64,000 nucleotides of DNA from an uncultured Siphonobacter sp. (GTDB lineage: Bacteria > Bacteroidota > Bacteroidia > Cytophagales > Spirosomataceae), in contig CAJYIW010000021.1 in the NCBI GenBank assembly GCA_913775095.1, positions 1-64,000 on the forward strand, read 5' to 3'. Shown here one piece after another: positions 1 through 64,000 of the stretch (its first letter is position 1; each line of letters begins with the position of its first letter). Below the pieces are notes generated by a model that was not told the DNA's origin, did no database searches, and saw only the letters and a program-made list of their open reading frames with translations. A program made the position numbers and the translations under genes.

Positions 1-236
1 AAAATAATTAACTCGCCCACCCTAACTGCCTCATAATTAATCCAAAAGAAACTAAAGTTTTTTTCACACCTCTTCCTGCACCACCCATCCCCCCTGCCCC
101 GCCCTCAAAACCTTTTCCCATCTCTCCGGGTTATTTACTTCTGCCCTTTTCCTTCTTATCTTATCCTTACTGTCGTATTTCTTATGGTTACCTGTCTTTT
201 ATTTGGGATAGTTCGCTCTTCAGTTCCTATATATAA

Positions 237-274
237 GGAAAGAGGCTCCAGTCTATGCTCTGGAACCTCTTTCC
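237..274 (-). terminator. Intrinsic terminator of the dioxygenase gene
   Basis: A 15-bp stem with one mismatch (GGAAAGAGGCTCCAG against CTGGAACCTCTTTCC) lies 15 bases beyond the stop codon of the minus-strand dioxygenase gene. Read on the minus strand, the stem ends in CTTTCC followed by TTATATATA. Nothing recognisable lies between position 1 and this hairpin; that stretch is C- and T-rich and has no convincing coding frame. Confidence 0.75.
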
Positions 275-288
275 TTACTATTCATTAC

Positions 289-1224
289 TTATAACTTTAC
301 TAACACTGATTCGATTTCAGAACGATGGGGTTCGTACTGGGGAGGTAACTTCAGACTTTGTCCCAGTGTTTCCAAGGGTTCATCTACGGTGAAGCCTGGA
401 TTATCGGTTGCAATTTCAAATAATACCCCTCCTGGCTCGCGGAAATATAGGCTATGGAAGTATTGCCGGTCGATCTGAGGCGTGATGTTCAAACCTTTGC
501 TTTCGATTTTCTCTCTCAAAGCCATCTGGGCGGCGTCATCCTTTACCCGGAAAGCTACGTGGTGTACACTTCCACCCGCTGCATGGCCCCGGCGTTCACC
601 GGGAACTTCGACTAAATCAATCACATTTGCAGTATCGCTATTAGGATTTACAAAGCGGTAGCGGTTGACGTGTTCCATTTCTAGTTTGTAATCCAGCAAA
701 TCCGTCAGGATTTCAGCCGTTGCCTGAATGGAGTTCAGGGTTAAGGTCACTCCGGAGAATCCTTTGATGCCGTGTTCGGCCCTGACGTCCTCGGTGGTGT
801 TGGCTTCACGGTTGTCTTTTTGAGAGGTAACCGTTAATTCCAGTTTCAGTCCATCAGAGTCTAATACGGTCAGGTATTCTTCACCAAACTTGGTTGCAGG
901 CTTATTATAGATTACGCCGTGCTGATCGAGACGTTTGAGCCAGTAATCCAAACTTCCTTCAGGAACCGAGAATCCAACTTCGGTAGCCTGGCCGGTTCCT
1001 CTTCTTCCCTGGGGAACGGACTTACCCCATGGGAAGAATGTCCAGATCGTTCCGGGTTCTGCCTGGTAATTCCCGTAATAGAAGTGATAGGTTTGGGGAT
1101 CGTCGAAGTTTACCGTTTTCTTCACGAATCGCATTCCTAATACTTTGGTATAAAAATCATAATTCCGTTTGGCGTCTCCTGCAATGGCCGTAACGTGATG
1201 CAGTCCTATTACTTGCGTTTCCAT
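289..1224 (-). CDS. Ring-cleaving dioxygenase, VOC (glyoxalase/extradiol) family
   Basis: The 311-residue protein has two vicinal-oxygen-chelate modules, the arrangement of extradiol ring-cleaving dioxygenases that insert O2 into aromatic substrates using a bound metal. Candidate metal ligands are H9/H10 (LHHVT), H221/H222 (SVHHVAFRV) and E270 (GVLFEIAT). I start it at the ATG giving METQVIGLHHVTA; a frame extension 13 codons upstream adds a polar segment not typical of the family. No signal peptide is present, so it is cytoplasmic. It is a single-gene unit with its own terminator. The substrate cannot be read from sequence; close relatives are annotated only as ring-cleaving dioxygenase or glyoxalase family protein, so aromatic cleavage is inferred. 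Confidence 0.85.
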   Translation of the reverse strand: METQVIGLHHVTAIAGDAKRNYDFYTKVLGMRFVKKTVNFDDPQTYHFYYGNYQAEPGTIWTFFPWGKSVPQGRRGTGQATEVGFSVPEGSLDYWLKRLDQHGVIYNKPATKFGEEYLTVLDSDGLKLELTVTSQKDNREANTTEDVRAEHGIKGFSGVTLTLNSIQATAEILTDLLDYKLEMEHVNRYRFVNPNSDTANVIDLVEVPGERRGHAAGGSVHHVAFRVKDDAAQMALREKIESKGLNITPQIDRQYFHSLYFREPGGVLFEIATDNPGFTVDEPLETLGQSLKLPPQYEPHRSEIESVLVKL

Positions 1225-1344
1225 ATCCAATTGTGTTTGAGTACTATTAAATTGATGATACAAATGTCAGGGATTGAAACGAGCAGAAGAATGGCGAAAT
1301 CGCGGAAAGCCTTGTCGAAATCGTGGGTGAGTCTGGAAAGCTAT

Positions 1345-1381
1345 ATAAAAAATGCCCGAAACCATAAGTTCCGGGCGTTTC
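1345..1381 (-). terminator. Terminator of the cys operon
   Basis: An imperfect hairpin (AAACGCCCGGAAC / GTTTCGGGCATTT on the minus strand, one mismatch and one G-U pair) is followed by a run of T, about 75 bases beyond the cysN stop codon. It fits the end of the cysH-cysD-cysN transcript. Confidence 0.65.
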
Positions 1382-1456
1382 CTGTATTCACTAAACACTG
1401 TACTCACTAATTAATAGTAACCAACCATAAGATTAGAGTGCAGAACGGTCATTTAG

Positions 1457-2707
1457 TTAATTCATAAATCCAACACCAACGGTGGCGTGCGAGAATTCAT
1501 CAATTAATATGAAGGCTCCATTGGCCGGATTTTCCTGATAGGCATCGGCAAAAATGGGCTTTGCCATCTTCAGACGAATTCCGCCAATTTCATTAAGCTT
1601 GAGTTGCGTGGGGTTCTCGCTTTTTTCCATCGTTTGTACATTGATGAGTTCTTCCAGAGCCAGCACTTTTGCCTTGGTATCATTAATGCCGTGCTGGAGC
1701 AACAGGGTTTTTCCCGGCGTTAAGGCCTGGTAATCCAGCCAGCAAACCTGAGCGGAAACTTCACGAAGCTGGGACGGTTCCTGGCCCGCCTTTACCAGCA
1801 TGTTTCCACGCGATACGTCTACGTCCGTTTCCAGACTGATGATTACTGATTCGCGGGCATGAGCCTGCTCCAGGGATTGATCAAATTTCTCGATGGCTGA
1901 AATTCTGGAACGTTGTCCGGTGGGTAATACGACGATTTCATCGCCCACACTGAAGGTTCCGCTGGCGACGCGTCCGGCGTATCCGCGATAATCGTGGTAT
2001 TCTTCCGTTTTAGGACGAACGACGTACTGAACCGGGAAACGAGCGGCATGACTGGAGTCTGCTTTGACCTGATCGTCAAATTTTTCCAACGTCTCTAATA
2101 AAGATACTCCCGAATACCAGCTGATCTCGTCGGATTTTTTGGTAATGTTTACTCCATATAAGGAAGAGATCGGGACGAACTCGATCTCCTGACCCGAGAA
2201 CTGCACTTTAGCCGCGATATCCTGAAACTCCTGTTTGATTTGCTGGAAGCGTTCTTCGCTGTATCCCACCAAATCCATTTTGTTCACGCAGACGATTACC
2301 TTGGGAATCCGCAGCATGGATGAAATAAAGAAGTGACGGAACGTTTGTTCGACTACCCCGTGACGGGCATCGACCAAAATCAGCGATACTTTTGCATTCG
2401 AAGCACCCGTTACCATGTTACGGGTGTACTCAAAGTGCCCCGGCGTATCGGCGATGATGTACTTACGGGTAGGTGTGCTGAAGTAAATATGGGCTACGTC
2501 GATGGTAATTCCCTGCTCGCGTTCGGCAATCAGACCATCCGTTAATAAGGATAAGTCAAGAAAGTCCAACCCTTTGCGTTTGCTGGCGGCTTCGAGTGCT
2601 TCCAGTTTGTCGCGGGTGATGGATTGTGTTTCGTATAATAAGCGGCCAATCAATGTGCTTTTTCCATCATCAACCGAGCCCGCAGTAGCTATTCGTAAAA
2701 TGTCCAT
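1457..2707 (-). CDS. cysN: Sulfate adenylyltransferase subunit 1 (GTPase subunit)
   Basis: This 416-residue protein is the GTP-hydrolysing large subunit of ATP sulfurylase, which with CysD makes adenosine 5'-phosphosulfate (APS) from sulfate and ATP. The N-terminal EF-Tu-like G domain is clear: P-loop GSVDDGKST (residues 10-18), RGITIDVAH switch region, DTPGH, and NKMD for guanine recognition. Two beta-barrel domains follow. Its length matches stand-alone CysN, so there is no fused APS kinase (CysC) domain as in NodQ-type proteins. That agrees with the upstream reductase using APS directly. It is last in cysH-cysD-cysN, about 100 bp after cysD. Confidence 0.97.
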   Translation of the reverse strand: MDILRIATAGSVDDGKSTLIGRLLYETQSITRDKLEALEAASKRKGLDFLDLSLLTDGLIAEREQGITIDVAHIYFSTPTRKYIIADTPGHFEYTRNMVTGASNAKVSLILVDARHGVVEQTFRHFFISSMLRIPKVIVCVNKMDLVGYSEERFQQIKQEFQDIAAKVQFSGQEIEFVPISSLYGVNITKKSDEISWYSGVSLLETLEKFDDQVKADSSHAARFPVQYVVRPKTEEYHDYRGYAGRVASGTFSVGDEIVVLPTGQRSRISAIEKFDQSLEQAHARESVIISLETDVDVSRGNMLVKAGQEPSQLREVSAQVCWLDYQALTPGKTLLLQHGINDTKAKVLALEELINVQTMEKSENPTQLKLNEIGGIRLKMAKPIFADAYQENPANGAFILIDEFSHATVGVGFMN

Positions 2708-2806
2708 AGTAAGGATTAAGAAATACGGAAATTGATTTTTCCCGCTGAATCCGGCATCTTCAGATTACCCGAAAACGCAACCATATCTTATATATATAGG
2801 AAGGGA

Positions 2807-3748
2807 TTAAAAATAGCCCTGCTGTTTACGTTTTTCCATAGCTGCTTCCGAACGTTTGTCGTCCATCCGGGCTCCGCGTTCGGAGATTTCAGCCGAGAGA
2901 ATTTCTCCGATGATATCATCCAGTTCGACCGCTTCTGAAAGAACGGCTGCCGTACAGGTCATATCCCCTACCGTGCGGAAACGAACCGTTGCTTCGTAAG
3001 GAATTTCGTCTGTATCCTTATTAATGAATTCCGAATCGGCCCACAGCATTCCATCCCGTTCAAAGACGGGACGCTGGTGCGAGAAGTAAATGGAAGGTAA
3101 AGGAATCCCTTCTTCCTTAATATAATTCCAGACGTCTAATTCGGTCCAGTTGGAGATGGGGAATACGCGGACGTTCTCACCCACTGAAATCCGACCATTC
3201 AGCATATCGAATAATTCAGGACGCTGACGCTTGGCATCCCACTGCCCGAAATCATCCCGAACGCTGAAAATTCGTTCTTTAGCTCTGGCTTTTTCTTCGT
3301 CGCGGCGAGCTCCGCCGATACAGGCATCAAACTTGAACTCTTCAATGGCATCCAGCAGGGTTACCGTCTGAAGGGCATTACGGGAAGCGTACTTACCCGT
3401 TTCTTCCTGTGCTTTACCCTGATTGATGGAATCCTGAACGTAACGAACAATCAGTTCTGCTCCCACTTCCTTGACCAGCCAGTCGCGATAGGCAATGGTT
3501 TCAGGAAAGTTGTGACCGGTATCCACGTGGACTAAAGGAAAAGGAATTTTGCCGGGGTAGAATGCTTTCTGAGCCAGCCGAACCAGGGTAATGGAATCCT
3601 TACCACCCGAAAAAAGAATGGCAGGACGCTCAAACTGGGCGGCCACCTCCCGCATGATGTAAATGGCCTCGTCTTCAAGCTCACGGGGGAAAATCGGGTT
3701 TTCAAGAGCCGAAGCCGGAATTAGTGACTTATCTCCAAAAGAACTCAT
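2807..3748 (-). CDS. cysD: Sulfate adenylyltransferase subunit 2
   Basis: This 313-residue protein is the catalytic, PP-loop (adenine nucleotide alpha hydrolase) subunit of ATP sulfurylase, working with CysN in sulfate activation. The PP-loop SGGKDS is visible near residue 48, followed by VHVDTGHNFPET and the C-terminal RTVGDMTCT region typical of CysD. The C terminus, rich in Lys, Arg and Glu and ending KRKQQGYF, is the conserved CysD tail. The gene sits between cysH (about 60 bp upstream) and cysN (about 100 bp downstream) on the same strand, which supports one operon. Confidence 0.97.
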   Translation of the reverse strand: MSSFGDKSLIPASALENPIFPRELEDEAIYIMREVAAQFERPAILFSGGKDSITLVRLAQKAFYPGKIPFPLVHVDTGHNFPETIAYRDWLVKEVGAELIVRYVQDSINQGKAQEETGKYASRNALQTVTLLDAIEEFKFDACIGGARRDEEKARAKERIFSVRDDFGQWDAKRQRPELFDMLNGRISVGENVRVFPISNWTELDVWNYIKEEGIPLPSIYFSHQRPVFERDGMLWADSEFINKDTDEIPYEATVRFRTVGDMTCTAAVLSEAVELDDIIGEILSAEISERGARMDDKRSEAAMEKRKQQGYF

Positions 3749-3808
3749 CAGGGTATAATTTCAGATTAAACAGATCCCGTAAGATCCGTTACTAGTTTAG
3801 TAAGCGAC

Positions 3809-4534
3809 TTACGCCGAATGCAATCCACACTCTTTTTTAGACTCTTCCCACCACCAGCGTCCAGCCCGGGGATGCTCGCCGGGTTCGATGGCCCGGGTAC
3901 AACAGGCACATCCAATGCTGATGAATCCCTGGCGATGTAAGGGGTTGTCAGGAACCCGGTATTTTTCCAGATACGCCAAGACTTCTTCATAGGTCCAGTG
4001 AATCAGGGGGTTGTACTTAATCAGCTGATTTCCCTGGTCCCATTCCAGAATGGGCATATCTGCCCGGTTCTCGGACTGTTCCGCCCGCAGACCCGTAATC
4101 CAGATCCCGGCTCCGGCCAGGGCCCGTTTCAGGGGTTCAATTTTCCGAATGAAACAGCATTCCTTCCGGTTTTCAACGGAGTAATAAAAGCTGTTGAAAC
4201 CCTTTTCCTGAACCAGGGTTTCTACCCGCTGGGTATTGGGAAAATAGGTATCGATGGAGCGATTGTATTTAGCCCGTGTCGCGTCAAGCAAATCGTAGGT
4301 CTGCTGAAACAAACGACCCGTATCAAGCGTGAAAACCCGTACGGGTAAGCTATTGCGATAGATAATGTCCGTAATGACCTGATCTTCCTGACCTAAGGAA
4401 GTTGAGAAAACTACTTTACCGGGAAATTGCTGCGTAAGGAGTTCAATGGCTTCGGCCGGATTGAGGGCTTCTACCCGGGGAATTAACTCCTGAATTAATG
4501 CTTCATTGTTCATACCATCCACTGATTTTTCCAT
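3809..4534 (-). CDS. cysH: Adenylyl-sulfate (APS) reductase, [4Fe-4S] type
   Basis: The protein reduces activated sulfate to sulfite with thioredoxin as donor. It has the PP-loop reductase fold (STSLGQEDQV, TLDTGR) and the two cysteine pairs that bind a [4Fe-4S] cluster in APS reductases: CC in KECCFIRK and CxxC in GCACCTRA. The catalytic Cys is in the C-terminal KKECGLH. The cluster cysteines indicate APS rather than PAPS as substrate, consistent with no CysC nearby. Three starts are possible: a TTG at 4570, the ATG at 4534 (MEKSVDG, preceded directly by GGAGGG) and the ATG at 4513 (MNNEALIQ); I give the middle one with low certainty. It is the first gene of the cys operon; sulfite reductase genes are not in the window. 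Confidence 0.93.
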   Translation of the reverse strand: MEKSVDGMNNEALIQELIPRVEALNPAEAIELLTQQFPGKVVFSTSLGQEDQVITDIIYRNSLPVRVFTLDTGRLFQQTYDLLDATRAKYNRSIDTYFPNTQRVETLVQEKGFNSFYYSVENRKECCFIRKIEPLKRALAGAGIWITGLRAEQSENRADMPILEWDQGNQLIKYNPLIHWTYEEVLAYLEKYRVPDNPLHRQGFISIGCACCTRAIEPGEHPRAGRWWWEESKKECGLHSA

Positions 4535-4791
4535 CCCTCCGTATCGCTCGTTAAAGAAACTATCTGACAAAATTAGACAATGTCTATAAATCAGATAGAA
4601 TAAATAAATAATTTCTCTGCAATTGAGTTCATCTTCGGCCAGTCACTACCGACAGGCAGCCATTCATTAAACCATTACATTGTTCATTATCAGACCATTA
4701 TTTGTAAAAATATCGTCTTGTATCCGGTAAATATTTTTTCAATGGCTATTCCTCTTTTCAGCGATCTCTAATTAGATTTTTCGAAGAAAAC

Positions 4792-4824
4792 AAAACAGAC
4801 CCGCTCATGGAACGGGTCTGTTTT
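4792..4824 (-). terminator. Terminator of the small acidic protein gene
   Basis: A perfect 12-bp stem (AAAACAGACCCG / CGGGTCTGTTTT) with a 9-base loop sits 30 bases beyond the minus-strand gene ending at 4854. It is nearly symmetric with A and T tracts on both sides, so it could act in either direction. It also separates this gene from the cys operon promoter region (4535-4791), in which I saw no further feature. Confidence 0.85.
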
Positions 4825-4853
4825 AATAGATTCTACCAGCGATATATTCAGGA

Positions 4854-5054
4854 TCAGCTTCCAACGAATTTTTCTGCTTCGCGGGCTTTTTGCTCTTCCT
4901 GCTCGGCTAATTCCTGGAATTCAGAATCGTTTTCTCTTTTCTCTTTGAATTGATCTTTCTCCTGAGTCGTATTCGTATCAGGTTCTTTTTTTTCTACTTC
5001 TTCCAAAAACTTTTCTACCGTGGGTTCGGGATTTTGAGACGTTTGATTTTCCAT
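4854..5054 (-). CDS. Small, highly charged acidic protein, function unknown
   Basis: The frame from the ATG at 5054 encodes 66 residues starting MENQTSQNPEPTVEK and dominated by Glu, Lys, Gln and Asp, with no hydrophobic core. It is probably disordered or a single long helix and cytoplasmic. An in-frame extension upstream to 5138 exists but adds a segment of unrelated composition. It is not recognised as a named family. It is divergent from the proline-rich gene at 5206 and has its own terminator, which supports it being a real gene. It may belong to the block of small biased-composition genes up to 8644. Confidence 0.55.
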   Translation of the reverse strand: MENQTSQNPEPTVEKFLEEVEKKEPDTNTTQEKDQFKEKRENDSEFQELAEQEEQKAREAEKFVGS

Positions 5055-5205
5055 AGTTTCCAAGGGTTTTGAGTGGTTCAATAAAAGAATAATACCTTCA
5101 TTCATGCCCTGCACTAGCCCGGAGTTTCTTTTCCCCAAAGTGGGAATAATTGCAATGGCATGTCCTTTTCGCTAGTTGATCGTATCACTAATATACCTCA
5201 TAACC

Positions 5206-5691
5206 ATGGAAACGCAACAACTTACTCGTCCGATGCCCGGAGAAAAATCATCCGGTATTCATCCTGATACTCCCTCTGAAACGGCTCAGGATTTAGAGCT
5301 TGAAGAAGCGATGGAAGAAAATGAAGGTGATCTGGGCCTGGGTGATGAATCAGCTTATCCCAAAGAAACCCGGAAAGAAGAAGATGCGGCGACCCGCCCT
5401 CAGGCTATTTTTCCAGGTTCAGTTCCGGAAGTACCCGCAACGCCGGAGATTCCCGAGATTGATCCCGTAAGTCCAGATATTCCAGGAACCTTCCCTGATC
5501 AGCCCCATGCTCCCGAGGAAATTCCAGACTCTGTTCCTGAAGCTCCCGCAGAGACTCCTCCTCTGCCTGATTTTCCGGAACAGACGCCTCCGGTAACGCC
5601 AGATACGCTTCCCTCACAGGGAGATGCTATGCCGGTACCTACGGCCATCTCCGAGGCCGATCAACAAAACCGGATTCATCCGGCGTTTTAG
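5206..5691 (+). CDS. Proline/glutamate-rich low-complexity protein, function unknown
   Basis: The 161-residue product starts at the ATG giving METQQLTRPMPGEK. The first third is acidic (LELEEAMEENEGD). The rest is a run of irregular proline-spaced repeats of the kind PEVPATPEIPEID and PDTLPSQGD, with no signal peptide and no transmembrane segment. Such sequence is expected to be extended and disordered. A further upstream frame start at 5176 would add ten residues and is less likely. It lies 30 bp before the ferritin-like gene at 5723 and may be co-transcribed. No family is recognised. Confidence 0.6.
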   Translation: METQQLTRPMPGEKSSGIHPDTPSETAQDLELEEAMEENEGDLGLGDESAYPKETRKEEDAATRPQAIFPGSVPEVPATPEIPEIDPVSPDIPGTFPDQPHAPEEIPDSVPEAPAETPPLPDFPEQTPPVTPDTLPSQGDAMPVPTAISEADQQNRIHPAF

Positions 5692-5722
5692 TAACTATTT
5701 TCTCCAAACTTAATCAGCAGCC

Positions 5723-6184
5723 ATGGCAACGGAAGTAGAAAAGTTAATTGATGATTTAAATAACCTGGTCAAAATCAATATTGACCGGACCACAGGTTAC
5801 GAGTTAGCGGCTAAGGATATTGAAGACCCCAGTCTGAAAAATCTCTTTAGCGGATTCGTGAAGGAAAGCGAAGATTTTGCTGAGCAATTAGGACAAATCG
5901 TGAAGCATTACGGAGAAACGCCTTCCGAATCAGGAACCACAGCAGGAAAGCTGCATCAAACCTGGGTGGACATTAAGGCTAAATTCGTCGGTCATTCCAG
6001 CGAAAGCATTTTGAGTTCCTGCCAAACGGGCGATCAAACGGCCATCGAAGCTTATAACGCAGTTCTTGATCACGAAAAGGTTCAGGCTTTGCCGGAGGTT
6101 CAGGCCTTATTGGCCAGCCAGCAGAATGTGATTAAACAGGACCTGTTACTGATTGAATCGCTGCACAAAACGTACCAGTCTTAG
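5723..6184 (+). CDS. PA2169/DUF2383 family four-helix-bundle protein
   Basis: This 153-residue, all-helical protein matches the ferritin-like PA2169 (DUF2383) pattern: an N-terminal helix LIDDLNNLVKINIDRTTGY, then LKNLFSGFVKESEDFAEQL, the AGKLHQTWVDIKA segment and a final pair of helices with YNAVLDHEKV. These proteins are cytoplasmic and often stress-associated in Bacteroidota; their biochemical role is not established. The gene follows the proline-rich gene closely and is followed by a divergent second relative at 6314. Family assignment is from pattern recognition, not alignment. Confidence 0.85.
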   Translation: MATEVEKLIDDLNNLVKINIDRTTGYELAAKDIEDPSLKNLFSGFVKESEDFAEQLGQIVKHYGETPSESGTTAGKLHQTWVDIKAKFVGHSSESILSSCQTGDQTAIEAYNAVLDHEKVQALPEVQALLASQQNVIKQDLLLIESLHKTYQS

Positions 6185-6313
6185 TGCATTGCCCCGCAGA
6201 TGGAACGGTATTAGTATCCTTTTTGCGTAGTAGCTTATGATTGCCTTCCACCGTAAGACTTAAAATCACCTGAATATTCCATCCCGTTTTAATACTTGTA
6301 AATCATTCCAATT

Positions 6314-6760
6314 ATGGAAAGATCTGAAAACCACCGCCTAAATGATTTGCTCAATGCAATTATCCACGCTTACGAAGGTCGTTCACGTGTGTATCAACTC
6401 CTGGCTCTACGCGTAAATTGTCTTCTAATCAAGCCTTTTTTAATGCGTGGGATAACCAGCAGCAATCTTTGTAAAACACAATTAGTCAACCAACTGTGGA
6501 ATTTTGGGGGAAGAATGTCCTACGATGGGGCTTCCCAGGCAGAATGGTATTCCACAGAAGACCACGATGACTACGAAAAAAACGTAAGATCCAAAGTAGA
6601 CGATAATTTATTTAGTCTGTATAAGAGTGCCTTACGGGAAGATATGCCTGACAGCCTTCGTCAGTTACTTACAAGCCAGTTGAGATTACTTAAATCGTTT
6701 GTGATTCGTCTAGAAGAGCTGGAACCGGAAACTACCAATCATTATTTGTTGAGTGCATAA
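6314..6760 (+). CDS. Divergent PA2169/DUF2383-like protein
   Basis: The 148-residue product keeps the layout of its neighbour at 5723: LNDLLNAIIHAYEGRSRVYQ for helix 1, a middle region with LVNQLWNFGGRMSYDG and AEWY, then LFSLYKSALREDMPDSLRQLLTSQ, which resembles the third and fourth helices of the family. Residues 35-60 are much less acidic than usual and contain two cysteines. It is therefore a probable paralogue that has drifted, not a recent duplicate. It ends 14 bases before a strong terminator. Function unknown. Confidence 0.65.
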   Translation: MERSENHRLNDLLNAIIHAYEGRSRVYQLLALRVNCLLIKPFLMRGITSSNLCKTQLVNQLWNFGGRMSYDGASQAEWYSTEDHDDYEKNVRSKVDDNLFSLYKSALREDMPDSLRQLLTSQLRLLKSFVIRLEELEPETTNHYLLSA

Positions 6761-6774
6761 ACTTAGTTTTGTAT

Positions 6775-6822
6775 AAAAAAAGAGCGGGCTCACTAAGTTA
6801 CTTAGGGAGCCCGCTCTTTTTT
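6775..6822 (+). terminator. Long bidirectional terminator
   Basis: The stem AAAAAAAGAGCGGGCTC / GAGCCCGCTCTTTTTT encloses a second small stem (CTAAG / CTTAG). It closes the 5206-6760 unit and has A and T tracts on both sides, so it can also stop transcripts from the minus-strand gene ending at 6883. Confidence 0.92.
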
Positions 6823-6882
6823 GTCTTATTTAATTAGATACTTATTATCTGATTAGTAAAACACTGACCGTTTCTGAAACGG

Positions 6883-7098
6883 TTATTGTGTTTTCAGTGT
6901 ATCGCTTTCCGTTACATAAGCACTGTCCCCAGCCGTTACAGCTCCAGCTCCTTTAGGCGAATCCGGTTTGTTGCCGGTAAGCAAACTTCCAAAGATGGCC
7001 CATAGTATAAAAGCGGCTACCACCGCCCCTATGAATAAGAGCAGTTTGCGAATATTGGGGTTTTCATTCTGCGGTGTATTTATTGGTTGCTCAGCCAT
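6883..7098 (-). CDS. Small single-pass membrane protein, function unknown
   Basis: The 71-residue product starts MAEQPINTPQNENPNIRK, has one clear transmembrane helix (about residues 18-43, LLLFIGAVVAAFILWAIFG), then a polar tail with GAGAVTAGDSAYVTESDTLKTQ. The positive charge just before the helix predicts the N terminus inside and the tail in the periplasm. No domain is recognised. It lies between the ferritin-like genes and the Asp/Arg-rich lipoprotein gene, and an RKL-helix of this form can also be an anchor for a small periplasmic domain. Confidence 0.6.
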   Translation of the reverse strand: MAEQPINTPQNENPNIRKLLLFIGAVVAAFILWAIFGSLLTGNKPDSPKGAGAVTAGDSAYVTESDTLKTQ

Positions 7099-7197
7099 AC
7101 CTTTACAAGTAGTTAGATTGAATAGTTGTGTAAGACCTCTACTAAAATTGTCATGCCCGTTTTCGAAATATCATTCATAACTATCTTATAGTCAGTT

Positions 7198-7239
7198 ACA
7201 TACAAAAGAGACTCCGTTAACGGAGTCTCTTTTGTATGT
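7198..7239 (-). terminator. Perfect 42-bp palindrome serving as terminator
   Basis: Each arm is 21 bp (ACATACAAAAGAGACTCCG... mirrored exactly) with no spacer between the arms at AACGTT-like centre GTTAAC. It begins 12 bases beyond the stop codon of the lipoprotein gene ending at 7251. The GAGACTCCG / CGGAGTCTC core with flanking A and T tracts fits an intrinsic terminator; the extra symmetric flanks are unusual. Confidence 0.85.
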
Positions 7240-7250
7240 GAAGTTGTAGA

Positions 7251-8066
7251 TTATTTTCCTCGATCTAAAAGCTCATTGGCTTCGTCAATCTTTTTGTCTA
7301 CGTCGTTCAGGAATCGATTGCTTTCCCGCTTGGCCTTCCGCCAGTCACGACCCGAGGATTGATTAGCATCGTAATAGACCTGGAACAATTGCATACGTTT
7401 TTCTTCCAGTTCGGTCTTCAGCTGTTCCCGTTTGCGACGATCCCGGCGGGTTTCCCCTTTCTGCTTGTCATCCAGCCACTCGATTCTTTCGTTTACGTCT
7501 TCAATCTGCTCAGTGATGCGTTCTTTCAACTCCATTTTATCGGCATCCTCTTTCGACATCTCTCGGCGATTCGGACGATTTTCGTATTCATCCCGGTAAC
7601 GGTCATCATTACGGCTGCGGAAGTAATACCGATCTTCGTCACGATCGTTTCGGCTGTCCCGGCGGTTATCATCACGATCCCGACGATAGTCTCTGTCATC
7701 CCGGTCGCGATCGTCGTCATTCCGGCGTTCATCGCGGTCATCCCGGCGTCTTTGTCTCCATTCGTCGTCACGATCATTTTCGCGATAACTCAGCGTATCT
7801 CTTTCGTCTCTGAATCGATCATTTCGATCCTCGTCGCGACGGCTGTCACGTGCGTCGGCTCTTTGTTCGTCCCTTCGATCATCATCCCGGCGTTCGTCCC
7901 GATCATCTTTACGGTCTTCTCTTCTTTCCTCACGATTCCGATCTGAATTTGAGTAACGAGCAGAGCTACCACGTTTTAAACTGCTGGAGAAATTGTCCAC
8001 GCCTGCACAGGAACTCAGAAATAGTCCACCGGCCAAGGCTCCGATTAAAATAAGTTGACGTTTCAT
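7251..8066 (-). CDS. Asp/Arg-rich low-complexity lipoprotein
   Basis: The 271-residue product begins MKRQLILIGALAGGLFLSSCAG, a lipoprotein signal peptide with a lipobox (LSSC) and predicted acylation at C20. From about residue 42 to 165 it is almost entirely Asp, Arg, Glu and Asn (RDDDRRDEQ, RDRDDRDYRRD). The last 100 residues are a more normal helical, coiled-coil-like segment (KERITEQIEDVNERIEWLDDK). The chain is close to charge-balanced. It is probably anchored in an envelope membrane. Function unknown. It is 60 bp downstream of the barrel gene at 8129-8644 on the same strand, so they may be co-expressed. Confidence 0.75.
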   Translation of the reverse strand: MKRQLILIGALAGGLFLSSCAGVDNFSSSLKRGSSARYSNSDRNREERREDRKDDRDERRDDDRRDEQRADARDSRRDEDRNDRFRDERDTLSYRENDRDDEWRQRRRDDRDERRNDDDRDRDDRDYRRDRDDNRRDSRNDRDEDRYYFRSRNDDRYRDEYENRPNRREMSKEDADKMELKERITEQIEDVNERIEWLDDKQKGETRRDRRKREQLKTELEEKRMQLFQVYYDANQSSGRDWRKAKRESNRFLNDVDKKIDEANELLDRGK

Positions 8067-8128
8067 GACTGATTAAATACTGTTTATACTTAGTAAGGGG
8101 TGATGAATGATATATACATTAAGAAATA

Positions 8129-8644
8129 CTAGAAATTATAGCGAATACCCGCACTCAACTGAGGGCTGAAGTGAAAGAACGCTGGTAATAATTCAGCGTA
8201 AATTCCGCCTTCGAAAAAGATAGAATACGGCGTGGTTTTAGGAACGATCTCCAGGCCAAGCTTAGCGGTGGGCCCAATGCCGACGTTTTTCACGTAATCA
8301 TTATTATTAGTAAATCTGCTGGGGTAATAACGACGGGAAGTTACCTGAGCTCCAACCCCGGCATACAGGGAAAGGCGTTCGTTCATTACCGGAGCATACC
8401 ACAAGTAAGAAGCGTTGATGGCAAAGCCAACCCCCTTTAATCTTCCCTGCCGGTAATCCGTTGTACCTCCCAACAGGCCCCCGTAGGTTCCCAGGGTCAG
8501 ATCAAACGCATTTCGGTCTCCGTACTTACGAACGTTAACCCCGGTGGGCTGGCCTACCTGTACACCCAGAGCCCAGTCTCTGAGCTGAGCATGGGCGAGC
8601 GATGTACAGCTCAAAAGAAGTAAAGACATTACAATTTTTTTCAT
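8129..8644 (-). CDS. Outer-membrane beta-barrel protein
   Basis: The 171-residue product has a signal peptide (MKKIVMSLLLLSCTSLAHAQ) and then alternating hydrophobic/polar beta-strand segments rich in Gly, Tyr and Asn (LSLYAGVGAQV, YSIFFEGGIYAEL) ending in a C-terminal aromatic strand, GIRYNF, as barrels recognised by BamA do. About eight strands would fit, the OmpA/OmpW-like size. It is upstream of the Asp/Arg-rich lipoprotein gene. The 260 bp before it (8645-8901) is A+T-rich and shared with the divergent gene at 8902; I see no definite promoter match there. Confidence 0.8.
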   Translation of the reverse strand: MKKIVMSLLLLSCTSLAHAQLRDWALGVQVGQPTGVNVRKYGDRNAFDLTLGTYGGLLGGTTDYRQGRLKGVGFAINASYLWYAPVMNERLSLYAGVGAQVTSRRYYPSRFTNNNDYVKNVGIGPTAKLGLEIVPKTTPYSIFFEGGIYAELLPAFFHFSPQLSAGIRYNF

Positions 8645-8901
8645 GACGATTATTTATGTTGTCTACCAATTGTTAGGATATTTTAAGTATTAATATCCAA
8701 CGATAAACAGACCAATTAATACTTTAGTATTAGGCAGAGAATCAAATGTTATTCCACCCCCATACATATTAGAAAGCCAGAATTTTATGAAAAAAAGCAT
8801 ACGCTTCCGGGGAAATTCATACACATATATTCTAAACAATCCGGACTTCGTAATTAGGCATAATACTTTCCTTCTCCTCTGTCAGACTACTAATCAAGGC
8901 C

Positions 8902-9090
8902 ATGAAAACAGATGAATTACTCCACACCCTCTCTCCCACTACCCGGGAGCGTGCCTTATTGATTGCTAAGAGATTAATGAAAAAGGGAGCTCGTAATCAG
9001 TACGAAGCCCTGAAGATTGCTATTGAACTGGCCCGCCGCTGGGCCTGGCGAAACGTGGCTGCGAAACCGGCCACTTTACTTGAAGTATAA
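8902..9090 (+). CDS. Small helical protein, function unknown
   Basis: The 62-residue product (MKTDELLHTLSPTTRERALLIAKR...) is basic and predicted helical, with ALKIAIELARRWAWRN near the end. No signal peptide or membrane segment. Its stop lies 20 bp before the SDR gene start, so it is probably the first gene of a two-gene unit. It is not recognised as a named family, but coding is supported by the compact spacing and normal codon use. Confidence 0.6.
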   Translation: MKTDELLHTLSPTTRERALLIAKRLMKKGARNQYEALKIAIELARRWAWRNVAAKPATLLEV

Positions 9091-9109
9091 CCTCATGAAC
9101 TGTTAACAC

Positions 9110-9925
9110 ATGACCTCACACCAACGACTTGCCAATTCTGTTGCGATCATCACCGGTTCCAGTTCGGGCATTGGTAAAGCCATTGCCATCGAAATGGCCC
9201 GCGAAGGAGCCTCTGTGGTTATTAACTTCCATAAAACTTCAGAAGGAGCCGACGATGCTCTGGCTCAAATTCAGGCCTTTGGCGGAAAAGGAATAACCGT
9301 TAAAGCAGACGTTAGTAAAGAAGAAGACGTCAAGAATCTTTTTGCCCGCACCATTGAAGCCTTTGGCCGACTTGATATTCTCGTCAACAACACGGGGCGG
9401 CAAATGGATGCTCCGTTTCTGGAAATGACGCTGGAACAATGGGATGGAGTAATTTCTACGAACCTGACGAGTCAGTTTCTCTGCTCAAAAGAAGCAGCTC
9501 ATCAGTTTGTTAAACAGGCTAAGGAAAATCCAAAAGATGAAGATCTGTCCATTGGAAAGATCATTTGCATGAGTTCCGTGCACGACATGATTCCCTGGGC
9601 AGGTCATGTTAATTACGCGGCTTCAAAGGGCGGCGTACTGATGTTTATGAAATCCATCGCCCAAGAATTGGCTCCCTTGAAAATTCGGGTGAATGCCATC
9701 AGTCCCGGAGCTATTAAGACTCCCATCAATAAAGAAGTCTGGGGTGATCCCGAGAAGTTGCCCGGTCTGCTGGACCTGATTCCTTACAAGCGTATCGGTA
9801 AGCCCGAAGATGTGGCCAAAGCTACCATCTGGCTGGCATCCGATGAATCCGATTACGTAACGGGAGAAACCCTATACATTGACGGAGGCATGATGTTGTA
9901 TCCTGAGTTCGCCGATAACGGCTAA
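9110..9925 (+). CDS. SDR family oxidoreductase (glucose 1-dehydrogenase-like)
   Basis: A 271-residue classical short-chain dehydrogenase with the Rossmann motif TGSSSGIG (residues 15-22), a structural motif NNTG (93-96) in place of the usual NNAG, Ser155/156, and catalytic Y169-x3-K173 in NYAASKGG. The C-terminal DYVTGETLYIDGGMMLYPE is typical of the glucose/ribitol dehydrogenase subgroup. It is cytoplasmic and uses NAD(P)H; the substrate cannot be assigned. It forms a unit with the small gene at 8902 and converges on the Dabb gene across a shared terminator. Confidence 0.9.
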   Translation: MTSHQRLANSVAIITGSSSGIGKAIAIEMAREGASVVINFHKTSEGADDALAQIQAFGGKGITVKADVSKEEDVKNLFARTIEAFGRLDILVNNTGRQMDAPFLEMTLEQWDGVISTNLTSQFLCSKEAAHQFVKQAKENPKDEDLSIGKIICMSSVHDMIPWAGHVNYAASKGGVLMFMKSIAQELAPLKIRVNAISPGAIKTPINKEVWGDPEKLPGLLDLIPYKRIGKPEDVAKATIWLASDESDYVTGETLYIDGGMMLYPEFADNG

Positions 9926-9930
9926 TAAAG

Positions 9931-9987
9931 ACAAGAGCATAAAAAAAGGATTACGATAGCTTCGTAATCCTTTTTTTATGCTCTTGT
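9931..9987. terminator. Bidirectional terminator between convergent genes
   Basis: A perfect 26-bp stem with a 5-base loop (TAGCT). The core GGATTACGA / TCGTAATCC is flanked by seven A and seven T and then a second paired block ACAAGAGCAT / ATGCTCTTGT. It begins 5 bases after the SDR gene and ends 3 bases before the Dabb gene's stop codon, so it serves both. Confidence 0.95.
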
Positions 9988-9989
9988 TC

Positions 9990-10382
9990 TTAAACGATCT
10001 GGGTAGAATCGTAGACAACTACCTTACTCCAAAGATCTTTATTCTTATCAATGAAGGCTTTATGCTCGGGGTGCACCAGATAGGTTTGCTCATCCTTGGC
10101 TGAAGCAAAGACCAGCATCACCGAGAAGCTATACGATCCATCCGTAACGGATTTATCAAATTCCGTCACAACGGGCTTACCAATGTGGGCGTGCTGAATT
10201 ACGGATAGTTTTCCCAGATTTTTCAGAGCATTCAGAAGCTGGTTATACTCTTCTTTGTTATCCGGATTTTTCAGCCAGAAAAACACGTGATGAATGAAGG
10301 TTAACTTTTCCCGGGCCTCGGGCATTACCCCTGCTCCGGCCGCGGCTACAGAAGCATTTTTCACAAATGATCGGCGATTCAT
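9990..10382 (-). CDS. Dabb (stress-responsive A/B barrel) domain protein with Tat-like signal
   Basis: The 130-residue product starts MNRRSFVKNASVAAAGAG, a twin-arginine-type leader, so export to the periplasm in folded form is likely. The mature part is a ferredoxin-like alpha/beta-barrel domain with the Dabb hallmarks FIHHVFFWLKNP near the start and SFSVMLVFASAKDEQTYLVHPEHKAFID near the end. Dabb domains dimerise; their reactions vary and no active site can be named here. It converges on the SDR gene and lies downstream of gldE without an obvious operon link. Confidence 0.88.
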   Translation of the reverse strand: MNRRSFVKNASVAAAGAGVMPEAREKLTFIHHVFFWLKNPDNKEEYNQLLNALKNLGKLSVIQHAHIGKPVVTEFDKSVTDGSYSFSVMLVFASAKDEQTYLVHPEHKAFIDKNKDLWSKVVVYDSTQIV

Positions 10383-10430
10383 GGTTTGAGGTTATCAATT
10401 AGTAAAACAGTGATTTAAAAAGCTTTTGCC

Positions 10431-11846
10431 TCAGGCACTCTTGGTCGCTTCCCTGGCGGGACGCATAACCGATACACGTACTTTTTTAATTCTTTTCTGA
10501 TCAGCTGCGATTACCCTAAAGGTAAAGATCTGATGACTGACTTCTTCATTGACTTTGGGCAAACGGCCGAAAAGCTCCAGTAGTAAGCCTCCCAGCGATT
10601 CACTGTCCCCCCGAACGCTGTCAAACGTCTCGGAATCCATGGACAGTACTTTGGTTACGTCATTCAATGAGGTTTTTCCTTCGAATACGTACGTATTGTC
10701 ATCAATTTTGGTGTACTGAATTTCTTCTTCATCGTACTCGTCGCGAATATCGCCCACGATTTCTTCAATGATATCTTCCAGCGTAATCAGGCCTTCCGTT
10801 TCTCCGTATTCGTTCACGATAATGGCCATATGCACCCGTTTTTCCTGAAAATCGTGCAGCAGGTCATCAATCTTTTTACTTTCAGGAATAAAGTAGACGG
10901 GTCTCAGGGTTTGCTGCCAGTTAAAATTTTCATTCTGATCAATGTAAGGCAACAGGTCCTTTATGTACAGAATTCCTTCAATCTTGTCAATGCTGCTGCG
11001 GTAAACGGGCACTCGGGAATAACCCGATTTATTGATTTTATCCATCAGTTCATGGAAATCCAGCTCCAGATCAAAGGCCGTAATATCCATCCGTGAACGC
11101 ATAATCTGACGAGCGGAAATGCTACTGAAATTCACAATTCCGCGAAGGATTTCCTTTTGTTCCAGTGAAGTGTCTTTGCCCGTAGTAATTTCCAGAGCGT
11201 GACTTAATTCCTCTGCCGTTATGGTATATCCTTTTCGCTGAACCCGCTTTTCAATTACGTTTGAAATGCTCATCAGCGGAATAGAAATAGGCTTGAAAAC
11301 AACCTGGGCCGCCTCAATAATGGGTGACGTAATTTTCAAGAATCGAATCGGGTTTTGATTGGCCCATACCTTAGGAATCAATTCCCCAAAAAAGACAATC
11401 AGAAAGGTAACGCCTACCGTCTGAATCAGAATGCTTACCCAGGCTTCTACTCCCTCACCGAGAGCTTCCTTGGTCGCCACTGCCGTAAGGGTAACCAGCG
11501 TAATATCCAGTAAATTTTTGAATATCAGAATCGTAGCCAGCAGTAACTGAGGATGATCCAGCAACTTGGCAATCCGTCGTTCAGAGGCATGATCGCTATC
11601 ACGAATTTCGTTGCGGGCATCGAGCGACAGGGAAAAAAAACCTACTTCAGAGCCCGAAGCAAGGGCGGAGGCAGCCAGTAACAGAATTAGTATAAGGCCG
11701 TTACTGATGTAGAATCCGGCACCTACCGCACTGGCGAGAGGTGCCCAAAGAGGGAATGGGTCTAGGAGATCGCCTAGAACAGTTTCAGTGAGCAAATGTG
11801 GCTCCAAGATGGAAAGCGTTTGGTCTAACGTAAGCCAAGATAACAA
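10431..11846 (-). CDS. gldE: Gliding-motility-associated CNNM/hemolysin-family membrane protein GldE
   Basis: The 471-residue protein has an N-terminal CNNM (DUF21) membrane domain with four hydrophobic segments (for example GLILILLLAASALASGSEVGFFSL, WVSILIQTVGVTFLIVFFGELIPK), a tandem CBS pair (around SRVPVYRSSIDKIEGI and VHMAIIVNEYGETEGLI) and a C-terminal CorC_HlyC domain. In Bacteroidota this family beside ssb and mutY is GldE, which supports gliding and GldD function. gldD, often next to it, is absent: the neighbour is a Dabb gene. The frame opens with a TTG at 11846 that lies in the T-run of the ssb terminator, so the true start is uncertain and may be slightly downstream. Confidence 0.88.
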   Translation of the reverse strand: MLSWLTLDQTLSILEPHLLTETVLGDLLDPFPLWAPLASAVGAGFYISNGLILILLLAASALASGSEVGFFSLSLDARNEIRDSDHASERRIAKLLDHPQLLLATILIFKNLLDITLVTLTAVATKEALGEGVEAWVSILIQTVGVTFLIVFFGELIPKVWANQNPIRFLKITSPIIEAAQVVFKPISIPLMSISNVIEKRVQRKGYTITAEELSHALEITTGKDTSLEQKEILRGIVNFSSISARQIMRSRMDITAFDLELDFHELMDKINKSGYSRVPVYRSSIDKIEGILYIKDLLPYIDQNENFNWQQTLRPVYFIPESKKIDDLLHDFQEKRVHMAIIVNEYGETEGLITLEDIIEEIVGDIRDEYDEEEIQYTKIDDNTYVFEGKTSLNDVTKVLSMDSETFDSVRGDSESLGGLLLELFGRLPKVNEEVSHQIFTFRVIAADQKRIKKVRVSVMRPAREATKSA

Positions 11847-11899
11847 AAAAGTATCCGTTAATCCCGGTTGAGTTACAAAACAATCAGGATTAACGGATA
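11845..11899 (-). terminator. Terminator after ssb, overlapping the gldE start region
   Basis: A perfect 13-bp stem (TATCCGTTAATCC / GGATTAACGGATA) with a 22-base loop is followed on the minus strand by CTTTTTTG. It lies between ssb and gldE, with its T-run touching the putative TTG start of gldE, so gldE probably has its own promoter or is expressed by read-through. Confidence 0.75.
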
Positions 11900-11932
11900 T
11901 GTACTAATTATTCTTTATGCTTTTCTGAATAA

Positions 11933-12415
11933 TTAGAAAGGCAGATCATCATCGGGTGCATTCGTAAAAGTAGCGGGTGCCGGACTGGTCGCGGGCTTGG
12001 CGGCCGCCGGGGCTGCGGGTTGAGAAGGCTGAGCCGCCGGAGCTGAAGAGGCTGCGGGAGCAAACCCTCCTTCTTCGGAACGATTGTTACTCAACAAATT
12101 CATTTCAAGCACCCGCAAACGCAAAGCTGATCGTTGATTCCCGTCTTTATCCGTGTACTCCTCCATGCGTAAGCGTCCTTCCAGGTACACCTGATCACCT
12201 TTTTTAAGGTATTGAGAAGCGATGTCACTCAGGCGTTCCCAGGCTTCCGCCCGGAACCAGGTAGTCATTTCAACTTTTTCTCCATTCTTCGTCGTGTACG
12301 ATTCCGAAGTGGCCACCGGGAAGTCCGTTACCTTAACGCCGCTGGGAAGAGTACGGGTTTCGGGATCGCGACCCAGGTTACCGATTAATGTTACTTTATT
12401 GAACGTACGTGCCAT
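11933..12415 (-). CDS. ssb: Single-stranded DNA-binding protein
   Basis: The 160-residue protein coats single-stranded DNA during replication, recombination and repair. The OB-fold domain covers residues 1 to about 108 (MARTFNKVTLIGNLGRDPE, TTWFRAEAWERLSD, YLKKGDQVYLEGRL), followed by an Ala/Pro-rich linker and the conserved acidic tip DDDLPF that recruits partner proteins. I start it at the ATG of MARTFNKV, since the four-codon upstream extension is not conserved in the family. It sits between mutY (upstream) and gldE (downstream), the usual Bacteroidota order. Confidence 0.96.
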   Translation of the reverse strand: MARTFNKVTLIGNLGRDPETRTLPSGVKVTDFPVATSESYTTKNGEKVEMTTWFRAEAWERLSDIASQYLKKGDQVYLEGRLRMEEYTDKDGNQRSALRLRVLEMNLLSNNRSEEGGFAPAASSAPAAQPSQPAAPAAAKPATSPAPATFTNAPDDDLPF

Positions 12416-12507
12416 ATTGATTATCAATAGATTGTATGTAAATTTACGAAATTCTAACCCTAAATCAAAGGGAATTTTCGTTAACTTACCTTACCGCAAA
12501 ATCAGTA

Positions 12508-13563
12508 TTAGGACTCAAAAAACTGGTTTAAATAATTAACGACGAGAACGGGTTTGGGAAGCTTTTCTATTTTATCCGGGCTATAAAAATGCAGCTCTGC
12601 CGGAAAACCTTCTTCCGACGAGGTTTTCAGATGCCAGAATTTAGCCTGTATCCGCTGGTGTGAGAGTACATGGGTATACGAAGTCGATTCCTGTTCGAGC
12701 GTTAGCTGGGATTGCAGGGTCTGAAGCAGCGGGTGCTCACTTAAGGTTTCCCAATCCAGTAAACGGTCATCTTCCACCAGCCAGAAATCAAACATGGAAG
12801 TCCAGACATCTTTGGCGGGCCTTTCCCGCAGGCCCAGTCGACCCTCGTGCTCAATAACAAGGTAATGGAAATACCGTTCACGCACTTTGGTCTTCTTCGA
12901 TTTAACCGGAAGCTGAGCCTGCCGCCCCGTCGCGTTGGCTTCGCATACCGTATTGAAGGTACAAAACATACACTGCGGCGACACGGGTACGCACTGGGTC
13001 GCTCCAAAGTCCATGATGGCGTGATTAAACCGGGCGGGTTGGGCCGGGTCAATCAATTGATTGGCCAGGCTCGTGAACTCTGCTTTGGCGGCGTGGCTGG
13101 CAATGTCGGTTTCGATGCCAAAAATTCTTGAAAGAACGCGGTAGACATTCCCGTCTAATACGGCCACCGATTCATTAAAGGCAAACGAAGCAATGGCGGC
13201 CGCGGTGTAAGGACCAATGCCTTTCAGCTTCAAGAGTTCATGGTAGGTTTGCGGGAACTTTCCTCCGTATTCGGTTACAATGATCTGAGCGGTACGATGC
13301 AGGTTGCGAGCCCGCGAGTAGTAGCCCAGCCCCTGCCAGAGTCGTAACACTTCGCGTTCATCGGCTCGAGCCAGATCCGTCACGGTTGGGAACGCTTCGA
13401 TGAATTTGTAGTAATACGGCATCCCCTGCACCACGCGGGTTTGCTGCAGAATGATTTCAGAGAGCCAGATGCAATAGGGATCCGTTGTATGCCGCCAGGG
13501 CAGATCCCGTCCGTAGCGATCATACCAGGCCAGTAATTTAGGAGCAAAAAAATCGTTGGTCAT
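12508..13563 (-). CDS. mutY: A/G-specific adenine DNA glycosylase
   Basis: MutY removes adenine mispaired with 8-oxoguanine. In this 351-residue protein the catalytic Glu is E36 (LSEIILQQTRV), the helix-hairpin-helix is LKGIGPYTAAAIASFAF, the catalytic Asp is D137 (VAVLDGNVYRV) and the [4Fe-4S] cluster ligands are C191, C198, C201 and C207 (C-x6-C-x2-C-x5-C). The C-terminal half is the NUDIX-like domain that recognises 8-oxoG, with FWLVEDD and SHQRIQAKFWHL. It is the first gene of mutY-ssb-gldE; 80 bp separate it from ssb. Confidence 0.96.
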   Translation of the reverse strand: MTNDFFAPKLLAWYDRYGRDLPWRHTTDPYCIWLSEIILQQTRVVQGMPYYYKFIEAFPTVTDLARADEREVLRLWQGLGYYSRARNLHRTAQIIVTEYGGKFPQTYHELLKLKGIGPYTAAAIASFAFNESVAVLDGNVYRVLSRIFGIETDIASHAAKAEFTSLANQLIDPAQPARFNHAIMDFGATQCVPVSPQCMFCTFNTVCEANATGRQAQLPVKSKKTKVRERYFHYLVIEHEGRLGLRERPAKDVWTSMFDFWLVEDDRLLDWETLSEHPLLQTLQSQLTLEQESTSYTHVLSHQRIQAKFWHLKTSSEEGFPAELHFYSPDKIEKLPKPVLVVNYLNQFFES

Positions 13564-13864
13564 TTCATGGCTTAAAAGGGGGAAAAGTAAAATAACCAGA
13601 CCACCGAATTTCGCCCGTCAGAGTGTCAGTATGAACCGTATTTTACGAAAAATGACTCATTTTCTGCCAGTCTTTTCATTTAGTTTTTATCATAAATTAC
13701 ATTCTAAAAACCTTATTGCTAGGAGGTTATAAAAAAAATATCGTGGAGATTTATAAGGAATTCTTTTGCAAATGGATTCAAACCCGTACTTTTGTGCCTC
13801 TAAAATTTTGAGCCTTAGGCACTTTCTCAATAAAATAATTAATAAACCTTTAAAGTTTACCCCA
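13564..13864 (+). promoter_or_regulatory. HU gene promoter (Bacteroidota type) in the mutY-HU intergenic region
   Basis: The 300-bp gap between divergent mutY and the HU gene contains TACTTTTG at 13787-13794, an exact match to the TAnnTTTG -7 element, with TTTG at 13765-13768 as a -33 element 18 bases upstream. The leader from there to the GTG start is about 65 nt and A+T-rich. No other feature is seen in the gap. Confidence 0.75.
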
Positions 13865-14164
13865 GTGACCAAAGCAGACGTTATCGCAAAAATCGCCGAA
13901 AAGACCGGCATTGACAAAGCTGATGTAGCTCAAAGTCTGGAGACATTCTTCGGCGTAGTGAAAGAGGCTCTCGTGGATGGCGAGCCGGTATACGTTCGCG
14001 GTTTCGGCAGCTTCGTAAACAAAAAACGTGCGAAGAAAGTAGCCCGGAACATCTCTAAAAACACGACGATGGAGATTCCTGAGCACTACATTCCTAGCTT
14101 CAAACCAGCCAAGGAGTTTACGGAATCAGTAAAGACTTCTGAAAAAGCCAGCCAGGCGGTTTAA
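13865..14164 (+). CDS. HU family DNA-binding protein
   Basis: The 99-residue histone-like protein bends and compacts DNA as a dimer. The sequence from the GTG start (VTKADVIAKIAEKTGIDKADV) has the full HU/IHF fold: two N-terminal helices, the beta-sheet with VYVRGFGSFVNKKRAKKVARNI, and the DNA-binding arm ending NTTMEIPEHYIPSFKPAKEF. An upstream in-frame ATG would add 33 unrelated residues and would place the -7 promoter element inside the coding region, so the GTG is preferred. The basic arm keeps a Pro-containing tip (MEIPEHYIPSF). Confidence 0.92.
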   Translation: MTKADVIAKIAEKTGIDKADVAQSLETFFGVVKEALVDGEPVYVRGFGSFVNKKRAKKVARNISKNTTMEIPEHYIPSFKPAKEFTESVKTSEKASQAV

Positions 14165-14350
14165 GCAGCCCGGTTACCTGAACAGGCAGGGTAGGAAGAA
14201 AATAGCTGTACTTTTCTGCTTTCTTTCTACCCTTTTTGTTAAACAAGTGTATTTAGTAATGAATTGATTTGCTTTGGTAGTTGTTGAATTTGCGACTTCT
14301 CTATCTGGAAAGATGTATATCAGTCACAAATTTTAGTAAACATTACTCCT

Positions 14351-15199
14351 GTGAAAAAATCATTTATCGCCCTTATCGTTGTTGCTGTTGCTTCTATTGG
14401 TGGACTTTACAGTTTGCCCAAGATCGCAGTGAAGGATGATAAAAGAGCTGCCACAGAAACGAAAGTACCAACGCAGTCGGAAGCATCTTCAAAGGCTGCT
14501 TCTTCAGCTCCGGCAGCTGAAACTCATCTGCAACCCGTTTCAGCTCAACAACGACAAGCTCTTGACAAAGCTCGTCAGACGTTTGAAACGACCAGCATAC
14601 CCACGGACGAACGCATTCGGGCCGCTGAGCAATTGGTGGAACTCTTTACTCAAGTTACCCGGTTTGATAGTGCAGCGTATTTCGCCGGAGAAATTGCTGG
14701 ATTACAACCCTCCATCGACCACTTGTTAAAAGCGGGCGATCGGTATTACGAAGCCTTTACGTTTGCCCTTGACTCAGACAAAGCGGCAACTCTGGGCCAA
14801 CAAACCCGGGATTGGTATCAAAAAGCATTGGACAAGAATCCCAATCTGATGCAGGCCAAGGCCAACATGGCTATGACGTACGTTTCTACGGCGAATCCTA
14901 TGCAGGGTATCGCCATGTTACGTGAAGTCTTAGATCAGGACCCTGACTTTGAACCTGCCTTGTTTAATCTGGGTATTTTGTCGATGCGTTCCAACCAGTA
15001 TGAAAAAGCGGTTGGACGGTTTGAACGAATTCTGCGGACTCACCCGAACAGCACCCGTTCGATGTTCTATTTAGGCATCTGCTACGCTGAGACGGGCCAA
15101 AAAGACAAAGCCAAAGCTCTTCTCGAAGAGGTTCGGAAAAAAGAAACTGATCCCTCCATTCTGGCGGGAGTCCAGGAATACCTGGAACAGTTAAAGTAA
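14351..15199 (+). CDS. Membrane-anchored or periplasmic TPR protein
   Basis: The 282-residue product starts at a GTG and begins with a hydrophobic segment (about residues 5-24) followed by an Ala/Ser/Glu-rich linker. From about residue 135 it has three or so tetratricopeptide repeats, including MQAKANMAMTYVSTANPMQGI, PALFNLGILSMRSNQYEKAVG and MFYLGICYAETGQKDKAKA. This makes it a protein-protein scaffold, probably anchored in the inner membrane with the repeats in the periplasm. In Bacteroidota a TPR protein of this type lies between HU and RNase G genes, as here; its partners are not known to me. Confidence 0.82.
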   Translation: MKKSFIALIVVAVASIGGLYSLPKIAVKDDKRAATETKVPTQSEASSKAASSAPAAETHLQPVSAQQRQALDKARQTFETTSIPTDERIRAAEQLVELFTQVTRFDSAAYFAGEIAGLQPSIDHLLKAGDRYYEAFTFALDSDKAATLGQQTRDWYQKALDKNPNLMQAKANMAMTYVSTANPMQGIAMLREVLDQDPDFEPALFNLGILSMRSNQYEKAVGRFERILRTHPNSTRSMFYLGICYAETGQKDKAKALLEEVRKKETDPSILAGVQEYLEQLK

Positions 15200-15290
15200 T
15201 TTTTTAACGTCGTTGATGGTTGTTTGTTGATTGTTAATAGATTCTCTAGTAAAAGCAACAGATAACTGGCAACATTAAACTCATTCAATT

Positions 15291-15380
15291 ATGCCTTGCG
15301 GAAAGAAACGTAAACGCCACAAAATTGCTACCCACAAACGCAAAAAGCGTCTCAGAAAGAACAGACACAAGAAGAAATAA
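15291..15380 (+). CDS. 29-residue AURKAIP1/COX24-like (mS38/bS22-type) microprotein
   Basis: The frame ATG...TAA encodes 29 residues starting MPCGKKRKRHKIATHKRKKR and ending with further Lys, Arg and His; only a few positions are not basic. This matches the short C-terminal motif (KRxKMxKHKxRK-like) of mitochondrial ribosomal protein mS38 (AURKAIP1/COX24) and of bacterial bS22, and very short proteins of this family occur beside rng genes in Bacteroidota. A role as a small-subunit ribosomal protein is therefore inferred. It sits 92 bp after the TPR gene and 212 bp before rng. Its tight stop, conserved position and extreme but ordered composition support it being real. Confidence 0.8.
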   Translation: MPCGKKRKRHKIATHKRKKRLRKNRHKKK

Positions 15381-15400
15381 CATTGAGTGAAAGGTGAAGG

Positions 15401-15431
15401 GTGAAAAGTGATTTTTCACTTTTCACTTTTT
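15401..15431 (+). terminator. Hairpin after the microprotein gene
   Basis: A perfect 11-bp stem (GTGAAAAGTGA / TCACTTTTCAC) with a TTTT loop is followed by TTTTTAG. It is embedded in a longer simple-sequence tract made of GTGAAAAG/CTTTTCAC variants (15386-15450), so it may be both a terminator and one of the simple-sequence inverted pairs seen at other gene ends in this window. Confidence 0.6.
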
Positions 15432-15591
15432 AGCTTTTCATTTTTCACTCTCTGGGCTGGCTCGTTGGAGTTACAGCCTTTTTGTGTATCCACCCATTCC
15501 TGTTCTATCGGAGTGAAGGATTCAGTATTGCCGTTTACTCTGAACGGATTGTGCTGAATCTGATTACTCCCTAACCCTCTGAGCATCACCT

Positions 15592-17148
15592 GTGAGCAAT
15601 GAATTAATTATCAATTCGACTCCCAAAGGTGATAGAATCGCTCTTTTGCAGGACAAAAGAATCGTTGAATATCACTTTGAAGAGTCTGAAGAGCACTTCT
15701 CTGTGGGCGATATCTACCTGGGTACCGTAAAGAAACTGGTGACCGGGCTTAATGCCGCTTTCATAGATATTGGATACGAGAAAGACGCCTTTCTTCATTA
15801 CCTCGATTTAGGCCATAATATTAACTCCCTGAATAAGTTTACCAAGGACGTTATTGCCAAACGAGTGAGTGACGGAATGCTGAATGGCTTTGAAATGGAG
15901 CCGGAAATAGACAAGCACGGTAAGATTGACAAAGTCTTAGCGAAAAATGCACCTATTCTGGTTCAGGTTGTCAAAGAACCCATTTCTACCAAAGGTCCTC
16001 GACTTTCCTGCGATATTTCGATTGCAGGCCGCTTTTTAGTGCTAGTGCCTTTTGGCCATTCGATTAACATCTCCAAGAAAATTACCAGCAAGCAGGAGCG
16101 GCAACGTCTCCACCGCCTGGTACAGGGCATTAAACCGCCCAATTTTGGAGTTATTATTCGGACTGTAGCCGAAGGAAAAGAATCCGAAGAAATTGAACTC
16201 GACCTTCGAAGCTTGCTGGCCAAGTGGGAAGCCGGGATGAAAGCCCTTCGCGATGCCAAGCCCCGGGATAAAGTCATTGGTGAAATGAGCCGGGCCACGT
16301 CGATCATGCGGGATATGCTGAACGATAACTTCGACAGCATTACGCTTGATAACAAAGAGATGTACGAAGAAGTACGCTCGTATGTTACCCAGATTGCCCC
16401 CGAAAAACAGAATATTGTCAAGTTCCATCAGGGAAAAAACAAAGTATTCGAACATTTCGGAATTGAGAAGCAGCTTAAAATGCTTTTTGGCCGCTCGGTA
16501 AGTTTGCCCGGTGGTGGGTATCTGATCATCGATCATACGGAAGCCTTACACGTCATTGATGTGAACTCCGGCAATAAATCCAATCAGGAAGAAAGCCAGG
16601 AGGACACGGCCATCAATGTCAACATGGAGGCCGCCAAAGAAATTGCCCGTCAGTTACGGCTTCGGGATATGGGTGGCATTATTGTCATTGATTTCATTGA
16701 CATGAAGAAGCCCGAAAATAAGAAGCAGATTTATGATGTGATGCGGGAAGAAATGAAGCTCGATCGTTCGAAATTCACGATTCTGCCACTGACTAAATTT
16801 GGTCTTATGCAAATTACCCGTCAGCGGGTAAGACCGGAGCTTAACATTCAGACCCAGGAGGTTTGTCCAACCTGCGGCGGAACGGGAAAGATTACAGCGA
16901 GCATCGCAGTTTCGGATATTGTGGAACAGAATCTGGACTACGTGCTGAGTAAACAAAATGAGAAAGGGCTGCGAATCATGCTTCACCCCTATCTGTATTC
17001 ATTCTTCATGAGCGGTTTCCCGTCTCGACGAATGAAATGGTGGCTGAAGTACCGCACCTGGGTTAATTTGGTTCAGGACAGCTCGCTGGGTGTAACCGAA
17101 TTCCACTTTTACAATAAATCCGGCGAGCCGATTGAGGTTCACGGATAA
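15592..17148 (+). CDS. rng: Ribonuclease E/G family endoribonuclease
   Basis: The 518-residue enzyme cleaves single-stranded A/U-rich RNA in rRNA maturation and mRNA decay. It has an N-terminal S1 domain (about residues 36-125, SVGDIYLGTVKKLVTGLNAAF), the DNase I-like catalytic region with metal-binding D323 (HVIDVNSGNK) and D367 (VIDFIDMK), and the zinc-link C425-x2-C428 (CPTCGGTG) that joins dimers. The length is RNase G-like: there is no long disordered C-terminal scaffold as in E. coli RNase E. The start is a GTG (GTGAGCAATGAA). It follows HU, the TPR gene and the COX24-like gene on the same strand. Confidence 0.95.
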   Translation: MSNELIINSTPKGDRIALLQDKRIVEYHFEESEEHFSVGDIYLGTVKKLVTGLNAAFIDIGYEKDAFLHYLDLGHNINSLNKFTKDVIAKRVSDGMLNGFEMEPEIDKHGKIDKVLAKNAPILVQVVKEPISTKGPRLSCDISIAGRFLVLVPFGHSINISKKITSKQERQRLHRLVQGIKPPNFGVIIRTVAEGKESEEIELDLRSLLAKWEAGMKALRDAKPRDKVIGEMSRATSIMRDMLNDNFDSITLDNKEMYEEVRSYVTQIAPEKQNIVKFHQGKNKVFEHFGIEKQLKMLFGRSVSLPGGGYLIIDHTEALHVIDVNSGNKSNQEESQEDTAINVNMEAAKEIARQLRLRDMGGIIVIDFIDMKKPENKKQIYDVMREEMKLDRSKFTILPLTKFGLMQITRQRVRPELNIQTQEVCPTCGGTGKITASIAVSDIVEQNLDYVLSKQNEKGLRIMLHPYLYSFFMSGFPSRRMKWWLKYRTWVNLVQDSSLGVTEFHFYNKSGEPIEVHG

Positions 17149-17163
17149 GTAAATAAAGATCAG

Positions 17164-17191
17164 AGGTCCGGAAGCAACCGCTTCCGGACCT
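17164..17191. terminator. Bidirectional terminator between rng and the J-domain-like gene
   Basis: A perfect 12-bp stem (AGGTCCGGAAGC / GCTTCCGGACCT) with an AACC loop and a T-rich run on the plus side lies 15 bases after rng and 5 bases before the stop of the convergent gene. Confidence 0.9.
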
Positions 17192-17196
17192 TTTGT

Positions 17197-18213
17197 TTAA
17201 TAGTCCCGGAGAAAACTTTTTAAATGTTCGGGATTCCGATTTCGATTCACTTCTTCCCTGAGTTGTTTAATGGTCGCTTTTAGCTTTCGGATCTCCTGTC
17301 CAAACTTGGCTTCCATCCGCTGTGGTTCGGCCACAAATCGGGCTTGAAAATCATCCTTTCTGATTTCATTCAACCGGCTTTGTAACTGATCCGCCTGCTT
17401 CTTCAAGGCCTGATTGTAACTAATCATCTCCGGCATATCGGTTAACTCCTGGGCTTCGGCATGTTCGCTCTGAAGTTTTAGTAACGCAAACCAGTTTCCC
17501 TGCTGATAGGCTTCGGTTACTTCCTGCATCAGCCTGGTTTTGTGTTCCCGCCGGGCTTCGTCCCGCTCCCGATCCGGGTGAAAAAGTTTAGCTAAGGCCA
17601 TGTATAACTTTCGCAGGGGTATCATCTCTACGGGCACGGATTCCGGCGTGAGAACCGCCTTTTTCTGTTTCTTCTTTTCTTTCTTTTCCGCCCGTTTCTG
17701 CCGTTTTTCTTCCTGTCGGGCCTGTTGTTTTCCGATCTCCTCGGCCACGTAAGCCCGAAGCTCTTCTTCTGAATGGATGGAAATGCCTTCAAAACTGATC
17801 CCGAACTGTTCCGAAAACAGTTCTTTCAATTCAGTCAGACGATCTTTTGCGGAGACCGTTTTCTGTCCCGTGTGTTCATTATAGATTTCCCGTAAATCCT
17901 CCCGGCCAAACCTTCGAATCAGTACTTCCGATTCCTGAATGATAAATTCCTGTAAAGCCGCTTTTTCGGCCTTTCGAAACGCTTTGGAATGATAGGCATC
18001 ATTGAAGCCGTGTACCCGCAATACGTGCATCTCAATGATTTCCCGCTCCAGCGGGAGAATATCTTTTGTGACCCGCTCGCGGGCCATTGCCTCCCAGGTT
18101 TCGTAGTTCCGGATCTCCTCCCGCAGCTTTTCAATGCGTTGCAGGTGCTTTTGAAAGGTATCCTGGGCTTCAGAAAGGGCTTTTTGCTCCGGTGTATGTA
18201 TCAGCTTTTCCAC
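17197..18213 (-). CDS. Coiled-coil protein with a J-domain-like segment
   Basis: The 338-residue protein is mostly charged helix. Around residues 200-235 it has LRKLYMALAKLFHPDRERDEA followed by a helix ending AYQQGNW, the helix-HPD-helix arrangement of a DnaJ domain. A Lys/Arg-rich stretch (KRAEKKEKKKQKK) precedes it, and long amphipathic helices lie on both sides. The likely role is a co-chaperone that stimulates DnaK ATPase, but only the HPD region is recognisable and the domain is degenerate. No signal peptide. It is a single-gene unit. Confidence 0.65.
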   Translation of the reverse strand: MEKLIHTPEQKALSEAQDTFQKHLQRIEKLREEIRNYETWEAMARERVTKDILPLEREIIEMHVLRVHGFNDAYHSKAFRKAEKAALQEFIIQESEVLIRRFGREDLREIYNEHTGQKTVSAKDRLTELKELFSEQFGISFEGISIHSEEELRAYVAEEIGKQQARQEEKRQKRAEKKEKKKQKKAVLTPESVPVEMIPLRKLYMALAKLFHPDRERDEARREHKTRLMQEVTEAYQQGNWFALLKLQSEHAEAQELTDMPEMISYNQALKKQADQLQSRLNEIRKDDFQARFVAEPQRMEAKFGQEIRKLKATIKQLREEVNRNRNPEHLKSFLRDY

Positions 18214-18352
18214 GACTCGATTCTTATTATTCTGCGAAATAACGCAGAGACTCCTTAATCCTTAACAAAAGGAACATTCCTAAGCCGCTCTTATTTTTCA
18301 TCTTGACGCAACAGCGTTTAGAAAATGCTTTCGACTCGCCATGTTCCGACTG

Positions 18353-18745
18353 TTATACTGGTTTTCTGAACCTACGTCCCCAGGCAACAAACAGAGCTAG
18401 TAAGGCAACGACGATATTGAAGCCGATTGAAGAACCCTCTCCTCTGGATAGATGAAAAATAACCGCACTACTCATCAAAGCGACGACTCCCAGAGCCGCC
18501 AGAGCGGTAAGCTGAGGTTTCATGCGAAGTAAACCCGGCAAGATCAGGCCCAAGCCCCCTGACAGGTCAACCAGTCCGGTTAATTTTACCCATACGGGTG
18601 ATAACTCGCCCGTCCAGGGCCACATCGCGGCTAACTCGTTCAGGGGTTTAACCCATTTCATTCCCGCCGCCCAGAGGAGGGTAATCGCTAGTAAAATTTG
18701 AATGACTGTTAGGCTCAGCTCTAGTACTTTCGTTTTTTTTTCCAT
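18353..18745 (-). CDS. DoxX family membrane protein
   Basis: The 130-residue protein has four predicted transmembrane helices (LSLTVIQILLAITLLWAAGM; VKLTGLVDLSGGLGLILPGLL; LTALAALGVVALMSSAVIFHL; GFNIVVALLALFVAWGRRF), the topology of DoxX-like proteins. Members are often linked to quinone or redox metabolism; the exact activity is not assigned. It is divergently transcribed from an HxlR regulator, with only 120 bp between the coding starts, so it is the probable target of that regulator. Confidence 0.85.
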   Translation of the reverse strand: MEKKTKVLELSLTVIQILLAITLLWAAGMKWVKPLNELAAMWPWTGELSPVWVKLTGLVDLSGGLGLILPGLLRMKPQLTALAALGVVALMSSAVIFHLSRGEGSSIGFNIVVALLALFVAWGRRFRKPV

Positions 18746-18795
18746 GATTTCATCCTTTAGAAGAAACCAAAAGTAGGAATCGTCGCTTTCCGTTT

Positions 18796-18836
18796 GATAG
18801 TACTATCCCACTGGATAGCACTATCCAATGAGATAG
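18796..18836. promoter_or_regulatory. Tandem 18-bp iterons, probable HxlR operator
   Basis: Two and a half copies of an 18-bp unit lie between doxX and the HxlR gene: GATAGTACTATCCCACTG (18796), GATAGCACTATCCAATGA (18814) and GATAGCAAC (18832). Each unit holds a palindrome; the first (GATAGTACTATC) is perfect. HxlR-family dimers bind short TAGT/ACTA-type dyads, so this is the likely operator for both divergent genes. Confidence 0.75.
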
Positions 18837-18865
18837 CAACAGCCCGGTACATTCACCCTTTTGAT

Positions 18866-19204
18866 ATGCTTAACGGAAGTCCCTGCCCTAAAACTTACTT
18901 GTCCATCAAGGATGCACTGGAAGCACTGGAAGGTCGCTGGAAATTGCTGATTTTATTTGCCCTGTCTGGAAGGCCCCGGCGGTTTAAAGAGTTATCCAGA
19001 GAAGTACAGGGCATTACCGACAAAACCCTTTCCAAAGAATTGAAAGCACTGGAACTGAATCAGTTAATTAACCGGCAAGTAAAAGATACCTTTCCACCAA
19101 CCGTAGAATATTCAATTACAGAGCACGGTCTTTCGCTGGAAAAACTAATGGATGAACTGCATTACTGGGGACTGGCTCACCGGGAGAAGATTATGGGCAA
19201 ATGA
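18866..19204 (+). CDS. HxlR family winged-helix transcriptional regulator
   Basis: From the ATG of MLNGSPCPKTYLSIKDALEALEGRWKL the protein has 112 residues, the family's usual length. The HxlR domain is clear: GRWKLLILFALSGRPRRFKELSREVQGITDKTLSKELKALE forms the winged helix, followed by PPTVEYSITEHGLSLEKLMDELHYWG. The conserved N-terminal Cys (C7) can serve as a thiol sensor in relatives such as YodB; whether it does here is inference. An upstream frame extension to 18794 would run through the operator and is rejected. Probably autoregulatory and a repressor of the divergent doxX. Confidence 0.92.
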   Translation: MLNGSPCPKTYLSIKDALEALEGRWKLLILFALSGRPRRFKELSREVQGITDKTLSKELKALELNQLINRQVKDTFPPTVEYSITEHGLSLEKLMDELHYWGLAHREKIMGK

Positions 19205-19250
19205 AGTCAATATTATTTCATCAAACATCAAGAATGACTAGAAAGGCGAA

Positions 19251-19703
19251 TCAATGATACGTTCCAATTCCTAGAAAGTCAGTAATTTCAAAACTGATAC
19301 TTTTAAATAATATACCTATGATACCATTCAAACCTACACTGACAATCATTACGTCTGAATAAGATTTTAGTGATGTATACTTCTCACTTTTCAATAAGGT
19401 CCAGAGAACAAAAGGAATGATTATCACAAAGGTTGGAACTCTGAAATAAGGACTGAATACCCATACCTGATCTTCATACCAATAACTCATGATGACTAGT
19501 AGATAGCTCACGAAAGATATTACTAACGACCAGGCAAGATTCCTTTCAGGTATGGTGTTCGTTCTGATTAGTTTGAAGGCTTCACTAATTGAGTAAGCGA
19601 CGATAATCGCTATGAACGATAGAAAAGGTATGAGGATAATTCCCACAATAGCACTGATTGATCTTTTGGAATTCGTTGGTAAGCTGGCATTCTTACTAAC
19701 CAA
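19251..19703 (-). CDS. Four-helix membrane protein, function unknown
   Basis: The 150-residue product has about four transmembrane helices (for example AIVGIILIPFLSFIAIIVAYSI, AWSLVISFVSYLLVIMSYWY, VPTFVIIIPFVLWTLL, VMIVSVGLNGIIGILF). No family is recognised. The only start in a sensible place is a TTG at 19703, 15 bases after the stop of the secreted-protein gene at 19719, suggesting a two-gene unit. Both genes are visibly more A+T-rich than their neighbours, hinting at foreign origin. Confidence 0.55.
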   Translation of the reverse strand: MVSKNASLPTNSKRSISAIVGIILIPFLSFIAIIVAYSISEAFKLIRTNTIPERNLAWSLVISFVSYLLVIMSYWYEDQVWVFSPYFRVPTFVIIIPFVLWTLLKSEKYTSLKSYSDVMIVSVGLNGIIGILFKSISFEITDFLGIGTYH

Positions 19704-19718
19704 TGATAGACTACCCTT

Positions 19719-20438
19719 TTACTTAAAATCAGACATTCCCTCTAGAAGCTCATCGAAGGTCATGACTTTATACTTAGGTTCTATATCGAAAAGTTGATCC
19801 GGCAATTTTACGGATTTCCATTCGGTAGCAACATACTGATTTATCCAGCCTATTTCTCGATCAATGAACTTCAGGGGCGTACCCGATAGATGAATGAGGG
19901 AATTGAAAATGGAAGAAAGTGGTAGTTCTACTTTTTGCGTTAAGATAGCCTCACTGGTACTATTCGTTTTCAGGTCTGCTAATTCAACTACCTCCGCTTT
20001 TACTCCCAGCTTTTTTATGGGGCGTATAGTTTTGATCATTTTATACCCTTCGTCTTTCAGTAGTATTTTCCTTTCCGCTTGTTTTTTCTGATGGTCTTCA
20101 GGAGAAGAAAACATGGCGAAATTGAAAAAGTCTGCCGTAAGAGAATCTGATACTTCCATATACAAATACACGCCTTTATTATTAAATATCTCTATATGTT
20201 TTTTGGTATCCCTGCTATTAAATCTATTTACCTGTTCTATTTCAATTCTTATGTTACTATCCTTCTTATATACGCTCATCTGCCTGACTACATAATGAGC
20301 CGGTTCCGTTTCGGTTCGACCCAGGGTGTCTACCTGATAGGTCAACACACCTTCCTTGAAATTACTCTGAGCTTGAAGCGATCCTATACTAATAAGGAAC
20401 GAAAAGGTAAGGCATTGAAACAGCTTAGTAAACAGCAT
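19719..20438 (-). CDS. Secreted protein, GLPGLI/DUF4412-like, function unknown
   Basis: The 239-residue product has a signal peptide (MLFTKLFQCLTFSFLISIGSLQAQ) and a mature part starting SNFKEGVLTYQVDTLGRTE, a layout like GLPGLI and DUF4412 periplasmic proteins (a beta-rich fold opening with GxVxY), but the diagnostic YGLPGLI-type motif is absent. It is probably periplasmic. It is the first gene of a two-gene A+T-rich unit with the membrane protein at 19251. The assignment to a family is tentative. Confidence 0.6.
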   Translation of the reverse strand: MLFTKLFQCLTFSFLISIGSLQAQSNFKEGVLTYQVDTLGRTETEPAHYVVRQMSVYKKDSNIRIEIEQVNRFNSRDTKKHIEIFNNKGVYLYMEVSDSLTADFFNFAMFSSPEDHQKKQAERKILLKDEGYKMIKTIRPIKKLGVKAEVVELADLKTNSTSEAILTQKVELPLSSIFNSLIHLSGTPLKFIDREIGWINQYVATEWKSVKLPDQLFDIEPKYKVMTFDELLEGMSDFK

Positions 20439-20609
20439 ACAGATCCAGTTAGGTTGAAGAGCCTAATATAGAGGGATTTCCAATAGTTTATCTGACAATT
20501 TCTATTTTGACCTGCGATTTCCTGCCGCTCATCCTAAAAACCTGAGCTTTTGAACTATCCCCGCTGGTACGCTTGTTTCACTCTTCAGAACTGATTGTTA
20601 ACTCTTCCC

Positions 20610-21905
20610 ATGAACAGAAGCCTTACACTGATTATAACTTTAACCGTCCTACTGGTAGTCGACTGGTACGGCTTTCAGGCCGTCAAAACGGCTACGCAGG
20701 ACGCTTCGCCCGGCTGGCAACGCTTCGCCCGGATTTTGTACTGGAGCTTTCCGGTAATGGCCTTATTTATGCTGATTACTTCCCTTACGCTGGGAAGTGA
20801 TTTTTGGGGTAAGTTCAGACTCTTACGCGGCTTTATCTTTAGTTACATCCTCATTGGGTATCTGGGAAAAATTTTCATGATTCCCTTCTTATTACTGGAC
20901 GATCTGGGTCGTGGCTTTCGCTGGATTATGGCCCATTTCAATTCGTCTTCAACCGTAGACAGCTCCCAAACGCAACAGGCCGTTATCGCTCCTGAACCGC
21001 AGGCTCAAAAAGAGACCATTACCCGAACGGAATTCTTAAGTAAGGCGGCTCTGGCGGCTTCGGCCATTCCAGCCATTGGCTTTACGTATGGCATTGTTTC
21101 GGGTGCTCACGATTATCGCATCCGGCGTATTCCTTTAGTGCTTAAAAACCTGCCCCGCGAATTCGACGGACTGCGTATTGCCCAGATCTCAGACATTCAC
21201 TCGGGCAGCTTTTTCAATAAAACGGCCGTCAAAGGCGGCATTGAAATGTTGATGGGTGAAAAACCCGATATGGTGTTCTTCACGGGTGATCTGGTTAACG
21301 ACCGGGCCATTGAAGTAAAGGACTACAAAGACGTTTTTGACAAAGTAAAAGCTCCGCTCGGCGTGTTTTCAACGCTGGGTAACCACGATTACGGGGATTA
21401 TGCCCAGTGGAATAGTATCCAGGAGAAACGCCAGAACCTTTTAGACCTCGAACGGGTACATAAGGAAATGGGTTACGATTTATTACTCGATGAACACCGG
21501 TTTCTGGAAATGAATGGCGAAAAGCTGGCCATCATTGGTATTCAAAACTGGGGCACGGGCGGTTTTGCCCAATACGGTAACTTGAAAAAAGCCATTGCCG
21601 GAACGGAAGAAGCTCCCGTGAAGCTGTTACTCTCCCACGATCCCAGTCACTGGGACGCTCAGGTTCGTACGCAATTCCCGCAGGTAGACGTCCAATTTGC
21701 GGGCCATACCCACGGCATGCAGTTTGGTGTTGAAACCAAGTACTTCCGCTGGAGTCCGGTTCAATATCGCTACAAGCAGTGGGCAGGTCTTTACGAAGAA
21801 GGTGATCAGAAATTATACGTAAACCGGGGTTACGGGTATATCGGCTATCCGGGCCGGGTAGGTATGCCGCCCGAGATTACCATTTTTGAATTGAAGAAAG
21901 GGTAA
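20610..21905 (+). CDS. Membrane-bound metallophosphoesterase
   Basis: The 431-residue product begins with three or four transmembrane helices (to about residue 105), then a charged linker and another hydrophobic stretch, and from about residue 190 a calcineurin-like phosphoesterase domain. The metal-binding motifs are in order: DIHSG, GDLVND, GNHDYGDY, LLSHDP and GHTHGMQ. The active site is probably extracytoplasmic. Relatives include YkuE/YaeI-type phosphodiesterases acting on lipid substrates such as UDP-diacylglucosamine; the substrate here is not known. The start is the ATG of MNRSLTLIITL, not the TTG five codons earlier. It is a single-gene unit. Confidence 0.92.
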   Translation: MNRSLTLIITLTVLLVVDWYGFQAVKTATQDASPGWQRFARILYWSFPVMALFMLITSLTLGSDFWGKFRLLRGFIFSYILIGYLGKIFMIPFLLLDDLGRGFRWIMAHFNSSSTVDSSQTQQAVIAPEPQAQKETITRTEFLSKAALAASAIPAIGFTYGIVSGAHDYRIRRIPLVLKNLPREFDGLRIAQISDIHSGSFFNKTAVKGGIEMLMGEKPDMVFFTGDLVNDRAIEVKDYKDVFDKVKAPLGVFSTLGNHDYGDYAQWNSIQEKRQNLLDLERVHKEMGYDLLLDEHRFLEMNGEKLAIIGIQNWGTGGFAQYGNLKKAIAGTEEAPVKLLLSHDPSHWDAQVRTQFPQVDVQFAGHTHGMQFGVETKYFRWSPVQYRYKQWAGLYEEGDQKLYVNRGYGYIGYPGRVGMPPEITIFELKKG

Positions 21906-22032
21906 TAGGGTTTTGCGTTTGGGGTTTAAAGTTATCCCTTACCCTCGCGGTATGCCTTCCGTTTATCGAACGTCAGCCATCACTGATTATATCTACCCTC
22001 ATTCAGAAATGTATCATGAGCTTTCTGATTTT

Positions 22033-22063
22033 ATAGCTGGCTTTGTGCCAGCTATTTTTTTTT
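22033..22063 (+). terminator. Terminator downstream of the metallophosphoesterase gene
   Basis: A perfect 9-bp stem (ATAGCTGGC / GCCAGCTAT) with a 5-base loop and eight following T residues lies about 125 bp beyond the stop codon. The stretch between holds the simple-sequence motif GCGTTTGGGGTT (21915), whose complement recurs at 22084 beyond the terminator. Confidence 0.8.
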
Positions 22064-22175
22064 ACGCAAAACGCTAAACACCGAACCCCAAACGCTTACA
22101 GAACATCTTTTCTAGTTAACCGTTTTATATTAGTAACACCCCTCATGATCGAGGGCTTACCTAAAAGAGAAACGT

Positions 22176-23057
22176 ATGAAAAAGCTACTCCTTGCCATTA
22201 CTTTGGTTGCCACTGGATTGAGCTCTTATGCTCAAAGTTGTTGTGAACAGGCCGATGCCGCCTGTCATGATACGAAAAAGGAAGCCATGCGTCCCGATGA
22301 CATGCAGTTGATGGCTTCGACGAAAGAGTTTCAGGCGATGCACGTGGAACCCCGGCCTTTTACTTTCACCAGTAAAGCAGGCGGTGAAATGATTAAAATG
22401 GATGCTCCCGATGGTCAGCCGGCCAGCGGGTTTTTAATTAAAGCCCAAAAACCCTCTGATAAATACCTGCTGGTGTATCAGGAATGGTGGGGCCTGAATG
22501 ATTATATCAAACAGGAAGCCGAAAAGTTCTACAACGAACTGGAAGGTCAGGTCAATGTACTGGCTCTGGATATGTACGATGGTAAAGTAGCCACCGCCCG
22601 CGAAGATGCCGGAAAATACATGAGTCAGGCGAAACCGGAACGTCTGGAGTCCATCATGAAAGCCGGAATCAATTATGGCGGAGCCAAAGCCAAATTTGCG
22701 TCCATTGGCTGGTGCTTTGGCGGAATGCTGTCTCTGAAATCGGCCATGCTGGAAGGCTCCAGGGCCGTAGGTTGTGTTATGTATTACGGCCGTCCCGAGC
22801 AGGATATTGAAAAGCTAAGAACGCTGAAAACGGACGTCATTGGCTTCTTTGGATCAAAAGACAAAGGCATTCCTCCTACGCTGGTCGAACAGTTTGAGAA
22901 AAACATGAAAATGGCGGGCAAGAAAATCGACATCAATATGTACGATGCTGATCACGCCTTTGCGAATCCCAGCAATCCGATCTACGACGAAAAGGCTACC
23001 AAAGATGCCTTTGAGAAAGCATCGGATTACCTCAAGAAAAAGCTTTTAAGTGAATAG
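22176..23057 (+). CDS. Exported dienelactone hydrolase family protein
   Basis: The 293-residue protein has a signal peptide (MKKLLLAITLVATGLSSYAQ) and an alpha/beta-hydrolase domain of the dienelactone hydrolase family. The nucleophile is Cys180 in GWCFGGM, the family's usual cysteine in place of serine; the catalytic His is in DADHAF near residue 268 and the Asp in DKGIPP. It is probably periplasmic and acts on lactones or esters, but no pathway genes are next to it. A Cys-rich N-terminal tail (QSCCEQADAACH) follows the cleavage site. The stop codon lies inside the first unit of a tandem repeat array. Confidence 0.9.
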   Translation: MKKLLLAITLVATGLSSYAQSCCEQADAACHDTKKEAMRPDDMQLMASTKEFQAMHVEPRPFTFTSKAGGEMIKMDAPDGQPASGFLIKAQKPSDKYLLVYQEWWGLNDYIKQEAEKFYNELEGQVNVLALDMYDGKVATAREDAGKYMSQAKPERLESIMKAGINYGGAKAKFASIGWCFGGMLSLKSAMLEGSRAVGCVMYYGRPEQDIEKLRTLKTDVIGFFGSKDKGIPPTLVEQFEKNMKMAGKKIDINMYDADHAFANPSNPIYDEKATKDAFEKASDYLKKKLLSE

Positions 23058-23330
23058 GGTTGAAGTTTTAAGCCAAATATAGCTGCCGTGGCTAGTGCCC
23101 CCACCAACCGTTATTCTTTGGCAAACTGGCTGGTGAGGACACCAGCCAGGGCGGGAGAGTGAATAGGTTTGATGTTTTGAGCGAAATACAGCTACCGTGG
23201 TTTGGTGTCCTCACCTACCATTATTCTTTGGCAAACTGGCTGGTGAAGACACCAGCCAGGGCGGGAGAGTAAATAGGTTTGTATAAGTCGTTGTGGCTGG
23301 TGAGGACACCAGCCACGGCGGAGGGTAATC
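23051..23330. repeat. Tandem 109-110-bp intergenic repeat, 2.5 copies
   Basis: Units start at 23051, 23160 and 23270 with TGAATAGG-like ends, and each contains TTATTCTTTGGCAAA and an inner palindrome, GGCTGGTGAGGACACCAGCC. The first starts in the last codons of the upstream gene; the third is truncated. The palindrome is a variant of the GGTTGGTG/CACCAACC family found at 39.4 and 49.4 kb. From 23331 to 23450 there is only a C-rich segment with GGGGGCTATCCA duplicated. Confidence 0.9.
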
Positions 23331-23451
23331 AAACACAAACCCCGGATTAACAGCGGGGGCTATCCAGCCGGGGGCTATCCATGATCACCCTCTCCGGGTA
23401 TACCTTCCATTTCAAAACATCTTCCCTACCTTTATGGATTTCTTTTTCAAA

Positions 23452-23516
23452 CCCTAAACCCTAAACCCTAAACCCTAAACCCTAAACCCTAAACCCTAAA
23501 CCCTAAACCCTAAACC
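23452..23516. repeat. CCCTAAA heptamer array, nine full copies
   Basis: Nine exact tandem copies of CCCTAAA plus CC occur without interruption. This heptamer is the plant-type telomere sequence, but here it is an internal simple repeat in a bacterial chromosome between two ordinary genes. It continues after 23530 as two shorter blocks separated by a GC-rich motif. Confidence 0.97.
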
Positions 23517-23573
23517 GCAGCGGCGGCCGCCCTAAACCCTAAACCGCAGCGGCGGCCGCCCTAAACCCTAAAC
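23517..23573. repeat. 29-bp repeat of a GC-rich motif plus CCCTAAA copies
   Basis: The 14-bp motif GCAGCGGCGGCCGC (containing a NotI site) occurs at 23517-23530 and 23546-23559, each followed by CCTAAACCCTAAAC. The same 14 bp occur in reverse complement at 41233-41246. Confidence 0.95.
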
Positions 23574-23632
23574 GACAATAGGGAATAAAACTGCTGTAAC
23601 TTGCGTTAGTATTTTGTAAACTAGACAATCTG

Positions 23633-23836
23633 ATGAAAAAGCTTCTTCTCACCCTTATGATTGGAGCCATGGTGTTACCCGAATACGCCTCGGCATCTAC
23701 CCTTTCATCCGGCACGACGGTTCAAAAGGAACAGGCCAGTGCCCGCCGACGCAAATCCTATCGCAAGAAAAAAGGATTTATGTGGGGATTGTTCAAAAAG
23801 AAAGACAAAGGTTGCGGCTGCCCCAGCTATAAGTAA
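23633..23836 (+). CDS. Small exported, strongly basic protein with a Cys-containing end
   Basis: The 67-residue product has a signal peptide (MKKLLLTLMIGAMVLPEYASA) and a mature part of about 45 residues rich in Lys and Arg (ARRRKSYRKKKGF, LFKKKDKGCGCPSYK), with CxC near the end. It is predicted to be periplasmic or secreted. Size and charge resemble cationic peptides, but no bacteriocin or antimicrobial family is recognised; a role in cell-envelope or nucleic-acid binding is equally possible. It follows the repeat array and a TATTTTG stretch that is close to but not a full -7 match. Confidence 0.6.
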   Translation: MKKLLLTLMIGAMVLPEYASASTLSSGTTVQKEQASARRRKSYRKKKGFMWGLFKKKDKGCGCPSYK

Positions 23837-24019
23837 AGTTGTTAGGTTTTGAGCTTAGGGTTACGGAGTTTTATACGATTGATGAACTCTTTGCTCTTTC
23901 GGATTTGTAATCCGAAAGTCATCTGTGCAGGATTTATAATCCCAAACAGCAAGAACTTCAGAACGACAGAAAATTTACTTTTCAACTGAAAACAGTAAAC
24001 CAAGAACTGTAAACTTCTA

Positions 24020-24046
24020 AACCCGTTCGTCAAGGACGGGTTTTTT
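24020..24046 (+). terminator. Intrinsic terminator
   Basis: A 7-bp stem (AACCCGT / ACGGGTT) with a 9-base loop and a T run (24041-24046), 185 bp after the small basic protein gene. Confidence 0.7.
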
Positions 24047-24058
24047 CGTAGGCTCTCG

Positions 24059-24066
24059 TACCTTTG
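24059..24066 (+). promoter_or_regulatory. -7 promoter element of the 2Fe-2S oxidoreductase gene
   Basis: TACCTTTG is an exact TAnnTTTG match, 88 bases upstream of the start codon and just after a terminator. No convincing -33 TTTG is seen, because the upstream segment is the terminator's T run. Confidence 0.6.
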
Positions 24067-24153
24067 TAAGCCTTTCTTCGGGAAGGCCTTTGATTCAGTC
24101 TTTTTTCCATACTAATAGCCAGCACCACATCGTCCTGGTTATGATCCGATACA

Positions 24154-25251
24154 ATGAGCAAGTATTTTCATTTAACGGTTAAAGAAGTCGTTCGTGAAAC
24201 GGAAGATACCGTTACCATACATTTCTGGCACCCACCGCATGCCACCATTCCTTACAAGGCCGGTCAGTTTCTGACCTTGATTGTAACCGTCGAAGGCAAG
24301 AAACTTCGACGGGCCTATTCCATGTCCAGTTCGCCCACCAAAGATGCTTCCATTGCCGTGACGGTGAAGCGTCTGCCGAACGGACAGGTTTCCAATTACC
24401 TGAACGACCACGTTAAAGCGGGTGATGTTATTGAGGTGATGGAGCCAATGGGCCATTTCGTTTACGAGCCCAAACCCGCGAAAAGTAAATCACTCTTTTC
24501 GTTTGGTGGCGGTGACAAAGGTCGCCAGCTGGTCTTTTTCGGAGCAGGCAGTGGCGTAACGCCCCTGATGTCGATGCTGAAAACGGCCTTGCCCGCCGAG
24601 CCGCAGGCCAGGATTACCCTATTCTATGGCAGCCGCACCGAAACCAATATTATTTTCCGCGACCAGCTTTCGCAGTTGCAGGAAGAATACGGAAACCGCC
24701 TGGAGGTTTTCCATATTTTAAGTCAGCCCCAGAGCTGGTCTGAACGGACGGGACGGATCAATCAGCAGGCAGCTATTCGTTTACTCGATGAAACGGGTAT
24801 TAAAGCTGCGGCGGCGGAGTATTATTTATGTGGTCCCGACGGGATGATGGAAGAAGTTCAGAACGCGTTGAACATTCTGAAAGTACCCAAAGAACAGATT
24901 CATAAGGAAAGCTTCGCTCCATCCAAAGATACGCACGGAGAAGTGGTAGAAGAAGAGGACGACGACAGCAAACTCAAAGCTCGCGAAGTAACGATTATTT
25001 ACGAAGGAGCCGAATATAAAGTAGAAGTAAAACCTCATCAGACGATTCTGGAGGCAGGTTTGGAGATGGACATTGATCTTCCCTATTCCTGCCAGGCGGG
25101 GATGTGTACGGCCTGCATGGGCCGGTGCCAGTCAGGCAAGGTTATGATGGACGAAGAAGATGGTCTGACGCCCCAGGAAATTGCCTCGGGTTTTGTACTG
25201 ACCTGCGTGGCTCACCCCCTCAGCGATGGCGTCGTGGTAGAAATTGAGTAA
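24154..25251 (+). CDS. NAD(P)H-dependent oxidoreductase with FAD and plant-type 2Fe-2S ferredoxin domains
   Basis: The 365-residue protein has a ferredoxin-NADP reductase-type module: FAD binding at RRAYSMSSSP, NAD(P) binding at FFGAGSGVTPLMSML and YYLCGPDGMM. It ends in a [2Fe-2S] domain with C313-x4-C318-x2-C321 (SCQAGMCTACMG) and a fourth Cys in VLTCVAH. The domain order (FAD, NAD, 2Fe-2S) is that of phenylacetate-CoA epoxidase reductase PaaE and related electron-transfer proteins. No paa genes are nearby, so the electron acceptor is unknown. A charged insert (about residues 273-287, EVVEEEDDDSK) links the domains. Confidence 0.93.
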   Translation: MSKYFHLTVKEVVRETEDTVTIHFWHPPHATIPYKAGQFLTLIVTVEGKKLRRAYSMSSSPTKDASIAVTVKRLPNGQVSNYLNDHVKAGDVIEVMEPMGHFVYEPKPAKSKSLFSFGGGDKGRQLVFFGAGSGVTPLMSMLKTALPAEPQARITLFYGSRTETNIIFRDQLSQLQEEYGNRLEVFHILSQPQSWSERTGRINQQAAIRLLDETGIKAAAAEYYLCGPDGMMEEVQNALNILKVPKEQIHKESFAPSKDTHGEVVEEEDDDSKLKAREVTIIYEGAEYKVEVKPHQTILEAGLEMDIDLPYSCQAGMCTACMGRCQSGKVMMDEEDGLTPQEIASGFVLTCVAHPLSDGVVVEIE

Positions 25252-25256
25252 AACAA

Positions 25257-25288
25257 AAAAGAGCAAAGTCAACTGGCTTTGCTCTTTT
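25257..25288 (+). terminator. Terminator after the 2Fe-2S oxidoreductase gene
   Basis: A perfect 12-bp stem (AAAAGAGCAAAG / CTTTGCTCTTTT) with an 8-base loop, starting six bases after the stop codon. It also faces the convergent GLPGLI gene ending at 25314. Confidence 0.92.
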
Positions 25289-25313
25289 ATACCCCTTAAC
25301 TGAATTTACTGTC

Positions 25314-26069
25314 TTAATTCCAGAGATTAATGCCCCAGTAAGGATTTCGCCGGCCTTCAATGCTGTCCTTAATGTGTTCCTTTATAATACGGTCATGATC
25401 GGCCATTTTAATCTTCCTGCCTTTCAGCTTCGGTAAAGCCAGCTCTTTGGCGTCTACTTTTTTCATCTCGACTTTGGTAGCGGTTACGACAGAAACGCCA
25501 TCGTTATAATCCAGTTCAAGAATCACTCCGGGTAAGCCATACATTCGCTCCGGTCCCGTCGAAACGGGAATATCATCGGCAAACCAGGCAATAATTTTCT
25601 GGTTATTTACAGGATCTTCCGTTTCTGCCTTCATACAAATGTGGCCCGCAATATCTTTGAGCTGATTGAGCACTTTCCACTTGGGCGTTTTCAGGGAATC
25701 CTGAATGATGTAGGTTTTACCCGCAAACTCCTGCAATTCCGTTAGGGTTCCTTTCTCAAAATCCCGTTGGATCACGTATTCTGACTGCCGCCAGGACCAG
25801 CGGCCATCATCCGTTTCGCCCTGTTCTCCGATGTACGTGTAAAGGCTTTGATCGGGCGTAAAGGTCAGCTTCATTTTCTGCTTGTCGCCCTCTTCATTGC
25901 CCCACATCATCTTTGCCCGGTCTTTTTCTTCCTGACTCAGATACGGAAGTTTAGCAACCATTTTCGTGTAACTTGTATTTCGCTCATAGGTTACGGTCCC
26001 TTCCAGGTCCTGAGCCTGGGCACCCATGGTGAGCAGCCAGCCCAACCATACGAATAGTCTCTTTTTCAT
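25314..26069 (-). CDS. GLPGLI family secreted protein
   Basis: From the ATG of MKKRLFVWLGWLLTMGAQAQ the protein has 251 residues and a signal peptide ending GAQAQ. The mature part begins with the GTVTYERNTSY strand and contains YGLPGVILELDYNDG, the motif that names the family (GLPGLI). These are periplasmic proteins of unknown activity encoded beside outer-membrane barrel proteins in Bacteroidota. The ATG at 26087 (MNQNLL) is an alternative start. It is 30 bp downstream of the barrel gene, within one transcription unit. Confidence 0.9.
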   Translation of the reverse strand: MKKRLFVWLGWLLTMGAQAQDLEGTVTYERNTSYTKMVAKLPYLSQEEKDRAKMMWGNEEGDKQKMKLTFTPDQSLYTYIGEQGETDDGRWSWRQSEYVIQRDFEKGTLTELQEFAGKTYIIQDSLKTPKWKVLNQLKDIAGHICMKAETEDPVNNQKIIAWFADDIPVSTGPERMYGLPGVILELDYNDGVSVVTATKVEMKKVDAKELALPKLKGRKIKMADHDRIIKEHIKDSIEGRRNPYWGINLWN

Positions 26070-26098
26070 CAACAGATTTTGGTTCATGTGCACTGGAA

Positions 26099-28927
26099 TT
26101 AGAATCCACCATTGCGACGCATATTCGCTTTCACGCCCCGCATGTTATACGTATAACTTAGCATGAAGTAACGGGTAATGGTTTCCACCCGCGTCTGCGT
26201 AAAATAGTTACCCGAAGCTCCCTGGGTAATGCCCAGGTTCCGGCGGAACAAATCATAGGCCGACAAACGCACTTCGGATTTTTTGGCTTTGCCCAGTAGT
26301 TTATACACCGCCAGGTTCAGAATCGGAATGTTCTGATCCAGACCAAAGCGATCATTCTTATAAATCCGGTAATCAAACGTAGCATTAAAATAAGACTCCC
26401 AGGGCAGTTTTACGTTCATCTGGCCACTGTAACTCTGGTTCCAGATGTTCTGATTTTGAGTCGTATTGATCGAATAATTTACATCGCTGTAACTCCAGTT
26501 GGCATTTCCGTAGAAAGTAAACTTCTCGCTCGGTGTTAACTCCAGATTGGTGCCCCAGTTGTAGCTATTGTTATTCGTCCGGTTTTCAATATCGTTAATC
26601 AAGGTGTACCCGCGGCTGAAATTAACATTGGTACTAAAGCTGATATTGGCCTTATTTTTCTTGAGGGGAAAACCCACGTTCAGATACGTGCCAAAGTTCT
26701 GTCCACCCGAGAGGTTAGCGGGTCGGGTTCGCGTGACCAGCAGCGAATCAATCGTCTGGTTGTAGACGACCTGGTTCACGGCGTAATTGTAGTTAATACC
26801 TCCAAAAAACCGCGTAAACGAAGAAGGATTGAAGTATTGAAGCCCCGCATACGCCCGGTGGTTCACTGTTGGTTTCAGATTAGGGTTACCCTGCGTGATG
26901 TAGAGCGGATTGGAATAATCAATGATGGGTTGTAAGTCCCGAATGGAAGGCTGCTGTACGTCACCCGCGTATTCAGCGTACACATAACGATTGTTTTTCA
27001 AGTCCATATTGAAACTTACCCCCGGCACAACAATGGTATAACTCCGATTTACTTCCATCACATTCGGAGAGTTCTGATCGGACGAGAATTTACCGGAGAT
27101 GTTCATGTTAATGGCCGCGAATCCCACACCGATGTTGGTGCCTTTGTAGTTATAGCGAAATCCTGAGCCCAGCCGGTGGTGCAGAATCTGGTTGGTGTAA
27201 TAACGACTTAACGAATCATTCCGCACGTTGCCTTCCAGCTGGTTAAAGACATCGCGATCAACCTTATCATTACGAATACCAAAGTTGTAAAAGTTCTCCC
27301 AAGACACCCGCTTACTGATCGGCTGTACGTACGATAAACTGCTGCGAATCTGATTCTGACGGTTGCGATTGGCATTCAGTAAACTCAGTTGCCGGGAAAA
27401 TAGCGGTGCACCGGTAGTAGGATCATAAAACTGGTTGAGAGAACGCTGTTCGGCGTCTGAATCTCCATTATTCAGGATGTACGTTACACTGGCGGCAAAG
27501 CTTTTGCCTTTGGTTTTAAACTTATGACGATACAGAGCCGATCCCGAAAAATTCAAAGTTTGGGCAGAACTTCCATTATCCTGCGTAGTACGGTTGGTTA
27601 ACTGCGTAGCCGACCGGCGGTTTTCCTGGGATAAATCCTGACCATAGGATGAATTATTAATCGTTCCATTGGCCAGAACAATCAGCGTGTTGAGCGAATC
27701 CAGGTTGTCTTCGTAACGCAGCTGAACTTTGTGGTTATCATTCTGGCTGTGTTCATTGGAACGGCTGTCCGTTTCAAAGGCATTGTCGGCCAGAATGCTC
27801 TGTCGATTAATAAGCTGGTTAGTCCAGTTACGACGCTGATTGTAAAAATAGTTCGACGAGAATTTCCGCTTCTTGGTTTCGAAATTATAGTTTACGCCAC
27901 CCGAATACGTATTGTTAAAGCCACGATCACTCCCTCCGCCTCCGTTCATAATAATGATATTGCCTCCCTGTATGATCACGCCATCACTGCCGCCATCGCC
28001 ACTGCTAATACCACCCCCAAAGCCGAAATCAGTCTCATCCCAGCGGTAGGAGGAACTTCCGTAAAAATCCTGGCGATCATCCCAGGCCATTGTCGACTGG
28101 TTAATATTATTTCCAACCCCTACGACGGCAAACTGGCGTTTGTCATCAAATTTGTTGTAGTTCCCCCGCACGTCCACACGTTCGTCCGTTCCTATACCCG
28201 CTTTGATTTTTCCGAATCCCCCTTTTTTAAATTCTTCCTTTAAGGCCAGATTTACTGTTTTTTCCTTCTTGCCATCGTCAATACCCGTGGCTTTGGCCTG
28301 CTCGGTTTTGCTGGTATAGACCTGCACTTTGTCAATGGCCTCGGCGTTCAGGTTCTTCGTTGCCGCTTTCGGATCCCCACCGAAGAAATTTTTACCATCG
28401 ACCGTTATGCGTTTCACTTCCTGCCCCTGAGCCCGGATGCTTCCATCCTGCTCAACCTGAAAACCGGGCAATCGACGTAACAAATCCTCCACGGTTGATC
28501 CCGGCGGCACTTTAAAAGAGCTGGCGTTATACTCAATGGTATCCCCCCGAATGTTCAGCGGAGCTTTCGCCGTTTTCACGACCACTTCGAAAAGTTCTTT
28601 GGAAATGGGTTTCATTTTCAAATCGCCTAAGTCGGTCAGAGCTCCTTCGGCGGGCATTACCTCCATCTGAAAGGGCAGGTAACCCGTGTAGGACATCTTC
28701 AGCAGGTAGGTACCACGCCGGGCATTTTTCAGTTCAAAGCGACCGTTTTCATCCGCCCGGGCATAACTCACCAGGGCTGAATCTTTGGGCGTTAATAACA
28801 TGACGGTGGTAAAAGGCAGGGCGGTGCTGGTGGTGTCTACGGCTCTCCCCTTGATGGATAATCGGGTTTGAGCTTCGACCACGCAGGCACAAAGAATCAG
28901 GCAGGCACTCAGTAAAAGGTGTCGCAT
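26099..28927 (-). CDS. TonB-dependent-receptor-like outer-membrane protein with carboxypeptidase-regulatory domain
   Basis: The 942-residue protein starts at the ATG of MRHLLLSACLILCACVVEAQ, a signal peptide. An N-terminal CarboxypepD_reg-like domain (SIKGRAVDTTSTALPFTTVMLL) is followed by a plug-like segment (SSFKVPPGSTVEDLLRRLPG, RITVDGKNFFGGDPKAATKNL) and a large beta-barrel of about 700 residues ending in LSYTYNMRGVKANMRRNGGF. It resembles the outer-membrane beta-barrel family usually paired with GLPGLI proteins; a TonB box is not seen. Substrate unknown. The glycine-rich stretch (GFGGGISSGDGGSDG) is an extracellular-loop-like region. Confidence 0.9.
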   Translation of the reverse strand: MRHLLLSACLILCACVVEAQTRLSIKGRAVDTTSTALPFTTVMLLTPKDSALVSYARADENGRFELKNARRGTYLLKMSYTGYLPFQMEVMPAEGALTDLGDLKMKPISKELFEVVVKTAKAPLNIRGDTIEYNASSFKVPPGSTVEDLLRRLPGFQVEQDGSIRAQGQEVKRITVDGKNFFGGDPKAATKNLNAEAIDKVQVYTSKTEQAKATGIDDGKKEKTVNLALKEEFKKGGFGKIKAGIGTDERVDVRGNYNKFDDKRQFAVVGVGNNINQSTMAWDDRQDFYGSSSYRWDETDFGFGGGISSGDGGSDGVIIQGGNIIIMNGGGGSDRGFNNTYSGGVNYNFETKKRKFSSNYFYNQRRNWTNQLINRQSILADNAFETDSRSNEHSQNDNHKVQLRYEDNLDSLNTLIVLANGTINNSSYGQDLSQENRRSATQLTNRTTQDNGSSAQTLNFSGSALYRHKFKTKGKSFAASVTYILNNGDSDAEQRSLNQFYDPTTGAPLFSRQLSLLNANRNRQNQIRSSLSYVQPISKRVSWENFYNFGIRNDKVDRDVFNQLEGNVRNDSLSRYYTNQILHHRLGSGFRYNYKGTNIGVGFAAINMNISGKFSSDQNSPNVMEVNRSYTIVVPGVSFNMDLKNNRYVYAEYAGDVQQPSIRDLQPIIDYSNPLYITQGNPNLKPTVNHRAYAGLQYFNPSSFTRFFGGINYNYAVNQVVYNQTIDSLLVTRTRPANLSGGQNFGTYLNVGFPLKKNKANISFSTNVNFSRGYTLINDIENRTNNNSYNWGTNLELTPSEKFTFYGNANWSYSDVNYSINTTQNQNIWNQSYSGQMNVKLPWESYFNATFDYRIYKNDRFGLDQNIPILNLAVYKLLGKAKKSEVRLSAYDLFRRNLGITQGASGNYFTQTRVETITRYFMLSYTYNMRGVKANMRRNGGF

Positions 28928-29247
28928 GCAGTAAGTAAGATAGGTTAAGAAGGACAGCGTACTCGTCAATTGAAAACGAATATATTAGTTTTGAAACTAA
29001 AAAATTCGTTAAAATGTGTTAATAATTTTATAGCATTGCATCAGGTACCTGTTAAAGATGGGCTAAAAGTCCTTTACGTTGCATAGAATGGAAAGAAAAT
29101 TTTATCTTATTATCCAGGGTTAATCCTCGTTTAATAAGCGGGAAGGATGAATCAATAGAAAGAAGAGGTGAAAATTTTTTGAATTTCTATTTTCCCGGCA
29201 GAATGATTTTTCGTAGATATTCCCGTCAACCATTCTTTATTCACTTT
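28928..29247. other. Divergent intergenic region
   Basis: This 320-bp A+T-rich gap separates the barrel gene (minus) and the porin-like gene (plus). One exact -7-type match, TAGTTTTG, occurs at 28986-28993 on the plus strand, 255 bases before the next start. A frame extending the next gene to 29179 lacks a signal sequence. No other feature is seen. Confidence 0.5.
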
Positions 29248-29820
29248 ATGAAGATCTTCACCAGAGTAGTAGCTTTCGTATTTATTTTAATGAGTGTTCA
29301 AAACGTACAGGCCCAATTACAGGTAGGCCTACACGGTGCCTACGGTATTCCGACACCTAAGGAAGAAGGAGTAAAAAACAGCTTTGGTGGTGGAATACAG
29401 GCTCGTTATTTCATTTCTCCTAATCTGGCGGCGGGTCTGGAAGCCAGTTTATTAAGCTCTAAATATTCCGAGGATTACGGGTGGCTGGGTAAGTATACCG
29501 TTAAGGTAAGGTCTATCCCCATTACTCCGAAAGTCGAATACTTCTTTCTGGATGGTCCTATCCGTCCTTACGCAGGACTCAAAGCGGGGTTATACCTGGC
29601 CAATGTTTCGGTCGAGGGAAAATCTGAATCAGAATCTTCTTTTGGTTTTGCTCCCAAAGTAGGCGTTCAGTATAAATTACCCCAGAATCTGGCCGTTTTT
29701 CTGGAAGGAGATTACAATCTTATACTCAGTAAAAAAGCGGCTCGTGACTTAGGAGCGGATACGTTCGGTTCTAAATTCGTTCAGCTAAATCTGGGCCTTG
29801 CTTATACCTTAGATTTATAA
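29248..29820 (+). CDS. Outer-membrane beta-barrel (porin-like) protein
   Basis: The 190-residue product starts at the ATG of MKIFTRVVAFVFILMSVQNVQAQ, a clear signal peptide, followed by LQVGLHGAYGIPTP and alternating strands (FGGGIQARYFISPNLAAGLEASL, IRPYAGLKAGLYLANV, FAPKVGVQYKLPQNLAVFLEGDY) ending in LNLGLAYTLDL. This is the OMP_b-brl / OmpW-like architecture with about eight strands. It ends 22 bases before a terminator shared with recQ. Function, such as pore or surface structure, is not known. Confidence 0.82.
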   Translation: MKIFTRVVAFVFILMSVQNVQAQLQVGLHGAYGIPTPKEEGVKNSFGGGIQARYFISPNLAAGLEASLLSSKYSEDYGWLGKYTVKVRSIPITPKVEYFFLDGPIRPYAGLKAGLYLANVSVEGKSESESSFGFAPKVGVQYKLPQNLAVFLEGDYNLILSKKAARDLGADTFGSKFVQLNLGLAYTLDL

Positions 29821-29842
29821 AATCTGTCTATTCCATATTCAT

Positions 29843-29878
29843 AAAAAGCGGGATCGTTTACTGACGATCCCGCTTTTT
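29843..29878. terminator. Bidirectional terminator between the porin-like gene and recQ
   Basis: A perfect 15-bp stem (AAAAAGCGGGATCGT / ACGATCCCGCTTTTT) with a 6-base loop. Its end overlaps the stop codon of recQ on the minus strand. Confidence 0.94.
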
Positions 29879-31782
29879 TACTTTAAATATAAATTCCCTA
29901 ATGCATCGTAGCCAATTAACTCATCATTTACCAATTCCCTTACCATTAACAGAAATCCATTTTCATTTTTTGGAGCAAAATGGCTGACTAATTGTTGGAT
30001 CGTAATGGCTCCGCCGGATAAATACTCAAGAATTTTCTGCTTTTCCGGCGAAACCCCTGATACGGATTGCCGGGCTTTTTTTCGGGCTAAACACTGATCG
30101 CAAATGCCGCACTCGTATTCCGTTTTCTCATCGAAATATTCCAGCAAAAACTGGGTTCGACAGCGGTTGGTGTGATAGGCGTAATTAATGACGGCATGCA
30201 CTTTGTCCAGATCCCGGTCTTTTCGGGCCGCAATGTCTTTTTTGGAAAGCGGTAAAGCCGCCGCGTCGTAACGAGCCGTCAGAAACGTGAGTTGAGGTTT
30301 TGTTTTCTGGGGATCGTATTCAATAATATTCATTTCCTCCAGCCGGTAGAGCAGGTTTCGTACTTCAGCTTCCGTGACCAGAAATACTTTGGCAAGGGCC
30401 GTTTCTGAAATGATCACGTAATCCGTGAAAATACCGCCGCCGTACATCCGAAGCAGCAGTTTGGTAAAAGCATCGAAACGCTCGTTGCGAACCTGAAAAT
30501 CGTACAGCTCCCGACTGTTGATCAGAAAATGCAGGCGTGAAGGATTATTGTAGGACTCGCTCATCTGAATGAACCCTTCGCTTTCCAGCAGTTTAAGGGC
30601 GTAATAGGTATCCGTCGTGGCCAGCCCGAACGTGGACTGAAAATCGGTCAGGTCGAAGTCGTAGCTACTTCCCTCGCCCACGCCAATAGCCAGCCGGAAG
30701 TAATTAGCCAGGCACTGATACACCCGCCGGACAAAATCCAGATCGGGATACTGCTGCTCTACCTGCCTGATTAACTCCTTTCCATCCGCCGGAGCCACCA
30801 GAGCTACCGCGTAGGCTTTCTCCTGATCACGACCGGCCCGGCCCGCTTCCTGAAAATAGGCCTCCAGCGTATCGGGTAAATCTACGTGAATCACCGTGCG
30901 AACGTCGGGCTTGTCAATGCCCATGCCGAACGCATTGGTTGCTACCATGACTCGCACCCTTCCTTTTACCCAGGCATCCTGCCGGGTGTGGCGGTCGGAC
31001 GAGTTCAGGCCCGCGTGGTAAAATGTTGCTGAAATACCTTCCCGCATTAATTCCTGGGCAATCAGCTGCGTACGACGGCGACTTCGCACGTAAATGACCG
31101 AACTGCCGGGAACATTATGAAGAATTTTCTTCATCCGAACCTCCTTATCTTCCGTCATAATGACCGAATACGATAAATTAGGGCGGGCAAAGCTCTGCTG
31201 GAAAATCTGCTCGTTTTTTAAGGCCAGTTTCTGAACGATATCCGCTTTCACTTCCCGGGTTGCCGTAGCAGTCAGGGCCATCAGCGGTACCTTGGGAAAC
31301 ATCTCGCGAAACTCCGCGATTTGCAGATAAGGCGGACGGAAATCATACCCCCAGGCCGATACACAGTGAGCTTCATCGACGGCAATGAGGTTGATTTTCA
31401 TCATTTTAGCCCGTACCCGAAATAATTCCGTACGCAGACGTTCGGGCGAGACGTAAAGAAATTTAACATCGCTGTAAATGCAGGCATCCAGCGTGTGATC
31501 AATCTGCCGGTAACTCATGCCCGAAAACACGGCCTGAGCATTAATGCCCCGCTTGCGAAGATTCTCGACCTGATCCTTCATCAGAGCAATCAGGGGAGAA
31601 ATCACCAGACACAAGCCTTCCTGAGCCAGAGCAGGTACCTGAAAGCAAAGGGATTTACCGCCACCCGTGGGCATCAGGGCCAGCACATCATGGCCCGTCA
31701 GCACGGACGTTACAATCTCTCGCTGCAGAGGCCGGAATTCATCGTATCCCCAAACCTGTTTTAATATCTCATCAATCGTCAT
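29878..31782 (-). CDS. recQ: RecQ family ATP-dependent DNA helicase
   Basis: The 634-residue superfamily 2 helicase unwinds DNA 3'-to-5' in repair and recombination. It has Walker A MPTGGGKSL (residues 38-46 from the ATG), DEAH (136-139) followed by CVSAWGYDFRP, TATATREV, and the C-terminal motifs GRAGRDQEKA. The RQC zinc-binding region has CRTQFLLEYF followed by CGICDQC. The C-terminal part is a short winged helix; no HRDC domain is obvious, so the C terminus is shorter than in E. coli RecQ. The start is the ATG giving MTIDEILKQVW, four codons after a TTG. Confidence 0.95.
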   Translation of the reverse strand: MTIDEILKQVWGYDEFRPLQREIVTSVLTGHDVLALMPTGGGKSLCFQVPALAQEGLCLVISPLIALMKDQVENLRKRGINAQAVFSGMSYRQIDHTLDACIYSDVKFLYVSPERLRTELFRVRAKMMKINLIAVDEAHCVSAWGYDFRPPYLQIAEFREMFPKVPLMALTATATREVKADIVQKLALKNEQIFQQSFARPNLSYSVIMTEDKEVRMKKILHNVPGSSVIYVRSRRRTQLIAQELMREGISATFYHAGLNSSDRHTRQDAWVKGRVRVMVATNAFGMGIDKPDVRTVIHVDLPDTLEAYFQEAGRAGRDQEKAYAVALVAPADGKELIRQVEQQYPDLDFVRRVYQCLANYFRLAIGVGEGSSYDFDLTDFQSTFGLATTDTYYALKLLESEGFIQMSESYNNPSRLHFLINSRELYDFQVRNERFDAFTKLLLRMYGGGIFTDYVIISETALAKVFLVTEAEVRNLLYRLEEMNIIEYDPQKTKPQLTFLTARYDAAALPLSKKDIAARKDRDLDKVHAVINYAYHTNRCRTQFLLEYFDEKTEYECGICDQCLARKKARQSVSGVSPEKQKILEYLSGGAITIQQLVSHFAPKNENGFLLMVRELVNDELIGYDALGNLYLK

Positions 31783-31829
31783 ACGCGGGGTCAAATCTAC
31801 GCGGGCTGCGTTTCAATCCATATTTCGCT

Positions 31830-31837
31830 CAAAAATA
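31830..31837 (-). promoter_or_regulatory. -7 promoter element of recQ
   Basis: CAAAAATA on the plus strand is TATTTTTG on the minus strand, an exact TAnnTTTG match, about 48 bases upstream of the recQ start. The -33 element is not clear. Confidence 0.5.
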
Positions 31838-32041
31838 ACAAAAGCAATAGTTGGGTTTCACGAAGCACTCATCTAATTGCTATACATTCAATTTTCCGGA
31901 ATCAACCCCTTTGCCTTTCGTTTTACACTGGCAAAGGGCAGGACCGTTCAGACCAGCCAACCTTCGCCAGACTTTATTTCCGCAAAGACCATCTATTGCC
32001 TGTCTGATTTTGTATTTTTACTTGATTACGATCCCGACGCT

Positions 32042-34672
32042 ATGAAAAAACTTTTACTGATCCCTTTTCTTCTGCTTTACGGCTTAACCTGGGCTCAGAA
32101 AGAGTTACCTCAGACCCGGCACATTCGTACGCAGTCTGCTTCCGACCTGATCTTTTTACCCGCTCAGTCAACGGTGTGTTACGCCACCGGACAAACCGAC
32201 CGTCGCATTGGCCCTCCGCCGGAGTTTCTAAAAAAACGCGGGGGGCGGACCACCGCCGCTACTTCCGAGTTCATCATTGAATACGTATCCTTTCCGGACA
32301 GTGCCCGGGCTGCTTTCGAACAGGCCGTTGAAATCTGGAAATCCATTCTGGTTTCCCCGGTTCCTATTCGTGTTTACGCCATCTGGTCTGATCTGGGGAG
32401 TGGCTCGAACGGATCTATTATTCTGGGCGGAGCCCGCCCGTACGCTTACGTCACTGGCTTTCAGGGAGCTGTAAAGAGTAACACGGCTTTTCCTATGGCT
32501 CTGGCGGAAAAGTTAGCCCGGCAAAACCTGAATGGCAATCAGCCGGATATTTACTGTGAGTTTAACAGCAACAAAGCCGTCAACTGGTACCTCGGAACCG
32601 ACGGAGCAACCAACGGTTCGGCGGGACGACAGGATTTTGTTACCGTCGTTACGCACGAACTGGGCCACGGCCTCGGTTTCACCAGCTCTTTCTTCGCCAA
32701 CAACAACCTGGCGATGTGGGGCGATGACTCGAATTATGGTTATCCCCGGATGTATGATCATTACATCAAAAATGCGACCAATCAGCAACTCATCAATACA
32801 GGTATCTTTAGTAACCCTTCGACCCAGTTATACAGTCAGGTAACCGGGCGAAATCTCTTTTTTGACAGCCCCATTGCCATCGCTCAAAACGGCGGAAACA
32901 AGCCTAAATTATACGCTCCGACCACCTACAGTATTGGTTCAAGTATTTCGCATCTGGATGAAATCACCTACCCCACTGGTACAGCCAATGCCTTGATGAC
33001 GCCTTCACTGGCCCGGGGCGAAGTCATTCAGAATCCCGGACCTATCGTCCGAAATATGTTTACGGAAATGGGCTGGAAGTCTACTTCCGTCCTGCACAAT
33101 CGTCTGACGGATTCAGAAGAGTTACTCGGTCTGCCCATTGCGGTTGTAGCCCAGGTCATCAGCGATACTTCCGTGATTGGCCCGGTACGGCTTTCCTACA
33201 CCATTAATGATACGACCCGGGCTAATGCTACCACGGTACTTATGACCCCATCGGGTAATCGATATACGGCAACCCTGCCGGCTTCCCCACAGACCCGTAC
33301 CATTCGGTACTGGATTTCAACAACGGAAGTGGGTTCTCCCAACCGAACGTTCAGTAGTCCCGCCGAAGCTCCTGCCCAGGCTTTCTGGACCTTTAAGATT
33401 GGCACTGACCACACGCCCCCTACCATTACCCACGTTCCTCAATCCAGTATTCTGTCCTCGACGGATTCTCTGATGGTTGAGGCTGACGTATTCGACGACT
33501 TCAGTTTCGGTATTGATACAACGTATCTGGAGTATCGGATCAACGGCGTTGCCCGTCCTTCCGTACCCCTGCCCCGGCGGGGCTATTACGTCACAAATGG
33601 GTTTCGTACTCATAATATCTACGCTGCCGGAGCCCTGACTTTTACGGCAGAAAGTCTGAAGGGAGGCGACCGGATTGAATACCGCATCGTTGCCCGTGAT
33701 CGTTCCCGAGCCCGTAACGTAGCTTACGCACCTGCCAGCGGTTATTATACTATTACTGTAGCGGGCGTATCAGCGGCCGTGAGTGAATACGTTAATGATT
33801 TCAATGCCACTACTTCCGGCAGCGATTTTACCGGAACGAATTTTAGTATTACTACGCCCGCTGGCTTTACCGACGGAGCCATTCACTCGGATCATCCTTA
33901 CAAGGACGGACCGGAATCCCAGGGTTATGAAGCTAATTATACCTATACCCTGCTCAAACCCATTATTATAAACGAGCAGGATCCGTTCATTCGTTTTGAT
34001 GAAATCTGTCTGGTAGAGCCCGGTGACGAAGGTTCCGTTTTTGGCAGCAGTAGTTTCTACGATTACGTCGTTGTGGAAGGTTCCGTGGATCATGGAAAGA
34101 CCTGGTTACCCTTTCAGGACGGCTGGGATGCCCGGGCTAACCATCAGTGGTTAACGAGCTATAAATCGAAAATAGAGTCAGTCAATGCGAATGGAGCAGC
34201 GGTAGAAAATTCTACTTTTGCCGGAACTGCAAGTCTGTATAAAGCCCGGGAAATTAACATGGCGGGTTCGGGTAATTTCAGTCCCGGTCAGCGGGTCATG
34301 GTTCGTTTCCGGCTCTTTGCCGATCAGCTTTCACACGGCTGGGGCTGGGCCATTGATAACCTCTATATTCAAAAAGCTAAACCCATCGTTACTTCGACCG
34401 AACCAACGCCCACGCAAACGTTCGTTCAGGTATCTCCCAACCCCAGCATTTCGGGGCATTTCCTGATTACTGCCGAGTTTCCGGCTTCCACTCCGTCGGT
34501 TCATCTTTCCGTTACCAGCCTGACGGGACGAACGCTTTATCAGAAAACAATTCCACGGCCCCATTCTTTGCAGGAACGACTGGAACTGGCCTCGCTGCCC
34601 GCCGGAACCTATCTGCTACGCCTGGTTTCGGAAACGGAAGTGATCACCAGACGCCTCGTTATCACTCAATAA
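32042..34672 (+). CDS. Secreted zinc metalloprotease-like protein with a type IX secretion C-terminal domain
   Basis: The 876-residue product starts at the ATG of MKKLLLIPFLLLYGLTWAQ, a signal peptide. The active-site motif is H205-ELGH-209 within TVVTHELGHGLGFTSSFF, a zincin HExxH sequence, though a third metzincin-type His (HxxGxxH) is not obvious. The central part holds beta-rich modules. The C terminus (VSPNPSISGHFLITAEFP ... GTYLLRLVSETEVITRRLVITQ) is a T9SS type A sorting domain, so the protein is exported across the outer membrane and probably processed and anchored. It is 0 bp upstream of the next gene (TAA then ATG). Confidence 0.88.
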   Translation: MKKLLLIPFLLLYGLTWAQKELPQTRHIRTQSASDLIFLPAQSTVCYATGQTDRRIGPPPEFLKKRGGRTTAATSEFIIEYVSFPDSARAAFEQAVEIWKSILVSPVPIRVYAIWSDLGSGSNGSIILGGARPYAYVTGFQGAVKSNTAFPMALAEKLARQNLNGNQPDIYCEFNSNKAVNWYLGTDGATNGSAGRQDFVTVVTHELGHGLGFTSSFFANNNLAMWGDDSNYGYPRMYDHYIKNATNQQLINTGIFSNPSTQLYSQVTGRNLFFDSPIAIAQNGGNKPKLYAPTTYSIGSSISHLDEITYPTGTANALMTPSLARGEVIQNPGPIVRNMFTEMGWKSTSVLHNRLTDSEELLGLPIAVVAQVISDTSVIGPVRLSYTINDTTRANATTVLMTPSGNRYTATLPASPQTRTIRYWISTTEVGSPNRTFSSPAEAPAQAFWTFKIGTDHTPPTITHVPQSSILSSTDSLMVEADVFDDFSFGIDTTYLEYRINGVARPSVPLPRRGYYVTNGFRTHNIYAAGALTFTAESLKGGDRIEYRIVARDRSRARNVAYAPASGYYTITVAGVSAAVSEYVNDFNATTSGSDFTGTNFSITTPAGFTDGAIHSDHPYKDGPESQGYEANYTYTLLKPIIINEQDPFIRFDEICLVEPGDEGSVFGSSSFYDYVVVEGSVDHGKTWLPFQDGWDARANHQWLTSYKSKIESVNANGAAVENSTFAGTASLYKAREINMAGSGNFSPGQRVMVRFRLFADQLSHGWGWAIDNLYIQKAKPIVTSTEPTPTQTFVQVSPNPSISGHFLITAEFPASTPSVHLSVTSLTGRTLYQKTIPRPHSLQERLELASLPAGTYLLRLVSETEVITRRLVITQ

Positions 34673-34714
34673 ATGAATCGGGAATATCGCAGACGTTCCC
34701 TTGCTTGTTTCCCT

Positions 34715-36019
34715 ATGAAATTTCTATTCGCTGGTAGTACCCTAGTCCTTCTCTTTTCGCTGGTTTCCTGTTCGGTGCATAAACCCACGGCTTCTCTTCA
34801 AAAGCTGGACTCGCTCTGGACTTCGCCCGCTTTTGGCAATCACCACGCGGGACTCGTGCTCTACGATCCCTCCAGTAAACAGACGATTTATGCCCATAAC
34901 GCCGAACGCTACTTCGTTCCGGCTTCCAATACCAAGTTGTTTACTTTTTATGCGGGATTGAAAACCCTCGGTGATTCGGTGGAAGCCCTCCGCTATCTGG
35001 TTCGAAACGACTCCCTGATCTTCTGGGGAACGGGTGATCCTACTTTACTGAACGTAAATGTGCCCAGTACTAAAGCTCTGGAGTTTTTAGAGGGTCGTTC
35101 CGAACGCCTGTTTTACTGGCCGGGACATTTCGAGCAAAAACCCTTTGGTAATGGCTGGGCCTGGAATGACTATCAGGATTATTACCAGCCTGAAATCAGC
35201 CCGCTGCCTGTGTACGGTAACGTCGTTCGCTTTTCAGCTCCTCAGCCCCCTGCCCTCAACATTGCACCTCCCTTCTTTACACTCGAAAAAGATACCAGTC
35301 ACGCTGCCTTTCAGGTCCATCGAAGCTGGCTGAGTAATACCTTTACCGGAACGTCCGGCCCCGTTACGAATGCGTTTGAGCAGCACGTTCCTTTTCAGAC
35401 CTCCCCCGCGTTAACTGCTCAATTGCTGAGTGATACCCTGCACAAAGAAGTAACCCTACTTCCTTTATTTTCCACGAAAGTCTACCAAAGCCTTTCCTCC
35501 ATTTCGGCCGATACGCTGTATAAGCACATGCTTCAGCCTTCGGATAACTTCGTAGCCGAGCAGATTCTCATGCTGGTTTGTTCGAAGCTACAGCAGCCCT
35601 TTCAAAGTAAAACCGCCATTGATTACCTCCTGAAAAACCACCTGAGCGACTTACCGGACCGCCCGAACTGGGCCGATGGATCGGGGCTTTCGCGGTATAA
35701 TCTCTTCACGCCGCGAAGCATCATTCGTCTGCTGGAAAAGATATACACGGAATACCCTGCCGAGCGGATTTTCCCTTTACTGGCCATCGGCGGCCAGTCC
35801 GGATCGATCAGGAATGCGTATAAATCCGTGGATGGCAAGCCCTTCATTTTCGCGAAAACGGGTTCGCTATCCGGGGTTTATAACCTGAGTGGGTACCTGG
35901 TCACCAAACGGGGAAAGACCTTACTATTCAGTTTCATGAATAATAATTTCAACCGCCCCACCAGCGAGATTCGCCGCGATATGGAGCGAATTCTGACTCA
36001 GGTTCGGGAAAAATACTAA
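34715..36019 (+). CDS. dacB: D-alanyl-D-alanine carboxypeptidase/endopeptidase, PBP4 type
   Basis: The 434-residue product is a class C penicillin-binding protein that trims peptidoglycan peptides. From the ATG of MKFLFAGSTLVLLFSLVSCSV it has a lipoprotein signal with lipobox LVSC. The catalytic motifs are S71-NTK74 (PASNTKL), SDN (PSDNFVAEQ) and KTG (FAKTGSLSG). An earlier in-frame ATG directly abutting the upstream stop codon (34673) would add 14 residues before the hydrophobic segment and would spoil the signal, so I prefer 34715. It likely forms an operon with the metalloprotease gene. Confidence 0.94.
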   Translation: MKFLFAGSTLVLLFSLVSCSVHKPTASLQKLDSLWTSPAFGNHHAGLVLYDPSSKQTIYAHNAERYFVPASNTKLFTFYAGLKTLGDSVEALRYLVRNDSLIFWGTGDPTLLNVNVPSTKALEFLEGRSERLFYWPGHFEQKPFGNGWAWNDYQDYYQPEISPLPVYGNVVRFSAPQPPALNIAPPFFTLEKDTSHAAFQVHRSWLSNTFTGTSGPVTNAFEQHVPFQTSPALTAQLLSDTLHKEVTLLPLFSTKVYQSLSSISADTLYKHMLQPSDNFVAEQILMLVCSKLQQPFQSKTAIDYLLKNHLSDLPDRPNWADGSGLSRYNLFTPRSIIRLLEKIYTEYPAERIFPLLAIGGQSGSIRNAYKSVDGKPFIFAKTGSLSGVYNLSGYLVTKRGKTLLFSFMNNNFNRPTSEIRRDMERILTQVREKY

Positions 36020-36094
36020 GAGCACGTAAGCTGAAAATCAGCGGTATAAATCCAGCTTTTCGAATCTGGTCGTGGGGCTTCCGCAATTGTTCCG

Positions 36095-36102
36095 TACTTT
36101 TG
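36095..36102 (+). promoter_or_regulatory. -7 promoter element of udk
   Basis: TACTTTTG is an exact TAnnTTTG match 20 bases upstream of the udk start codon, which implies a very short leader. The same octamer precedes the HU gene. No good -33 element is seen. Confidence 0.6.
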
Positions 36103-36121
36103 CAGCGGAAATCCACAATAC

Positions 36122-36793
36122 ATGCAGTCGCAAAAACCTTTCATTGTTGGCATTACGGGTGGTAGTGCGTCAGGTAAAACGTTGTTTTTGAAGAGCCTTT
36201 TATCGGCTTTTCCTCAGGAAGAAATCACCTTAATTTCTCAGGATAATTACTACCGTCCCCGGCACGAAATTCCGCTGGACCGGCACGGCGTTCACAATTT
36301 TGACTTACCCGAGTCCATTGACTTTCAGCAATATGCCCAGCACATTCACGATTTACGCGAAGGCAGAGATGTTGAAAAACTGGAATATACCTTCAATAAT
36401 CCCGACCTCATTCCGGCCGTGCTGACGTTTAAGTCTACGCCGATTATTGTCGTGGAAGGTATTTTCGTCTTTTATTTCGAGGAAATTGCCAATATGCTTG
36501 ATCTGAAGGTGTTTATTGATGCCAAAAACAAAATCAAGCTTAATCGCCGCATTCGCCGGGATGCGGAAGAACGGGGCTACGACATCAACGATGTCCTGTA
36601 CCGCTGGGAACATCACGTCAAGCCGACCTATCAGAAATACATCAAGCCTTTTCGGGCTCAGGCGGATCTGGTTATCCCGAATAATGATCATTTCCAGAAA
36701 GGACTCGATATGCTGGTGCACTATCTGAAGATGCTGATTTCGAACCCGATCAGTCCAAATTCGGCGGCAGTTCCCTCGGATTCCGATCATTAA
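36122..36793 (+). CDS. udk: Uridine kinase
   Basis: The 223-residue protein phosphorylates uridine and cytidine in pyrimidine salvage. The Walker A motif is GGSASGKT (residues 13-20), followed by ISQDNYYRP, the substrate-binding region YTFNNPDLIPAV, the Walker B-like IIVVEGIFVFYF and the lid RRIRRDAEERGYD. It differs from E. coli Udk in length only slightly. It has its own promoter and is followed by eno with an inverted repeat between them (36840). Confidence 0.93.
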   Translation: MQSQKPFIVGITGGSASGKTLFLKSLLSAFPQEEITLISQDNYYRPRHEIPLDRHGVHNFDLPESIDFQQYAQHIHDLREGRDVEKLEYTFNNPDLIPAVLTFKSTPIIVVEGIFVFYFEEIANMLDLKVFIDAKNKIKLNRRIRRDAEERGYDINDVLYRWEHHVKPTYQKYIKPFRAQADLVIPNNDHFQKGLDMLVHYLKMLISNPISPNSAAVPSDSDH

Positions 36794-36839
36794 TAAAGCT
36801 TCCTGGGAAAATTGATTTTTCAGGACTTTCAGACCATTA

Positions 36840-36870
36840 GCAAAATGCGTTACTTTGCAACGCATTTTGC
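36840..36870. promoter_or_regulatory. Perfect 12-bp inverted repeat at the eno promoter
   Basis: GCAAAATGCGTT and AACGCATTTTGC are exact complements around ACTTTGC, which forms TACTTTGC with the last arm base, close to the -7 consensus. There is no T run, so it is not a good terminator. It lies 78 bases upstream of eno and is a candidate operator. Confidence 0.6.
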
Positions 36871-36878
36871 GGGAGTAA

Positions 36879-38228
<1,350 letters not shown>

Positions 38229-38240
38229 TTAGTTTACTCC

Positions 38241-38287
38241 AAAAGGGCTATGGATTTGAGCACTCTGCTTAAACCCATAGCCCTTTT
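38241..38287 (+). terminator. Terminator of eno
   Basis: A 13-bp stem (AAAAGGGCTATGG / CCATAGCCCTTTT) with a 21-base loop and a following T run (to 38290). Confidence 0.93.
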
Positions 38288-38340
38288 TTTTGTTAGTACG
38301 GTATCTTCGTTTTGTTTATACTTTATCTGCTGAGTTGCCT

Positions 38341-38637
38341 ATGTTCCGCGTCTGGCCTCCCAAACTTCCCGTCATTGCGATCACAATCTGGGTCGTTCTG
38401 ATTACGATAAGTGATTATAATCCACTGAAAAAAATCCAGATGAGCCGCGAACTTTCCGAGCTGGAAGCTCAGAAAGCATTCATGGAAAAAGAAATTGTTC
38501 GTGTCCGGCAGGAACGCAAGGAAATCACGCAATCCGAAGGTTCTCTGGAAACTTTCGCTCGTGAAAAGTATATGATGAAAAAGGAAAACGAAGAGGTTTT
38601 CGTACTCGTAGACGAACAGGGCAATCCCGTGGAGTAA
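38341..38637 (+). CDS. FtsB/DivIC-like septum formation initiator
   Basis: The 98-residue protein has a short N-terminal cytoplasmic stretch, one transmembrane helix (about residues 8-24, LPVIAITIWVVLITISD) and a coiled coil of about 45 residues (MSRELSELEAQKAFMEKEIVRVRQERKE) ending in EGSLETFAREKYMMKKENEEVFVLVDE. That layout and the LExxAREKYxM(K)xxxE tail are those of FtsB/DivIC, a divisome component. It lies directly downstream of eno, as FtsB often does. The start is the ATG of MFRVWPPKLP; an upstream TTG-started frame is not used. Confidence 0.88.
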   Translation: MFRVWPPKLPVIAITIWVVLITISDYNPLKKIQMSRELSELEAQKAFMEKEIVRVRQERKEITQSEGSLETFAREKYMMKKENEEVFVLVDEQGNPVE

Positions 38638-38764
38638 GTTTTCCGTTTGCTGTTTTCAGTTTTCAATTTTTGCTACTAAGGATAAATCATTTTCTCAGTG
38701 CAATAACATCAAATACAGTAAGTAGCTAACTGACAACAGAAAACTACAAACTGACAACTAACCT

Positions 38765-39268
38765 ATGATTAACGTACTTTTTGTTTGTTTAGGTAATATT
38801 TGCCGGTCTCCGCTGGCGGAGGCTTTGTTTAAAAAAGCAGTAGAAGAACGTGGTCTTTCGGATCAGATTTACTGCGATTCGGCCGCCACGAGTACGTATG
38901 AAATTGGCAATCGTCCCGATCGACGAACCTGCAAAAATGCAGAATCCCACGGCCTGAAGCTGGACCATCGGGCCAAGCAGTTGCGGAAGTCTGACTTTAC
39001 GGAGTTTGATTACATCATCGGCATGGATGATTCGAATTTTGATAACATTCACGCCATGTCGCACCGCTTTAGTGGATCATATCCTTCGCATGAACAGGTG
39101 TTTCTATTACGAAAATTTGATCCCCTCGTAGACGTTTCACGCGGCATTCCTTCCCTGCCCGATCCGTATTACGAGGCAGACGAGGCTTTCGAAGAGGTGT
39201 ATCAAATCGCCAAACGCAGTACCGAAAATTTGCTGGACTGGATCGTTAAGGAACATCATCTACACTAG
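38765..39268 (+). CDS. Low-molecular-weight protein-tyrosine phosphatase
   Basis: The 167-residue enzyme has the signature C8-LGNIC-R14-S15 (CX5RS) near its N terminus and the general-acid Asp133 in LPDPYY. The fold is the classical LMW-PTP one. It is cytoplasmic and may act on phosphotyrosine or phosphoarginine in regulatory proteins; its targets cannot be read. It is preceded by a simple-sequence inverted pair (38640-38760) and followed by a terminator. Confidence 0.94.
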   Translation: MINVLFVCLGNICRSPLAEALFKKAVEERGLSDQIYCDSAATSTYEIGNRPDRRTCKNAESHGLKLDHRAKQLRKSDFTEFDYIIGMDDSNFDNIHAMSHRFSGSYPSHEQVFLLRKFDPLVDVSRGIPSLPDPYYEADEAFEEVYQIAKRSTENLLDWIVKEHHLH

Positions 39269-39297
39269 AGACGCCCCAAAATCGGCGTCTTTTTTTG
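39269..39297 (+). terminator. Terminator of the tyrosine phosphatase gene
   Basis: A 7-bp GC-rich stem (AGACGCC / GGCGTCT) with an 8-base loop and seven T residues starts directly after the stop codon. The region that follows repeats its GGCGTC(T)n-GTTCGAATA tail at 39362. Confidence 0.85.
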
Positions 39298-39299
39298 TT

Positions 39300-39570
39300 C
39301 GAATAACTGTAGAAACGTCCATTGATGGCGTCTTTACGCGTTGTCATTCACCACCATGGTTGGTGTCTTTTTTTGTTCGAATACTCGCAAAGATGTCCAT
39401 TTATAACGTCTAGCCGGGGAATGAAAATAATTGAAATAGTAATAAAATTGCCTCTTAGCACCATGGCTGGTGTCCTCACCAACCATTAACAGCGGTATAG
39501 TGGTTAGTGTCCTCACCAACCATGGCAGATAATAAAACCGCCTCTTATCCAGACGCGATCCAGTAGCATT
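39300..39570. repeat. Mosaic of two dispersed palindromic repeat families
   Basis: This intergenic stretch contains an inverted copy of the GACGCCATAAATGGACGTC-type element at about 39308-39338, a diverged one at 39388-39414, a duplicated TTTTTTTGTTCGAATA segment, and GGTTGGTG-type palindromes at 39465-39484 (GGCTGGTGTCCTCACCAACC) and 39502-39521 (GGTTAGTGTCCTCACCAACC). It ends with GCCTCTTATCCAGACGC, matching 49.37 kb. No coding frame is convincing. Confidence 0.85.
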
Positions 39571-39639
39571 CCTACCTATTGATCGATTATCGTTTTTCAG
39601 CTTTTCTCAAGTTCTGCTTCGATTCTAACGGCTTAGGTT

Positions 39640-39647
39640 TAACTTTG
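39640..39647 (+). promoter_or_regulatory. -7 promoter element of gpmI
   Basis: TAACTTTG is an exact TAnnTTTG match, 45 bases upstream of the GTG start. The match supports starting the gene downstream of it and not at the in-frame ATG at 39579. Confidence 0.6.
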
Positions 39648-39692
39648 TCTGTACCAACATTGTACCTGATTCATTCTCATTCCCGAAATATC

Positions 39693-41219
39693 GTGAGCAA
39701 AAAAGTTCTGTTAGTTATCCTCGACGGTTGGGGTATTGCCAAACAAGGCGAAGAAGATCGTTCGGCTATCATTGCCGCTCAGACCCCTTTCTACGATTCG
39801 TTATTCGCGAATTATCCGCATTCTACCTTAGTTACCTTCGGTCCCGAAGTGGGTTTACCCGAAGGCCAGTTTGGTAACTCCGAAGTGGGTCACATGAACC
39901 TCGGAGCGGGTCGTACTGTTAAGCAAAGTCTGGTTCGTCTCAACGACGCCATTGAACAGGATACCCTTCGTCACGAACCCGTGCTGGTAGAAGCTCTGGA
40001 ATTTGCGAAAGCGAATAATAAGCCCGTTCACTTCCTGGGACTGGTTTCGGATGGTGGCGTTCACGCTCACATCAATCACCTCAAGGCCCTTTGTAACGTA
40101 GCGAAAGACAATGGTCTGGAGAACGTCTTCATTCATGCCTTTACCGATGGACGCGATACGGACCCCAAATCCGGCGTTAGATATCTGTCTGATTTACAGT
40201 CTTTCCTTCCTGCTTCCGTGGGTAAAATTGCCAGCGTTACCGGGCGATATTATTCCATGGATCGTGATAACCGCTGGGAGCGAATCAAGCTGGCTTATGA
40301 CGTGATGGTGAAAGGAATTGGTCAGCCCATTGAGGCCAGCCAGTTGATTCCTACGCTGGAAAACTCCTATCTGCAGGGAGTAACCGATGAGTTCATCCAA
40401 CCCATCGTGATTACCGAAAACAACCTGCCCGTGTCTACAATTCAGGAAGGCGATGTGGTGATTTGTTTCAATTACCGTACCGACCGCCCTCAGGAAATTA
40501 CGAAGGCCCTTACTCAGGAAAACTTCCCTGAATATGGCATGAGTAAGCTGGATATCCGTTACCTGACGATGACGAATTATAACAAGTCGTTCACGGGAGT
40601 AAATGTCATTTTCGATGATTCCAACCTGCCTTCTACGCTCGGAGAAATTATCTCGAAAGCGGGTAAGACGCAGATTCGTATCGCTGAAACGGAGAAATAT
40701 CCGCACGTAACGTTTTTCTTCTCGGGGGGGCGTAACGAACCTTTTGAAGGAGAAAACCGACTGCTGTGTCCCTCTCCCAAAGTAGCTACGTACGATCTGA
40801 AGCCCGAAATGTCAGTGTACGATGTTCGGAATACGCTGGTTCCTGAGCTCGAAAAAGCCTCAGCTGATTTCGTATGTCTGAACTTTGCTAACCCTGATAT
40901 GGTGGGTCATACGGGTAGCTTTGAAGCCGTAGTAGCCGCTTGCGAATCCGTTGACGTATCGCTGAATGCGGTCGTAACGGCAGCTCGTAACAGTGACTAT
41001 TCGGTTATCATTCTCGCGGATCACGGCAATGCGGATTACATGATCAACGACGACGGAAGTCCAAACACGCAGCATAGCCTGAACCTGGTTCCCTGCATTC
41101 TGATTGATAACGATTATAAGGCCGTTAAGAATGGAAAATTGGGTGACATTGCTCCCACGGTTCTTCACTTAATGGGCATCGAAAAACCCGAAATCATGAC
41201 GGGCGACGTTTTGGTTTAG
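39693..41219 (+). CDS. gpmI: 2,3-bisphosphoglycerate-independent phosphoglycerate mutase
   Basis: The 508-residue enzyme interconverts 3- and 2-phosphoglycerate without a cofactor. The start is a GTG giving VSKKVLLVILDGWG, where the metal-binding Asp (D11) and the family's N-terminal motif begin. The catalytic serine is S63 in GQFGNSEVGHMNLG. Further motifs are DGRDTDPKSG, RYYSMDRDNRWER and ADHGNADYM. An in-frame ATG 38 codons upstream lies before the promoter element and is rejected. It is a single-gene unit with a strong terminator. Confidence 0.96.
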   Translation: MSKKVLLVILDGWGIAKQGEEDRSAIIAAQTPFYDSLFANYPHSTLVTFGPEVGLPEGQFGNSEVGHMNLGAGRTVKQSLVRLNDAIEQDTLRHEPVLVEALEFAKANNKPVHFLGLVSDGGVHAHINHLKALCNVAKDNGLENVFIHAFTDGRDTDPKSGVRYLSDLQSFLPASVGKIASVTGRYYSMDRDNRWERIKLAYDVMVKGIGQPIEASQLIPTLENSYLQGVTDEFIQPIVITENNLPVSTIQEGDVVICFNYRTDRPQEITKALTQENFPEYGMSKLDIRYLTMTNYNKSFTGVNVIFDDSNLPSTLGEIISKAGKTQIRIAETEKYPHVTFFFSGGRNEPFEGENRLLCPSPKVATYDLKPEMSVYDVRNTLVPELEKASADFVCLNFANPDMVGHTGSFEAVVAACESVDVSLNAVVTAARNSDYSVIILADHGNADYMINDDGSPNTQHSLNLVPCILIDNDYKAVKNGKLGDIAPTVLHLMGIEKPEIMTGDVLV

Positions 41220-41232
41220 TTGTTAGTGGTTA

Positions 41233-41246
41233 GCGGCCGCCGCTGC
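41233..41246. repeat. Third copy of the NotI-containing 14-bp motif
   Basis: GCGGCCGCCGCTGC is the reverse complement of GCAGCGGCGGCCGC found at 23517 and 23546. It is embedded in a TTGTTAGT/TTAGTTG simple repeat (41220-41265) just after gpmI. Confidence 0.9.
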
Positions 41247-41272
41247 AGTTGTTAGTTGTTAGTTATACAAAT

Positions 41273-41309
41273 AAAAAACCGTCCGAATTTCTTGTTCGGA
41301 CGGTTTTTT
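41273..41309. terminator. Bidirectional terminator between gpmI and gldG
   Basis: A perfect 15-bp stem (AAAAAACCGTCCGAA / TTCGGACGGTTTTTT) with a 7-base loop, between the convergent gpmI and gldG genes. Confidence 0.94.
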
Positions 41310-41378
41310 ATTCATTAGGCCAGATTCTCACAAGTATCTCCTAACAACTAATAACAGTCAACCAATAACTATTAACCA

Positions 41379-43043
41379 TCAACCAAACTGCTTCTGCCGC
41401 CAGAAATACCAGCCGCCGCCCAGCAGTGCGATTAATACCAGCGGGCCTAAGAGGTTTAATACCTGCCAGGCCGTTTTGTTTTCTTCTACTTGTACTTTAT
41501 CCAGCGGGCGTAACTTGAATTCTTTCGTCCGGGCCGTGATTACTCCGTTGTCATCGAGCAGGTAATCCACGGCATTCAGGATAAAATCTTTATTGGCGTA
41601 GACGTGCCGATCAGGACTGAATCGGTCAAAACCCAGGGGTAAGGGTACCTGCCGTTTAGGATCGAAGTCATTGAGAGCCAGATCGCCATCCGCTACCACT
41701 ACAATTTTGGAGGGCTTGTCCTGCACGGCAAAGCCTTTGGAGCGGGGATCGTCGGGTAACAATCGGTTTCGAAATAAGGACGAAAATTTACCTTCTAATA
41801 GATAAGCCACTGCCTTGGGTCCGCCAGTATACTGCGTTGGGTCAGGTTTGCGGCCTGCTTCATTGTACGGAATCACCGCCGGAGCCCGTAACGTCTGCGT
41901 GTATTCTGAGGTAAAGACTAGTGGTGTTTTGCGAATGCCTTCCGCCGCCACGGTGTCGAGTGAGCCTACGTAACGGCCGTACAGAGCATCCAGATTACGG
42001 GTAATGGGTGATCTGCCGTAGGAATTCAGCAAGGGATAAAACCGCCAGGGCATAAGCTGAATGTTCGCTTTATCACCCATGGTTCCCACATTCAGCGGAA
42101 TTTGAGCCGAGAGCATATCCTTGACCACTACCGTATTGGCCCGAAGTCCGTAGCGGAATAATAACTCATCCAGTTTCAGATTGGCTGGTTGAGCATATAC
42201 CCCTTCGCGTCCTACGGAATCCGTCTGGACGGCATCCATGAAGAACAGAGCCTTACCGCCGTGAACGATGAACTGGTCCAGCTTAAGCTGATCGTCTTCC
42301 GAAAACTCCTGATCGGGTTTAATGACCAGGACCGCATCCAGTCCATCCAGGTTAGGCGAAGTTTGCAGGTTTACCTGAAAAATGTCGTAATTCTTTTGCA
42401 GAGCCACAATCAAATCCGAAATCCGCACGGGATTCAGTTTTTTCGACAGGGTAGATAATAAGCCAATCCGCTTTTTTTCTTTCTGGGTTAACTCCCGCAG
42501 AGCCGTAGCCAGCGAATATTCGACGTTTTCCGCCGAAAGATTCAGGTTTTCCTGAGCCGATTGCGAGATATTCCCTTTCAATAACTGAACCGACGTTTCT
42601 TTATTCTGAAAGGTTAACAAAGCTCCCGGCCAGACCAGTTTCTGCGAGCGGCTGTCCTCTCCCCCTTCCACGACGTTCGTGGGAATGAGGCCTTTCTCCG
42701 TCAGGGCATCGTATAACGTATTTCTTTTTTTGGCATCGCTTTCCGCCGAAGGATCGATGAAGCGATAATCCAGATGCCCACCCGAATGAGCTTTAAATTC
42801 TTCCAGCGTTTCGCGGATGGATTCCCGCAAATGCCGGAACCCGGGATTCAGATCGCCGTCGAGGTACACTTTCACGTAGACCTCGTCATCCAGTTGGTCG
42901 AGTATATTTCGGGTCGCATCCGAAAGGCTATACCGGCGGTCTTCCGTCAGATCAAGTCGGAAATAGAACAAACCGGCCAGCACATTCAGGGCTACCACTC
43001 CAATCACTAAAAACAGGGGACGCAGGTACTTGGATTTCATCAT
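41379..43043 (-). CDS. gldG: Gliding-motility-associated ABC transporter substrate-binding protein GldG
   Basis: The 554-residue protein has an N-terminal transmembrane helix (LFLVIGVVALNVLAGLFYF), RLDLTEDRRYSLSDATRNIL, a large periplasmic ABC-type domain and a C-terminal transmembrane helix (LNLLGPLVLIALLGGGWYFW), which is the GldG layout. GldG works with the permease GldF and ATPase GldA in gliding motility of Bacteroidota. The gene normally next to it, gldF, is not found: a Fic gene occupies the upstream position. It could therefore be a lone paralogue. Its start may be the ATG at 43043 or the next one at 43040. Confidence 0.9.
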   Translation of the reverse strand: MMKSKYLRPLFLVIGVVALNVLAGLFYFRLDLTEDRRYSLSDATRNILDQLDDEVYVKVYLDGDLNPGFRHLRESIRETLEEFKAHSGGHLDYRFIDPSAESDAKKRNTLYDALTEKGLIPTNVVEGGEDSRSQKLVWPGALLTFQNKETSVQLLKGNISQSAQENLNLSAENVEYSLATALRELTQKEKKRIGLLSTLSKKLNPVRISDLIVALQKNYDIFQVNLQTSPNLDGLDAVLVIKPDQEFSEDDQLKLDQFIVHGGKALFFMDAVQTDSVGREGVYAQPANLKLDELLFRYGLRANTVVVKDMLSAQIPLNVGTMGDKANIQLMPWRFYPLLNSYGRSPITRNLDALYGRYVGSLDTVAAEGIRKTPLVFTSEYTQTLRAPAVIPYNEAGRKPDPTQYTGGPKAVAYLLEGKFSSLFRNRLLPDDPRSKGFAVQDKPSKIVVVADGDLALNDFDPKRQVPLPLGFDRFSPDRHVYANKDFILNAVDYLLDDNGVITARTKEFKLRPLDKVQVEENKTAWQVLNLLGPLVLIALLGGGWYFWRQKQFG

Positions 43044-43052
43044 ATTCCAGGC

Positions 43053-44198
43053 TCAGAACAAGCTGAGATAGTCACTAAAAACAAAGGTCCGGTTTCTTGA
43101 GAATCCGGTTAATTCTTTCAATATGCCTAATTTCTCAAAATCAGCCACTAACTCTCCCGCCGCTTTAGGACTCAAACGACAGATGATCTGTACGTCTTTT
43201 ACCCGAATAACCGGATTTTGAAATAAAGCTGACATCAGTGTTAGCCCTGATGTGACTTTGCGGCCTAGCGTAGTTCGGATTTCAATTTCGTATTTTTCTT
43301 TTAACCCTAAGATTTTACATAACGTATCGCAAGCCGTTTTACTGGTCTTTTCTATTCCAACGAGAAAATATTTCAACCATTGTAACAGATCATTTTTATC
43401 TCTAACCCTGGTCAGGTTATCGTAGTATAGGGCTTTATTTTCCTCAAAAAAGGAAGATAGATACAAAAGTGGCTTATCCAGGTAACCCGCTGACACGAGA
43501 TATAGCGTAATTAACAATCGACCAATCCGGCCATTTCCATCTAGAAAAGGATGTATGGTTTCAAACTGATAATGAGCAATTCCAATCCGTATCAAGGCTG
43601 GCACCTGAATATCTTCATTATGAAGAAAATTTTCTAAATCGCCCATTAATTCATGCAAATACGTATGGCTAGGAGGAATGAATACGGCATCTGCTAAAGA
43701 GGCTCCTCCAATCCAGTTTTGACTACTCCTAAATTCTCCTGGTAGCTTATGCTGGCCTCGCACTCCTTGAAGTAGTATCCTATGGGTATTTCGCAGCAAT
43801 CGGGAGGAAAGAGGCAGGCGATCCAGCTCCAGCAAAGCCGCATTCATGGCTTCTGAGTAATTTTTTACTTCATACCAGTCATCCCGACGTTCGGGGTCAA
43901 TATCTTCTATAGGCAATAATGCTTCTTCAACGTTTGTCTGTGTACCTTCGATTCTGCTGGAATCTACAGCTTCCTTAGTAACGTGCAGCTGAATGAACAA
44001 GTCAATGTTAGGAACTAAACGAGCGAAGGAATTAAGTTGCCCCAATTGTAAAGACGCTTTTTCAAGTAATATATTCAGACTAGAGTCCGACCAAATCCAT
44101 TGACAATTTATTTTTTCTGGAACAAAGAAAGAATAGCCTATGCCGCGTTCTTTATGTCCAGAAACAAATTCCTCAACTTTACTTGATTGCATATCCAT
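43053..44198 (-). CDS. Fic family AMP-transferase-like protein with winged helix
   Basis: The 381-residue protein contains the Fic core HPFLDGNGRIGR (residues 216-227), matching HPFxxGNGRxxR, so the nucleotide-transfer site is intact. An inhibitory motif (S/T)xxxE(G/N) is present as S80-SRI-E84-G85, in the alpha-inh position of class II Fic proteins, and implies autoinhibition. An N-terminal Fic_N-like domain and a C-terminal winged-helix segment (about residues 320-381) complete a DNA-binding Fic architecture. The gene is visibly A+T-rich compared with gldG and sits where gldF would be expected, suggesting acquisition. Start uncertain between ATG 44198 and 44192. Confidence 0.88.
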   Translation of the reverse strand: MDMQSSKVEEFVSGHKERGIGYSFFVPEKINCQWIWSDSSLNILLEKASLQLGQLNSFARLVPNIDLFIQLHVTKEAVDSSRIEGTQTNVEEALLPIEDIDPERRDDWYEVKNYSEAMNAALLELDRLPLSSRLLRNTHRILLQGVRGQHKLPGEFRSSQNWIGGASLADAVFIPPSHTYLHELMGDLENFLHNEDIQVPALIRIGIAHYQFETIHPFLDGNGRIGRLLITLYLVSAGYLDKPLLYLSSFFEENKALYYDNLTRVRDKNDLLQWLKYFLVGIEKTSKTACDTLCKILGLKEKYEIEIRTTLGRKVTSGLTLMSALFQNPVIRVKDVQIICRLSPKAAGELVADFEKLGILKELTGFSRNRTFVFSDYLSLF

Positions 44199-44221
44199 AT
44201 ATATGGCTTTCAAAATAGAGA

Positions 44222-44303
44222 CGAAAGTAAAAAACAAAATTCCATATTTTACTTTCAGGCCTAAAAGTAAAATATAAACTTCTATAGTTTACTTTCAGGC
44301 CAA
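44222..44303. promoter_or_regulatory. Dyad operator and repeated half-sites upstream of the Fic gene
   Basis: A perfect 12-bp inverted repeat (ATATTTTACTTT / AAAGTAAAATAT, 44244-44275) surrounds CAGGCCTA. Extra half-sites occur at 44222 (CGAAAGTAAAA) and 44286 (AGTTTACTTTCAGGCC), the latter repeating the first arm and its CAGGCC. This is the type of site a Fic-associated winged helix would bind for autoregulation; that is inference. Confidence 0.7.
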
Positions 44304-44434
44304 AATCTAGAGGTTAATTTCAGGATAGGGTACTCCTCACAAGCCTTTTAAAAATTTTCTTTCCCTAACTTGTAACCTTTCGCTTTTCCCGAAGTACCCT
44401 TCTGCAAAATCAACCATCTGTAAATCCCGCTTCC

Positions 44435-44944
44435 ATGACCGACGAACAGGCCATGCGGGCCGTAAGTGAAGGAGACCTCGACAAAGCCGCCATTTTGTAC
44501 GAACGCTACAAAAAGTCGCTGCTGAATTTCTTTCTCTACCGGCAACCCTCCCGGGACCTTGCCCGCGATCTCACCCAGCAGGTGTTCCTGCGGCTGTTGC
44601 GGTACCGGCATACCTTCCGGGAAGGGGCGGTCTTTCGGACCTGGGTGTATGAACTGGCTCGAAACATCTATAATGATCATCTGAAGACCACTCGCCATCA
44701 AACGAACGAATTCCCGGATATTCTGCTGGAAGAAGACGAAAGCGAAGCTTATCACCAGCGGTTACATCAGGCTCTGGAGTTATTACCTGATTCATACCGG
44801 GACGTATTACTGCTGAGTCGTTTTCAGAATATGAGTTACGAAGAAATCGGTCAGGTGCTGGGCCTTTCCGTTGCGAATGTGAAAGTGCGGGCCTTTCGGG
44901 GACTTCAGAAATTACGGGAATTGTATTTCCAGCTCAGCGACTAA
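44435..44944 (+). CDS. ECF RNA polymerase sigma factor
   Basis: The 169-residue protein has sigma-70 region 2 (RQPSRDLARDLTQQVFLRLLRYRHTFREG AVFRTWVYELARNIY in order) and region 4 (LELLPDSYRDVLLLSRFQNMSYEEIGQVLGLSVANVKVRAFRGLQKLRE), with no region 1 or 3, typical of ECF factors. It starts a three-gene unit with 44958 and 45877 with short gaps of 13 and 4 bases. Its promoter targets are unknown but probably include the operon itself and envelope genes. Confidence 0.92.
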   Translation: MTDEQAMRAVSEGDLDKAAILYERYKKSLLNFFLYRQPSRDLARDLTQQVFLRLLRYRHTFREGAVFRTWVYELARNIYNDHLKTTRHQTNEFPDILLEEDESEAYHQRLHQALELLPDSYRDVLLLSRFQNMSYEEIGQVLGLSVANVKVRAFRGLQKLRELYFQLSD

Positions 44945-44957
44945 TCATTCTCCTATC

Positions 44958-45872
44958 ATGGAAAAAGATACTTTATTACTAGACTACCTGCTGGGAAGAT
45001 TGTCCGAAACGGATCGACTTCTCTTCGAGGAAATACTGGCGGAGGATTTACCCCTGAAGCAGGAAGCTGAAAGTCTCGAAAAGGTATGGCGGGACGTTCA
45101 GCATCACGAAGCAGAACCCGATGCGGGCCTGGATACGGCCTTCTACGCTTTGCTGGATCGGGAGAAGGAGAATCAGACGCTCGAACGTCAGCATCAGAAA
45201 GAAACAAAGATTATTGCCCTTCCTGAAAAGCGGCTTTACTGGCCCTATGCCGCCGTTCTGGCTGCCTTCGGACTCATGTTCTGGCTGGGACGAATGACGG
45301 TAACCCCCGAAGTGAAAACGCAGCTGGTAACCCTTGAAAAACCTTCGTACCGACCGCTGGAGACTCCGAAGTCGGAAGAAGTGGCCCAGCGGGAACCCCC
45401 TACTAAGGCCGAAACCAAAGATGCTTCGATCAAGACCGTTCAGCAGGAAGTAGCCAACCTCCGGAAGGAATTAAAGGTTACTCAGGAATTAGTAGTTCTG
45501 GGCTTGTTGAAAAAAGAATCAGCCGCCGAGCGGTTGAAAGGACTCCAATACGCCAGCAATATGCCTGCCATCCCGCCTGATTTGTTGCAAACGCTGGCTC
45601 AGACGCTGCGGCAGGATGAAAACATTAACGTTCGGCTGGCTACGCTGGAAACGCTGAAAAATTACGGCAAAAATCCATCAGTCCGCAAAGCATTACTGGC
45701 CCGGCTGAATGTCGCTTCGGAGTTACCTGAGCAGATCAGCATTATGGAAACGCTCGTCATCAATAAAGAAACGGAGGCCCTGCCCCGACTCAAACAACTG
45801 GCGGAAGACGAAGCCGCTGACCCTCTTATTCGCAAACAAGCCCAACAAAGTATTCAACTATTAACGATCTAA
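44958..45872 (+). CDS. Putative membrane anti-sigma factor with HEAT-like C-terminal region
   Basis: The 304-residue product has an acidic helical N-terminal cytoplasmic domain (MEKDTLLLDYLLGRLSETD, the length and style of an anti-sigma domain), a single transmembrane helix around residues 94-112 (YWPYAAVLAAFGLMFWLG), then a Pro/Glu/Lys-rich linker and a periplasmic helical repeat region (LATLETLKNYGKNPSVRKALLARL, LPRLKQLAEDEAADPLI) resembling HEAT/Armadillo repeats. The gene follows the sigma factor by 13 bases, so it is most likely its regulator. No Zn-finger (HxxxCxxC) motif is present. Confidence 0.78.
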   Translation: MEKDTLLLDYLLGRLSETDRLLFEEILAEDLPLKQEAESLEKVWRDVQHHEAEPDAGLDTAFYALLDREKENQTLERQHQKETKIIALPEKRLYWPYAAVLAAFGLMFWLGRMTVTPEVKTQLVTLEKPSYRPLETPKSEEVAQREPPTKAETKDASIKTVQQEVANLRKELKVTQELVVLGLLKKESAAERLKGLQYASNMPAIPPDLLQTLAQTLRQDENINVRLATLETLKNYGKNPSVRKALLARLNVASELPEQISIMETLVINKETEALPRLKQLAEDEAADPLIRKQAQQSIQLLTI

Positions 45873-45876
45873 GGTC

Positions 45877-46878
45877 ATGAAACAGATTTTTATATTTACG
45901 CTGCTGTTGTCCGCATCTGCAACGTTTGCTCAGGAAAAAAGTGAAAGCAAAACCTATCGCACACCCCTCAAGACCAAAAAAGTTTCTTTCCAGATTAGTA
46001 ATGCCGAGGTTTCCATTCAGGGATACGACGGTACGGAAGTAATGATTGAAGCTACGGGAATCAAACCCTTACCTAAAGAAGCGGAAGGACTGAAGGCCGT
46101 TGGTGCCGGGGGGACGGATAATACGGGTATTAATCTCTCCACGCAAACGGAAAATGGAGTAACCCTCTTCAAAACGGCCCTTCGCCAGGATGATATCTCT
46201 TACGTAATCCGATTGCCTAAAAACACGGATTTACTCTGGAAATCCGGTAATAATTACTTTTCCAATGGTGACGATTTAACGATTGCGGGCATTGAGGGCG
46301 AAATTGAAGTGCGTACCTCCTCCACGAATATCAACCTGAAAGACATCACCGGTCCGGTGATCGCGTATTCAACGATGGGTAAGATCAATGCTCAGTTCAG
46401 TAAAGTAAATCAGAGTAAGCCCATTTCCCTGTCCACTGGCCATGAATCCATTGACGTGAGTCTTCCTACGGAAACCAAAGCTTCGGTAATCCTGGATGCA
46501 TCCCAGGGAAATGCATTTACGGATTTTGATTTACTGCCTTTACCCGAAAAAGAAGCCCGGTCCAATGAAGCCCGAAGCTCCGAGGCCGTTACCGTTACCG
46601 GATATGGTACCCGCAGTAAAAGTAGTGAGAATGTGGCCAGAGTAGTCACGGGCTCTAAACCCAATGCTGCTTCCAATGCATCGGTTAGCATTACTACCCA
46701 AGATGTAAACATTCAATCCGACCATAACCAGATTCTCAGCTTTGCCAGTGCAGGATCATCCACCAGCAGTAATAGTTATCCCAGCAGCCACGCTACCAAA
46801 GGCGTCATTAACGCTCCCGGTGTTTCCATTACCCTGAAATCCTCGATGGGTAATATTTACCTTCGAAAACGCAAGTAA
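45877..46878 (+). CDS. Secreted DUF4097-like beta-helix adhesin domain protein
   Basis: The 333-residue product has a signal peptide (MKQIFIFTLLLSASATFAQ) and a mature region of short repeated beta segments (VEVSIQGYDGTEVMIEA, IEGEIEVRTSSTNINLKDI) of the kind in DUF4097/putative adhesin proteins. The C-terminal third is Ser/Thr/Asn-rich (KSSENVARVVTGSKPNAAS). It starts 4 bases after the anti-sigma gene, so it belongs to the sigma operon and is a likely envelope or surface output of that system. It ends in a strong terminator. Confidence 0.8.
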   Translation: MKQIFIFTLLLSASATFAQEKSESKTYRTPLKTKKVSFQISNAEVSIQGYDGTEVMIEATGIKPLPKEAEGLKAVGAGGTDNTGINLSTQTENGVTLFKTALRQDDISYVIRLPKNTDLLWKSGNNYFSNGDDLTIAGIEGEIEVRTSSTNINLKDITGPVIAYSTMGKINAQFSKVNQSKPISLSTGHESIDVSLPTETKASVILDASQGNAFTDFDLLPLPEKEARSNEARSSEAVTVTGYGTRSKSSENVARVVTGSKPNAASNASVSITTQDVNIQSDHNQILSFASAGSSTSSNSYPSSHATKGVINAPGVSITLKSSMGNIYLRKRK

Positions 46879-46890
46879 TGGTCTCAACGA

Positions 46891-46922
46891 AAAAGAGCAG
46901 GCTGACCGGCCTGCTCTTTTTT
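46891..46922. terminator. Bidirectional terminator after the sigma operon
   Basis: A perfect 12-bp stem (AAAAGAGCAGGC / GCCTGCTCTTTT) with a 6-base loop, between the sigma operon and the convergent FMN reductase gene. Confidence 0.93.
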
Positions 46923-46924
46923 CA

Positions 46925-47452
46925 TTAGGGAAGTTTGATCAGCATTTCTACTTGCTGCTGAAGCAGGTTCCTGACAAACTCATCCTGAATCTCGCCTTCT
47001 GCCCAGTTCTTTTTCAGGAAGGGAATCTTGATGCGTAAACCTAACACGGTGGCATTCATAAAACTCAGAATATCCGTCAGGTGACTCATGCCCAGGGGAT
47101 TCCCACTTCCTCCATCCGAAATTCCGACCAGAGCGACCATCTTTCCACTGAGCTTGCTGGGGTAATGAAAGCCATCCATAAAGGCTTTTAACACGCCCGG
47201 AAACGAGCCGTTGTACTCAGGAAGGATAAAGACCAGTTTGCTGGCTCCCTCCACCAGATCACGCACGGCATTGAAGGCATCGTGCTTGCCGAAATTGCCG
47301 TATAAAGCGGATTCAATGAAATCAACGGGCAGGTCGGCCAGGTCGACCACGCGGGCATCCGCCCCGGCTGCCTGTACCTGCTGGCGGTAATACTCGGCTA
47401 CCTGCCGACTGCGGGAATTTTTCTGATTGGTTGAGGAAACGATGGTAATCAT
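46925..47452 (-). CDS. NAD(P)H-dependent FMN reductase family protein
   Basis: The 175-residue flavodoxin-like protein has the FMN-binding loop SSTNQKNSRSRQV near the N terminus, FILPEYNGSFPGVLKAFMDG (the PEYN motif) and VGISDGGSGNPLG. It is a cytoplasmic, dimeric NADPH:FMN/quinone or azo reductase; substrate unknown. It is a single gene between the sigma operon and the AlkD-like gene, sharing a divergent upstream region of 110 bp with the latter. Confidence 0.9.
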   Translation of the reverse strand: MITIVSSTNQKNSRSRQVAEYYRQQVQAAGADARVVDLADLPVDFIESALYGNFGKHDAFNAVRDLVEGASKLVFILPEYNGSFPGVLKAFMDGFHYPSKLSGKMVALVGISDGGSGNPLGMSHLTDILSFMNATVLGLRIKIPFLKKNWAEGEIQDEFVRNLLQQQVEMLIKLP

Positions 47453-47562
47453 GTAGGTGTAAGGCGTTATCTATACTTCAAAAATGAATAACTTTAGCGG
47501 CATTCCATTACCAAGCGTTTCCCGCGTGGGCTTAGTTCCCGATTCATCAGATTCCTTACGGC

Positions 47563-48258
47563 ATGGCTTCTATTATTGAACAGCTTCAGGCTCAGGCCAA
47601 TCCCGAAAAAGCCGTCTTCGTGGCCCGTTACTTTAAAACCGGACCGGCTGAATACGGAGAGAACGATATTTTCCTGGGCCTGTCCGTCGGTAATGTTCGG
47701 GCCATTGCCAAAAAGTTTCGCTCCCTGCCTTTGGAAGAAGTGACTCAACTCCTGCAAAATCCTTATCATGAATGCCGGGCGGCGGCTCTCTTCATCTGGG
47801 TTGATCAGTTCAAAAAAGGAGACTTAAGTCAGAAACTGGAGATTTTCGAAACTTACCTGGCTCACCTGGATTATGTGAACAACTGGGATCTGGTGGATGT
47901 TTCAGCCCGGGATATTGTCGGGGCATTTCTTTACACGCAGGATCGGCAGTTGCTCTATGACTTGGCCCGTTCCGAGCGAATCTGGACGGTTCGCGTCGCC
48001 ATCATCGCTACTTTCTATTTCATTAAAAAGAAAGAGTATGCGGATACCCTGGCTATTGCCGAATCCCTGCTGACTCATAAACATGATCTGATTCATAAAG
48101 CCTGCGGCTGGATGCTCCGCGAAGTAGGTCAGCAGGATCCGGAGGTATTACGCGAATTTCTGAATGAACATACCCTTTCCATGCCCCGAACCATGCTTCG
48201 TTACGCCATTGAAAAACTACCCGAATCCGAGCGGCAGTATTATCTAAAACTGAAGTAA
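47563..48258 (+). CDS. DNA alkylation repair protein, AlkD-like
   Basis: The 231-residue all-helical protein is built of HEAT-like repeats. It matches the AlkC/AlkD family: VRAIAKKFRSLPLEEVTQLLQNPYHECRAAALFIW, NNWDLVDVSARDIVGAFL, SERIWTVRVAIIATFYFIKKKEY and HKACGWMLREVGQQD. The Trp, Asp and Arg residues (W in NNWDLVD; R in TVRVAII) typical of AlkD are present. These glycosylases remove 3- and 7-methylated purines without base flipping. It overlaps by spacing with the Crp/Fnr regulator gene, which begins 2 bases after its stop. Confidence 0.9.
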   Translation: MASIIEQLQAQANPEKAVFVARYFKTGPAEYGENDIFLGLSVGNVRAIAKKFRSLPLEEVTQLLQNPYHECRAAALFIWVDQFKKGDLSQKLEIFETYLAHLDYVNNWDLVDVSARDIVGAFLYTQDRQLLYDLARSERIWTVRVAIIATFYFIKKKEYADTLAIAESLLTHKHDLIHKACGWMLREVGQQDPEVLREFLNEHTLSMPRTMLRYAIEKLPESERQYYLKLK

Positions 48259-48259
48259 T

Positions 48260-48826
48260 GTGCAGGTATTAAGAGAACATCTGGAGAAAATCATTCCGCT
48301 CACGGACGAGGAATTTGCCTTCATTGAGCCGCATTTTCTTCTTCGTACGTATAAAAAACATCAGTTCCTCATTCAGGAAGGCATGCCTGTCCGGTATGTC
48401 TACTTTGTGGTTTCGGGGCTTTTAAAACTCGTGCATACCGACGAGTCGGGCAAACAGCAGATTGTCTCCTTTGCCTGGGAAGACTGGTGGGAAAGCGACT
48501 ATCAGGCCTTTTATACGCAAACAGAAGCGACCTTCTCGCTGGACTGCATCGAAGACAGCACCGTACTTTGCCTTTCGCTCGAAAGTTATCAAACGCTCTG
48601 TTTGGGTATGCCCAAGATGGAGCATTTTTTCCTTGAAAAGGCGAACCGGGGTTACATGGCCCTGCAGCGGCGTCTGCTCCTGCTGATGACTACGCAGGCC
48701 AGGGAACGCTATGAGCAGTTACTCCAGCAATATCCGGATCTGATTCAACGGGTTCCTAAAACATTGCTGGCCTCTTACCTCGGCGTATCCCGCGAGACGC
48801 TCAGCCGATTTTCTGCCCGAGTGTGA
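48260..48826 (+). CDS. Crp/Fnr family transcriptional regulator
   Basis: The 188-residue protein has a cyclic-nucleotide-binding-type beta-roll sensor domain (residues ~10-115; GMPVRYVYFVVSGLLKLVHTDESGKQQIVSF) and a C-terminal winged helix (PKTLLASYLGVSRETLSRFSARV). The R-helix is shorter than usual and the protein ends directly after it. No Cys cluster is present, so it is not an Fnr oxygen sensor. The start is a GTG one base after the stop of the AlkD-like gene. It is followed after a 90-bp gap by a RidA gene, possibly a target. Confidence 0.9.
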   Translation: MQVLREHLEKIIPLTDEEFAFIEPHFLLRTYKKHQFLIQEGMPVRYVYFVVSGLLKLVHTDESGKQQIVSFAWEDWWESDYQAFYTQTEATFSLDCIEDSTVLCLSLESYQTLCLGMPKMEHFFLEKANRGYMALQRRLLLLMTTQARERYEQLLQQYPDLIQRVPKTLLASYLGVSRETLSRFSARV

Positions 48827-48917
48827 CCTATATCACCCGAAAGCTGTGCGGTAGCTCACCGCCCGGCACCTGCATTTGCCGGACCTTTGTACTGTTCATG
48901 TAAAGACAGGAAAACAA

Positions 48918-49307
48918 ATGCAAAAGCGAATCATTAATCCCTGGCAGTGGCAGGATGCCCGTAACTACGTTCAGGGTGTCGAAGTAAAAAACGTCACGTC
49001 TACCCTCTACTGTGCCGGACAGGCGGCGGTATTAGCCGATGGAACTTCCAGTAATGCCGATATGAAAACCCAGCTGTTACAGGCCATCGAAAATCTGGAG
49101 TTAGTTATCAGTCAGGCGGGATACGAGTGTAAGAACATTGTCCGGCTAAATGTCTACACGACTTCTCAGGAAGAACTCTTTGCTCACTTCGATATTTTTC
49201 AGGAATGGATCACCCGGCACGGGATCCAGCAGGCCAGTACTTTTTTTGAAGTGAAAACCTTATTTGAAACGCTGTCCGTAGAACTGGAAGCTACCGCAGT
49301 AAAGTAG
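48918..49307 (+). CDS. RidA family protein (enamine/imine deaminase)
   Basis: The 129-residue protein starts at the ATG of MQKRIINPWQWQDARNYVQG and has the YjgF/RidA fold: LYCAGQAAVLADGTSSNADM, ENLELVISQAGYECKNIVRLNVY and a C-terminal SVELEATAVK. The arginine (R in IVRLNVY) that binds the substrate carboxylate in active RidA proteins is present. RidA removes reactive enamines made by PLP enzymes; this member could instead be a related subgroup. An upstream frame extension to 48876 is not likely. Confidence 0.9.
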   Translation: MQKRIINPWQWQDARNYVQGVEVKNVTSTLYCAGQAAVLADGTSSNADMKTQLLQAIENLELVISQAGYECKNIVRLNVYTTSQEELFAHFDIFQEWITRHGIQQASTFFEVKTLFETLSVELEATAVK

Positions 49308-49645
49308 ATGCGTCCAATTATGACATCTCAGTCGGAAGATGAAAAATCAGTTGAAAGGTAACTAAAAACTGCCTCTTACCCAGACGCCATAAATGGACGT
49401 CTCTACAAGGGATTTTTCTCTTCCACCGTGGTTGGTGTCCTCACCAACCACTTACCACTGGCTATTGAGATAACCGTCGAAAGGGAGCTTACCTTTCTAT
49501 TCCTCCCATCTCCATCTAAAATAAGACCAATCGACGTCTATACACAGGATGGATACCAACAAAAAACGCTGGCAGATTTAGCTCTGCCAGCGTTTTTATT
49601 TAAAAATCTCAGGTTCAGTAACTCAAAACGCCAAACCCAAAACTC
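49308..49645. repeat. Intergenic region with dispersed repeats and a shared terminator
   Basis: At 49371-49409 lies GCCTCTTACCCAGACGCCATAAATGG-type sequence (a near palindrome GACGCCAT..ATGGACGTC) and at 49430-49449 the perfect 8-bp-arm palindrome GGTTGGTGTCCTCACCAACC. This is the same pair in the same order as in the 39.3-39.6 kb region. The only other structure is the terminator at 49562-49597. Confidence 0.85.
49562..49597. terminator. Bidirectional terminator between ridA and fba
   Basis: A perfect 15-bp stem (AAAAACGCTGGCAGA / TCTGCCAGCGTTTTT) with a 6-base loop, placed between convergent genes and about 50 bases from the aldolase stop codon. Confidence 0.93.
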
Positions 49646-50731
49646 TTATAAGTATTGGTTGACGTTAACCGCGTTCAAATCTTCGAATGCTGATTTCAGA
49701 CGAGCAATGAAAGACTTCTCGCCTTCACGTAACCATACGCGGGGATCGTAGAATTTCTTGTTCGGAGAATCTTCACCCGTTGGGTTACCGATCTGAGCCT
49801 GCAGGTAATCTTCTTTCGATTTGTAGAAACCTAAGATACCATCCCAATAAGCCCACTGTAAGTCCGTATCGATGTTCATTTTGATGGCACCGTAGCTGAT
49901 CGCTTCGCGGATTTCTTCGCGGGAAGAACCTGAACCACCGTGGAATACGAAGTTTACGGGTTTCTCAGCTTCCAGATTGAATTTCTCACGAATGTATTGT
50001 TGTGAGTTATTCAGAATAACGGGTTGCAGCTTCACGTTACCGGGTTTGTACACACCGTGAACGTTACCGAAAGCCGCCGCTACTGTGAAACGGGGAGAAA
50101 TCGCGTTCAGTTTCTCGTAAGAGTAAGCTACTTCCTCAGGCTGGGTGTACAGACGGGAAGAATCCACGTCAGAGTTATCCACGCCGTCTTCTTCGCCACC
50201 CGTTACGCCTAATTCAATTTCCAGAGTCATGCCAATTTTTGACATACGCTCGTGGTATTTTGAAGAAATTTCGATGTTTTCTTCCAGAGGCTCTTCTGAT
50301 AAGTCGAGCATGTGAGAAGAGAACAGAGGCTTTCCGTTTTGCTCGTAGAACTTCTCACCCGCTTCCAGAACGCCGTCAATCCAGGGAAGGATTTTCTTGG
50401 CACAGTGGTCGGTGTGTAACACTACGGCTACTCCATATTTTTCAGCGAGCAAGTGGATGTGCTGGGCACCAGAAATCGCACCAGCGATCGCTGCCTGTTC
50501 GTTTTCGTTTTTCAGACCTTTGCCCGCGTAGAATTGCGATCCACCGTGTGAGAACTGAATAATAACGGGAGAATTCAGGTCACGAGCCGTCTCCAGAACC
50601 GCATTGACGGTGCTGCTTGAAATTACGTTTACGGCTGGAAGTGCAAATTGATGTTTTTTGGCGAGTTCGAATAACTCCTGCACAGCGTCTCCAGAAAGAA
50701 CACCTGGAGCAATTTTAGTTGCATTGGCCAT
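49646..50731 (-). CDS. fbaA: Class II fructose-bisphosphate aldolase
   Basis: The 361-residue zinc aldolase splits fructose 1,6-bisphosphate. From the ATG of MANATKIAPGVLSGD it has AVNVISSSTVNAVLE, the zinc ligands in VVLHTDHCAKK, the loop YTQPEEVAYSYE, AFGNVHGVYKPGNVKL (third His), FHGGSGSSREEI and NIDTDLQWA. This is the long class II form (FbaA-like, E. coli type). A frame extension to 50779 adds 16 unlikely residues. A TAAGTTTG -7 match at 50901 would give a leader of about 165 nt. Confidence 0.96.
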   Translation of the reverse strand: MANATKIAPGVLSGDAVQELFELAKKHQFALPAVNVISSSTVNAVLETARDLNSPVIIQFSHGGSQFYAGKGLKNENEQAAIAGAISGAQHIHLLAEKYGVAVVLHTDHCAKKILPWIDGVLEAGEKFYEQNGKPLFSSHMLDLSEEPLEENIEISSKYHERMSKIGMTLEIELGVTGGEEDGVDNSDVDSSRLYTQPEEVAYSYEKLNAISPRFTVAAAFGNVHGVYKPGNVKLQPVILNNSQQYIREKFNLEAEKPVNFVFHGGSGSSREEIREAISYGAIKMNIDTDLQWAYWDGILGFYKSKEDYLQAQIGNPTGEDSPNKKFYDPRVWLREGEKSFIARLKSAFEDLNAVNVNQYL

Positions 50732-50900
50732 ACCAATCGTTGAAATGAGAGATGATGATATAATTTTTACTCGTATCAAAGGAAGTCTTGAATCGCTGGG
50801 TGTAGAGCACAGGACTCTTCCATTACTGACTCTTAACGTCTCATGCTGATGAAGAAGATGTGCTGCTTTCCGATTCTGAAGAATTGAAAATCAACGCCTG

Positions 50901-50908
50901 CAAACTTA
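50901..50908 (-). promoter_or_regulatory. -7 promoter element of fba
   Basis: CAAACTTA on the plus strand reads TAAGTTTG on the minus strand, an exact TAnnTTTG match. Confidence 0.5.
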
Positions 50909-51076
50909 GGCATTTTTCCAGTTATCCGCAGTACGTCCTATTAAATAAGCCCGATTATCAGGCAATCGGTTCAATTTTAGAGCTAAAAAATCCAATCTTT
51001 CGTAAAAAACGAAGAAGCGAAGCCTTGAAAAGTACAAATTCTCAGTTGATCCCGTTCGTAGAAGTCAGGAATGATC

Positions 51077-51084
51077 TATCTTTG
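51077..51084 (+). promoter_or_regulatory. -7 promoter element of accD
   Basis: TATCTTTG is an exact TAnnTTTG match, 86 bases upstream of the accD start codon. Confidence 0.55.
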
Positions 51085-51169
51085 ATGTCCTAAATCAAGT
51101 TCTGAATGGCCTGACCTGAGGATACCCTCCTGCCCCAAGCTTTCAGACTTCAAAACAAGAAGCAGAAAT

Positions 51170-52024
51170 ATGTCTTGGTTCACCCGGAAAGACAAGGGTA
51201 TTCAAACGCCCACTGAAGCCAAACGGGAAGCCCCCGACGGGCTCTGGTACAAGTGCCCCGAGTGCGGTAACATCATGCATACCCGCGAGCACAAAATGCA
51301 GGCCTACACCTGCTCGAAATGTAATTACCACGAAAAAGTAGGTTCTCAGGAATACTTCGAACTACTCTTCGACGATACCCTTTATACTGAACTCGACGCG
51401 AAGATGAGCTCGGGTGATCCGCTTCACTTTAAGGACACCAAAGCGTACCCGGATCGTATTAAAGCCACGGAAACTAAAACGGGTCTGAAAGATGCGGTTC
51501 GCACGGGTCACGGAAAAATCAACGGGGTTGATCTGGTCGTTGCCTGTATGGACTTTAGTTTCATCGGTGGTTCGATGGGTTCGGTTGTCGGTGAAAAAAT
51601 TGCCCGGGCGATGGATTACTCGCTCAAAAACCGGATTCCTTTCCTGATGATTTCCAAATCAGGGGGTGCCCGGATGATGGAAGCGGGTTTCTCGTTGATG
51701 CAGATGGCCAAAACTTCGGCCAAGATTGCCCTGCTCGACGAAGCGAAAATTCCTTATATTTCTTTATTAACGGACCCAACCACGGGTGGCGTAACGGCCT
51801 CGTTTGCCATGCTGGGGGATTTCAACATCTCTGAGCCCGGTGCCCTGATTGGTTTTGCCGGTCCACGGGTAATCCGCGAAACCATCGGTAAGGATCTGCC
51901 CAAAGGATTCCAGAGTGCAGAATTTGTTCAGGAACACGGCTTCCTGGATTTTATTGTGGATCGTAAAGAACTGAAAGATCGCCTGAGTACTTTACTCAAC
52001 ATGATTTGGGTAAAACCCGCTTAG
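51170..52024 (+). CDS. accD: Acetyl-CoA carboxylase carboxyltransferase subunit beta
   Basis: The 284-residue protein catalyses transfer of the carboxyl group from biotin to acetyl-CoA in fatty-acid synthesis, with AccA. The N-terminal zinc finger has C29-x2-C32 and C48-x2-C51 (CPEC ... CSKC). The crotonase-fold carboxyltransferase domain follows, with [24 protein letters not shown] and [25 protein letters not shown]. Length and order match bacterial AccD. accA is not adjacent; it is a single-gene unit with its own promoter and terminator. Confidence 0.97.
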
Positions 52025-52043
52025 GTTATCGCTAGTACTTCTG

Positions 52044-52075
52044 AAAAAGCCTGGACACCAATCCAGGCTTTTTTC
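52044..52075 (+). terminator. Terminator of accD
   Basis: A perfect 12-bp stem (AAAAAGCCTGGA / TCCAGGCTTTTT) with a 6-base loop, 20 bases after the stop codon. Confidence 0.93.
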
Positions 52076-52208
52076 GTTTCTTAACTCATCTACCCACTAT
52101 TTTACCACATTACCCAGCAGGAAGACCCGGATTCTTCCGTTATCCGTGACAAGTCTAGTATCTTTATCCACTTGCTTACTCGTAAACATCCATAATCCTA
52201 TTTACTCT

Positions 52209-54773
52209 ATGCGTCGTAGCTTACTTGCCGCTTTCCTGCTGTTGAGCGTCTGGGTATTTCTGAGCTGTAAGTCCTCCGAAAAAACCTCAGAAGGCTCCAG
52301 CGTGGCTATTTCCTGGAAACTTCTGACCAATTTTCCGAAAGATACCACGGGCTTTCAGGCTCAGTTTGTCTTTACCAATACAGGCAAAGAAACGCTGACG
52401 AATAAGGGATGGACGCTGTATTTCAGCATGTCCCCCCGCACCATTCTGGCCTCTGCCTCGCCCGTGCCCGGCACCGTTGAGCACATCAATGGCGACTGGT
52501 ACAAACTCACGCCCACTGAAAGCTTTGAGTTAAAACCCGGAGCTTCCGTAACCATTCCCTATTCAGGATCCATTCCCATCAATAAAATGGTTGATGCTCC
52601 GGTAGGACTTTATTTTGTTTTTGGCGAAGGCGAAAGCGAACGCATTGAAACAGTAACGGCGTACACGCCGGAACCGATGACGGAGAAAGAACAGATCCTC
52701 CGCGGCCCGAACGACCAGATGCCTTTGCCCACAGCGGCGTATCATTACCAGCAAAACTCGGCCTTATCTTTACTTGCCCCCGAACAATTACCCGCTCTGA
52801 CGCCCAGGCCCGTTCAGGTAACGAAAGGTCAGGGAACGGTAAGCCTGAGTAGCCAGTGGCCCATTTATTACGCTAAAGAATTACAGAAGGAAGCAACGTT
52901 CCTTAACAACCGGCTGCAATCCTTAACGGGCACTTCCTTTCCGCTGAAAGAAGCAGCAACGGCAGCCAGCAAAGGAATTTTGTTAAAAATGGATCCCCTT
53001 ACCGTCAATGGTATTTCGAAGGAAGCTTATCAACTTGATGTGAGTAACGAAGGCATTACCATCACGGGTAATGATGCCGCCGGGGTATTTTATGGCGTTC
53101 AGAGTTTACTGGCTCTGGCTCCCGTTGCGGCGTATGGGAAACCTGCTACTTCACTGGTCCTGCCCGCTTTACAAATTCAGGATGCTCCGCGTTTTGGCTT
53201 CCGCAGCGTACATTTAGACGTTTCGCGTAATTTCCAGACCAAGGAAAGCGTTCTCCGCGTACTGGATTTACTGGCCTTCTACAAAATCAACAATCTGCTG
53301 TTTTACATTACGGAAGATGAAGGGTGGCGTTTGGAGATTAACGGATTACCTGAATTAACCGAAGTTGGCTCGCACCGCCAACACGTGAAGAGCATCAAGG
53401 ATAATGCCTTACCTCCTGCGTATGGTTCCGGACCCAGGGCAGACGCGAAAGACACCTACGGAAGCGGGTATTACACCCGAAAAGATTTCATCGAAATTCT
53501 TCAGTACGCCAACGATCGGCACATTCGTATCATTCCCGAAATCGGATTTCCCGGACACTCGCGGGCGGCGATCAAGTCCATGGAAGCTCGGTACGAACGT
53601 TTGATGAAAGAAGGGAAGAAAGAAGCGGCGGAAGAATTTCGCCTGATTGATCCGGAGGATCAATCCGTGTATCGTTCGGCTCAGGCGTATTCGGATAACG
53701 TGATTTGCGTAGTCCGTCCATCGGCCGCTCATTTCTTTGAGACGGTAGTGAATGATATCGTTAAAATATACGACGAAGCAGGATTGAAACTCACCGCCTT
53801 ACATGTGGGCGGCGATGAAGTGCCGATGGGGGTCTGGACGAAATCTCCAATGGTAGATGCCTTCCTGAAACAACATCCTGAAATTAAAGGCCCCCGGTAC
53901 TTACAGAGTTATTTCTTCGGTCAGATGCTACCCAAACTGAAAAAGCATAACCTGGAAGTACACGGTTGGGAAGAAGTAGGTTTGAACGTGGATGCCAACG
54001 GCCAGTACGTAGCCAATCCTGCCTTTGCCGGAAAAGGCGTCATTCCCTACATCTGGAACAACGTATTTGACCTGGATTTAGGGTATCGCATGGCCAATGG
54101 AGGTTACCCCATCGTGCTTTGTAATGTAACGAATCTGTACATGGATCTGGCCTATAATAACGATCCCGCCGAGCCCGGTTTATACTGGGGTGGTTTTGTA
54201 GGTCCACGCAATGCCTGGACCTTTGCTCCCTACGACTACTTTAAAACCACGTACGTTAATTCACTGGGTAAGCCACTGGATTTTTCCGGAAAAGAGAAGC
54301 TTCAGAAACGCCAGAATATTCTGGGTCTGGAAGCTCAGCTCTGGACCGAAACCGTTCGGGGTCGCGACATGATGGAGTATTACATGCTCCCGAAACTCAT
54401 GGGTTTCGCTGAATCAGCCTGGTCAGCAGAACGCAACTGGGAAACCATCGAGAATAAAGCCCTTCGCGAACAGGCTATTTCGGAAGGCTGGAATGTCTTC
54501 GCCAATAATCTGGCTCAACGGGAGTTACCACGTCTGCATTACCTCAACGGGGGCTATAACTACCGCGTGCCTACGCCCGGAGCCGTTCTGGAAAAAGGAA
54601 TGCTGAAAGCCAATGCTGAATACCCCGGTCTACAGATCCGTTATACGACAGACGGCTCTGAGCCCACGGCCCAGTCAAGCCTGTATGCTGCTCCGGTAGC
54701 GGTGAAAGGAACCGTGAAGCTTAAATGTTTTGATGCCTCGGGTAAGGCCAGTCGCAGTGTTACGGCTCAATAG
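52209..54773 (+). CDS. Family 20 beta-N-acetylhexosaminidase lipoprotein
   Basis: The 854-residue enzyme removes terminal N-acetylhexosamine from chitin-type or glycan substrates. It starts at the ATG of MRRSLLAAFLLLSVWVFLSCK, a lipoprotein signal (acylated C20). The domain order is a CHB_HEX-like N-terminal carbohydrate-binding region, GH20b (TPRPVQVTKGQGTVSL), the GH20 barrel with catalytic D536-E537 in HVGGDEVPMGVW and WDLDLGY-like NNVFDLDLGYRMANGG, and a C-terminal chitobiase domain (RYTTDGSEPTAQSSLY). It is expected in the periplasm or at the outer surface. It is a single-gene unit. Confidence 0.94.
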   Translation: MRRSLLAAFLLLSVWVFLSCKSSEKTSEGSSVAISWKLLTNFPKDTTGFQAQFVFTNTGKETLTNKGWTLYFSMSPRTILASASPVPGTVEHINGDWYKLTPTESFELKPGASVTIPYSGSIPINKMVDAPVGLYFVFGEGESERIETVTAYTPEPMTEKEQILRGPNDQMPLPTAAYHYQQNSALSLLAPEQLPALTPRPVQVTKGQGTVSLSSQWPIYYAKELQKEATFLNNRLQSLTGTSFPLKEAATAASKGILLKMDPLTVNGISKEAYQLDVSNEGITITGNDAAGVFYGVQSLLALAPVAAYGKPATSLVLPALQIQDAPRFGFRSVHLDVSRNFQTKESVLRVLDLLAFYKINNLLFYITEDEGWRLEINGLPELTEVGSHRQHVKSIKDNALPPAYGSGPRADAKDTYGSGYYTRKDFIEILQYANDRHIRIIPEIGFPGHSRAAIKSMEARYERLMKEGKKEAAEEFRLIDPEDQSVYRSAQAYSDNVICVVRPSAAHFFETVVNDIVKIYDEAGLKLTALHVGGDEVPMGVWTKSPMVDAFLKQHPEIKGPRYLQSYFFGQMLPKLKKHNLEVHGWEEVGLNVDANGQYVANPAFAGKGVIPYIWNNVFDLDLGYRMANGGYPIVLCNVTNLYMDLAYNNDPAEPGLYWGGFVGPRNAWTFAPYDYFKTTYVNSLGKPLDFSGKEKLQKRQNILGLEAQLWTETVRGRDMMEYYMLPKLMGFAESAWSAERNWETIENKALREQAISEGWNVFANNLAQRELPRLHYLNGGYNYRVPTPGAVLEKGMLKANAEYPGLQIRYTTDGSEPTAQSSLYAAPVAVKGTVKLKCFDASGKASRSVTAQ

Positions 54774-54787
54774 TTCTCTTTTACATC

Positions 54788-54830
54788 AATAAAAAGCGGT
54801 TAGAGTTATTGACTCTAACCGCTTTTTATT
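54788..54830. terminator. Bidirectional terminator after the hexosaminidase gene
   Basis: A perfect 19-bp stem (AATAAAAAGCGGTTAGAGT / ACTCTAACCGCTTTTTATT) with a 5-base loop, overlapping the stop codon of the convergent T9SS protein gene. Confidence 0.95.
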
Positions 54831-56094
54831 AGGGAATGATGACTCGCTGGCTGGAGGAGCCTCCCCCGGCAGTAGCTCTCAAAATATATACGCCGCTCTC
54901 CAGAGGTTCGGACGGAGAAAGGAGCGTTTGCCTGCTGGATAGCTCCTGCGTTTGCAGGGAAATCACCCGGCCGGTTTTCGAAACTAATTCGTACGTCATT
55001 TTCTGAGAAGCCTGTACCGTAATGTTTCTGGAAGAAACCGCAGGATTCCCCAGAATCTTCCACTGGGCATCCGCTTCGTCTCGTACAACAGAAATCGTTC
55101 GGCAAATGTATTGGGTGCCATCTTCATCCACTTGCCGAAGTCGGTAATAACTGATTCCGCTCAACGGAGCTTCGTCGGTCGCAGCATATTCCTTTCGCTG
55201 AGTGGTGGTACCGGAAGCCGCATACGTACCGATTGCTTCGAATAACTCGGCATCTTTACTCCGCTCCACCACAAAGGATCTGGCATTTTTCTCCTGACTC
55301 GTAGCCCAGTTCATTCGTACTTTAGTACCGAAGGGGCTCGCCCTGAAGTACACTAACTCCACGGGCATGGGTCCGATGCTACCCATAATTTTCAGGTCAT
55401 CAAACGTGACCGTTCCATTGCTGTTATTCCAGATGAACTTAAAGTCATTGGGAACGACGCCCGTGGACAATTCACTGGCTTCGTCAAACTCCAGCGAATC
55501 GTCTACCCAAATGTCCATTTTATTACCTTCCAGCGATCCTGAGTGACCAGATCCATCCGTATAGGTAGTCGGAGCACCGGAGACATTCATCACCCAGGTT
55601 ATGGTTTTGGTACCACTGTAAGGTCCTTTATTGACAGAACCGCCCTCCTGCAGGTGCAACTGGAAAGAATCCCCGACGGTATTGAAATGAAACCCCAGTC
55701 GGGCAAATACCGAAGCGTTGGCAGGCAGGCTGCCATTATCGTTCAAATTGCCGAAATAAAGGTAGTTGTAGGGAGTAGTCGCACTGGAAACCTCCGTGAT
55801 GTTTGCTGAAATGGTAAACTGTACGTACAAAACGGTTGGGGTAGCCGTAAACAGATCATCCGTTTTAGCGAAACGAACCTGACTGCCCGCCGCTTTCGTA
55901 AACGTTAAATTTTGCGAGGAAAGATCAAGAGTAGAAGGGCTGTTGGCTAAAAGTTCCGTGAATTTATTCAAGCCCCCGCCTTTGTAGTCAGCAGCCTCAG
56001 AAGAACTGTTGAAATTCTGCTCGAAATAAGTAGTAGTCTGGGCCTGAAGTTTCGTTAGTAAACAGGCCAGAACCGCAAGGTAGAAGTATTTCAT
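54829..56094 (-). CDS. Exported protein with type IX secretion C-terminal domain
   Basis: The 421-residue product has a signal peptide (MKYFYLAVLACLLTKLQAQ) and ends in a T9SS type A sorting domain (ILGNPAVSSRNITVQASQ, ELVSKTGRVISLQTQELSS, SGVYILRATAGGGSSSQRVIIP). Between them is a beta-rich region resembling a LamG/concanavalin-like fold (YLYFGNLNDNGSLPANASVF, FKFIWNNSNGTVTFDDLKI) and a fibronectin-like module (VRMNWATSQEKNARSFVVERSKD). It is probably surface-exposed; no catalytic site is visible. The start used is the ATG of MKYFYL, 4 bases after a leader hairpin. Confidence 0.85.
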   Translation of the reverse strand: MKYFYLAVLACLLTKLQAQTTTYFEQNFNSSSEAADYKGGGLNKFTELLANSPSTLDLSSQNLTFTKAAGSQVRFAKTDDLFTATPTVLYVQFTISANITEVSSATTPYNYLYFGNLNDNGSLPANASVFARLGFHFNTVGDSFQLHLQEGGSVNKGPYSGTKTITWVMNVSGAPTTYTDGSGHSGSLEGNKMDIWVDDSLEFDEASELSTGVVPNDFKFIWNNSNGTVTFDDLKIMGSIGPMPVELVYFRASPFGTKVRMNWATSQEKNARSFVVERSKDAELFEAIGTYAASGTTTQRKEYAATDEAPLSGISYYRLRQVDEDGTQYICRTISVVRDEADAQWKILGNPAVSSRNITVQASQKMTYELVSKTGRVISLQTQELSSRQTLLSPSEPLESGVYILRATAGGGSSSQRVIIP

Positions 56095-56098
56095 AGGA

Positions 56099-56137
56099 TT
56101 TGGGTTTGATTTTTTATACTTAAAAATCAAACCCAAA
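56099..56137. promoter_or_regulatory. 16-bp inverted repeat immediately upstream of the T9SS protein gene
   Basis: TTTGGGTTTGATTTTT and AAAAATCAAACCCAAA are exact complements around TATACTT. On the minus strand the structure would end only 4 bases before the start codon and has no T run after it, so it is not a normal terminator of mazG. It could be a leader structure or a binding site. Confidence 0.6.
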
Positions 56138-56179
56138 TTCATGAATAACAAGTATTTATACTCAATTACCTGCTGAAAG

Positions 56180-57028
56180 TTATCGAACGGCGGTAGCCAG
56201 GCTCTTGGCCTCGTTCCAGTATACGTCCATTTCGGCCAGCGTCATGTCTTTCAACACTTTACCGTCCGCTTTCGCTTTTTCTTCCAGGTACTGGAATCGG
56301 GAAATAAACTTTTTATTGGTTCGTTCCAAAGCCGTTTCCGGGTTGATATCAATGAAGCGGGCATAATTCACCAGCGAGAACAGCACGTCGCCAAATTCGC
56401 TTTCGGCCTTTACGCAATCATGGGTAGTTCCTGCTTTGAATTCATCCTGAAACTCCTCCATTTCTTCCCGCACTTTTTCCCAAACCTGTTCTTTTTCCTC
56501 CCAGTCGAAGCCCGCACCACGGGCTTTTTCCTGAATCCGCATGGCTTTCACCAGAGCGGGCAGTGACGCGGGCACTCCACCCAATACGGATTTATTACCT
56601 TCCTTGATTTTCAACTGCTCCCAGTTTTGTTTGACCTGCTCTTCGGTTTCGGCCTGGGTATCCCCGTAAATGTGCGGATGGCGATGCACGAGCTTATCGC
56701 ACAGGCTATTCATCACGTCAGTGATATCAAAATCTCCCGTTTCTGAGGCAATTTTAGCGTAAAACACCAGATGTAGTAACACATCCCCGAGCTCTTTCCT
56801 GATTTCGGGCAGATCCTTTTCCAGAATGGCATCCGAAAGCTCGTAGGTTTCCTCAATAGTCAGGTGTCGAAGGGTATCCATGGTCTGCTTCCGATCCCAG
56901 GGACAATTCTCCCGGAGTTCATCCATGATCGTTAGTACCCGATCAAAAGCCATGAGTTGCTGCTTACGACGACTCGATAACTCTTCAAAAACCCGGGGCT
57001 TCTGCGAAGCGTGAAGTTCTTTTTGCAT
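56180..57028 (-). CDS. mazG: Nucleoside triphosphate pyrophosphohydrolase MazG
   Basis: The 282-residue protein hydrolyses NTPs to NMPs and pyrophosphate and helps clear aberrant nucleotides. It has two MazG domains: the first with LRENCPWDRKQTMDTLRHLTIEETYELSDAI and ELGDVLLHLVFYA, the second with KVREEMEEFQDEF and EFGDVLFSLVNYARF. The paired EExxE and D residues bind Mg2+. It lies on the minus strand between pruA (113 bp upstream) and the T9SS protein gene. Confidence 0.95.
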   Translation of the reverse strand: MQKELHASQKPRVFEELSSRRKQQLMAFDRVLTIMDELRENCPWDRKQTMDTLRHLTIEETYELSDAILEKDLPEIRKELGDVLLHLVFYAKIASETGDFDITDVMNSLCDKLVHRHPHIYGDTQAETEEQVKQNWEQLKIKEGNKSVLGGVPASLPALVKAMRIQEKARGAGFDWEEKEQVWEKVREEMEEFQDEFKAGTTHDCVKAESEFGDVLFSLVNYARFIDINPETALERTNKKFISRFQYLEEKAKADGKVLKDMTLAEMDVYWNEAKSLATAVR

Positions 57029-57142
57029 GAAGCACTATTGTTTTGAGTATTGAGTTTGGGGTTTAAGGTTTTGAGTTCATGCGAATAGAGTTTTCGAAAA
57101 CCTCTAAACTAACACTAAACTCAAAACCCCAAACTCTATACC
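57029..57142. repeat. Simple-sequence inverted pair between pruA and mazG
   Basis: GAGTTTGGGGTTT (57052) and its complement AAAACCCCAAACTC (57123-57136) bracket a small AGAG-TTTTCGAAAA-CTCT hairpin. It resembles other TTTGGGG-type pairs (21915 and 22084) at gene ends. Not a standard terminator, since it has no T run. Confidence 0.7.
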
Positions 57143-58774
57143 TTATTCTGCCAGAAATGGATAACGGTAATCCGTAGCAGGGATGAAGCTTTCTTTAATG
57201 GTACGAGCGGATACCCAACGCAAAAGGTTTTGCATGGAACCGGCTTTATCATTTGTTCCTGATCCACGGGCTCCGCCGAAGGGCTGTTGACCTACGACGG
57301 CTCCGGTACACTTGTCGTTAATGTAGAAGTTACCCGCCGAGTTCACCAGCTTCCGGGTCGCCAGATCAACGGCGTACCGATCCTGAGCAAATACGGCTCC
57401 GGTCAGGGCGTACGGTGACGTACGGTCAATGAGTGCCAGGGTTTCCTCAAACTGAGTCGCTTCGTACAGATACACCGTCAGAACGGGACCAAAAATCTCC
57501 TGCTCCATGGTTTCCGAGTGAGGATCGCTCGTCAGAATGATCGTTGGGTTAACGAACCAGCCTTTCGAATCATCGTAGGTTCCGCCCCAGATGATTTCAT
57601 TGGCGGGGTTTTCCTTGGCCCGGTCAATAAAGCCCGTAATTTTCTGGAAAGCCCGCTGGTCAATCACCGCATTCACGAAGTTGGAAAAATCTTCCGTAGC
57701 CCCTACTTTCATGGTTTCGAGCATGGCTTTCATTTCTGCCCATACGGAATCCCAAAGGGTTAGGGGAATATACGCCCGAGAAGCGGCTGAACACTTCTGT
57801 CCCTGAAATTCAAACGCAGCCCGCAACAGGTTAGCCGCATAAGCTTTCACATCAGCTGATTCGTGAGCAATCATGAAATCCTTACCGCCCGTTTCACCCA
57901 CAATACGGGGATAATAGCGGTAGTTATCCATATTGGAACCAATGTTCTTCCAGATGCTCTTGAATACGGCGGTGCTACCCGTAAAGTGAATACCTGCAAA
58001 CTCAGGATGGCTAAATACCAGATCTCCGATCATGGGGCCATCGCCCTGAATCAGGTTAATTACACCCGCCGGTACACCAGCTTCCTTCAGGATCTGCATC
58101 AGCACGTAAGCGGAATACATTTGCGTGGGGGCAGGTTTCCACACCACTACATTCCCCATCATGGCAGCCGAAACGGGCAGGTTACCCGAAATGGCAGTAA
58201 AGTTGAAGGGGGTCAGGGCGTAAACGAAACCTTCCAGCGGACGGTATTCTGCTTTATTCCAGATCGTTGCATCGGGCGAAATGGGCTGATTGCGGTAAAT
58301 TTCCATAGCGAAAGACACGTTAAAACGCAGGAAATCAACCCACTCACAGGCGGCGTCAATTTCAGCCTGAAAAGCATTTTTCGACTGCCCCAGCATGGTA
58401 GAGGCGTTGAGCAGGTACCGATACTTGGTAGCGGAAAGTTCAGCTGCTTTCAGAAAAATGGAAAGACGGTGCTCCCAGGGCAACACCGACCAGGCGTGAC
58501 GAGCTTCCAGAGCCGTTTCAATGGCCTCGGTTACGTGCTGAGGACCACATTCGTAGAAATGACCCAACACGTGCTGATGATCGTGTGGAGGCGTCATGGC
58601 TACTTTTTTATCCGTACGAATTTCCTGATTCCCAATGTAAAGGGGCATATCAATCTGCCTGGACCGCAATTCAGCCAGAGCTGCTTTCAGCTTCTGACGC
58701 TCGGGTGAGCCGGGAGCATAGCCGTAAATGGGTTCGTTTTTGGGAATCGGGACGTTATAAATTCCGTTGGACAT
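57143..58774 (-). CDS. pruA: L-glutamate gamma-semialdehyde (delta-1-pyrroline-5-carboxylate) dehydrogenase
   Basis: The 543-residue aldehyde dehydrogenase oxidises glutamate semialdehyde to glutamate in proline catabolism. The Rossmann-fold core has IHFTGSTAVFKSI, the catalytic Glu in VGETGGKDFMI and the nucleophile C328 in QGQKCSAASRAYI. The N-terminal NEPIYGYAPGSPERQKLKAAL is typical of the eukaryote-like pruA1 family seen in Bacteroidota; it is a stand-alone enzyme, not fused to proline dehydrogenase. The proline dehydrogenase gene is not in the window. Confidence 0.95.
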   Translation of the reverse strand: MSNGIYNVPIPKNEPIYGYAPGSPERQKLKAALAELRSRQIDMPLYIGNQEIRTDKKVAMTPPHDHQHVLGHFYECGPQHVTEAIETALEARHAWSVLPWEHRLSIFLKAAELSATKYRYLLNASTMLGQSKNAFQAEIDAACEWVDFLRFNVSFAMEIYRNQPISPDATIWNKAEYRPLEGFVYALTPFNFTAISGNLPVSAAMMGNVVVWKPAPTQMYSAYVLMQILKEAGVPAGVINLIQGDGPMIGDLVFSHPEFAGIHFTGSTAVFKSIWKNIGSNMDNYRYYPRIVGETGGKDFMIAHESADVKAYAANLLRAAFEFQGQKCSAASRAYIPLTLWDSVWAEMKAMLETMKVGATEDFSNFVNAVIDQRAFQKITGFIDRAKENPANEIIWGGTYDDSKGWFVNPTIILTSDPHSETMEQEIFGPVLTVYLYEATQFEETLALIDRTSPYALTGAVFAQDRYAVDLATRKLVNSAGNFYINDKCTGAVVGQQPFGGARGSGTNDKAGSMQNLLRWVSARTIKESFIPATDYRYPFLAE

Positions 58775-59120
58775 AAGGATTTATGATGAAGTTTATTTGG
58801 TAAGTATCGTTTAACAAATGACGGTTTAACGAGTCTGATCTACACTAAGTTAACCAACCGTTTCTTCAGTCAAATAATTCAATATATTTGCGAAGGTACG
58901 GCTTTTCTACGGATTCCGATGGGAAAGAATGTATCCTGAGCTTCCCCAAATTCAATCCAAATTACCGTGTAAAACCGGTCTGATTCCGTTACTTGAGGGG
59001 TCAGGCATAGTTTTCTAGTATATTAACTTTTATTATCAGCCATTTTGTCAGCACAATCCAGGTGGCAGGCTTTTGTATCGTAATAATATTTTAGCTTTAG
59101 CCCGAAAAATAAGCACAGCC
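58775..59120. other. Divergent pruA-sigma factor intergenic region
   Basis: The 346-bp gap contains TATATTTG at 58883-58890, an exact -7 match on the plus strand that would give a leader of about 230 nt for the sigma factor gene. On the minus strand I saw no full TAnnTTTG match for pruA. A frame start at 59073 (TTG) is upstream of the likely sigma start. Nothing else is recognised. Confidence 0.5.
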
Positions 59121-59744
59121 ATGACAGCCGACGAATATATCGCCGTCCGGCAATATACAGAGACCGAAAAGTACAACATCTTCGACGGAGAGCTTATGCC
59201 GCATATCCAGTCGATGTATAACTTTGCCTTTCGGTTAACTCAAGATGAGGACGATGCCAATGATCTGGTTCAGGATACCTATCTGAAAGCGTTCCGGTTT
59301 ATCAACTCTTTCGAGCGGGGAACCAACGCCAAAGCCTGGCTTTTCCGGATCCTGAAAAATAGTTTCATTAATGACTATCGCCGCAAGTCGAAAGAGCCCA
59401 GCAAGGTCGATTATCAGGAAGTAGAAACCTACTACGACTCCGAGGAAATGGCTGGTACCAGCCAAACTACTGACTTACGGGCCGAAACCGTTCAGGAGTT
59501 ACTGGGAGACGAGGTAACCAATGCGTTGAATGCTCTTCCCATTGATTTTCGTACCGTCCTGATCCTCTGTGACGTAGAAGGATTCACGTACGAGGAGATG
59601 GCAAAAATTCTGGATATCCCCATCGGTACCGTGCGGTCACGACTGCACCGGGCTCGGATGTTACTCAAGGAAAAGCTGAAAACATATGCTTCTTCGATGG
59701 GTTATGATACGAGTGAAGAGTCGGAAGATGAAGATTCCTTATAA
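59121..59744 (+). CDS. Sigma-70 family (ECF-type) RNA polymerase sigma factor
   Basis: The 207-residue protein has region 2 (HIQSMYNFAFRLTQDEDDANDLVQDTYLKAF ... KAWLFRILKNSFINDYRRKS) and region 4 (ALPIDFRTVLILCDVEGFTYEEMAKILDIPIGTVRSRLHRARMLLKEKL), linked by a short acidic segment, and an acidic C-terminal tail (DTSEESEDEDSL). I start at the ATG of MTADEYIAVRQYTE. The strong conservation of the region 4 helix and the tail resemble the widespread Bacteroidota RpoE-like factor. A Cys-containing protein gene lies 250 bp downstream. Confidence 0.92.
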   Translation: MTADEYIAVRQYTETEKYNIFDGELMPHIQSMYNFAFRLTQDEDDANDLVQDTYLKAFRFINSFERGTNAKAWLFRILKNSFINDYRRKSKEPSKVDYQEVETYYDSEEMAGTSQTTDLRAETVQELLGDEVTNALNALPIDFRTVLILCDVEGFTYEEMAKILDIPIGTVRSRLHRARMLLKEKLKTYASSMGYDTSEESEDEDSL

Positions 59745-59995
59745 GTCGGAAACTTTTTAGCGGATTAATCTGCTATAGCATGGACTGCCACCAAGCAGTC
59801 CTATTTTTCTGTCTGCCAAAGAATCATCGTTTAGATTACTTCCCTTCAGTTTATTAAGAAAAGAAATAGATTTTTAAAAGAATTATCTGTAAATCAGGAA
59901 CCAAAATAGTACGGTGTTGATTCTGGCCTAAGTTTTCCACGTTTTATTGTGGTGTTGAAGCCAACAAGAACACCCGCTAATTATTAGATGTTATC

Positions 59996-60295
59996 ATGAC
60001 TCCCATGACACCCGAATCCAGTTCATCTGCTGAAGCAGAGAAGGTGGTTAAGAAAGAGCAATGTGAGAATCATGCCGAATGCATGAAACTCATTCAGATG
60101 GTTTTGGACGGCGAAGCCGGTTCCGAGGAAATTGAACACGTTCGCCAGAATTTGGGCAAATGCTTACCCTGCACCAATGGTTACAATCTCCAGAAGGCAA
60201 TTAAAGAGGCGTTACAGTTTCGCGTAGAACATAAACCCGTTCCACAGAACCTGGCTGACTGCATTAAGAGCAAAATTCAAAACCTGGAAAAATAG
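59996..60295 (+). CDS. Small Cys/His protein, probable anti-sigma factor
   Basis: The 99-residue soluble protein has H26 and C29 in ENHAECMKLIQMVLDGE and later H-x7-C-x2-C in EHVRQNLGKCLPC, a spacing close to the zinc anti-sigma (ZAS) signature Hx3Cx2C, plus a further Cys near the end (ADCIKSKIQ). In Bacteroidota such proteins occur beside the sigma factor of the type at 59121, so a zinc-binding anti-sigma role is likely. No membrane segment. Its start could also be the second ATG (MTPESSSS). The 250 bp before it is A+T-rich with no hairpin. Confidence 0.72.
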   Translation: MTPMTPESSSSAEAEKVVKKEQCENHAECMKLIQMVLDGEAGSEEIEHVRQNLGKCLPCTNGYNLQKAIKEALQFRVEHKPVPQNLADCIKSKIQNLEK

Positions 60296-60370
60296 ATACT
60301 TCACGGATAGATTACCTCTCTCACCTTTAAGAAGTTACGTTTTTTATACCTGATTTTAAATCATCTGATT

Positions 60371-60378
60371 TATTTTTG
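60371..60378 (+). promoter_or_regulatory. -7 promoter element of gmk
   Basis: TATTTTTG is an exact TAnnTTTG match, 67 bases upstream of the TTG start. Confidence 0.5.
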
Positions 60379-60445
60379 AGGTTACAAATGACCTCGGGGT
60401 ATGCTCCGGGGTTATTCATTAACAGACCTTAACTAATTCACTGGT

Positions 60446-61018
60446 TTGAACGGTAAAGCCATTATATTCTGTGCTCCTTCCGGTTCCGGAAAGACGACAC
60501 TTGTCAAACATTTGCTGGCCTCCCAGCCCGATCAATTCGGCTTTTCTATCTCGGCCTGTACCCGTGACAAACGCGGGCGGGCGGAAGAACACGGAAAAGA
60601 TTATTACTTCCTGAGCATCGACGAATTCAAAAACAAGATTGACGAAGATGCCTTCGCCGAGTGGGAAGAAGTATATCCCGGCGGTTACTACGGCACCCTG
60701 AAATCAGAAGTTGAACGCGTCTGGGCCGAAGGAAAAGTTATTTTATTTGACGTAGACGTTAGAGGCGGCCTGAAGCTGAAGCAATATTTCGGCGACAGAG
60801 CTCTGTCGATTTTTGTGAAAGTACCTTCCATGGAAGTGCTTGAACAACGCCTGCGGTCCCGTGGTACTGAAACCGAAGACAGCATTTCCAAACGTCTTTA
60901 TAAAGTCCGTTTCGAAATGTCTTTTCAGGATCAGTTCGACGTTATTTTAATCAATGACGATCTCGAAACCTCGACTACGGAAACGAATCGTCTGGTTTCG
61001 GAATTTATCGGAAAATAG
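60446..61018 (+). CDS. gmk: Guanylate kinase
   Basis: The 190-residue enzyme phosphorylates GMP to GDP. The Walker A motif is APSGSGKTT (residues 10-18), followed by the GMP-binding region [47 protein letters not shown] and [21 protein letters not shown]. The start is a TTG (TTGAACGGTAAAGCC) and no ATG fits; the N terminus then matches the family exactly. It is followed by a simple-sequence pair at 61020-61090 and by the conserved gene at 61094. Confidence 0.96.
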
Positions 61019-61093
61019 GTAATTGTTGCTGGTTGTTAGTTGTTTGGTTTTTCTTTTCAACAACTATCAACAACCAACCAATAACTAAAAAGT

Positions 61094-61588
61094 ATGCGAA
61101 TCGATTTTGATCAGATGCCTGACCATGCCCGGCTCTGGGTGTATCAGGCCAGCCGTACGCTTACGGCTACCGAACAGCAGCATATCGAAAGCCAGTTGCA
61201 GGCTTCTTTTGAAGAATGGGCGGCTCACGGTCAGCCTTTGACGAATGCCGTTACGGTGCTTGAAGGACGATTTGTATTATTAGCCGTCGATGAAAAAGCT
61301 TACGCTGCCAGCGGTTGCTCGATTGATGCCTCCACGCGAATCATCAGTCAGATTGGTCAGCAGGCAGGCGTTGATTTCTTTGATCGTTCGATTGTTTTCA
61401 AAACTGAAAATGGTATTGATTCCGTCGATGGCTTAAAGGGGAAATCAGCCGTGAAAGCCGGAACCATTCAGCCCGATACGACTATCTTCAACAATCAGAT
61501 CAAAACCGTAGGCGAGTTTCGGAGCAGTTGGGAGTTACCCGCCGCCGAAAGCTGGATGAAACGATTCTTTGTGGGCGTGAGTAGTTGA
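61094..61588 (+). CDS. Conserved Bacteroidota protein of unknown function
   Basis: The 164-residue protein (MRIDFDQMPDHARLWVYQASR...) is cytoplasmic and has mixed alpha/beta segments with FVLLAVDEKAYAASGCSIDASTRII and IVFKTENG. Related Bacteroidota proteins are often labelled ABC transporter ATPase in databases, but no Walker A, signature or Walker B motif is present, so that label is not supported. It is downstream of gmk on the same strand and ends before two hairpins. Confidence 0.7.
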   Translation: MRIDFDQMPDHARLWVYQASRTLTATEQQHIESQLQASFEEWAAHGQPLTNAVTVLEGRFVLLAVDEKAYAASGCSIDASTRIISQIGQQAGVDFFDRSIVFKTENGIDSVDGLKGKSAVKAGTIQPDTTIFNNQIKTVGEFRSSWELPAAESWMKRFFVGVSS

Positions 61589-61690
61589 TGGGTTATTTGT
61601 TTTGAGTTGATAGGACGGTTACTTATTCACTACCAGCTTTTTCGCTGGTAGTCCCCAGCTGGGTTAAATGGAATAAGCAGAGATACCAAT

Positions 61691-61727
61691 AAAAGCCATC
61701 TAAATCTTCACGCTTTAGATGGCTTTT
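61691..61727 (+). terminator. Terminator of the 61094 gene
   Basis: A perfect 14-bp stem (AAAAGCCATCTAAA / TTTAGATGGCTTTT) with a 9-base loop and a T-rich run. Confidence 0.93.
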
Positions 61728-61830
61728 TCTTTACCCCTCATATACCAACAAAGCTATTTATTGGGAGTGCATAGATACGTTACTACGCTCATCCGCTGCC
61801 AGCTTTTTTGCTGGCAGCTATCAGATTGAG

Positions 61831-61880
61831 TTTATCAGGAAGGCCCGAAGAATGAACATTCTTCGGGCCTTCCTGATAAA
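61831..61880 (-). terminator. Terminator of galT
   Basis: A perfect 24-bp stem with a 2-base loop; the inner part is AGGCCCGAAGAATG / CATTCTTCGGGCCT and the outer part TTTATCAGGA / TCCTGATAAA. It begins 11 bases beyond the galT stop codon. The outer A/T-rich part lacks a long T run. Confidence 0.85.
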
Positions 61881-61890
61881 TTAACAACGA

Positions 61891-62946
61891 TCAACCCACA
61901 ACGCCACCTTTATAATGCGTTTTTGGTAACTCACGCAGTCGTTTGGCACTCTGCTCGGGGGTAATGTCTCGCTGGGGATTTGCCAGCATTTCGTAACCCA
62001 CCATGAATTTCTTCACCGTGGCCGAGCGTAACAGGGGGGGAAGAAATACAAAATGCCAGTGCCATTCCGGGTGGTCTTCTCCGTCGGTGGGGGCCTGGTG
62101 AATACCTGCCGAATACGGAAATGAGACTTCAAACAAATTATCGTACAGAATGGTCAGCTCTCGATAAGCCTCAGCCAGACCATGACGTTCGGCCTCATTC
62201 ATGTCCAGGATTGAAGCCATGGCCCGCCGGGGAATAATCATGGCTTCATACGGCCAGACGGCCCAAAAGGGAATCAGGGCCACGAAGTGCTCATTCTCGA
62301 AAAGAATCCGCTCCTTTTTTACCAGTTCTTTTTCCAGGTAATCACTCAACAGGGTTCGGCCGTGTTTTTCAAAGTATTTTTTCTGATTGACCTGCTTTCG
62401 ATAAGGTTCATCCGGAATGCTATACTGAGCCCAGATTTGTCCGTGCGGATGCGGATTGGAACAGCCCATGACAAACCCTTTGTTCTCAAAAATCTGAACG
62501 TGGTTAATCTCTGGTCTGGCTCCCAGCTCCCGGTATTCCTCACACCAGGCATCCACCACCAGACGAATGTCCTCAGCGGGCATTTCAGGAATGGTCAGAT
62601 CATGGCGGGGTGAGAAGCAGATGACTTTACAAAGGCCTGATTCACTGCGAGCCTGGAATAATTCCCCGTCCGAAACTTTCCCGTAGGGTGTATCCTGAAT
62701 CAGGGCTGAGAAATCGTTCGTAAAGACGTACACATTCTTATAATCAGGATTTTTCTCGCCATTCGAACGTGTATTGGTTGCACACAGGTAACAGGTCGAA
62801 TCGTAGGCCGGACGTTTGTCTTCGGCCGATTTTTCCACCTGCCCCTGCCAGGGACGCTTGGTGCGGTGCGGAGACACCAGTACCCAGCTATCGGTTAATG
62901 GATTATAGCGACGATGCGGATGTTCATCAAACTGAAAATCACTCAT
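61891..62946 (-). CDS. galT: Galactose-1-phosphate uridylyltransferase
   Basis: The 351-residue Leloir-pathway enzyme transfers UMP from UDP-glucose to galactose 1-phosphate. A zinc ligand pair is C52-x2-C55 (CYLC). The catalytic His is in the HPHGQ motif of [10 protein letters not shown] (H166-P-H168). The second domain has [16 protein letters not shown] and [19 protein letters not shown], which supplies further metal ligands. It lies 40 bases downstream of galK on the same strand, so galK-galT form an operon for galactose use. Confidence 0.96.
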
Positions 62947-62986
62947 GATTGAGTTTGGGGTTTAGCGTTTAGAGTTAGGTTGGTTT

Positions 62987-64000
62987 CTAAACCAATTCAT
63001 TCGTTAACTCGATGCGGGACGTTCCTTTTTTGATGATTACCTTGTGCGTAACCAGCTCCAGATTCAGGCCTTCTTTGTAAGCCTGAGTCATCTCGGCGAT
63101 AAACCGATCGGCGTCTTCTTTCTTGACGAGGTTAATGGTACAGCCTCCAAAGCCGCCCCCCATCATGCGGGCTCCTAATACGGATGGATTATTTCGGGTT
63201 TGGTCCACCAGAAAATCCAGCTCTTCGCAGCTCACCGCGTAATCATGCTGGAGACCATCATGGGTTTCGTACATTTTCTGACCGAAGGCTTCCAGATCGT
63301 TCTTCTGCAAATCTTTACAGGCTTCAACCACCCGCTCAATTTCACCGACGATGTATTTACAGCGTTTGAAGGTAATGGGGTCAAATTCCGCTTCGTGTTC
63401 CAGTAAAAACGCCATGTCTACGTCCCGCAGGCTCTGAATGCCGGGCTTATGAGCCTGCAAAATAGCGACCCCCCGCTCGCATTCCTGCCGACGGGTATTA
63501 TACTCCGACGTGCCGAGGGAGTGCTTCACACCCGTATCGCATAAAACCAGCACGTGTTCTTCCTGCGTAAAAGGAAAATGTTCGTATTCCAGCGAACGAC
63601 AATCCAGACGAATCACGGAGTCGGTTTCACCCATTAAGGAAGCGAACATATCCATGATGCCACACTGCAAGCCTACGAACTGATTTTCAGCCCGCTGGCA
63701 TAATTGCACGAGTGCCATTTTAGGAATATTCAGTTTAAAAATCTCATTCAGGGCAAAAGCTAATCCGGCTTCCAGAGCGGCGGAAGAGGATACCCCCGCT
63801 CCTACCGGAATATTCCCGCCAAACACCAGGTCAAAGCCATTTATCTGATAGCCCAGTTTCTGAATCTGATCAATTACTCCCTTGAGGTAATAAGTCCATT
63901 TCTCCTCGGACCTGGTCAGGTTATCCGTCGTGAAGGTTTCCTGACGATCGAGGTTATAGGCAATCGTCCGGCAGGTCTGATCCGTTCGGGGGCTGATGGC
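62987..64000 (-). CDS. galK: Galactokinase, N terminus outside the window
   Basis: The frame is open from the stop at 62987 to the right edge, encoding at least 337 residues. It includes the GHMP-kinase motif PVGAGVSSSAALE and the C-terminal MMGGGFGGCTINLV. Codons upstream of the GTG at 63826 continue in frame as KWTYYLKGVIDQIQKLGYQ and further to the edge, so the short frame starting at that GTG is not the true gene. The missing N terminus would hold the galactose-binding GRVN-type motif. galT follows 40 bases downstream, making a galK-galT operon. Confidence 0.94.
   Translation of the reverse strand, partial: AISPRTDQTCRTIAYNLDRQETFTTDNLTRSEEKWTYYLKGVIDQIQKLGYQINGFDLVFGGNIPVGAGVSSSAALEAGLAFALNEIFKLNIPKMALVQLCQRAENQFVGLQCGIMDMFASLMGETDSVIRLDCRSLEYEHFPFTQEEHVLVLCDTGVKHSLGTSEYNTRRQECERGVAILQAHKPGIQSLRDVDMAFLLEHEAEFDPITFKRCKYIVGEIERVVEACKDLQKNDLEAFGQKMYETHDGLQHDYAVSCEELDFLVDQTRNNPSVLGARMMGGGFGGCTINLVKKEDADRFIAEMTQAYKEGLNLELVTHKVIIKKGTSRIELTNELV

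Follow-up and report, generated by a model that had tools for sequence, protein, structure and literature searches.

A 29-residue gene product of Bacteroidota, almost certainly the ribosomal protein bS22, and the genes that surround it

We report that a very short open reading frame in a 64,000-nucleotide stretch of DNA from an uncultured Siphonobacter sp. (hereafter the window, meaning the whole stretch analysed) almost certainly encodes bS22, a protein of the 30S ribosomal subunit, and is by sequence an orthologue of the bS22 chain of the F. johnsoniae ribosome. The 29-mer is in that respect ordinary, an already known ribosomal protein: easily missed for its size, yet genuine and nearly universal in the phylum (147 of 148 genomes). 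Gene finders and mass-spectrometry databases that omit it are incomplete. Our modest addition concerns gene order, in the form of two leads, neither of them demonstrated to be functional: the class-wide succession of bS22 and rng, and an older HU-TPR-bS22 neighbourhood, itself a small new lead. The features discussed below are as follows.

13865..14164, + strand: HU/IHF-family DNA-binding protein (Pfam PF00216, E 5.9e-26; GTG start at 13865 assigned by eye), seen repeatedly upstream of bS22 throughout the phylum
14351..15199, + strand: TPR-repeat protein of 282 aa upstream of bS22 (Pfam TPR_19, E 2.2e-19), which recurs here in many other loci
15291..15380, + strand: bS22 gene, 29 aa, ATG start and TAA stop, on the basis of translation, phmmer matches to PDB chains and synonymous variation
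15385..15448, + strand: long hairpin just 3' of the bS22 stop, from RNA folding, with a similar hairpin in 6/6 genus members
15455..15483, + strand: terminator-like hairpin in the bS22-rng interval, GGCTGGCTC...GAGT..CAGCC with TTTTT after it, in 6/6 genus members
15592..17148, + strand: rng, RNase E/G family protein of 518 aa with a GTG start (Pfam PF10150, E 1.8e-101; TIGR00757, 456 bits against a cut-off of 326)

Positions 15291-15380 of the forward strand translate as MPCGKKRKRHKIATHKRKKRLRKNRHKKK, followed by TAA, and a hand count gives 20 lysine, arginine or histidine residues among the 29. When 21 loci from the window's family are compared, 25 of the 29 codons vary and only one residue does, and the variable sites number 7, 0 and 25 at first, second and third codon positions, respectively. 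Such a distribution, together with near-fixed residues, is expected only of a frame that is translated into a strongly constrained protein, and judged by it the bS22 frame is a real gene under strong purifying selection at the protein level. The genome holds a single copy; a second, weak match (E 0.28, 32% identity) is no meaningful relative. The first-pass annotation had described a 29-residue basic protein at 15291-15380, placed between a TPR gene and rng and likely to be a component of the small ribosomal subunit. All three points hold, the first through the translation and the codon variation in the 21 loci, the second through the TPR protein at 14351-15199 and the RNase E/G family gene at 15592-17148, and the third through matches to bS22 chains of solved ribosomes. 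Its phrase 'almost all Lys/Arg/His' slightly overstates the composition at 20/29, but the protein is indeed very basic.

A phmmer search of PDB chains returned three distinct sequences, every one ribosomal and aligned without gaps over 28-29 residues: 7jil_5, the best (E 9.1e-10, residues 1-29), 9i5v_10, named as an AURKAIP1/COX24 domain-containing protein (E 1.3e-9, residues 1-29), and 8fmw_V, a 30S bS22 (E 1.6e-7, residues 1-28). A 16-row profile retrieved the same three chains from the PDB (E 1.7e-14 to 5.4e-13) and no other chain at E<=10, mycobacterial and mitochondrial ones included. The likeness to the F. johnsoniae bS22 (chain 5 of 7jil), a protein of similar length (30 aa), extends over all 29 residues with few substitutions relative to the window protein (for example C3S, I12V, L21A and K23A), and the Borrelia bS22, which belongs to another phylum, aligns over residues 1-28 (chain V of 8fmw, presumably the Borrelia entry). 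The F. johnsoniae ribosome was reportedly first described by Jha et al. 2021, a reference given in PMC10085706. The 7jil structure is that ribosome (PMC9976891, in excerpt), and the sequence of its chain 5 bears two names among PDB entries, 30S S22 and 50S L38. We consider S22 the correct one because the excerpted text of PMC10618245 separates bS22, a small-subunit protein in Borrelia, F. johnsoniae and M. smegmatis, from bL38, a different protein of the large subunit. Proteins of the Bacteroidota/Spirochaetota bS22 type are about 28-36 aa long and very basic, with the core motif KRK..K..[T]HKRKK.....RHK, and the window protein has each of these features; in the 16-row alignment M1, P2, G4, K6, R7, K8, K11, H15, K16, R17, K18, K19, R25, H26 and K27 are invariant.

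The relation to mitochondrial mS38 is less direct. The first-pass annotation had stated that the sequence matches the mS38/bS22 (AURKAIP1/COX24) motif and had proposed a profile search for that family. The naming of the PDB chains, the ribosome site and the bS22 matches agree with the statement, but the profile search gave nothing: Pfam COX24_C (PF08213) matched neither the window protein at E<=10 nor any part of the window genome at E<=10 (cut-off 23 bits). A scan of the 29-mer against Pfam and NCBIfam likewise yielded no significant match. COX24_C did match four of the 16 members of the bS22 alignment, the best relative at E 0.063, and with no match for the window protein we rejected an assignment to COX24_C by sequence. 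In view of the missing profile match, kinship with mS38 rests on the ribosome site and on published comparison. Excerpts of two papers present bS22 as the bacterial counterpart of mitochondrial mS38 (PMC10618245, PMC10085706), one of them naming mS38 in mitochondria and eL41 in eukaryotes as its analogues (PMC10618245). The same excerpts place mycobacterial and Cutibacterium bS22 and mitochondrial mS38 (AURKAIP1, COX24) in the same small-subunit pocket as an analogous bent helix, and give just 37% identity between the bS22 of C. acnes and that of F. johnsoniae (PMC10085706).

According to these partial texts, bS22 sits in an RNA pocket of 16S h2, h27, h44 and h45 and contacts 23S H68 (PMC10618245), while the C. 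acnes protein contacts H67 (PMC10085706). From the published structures of relatives we infer, by orthology, that the window bS22 occupies the same h2/h27/h44/h45 pocket. There it would fold as a bent helix, with its Lys/Arg side chains directed into the rRNA of the pocket; from its place on the small subunit's interface side, it would contact 23S rRNA once the subunits join and may brace rRNA close to the decoding region. In Borrelia, the excerpt reports no transposon insertions in the bS22 gene (PMC10618245). It also notes that tryptic LC-MS/MS missed a single ribosomal protein, bS22.

Matches to bS22 (E<=0.01) were found in all 39 relatives and in 147 of the 148 phylum genomes, or 82 of 83 genera, in a sample that draws many of its genomes from a few families. 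The sole phylum genome without a match, G147, which may have lost the gene or carry a diverged copy, has rng nonetheless; a renewed search of it with a 4-row profile, run with no positive control, found nothing at E<=10. A DNA pattern scan of genome contigs, which demanded lysine at position 20, gave at least 120 stretches; among the matches listed, 80 rows carried titles (73 Spirochaetota, 4 Bacteroidota, 2 Omnitrophota and 1 Coatesbacteria), and GTG starts were common in the bS22 frames. A tblastn search of phages and plasmids gave no match, with the low-complexity filter on and a query itself of low complexity, and an exact degenerate DNA pattern gave 0 stretches in viral contigs, in a scan that had no positive control and misses variants with V/K at position 14.

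The pairing with rng follows taxonomy closely. PF10150 is present in 148/148 phylum genomes, and rng follows bS22 directly, with both genes on one strand, in all 37 genomes of the window's class (counting its own genome and order) and in none of the 110 other phylum genomes with bS22, though these have rng, as judged by comparing the coordinates of both genes by eye. Outside the class (110 genomes) the two genes occupy separate contigs or are 80 kb or more from each other; one genome (G096) has its rng match split across contig ends. Profiles run on ten-kilobase loci place bS22 before rng in 11/11 class loci and in 0/22 from families outside the class, and 3-kb loci give 40/40 and 0/18, respectively; examples within the class include Aquimarina, Prevotellaceae, Saprospiraceae and Amoebophilaceae records. 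With 37/37 genomes inside the class against 0/110 outside, the adjacency is a real feature of the class and an old one there, and it is dispensable for the existence of either bS22 or rng. The occurrence of homologues beside rng in other Bacteroidota, on which the first-pass annotation had staked its proposal, is thus complete within the class but absent from the rest of the phylum. Among the pattern-scan loci (at least 120 listed), rng is downstream of bS22 in 4/120, all Bacteroidota and none titled Spirochaetota. The Borrelia-type (Spirochaetota) loci differ from the window in both flanks, which when searched showed no HU upstream and no rng downstream among the titled Spirochaetota rows of at least 120 listed loci.

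The upstream neighbours reach further. An HU gene lies upstream on the same strand, ending no more than 1.2 kb from bS22, in 14 of the 22 loci beyond the class and 10 of the 11 within it, and a TPR gene is found between HU and bS22 or just upstream of bS22 in 13/22 and 8/11, respectively. In many families HU, TPR and bS22 therefore succeed one another on one strand (HU in 24 and TPR in 21 of 33 loci; window 13865-15380; L060-L092), in a tally for which clusters of these very loci supplied the HU, TPR and rng profiles, with no random-locus control for adjacency. In that tally bS22 was placed by genome-search coordinates in 4/33 loci, and a TPR match 3.9 kb downstream in L072 was left out. When hand-picked loci were checked with Pfam, HU was confirmed in 5/5 and TPR in 3/3. 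In the literature on bS22 and Bacteroid ribosomes and on RNase G operons of Bacteroidetes, no title pointed to the HU-TPR-bS22 neighbourhood, in a search that was not specific to it.

The sequence between bS22 and rng is strongly structured. Positions 15381-15500, which take in the long hairpin and the one that follows, fold with an MFE of -47 kcal/mol (z -6.6 vs shuffles), and the stretch 15381-15460 occurs only once in the genome. We noted that the long hairpin (15381-15450) is near-perfect and built of GTGAAAAGTGA-like repeats. The hairpin at 15455-15483 is found in 6/6 genus members as four distinct sequences; one of its nine pairs shows a two-sided change and eight are invariant, and its covariation score was reached by 88 of 500 shuffles and is therefore no proof of pairing. 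Its possible role as a terminator is suggested by sequence conservation and by the run of T, covariation not contributing. When the 150 bases that follow bS22 were scanned strictly for terminator-like sites, these appeared in 3/11 class loci (1/110 shuffles) and in 8/22 loci outside the class (4/220 shuffles). The terminator-like hairpin between the genes in all six genus members argues against an obligate bS22-rng operon, which is unlikely in the window's genus; since such sites were found in just 3/11 class loci, read-through from bS22 into rng may occur in much of the class. A sigma-70 scan gave no site upstream of bS22, Bacteroidota promoters being outside the model of that scan, and no Rfam families were found in 13500-17300.

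Could the peptide be something other than bS22? An open frame of basic codons that arose by chance, with no gene behind it, would fit a length of just 29 codons and the silence of the Pfam and NCBIfam families, but it is refuted by residues that are nearly all conserved while 25 of 29 codons change, and it also sits badly with a match in 147/148 phylum genomes and with orthologues present in solved structures; we give it practically no credence. The frequent company of HU, which precedes bS22 on its strand at no more than 1.2 kb in 14/22 loci outside the class and 10/11 inside, could point to a nucleic-acid-binding peptide that partners HU, in place of a ribosomal role or alongside one. Its orthologues are chains of ribosome structures, however, and among the pattern-scan loci listed (at least 120, the titled ones mostly Spirochaetota) HU is upstream in just 4/120, three Bacteroidota and one Coatesbacteria, although bS22 is nearly identical there, and we regard a partnership with HU as very improbable.

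What its gene order means is a further matter. In E. coli, RNase G carries out the 5'-end maturation of 16S rRNA. It may be that bS22, close to h2 at the very 16S 5' end that RNase G trims, forms with this enzyme a dedicated 16S rRNA maturation unit whose joint expression would couple assembly to processing, a proposal favoured by the same-strand order in 37/37 class genomes and by the contact of bS22 with h2 described in the excerpt of PMC10618245. Yet the order is missing in 110/110 other phylum genomes with bS22, where rng is present, and a terminator-like hairpin separates the genes in 6/6 genus members, which makes such a unit improbable. The first-pass annotation had similarly envisaged a role in 16S rRNA or small-subunit assembly that linked the peptide to RNase G; its small-subunit half stands, in that bS22 is a small-subunit ribosomal protein, but for the same two reasons a functional connection between RNase G and bS22 found no support here. 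A wider reading would join both leads: an ancient, co-expressed HU-TPR-bS22 neighbourhood belonging to the phylum Bacteroidota sensu lato, with rng inserted after bS22 in the window's class such that 16S 5'-end trimming and the loading of bS22 at h2 became co-regulated, and with the TPR protein as a bS22 chaperone or small-subunit assembly factor. We consider this combination decidedly improbable. We favour the account in which bS22 before rng is a gene order inherited by the class, rng having been placed after an HU-TPR-bS22 neighbourhood of greater age.

Some smaller observations concern the flanking genes. After the HU gene, at 14189-14238, inspection by eye shows a hairpin (GGGTAG...CTACCC) and a T run, which suggest that HU is possibly its own transcription unit; this hairpin is absent from the output of the scan that covered sigma-70 sites, whose loop limit was 8. 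In a record titled Candidatus Coatesbacteria (L114), outside Bacteroidota, an HU gene lies just upstream of bS22. In front of rng, about 18 bases before the GTG (AACCCTCTGAGCATCACCT, window 15570-15600) are identical in 6/6 genus members, and the sequence before them is unconserved.
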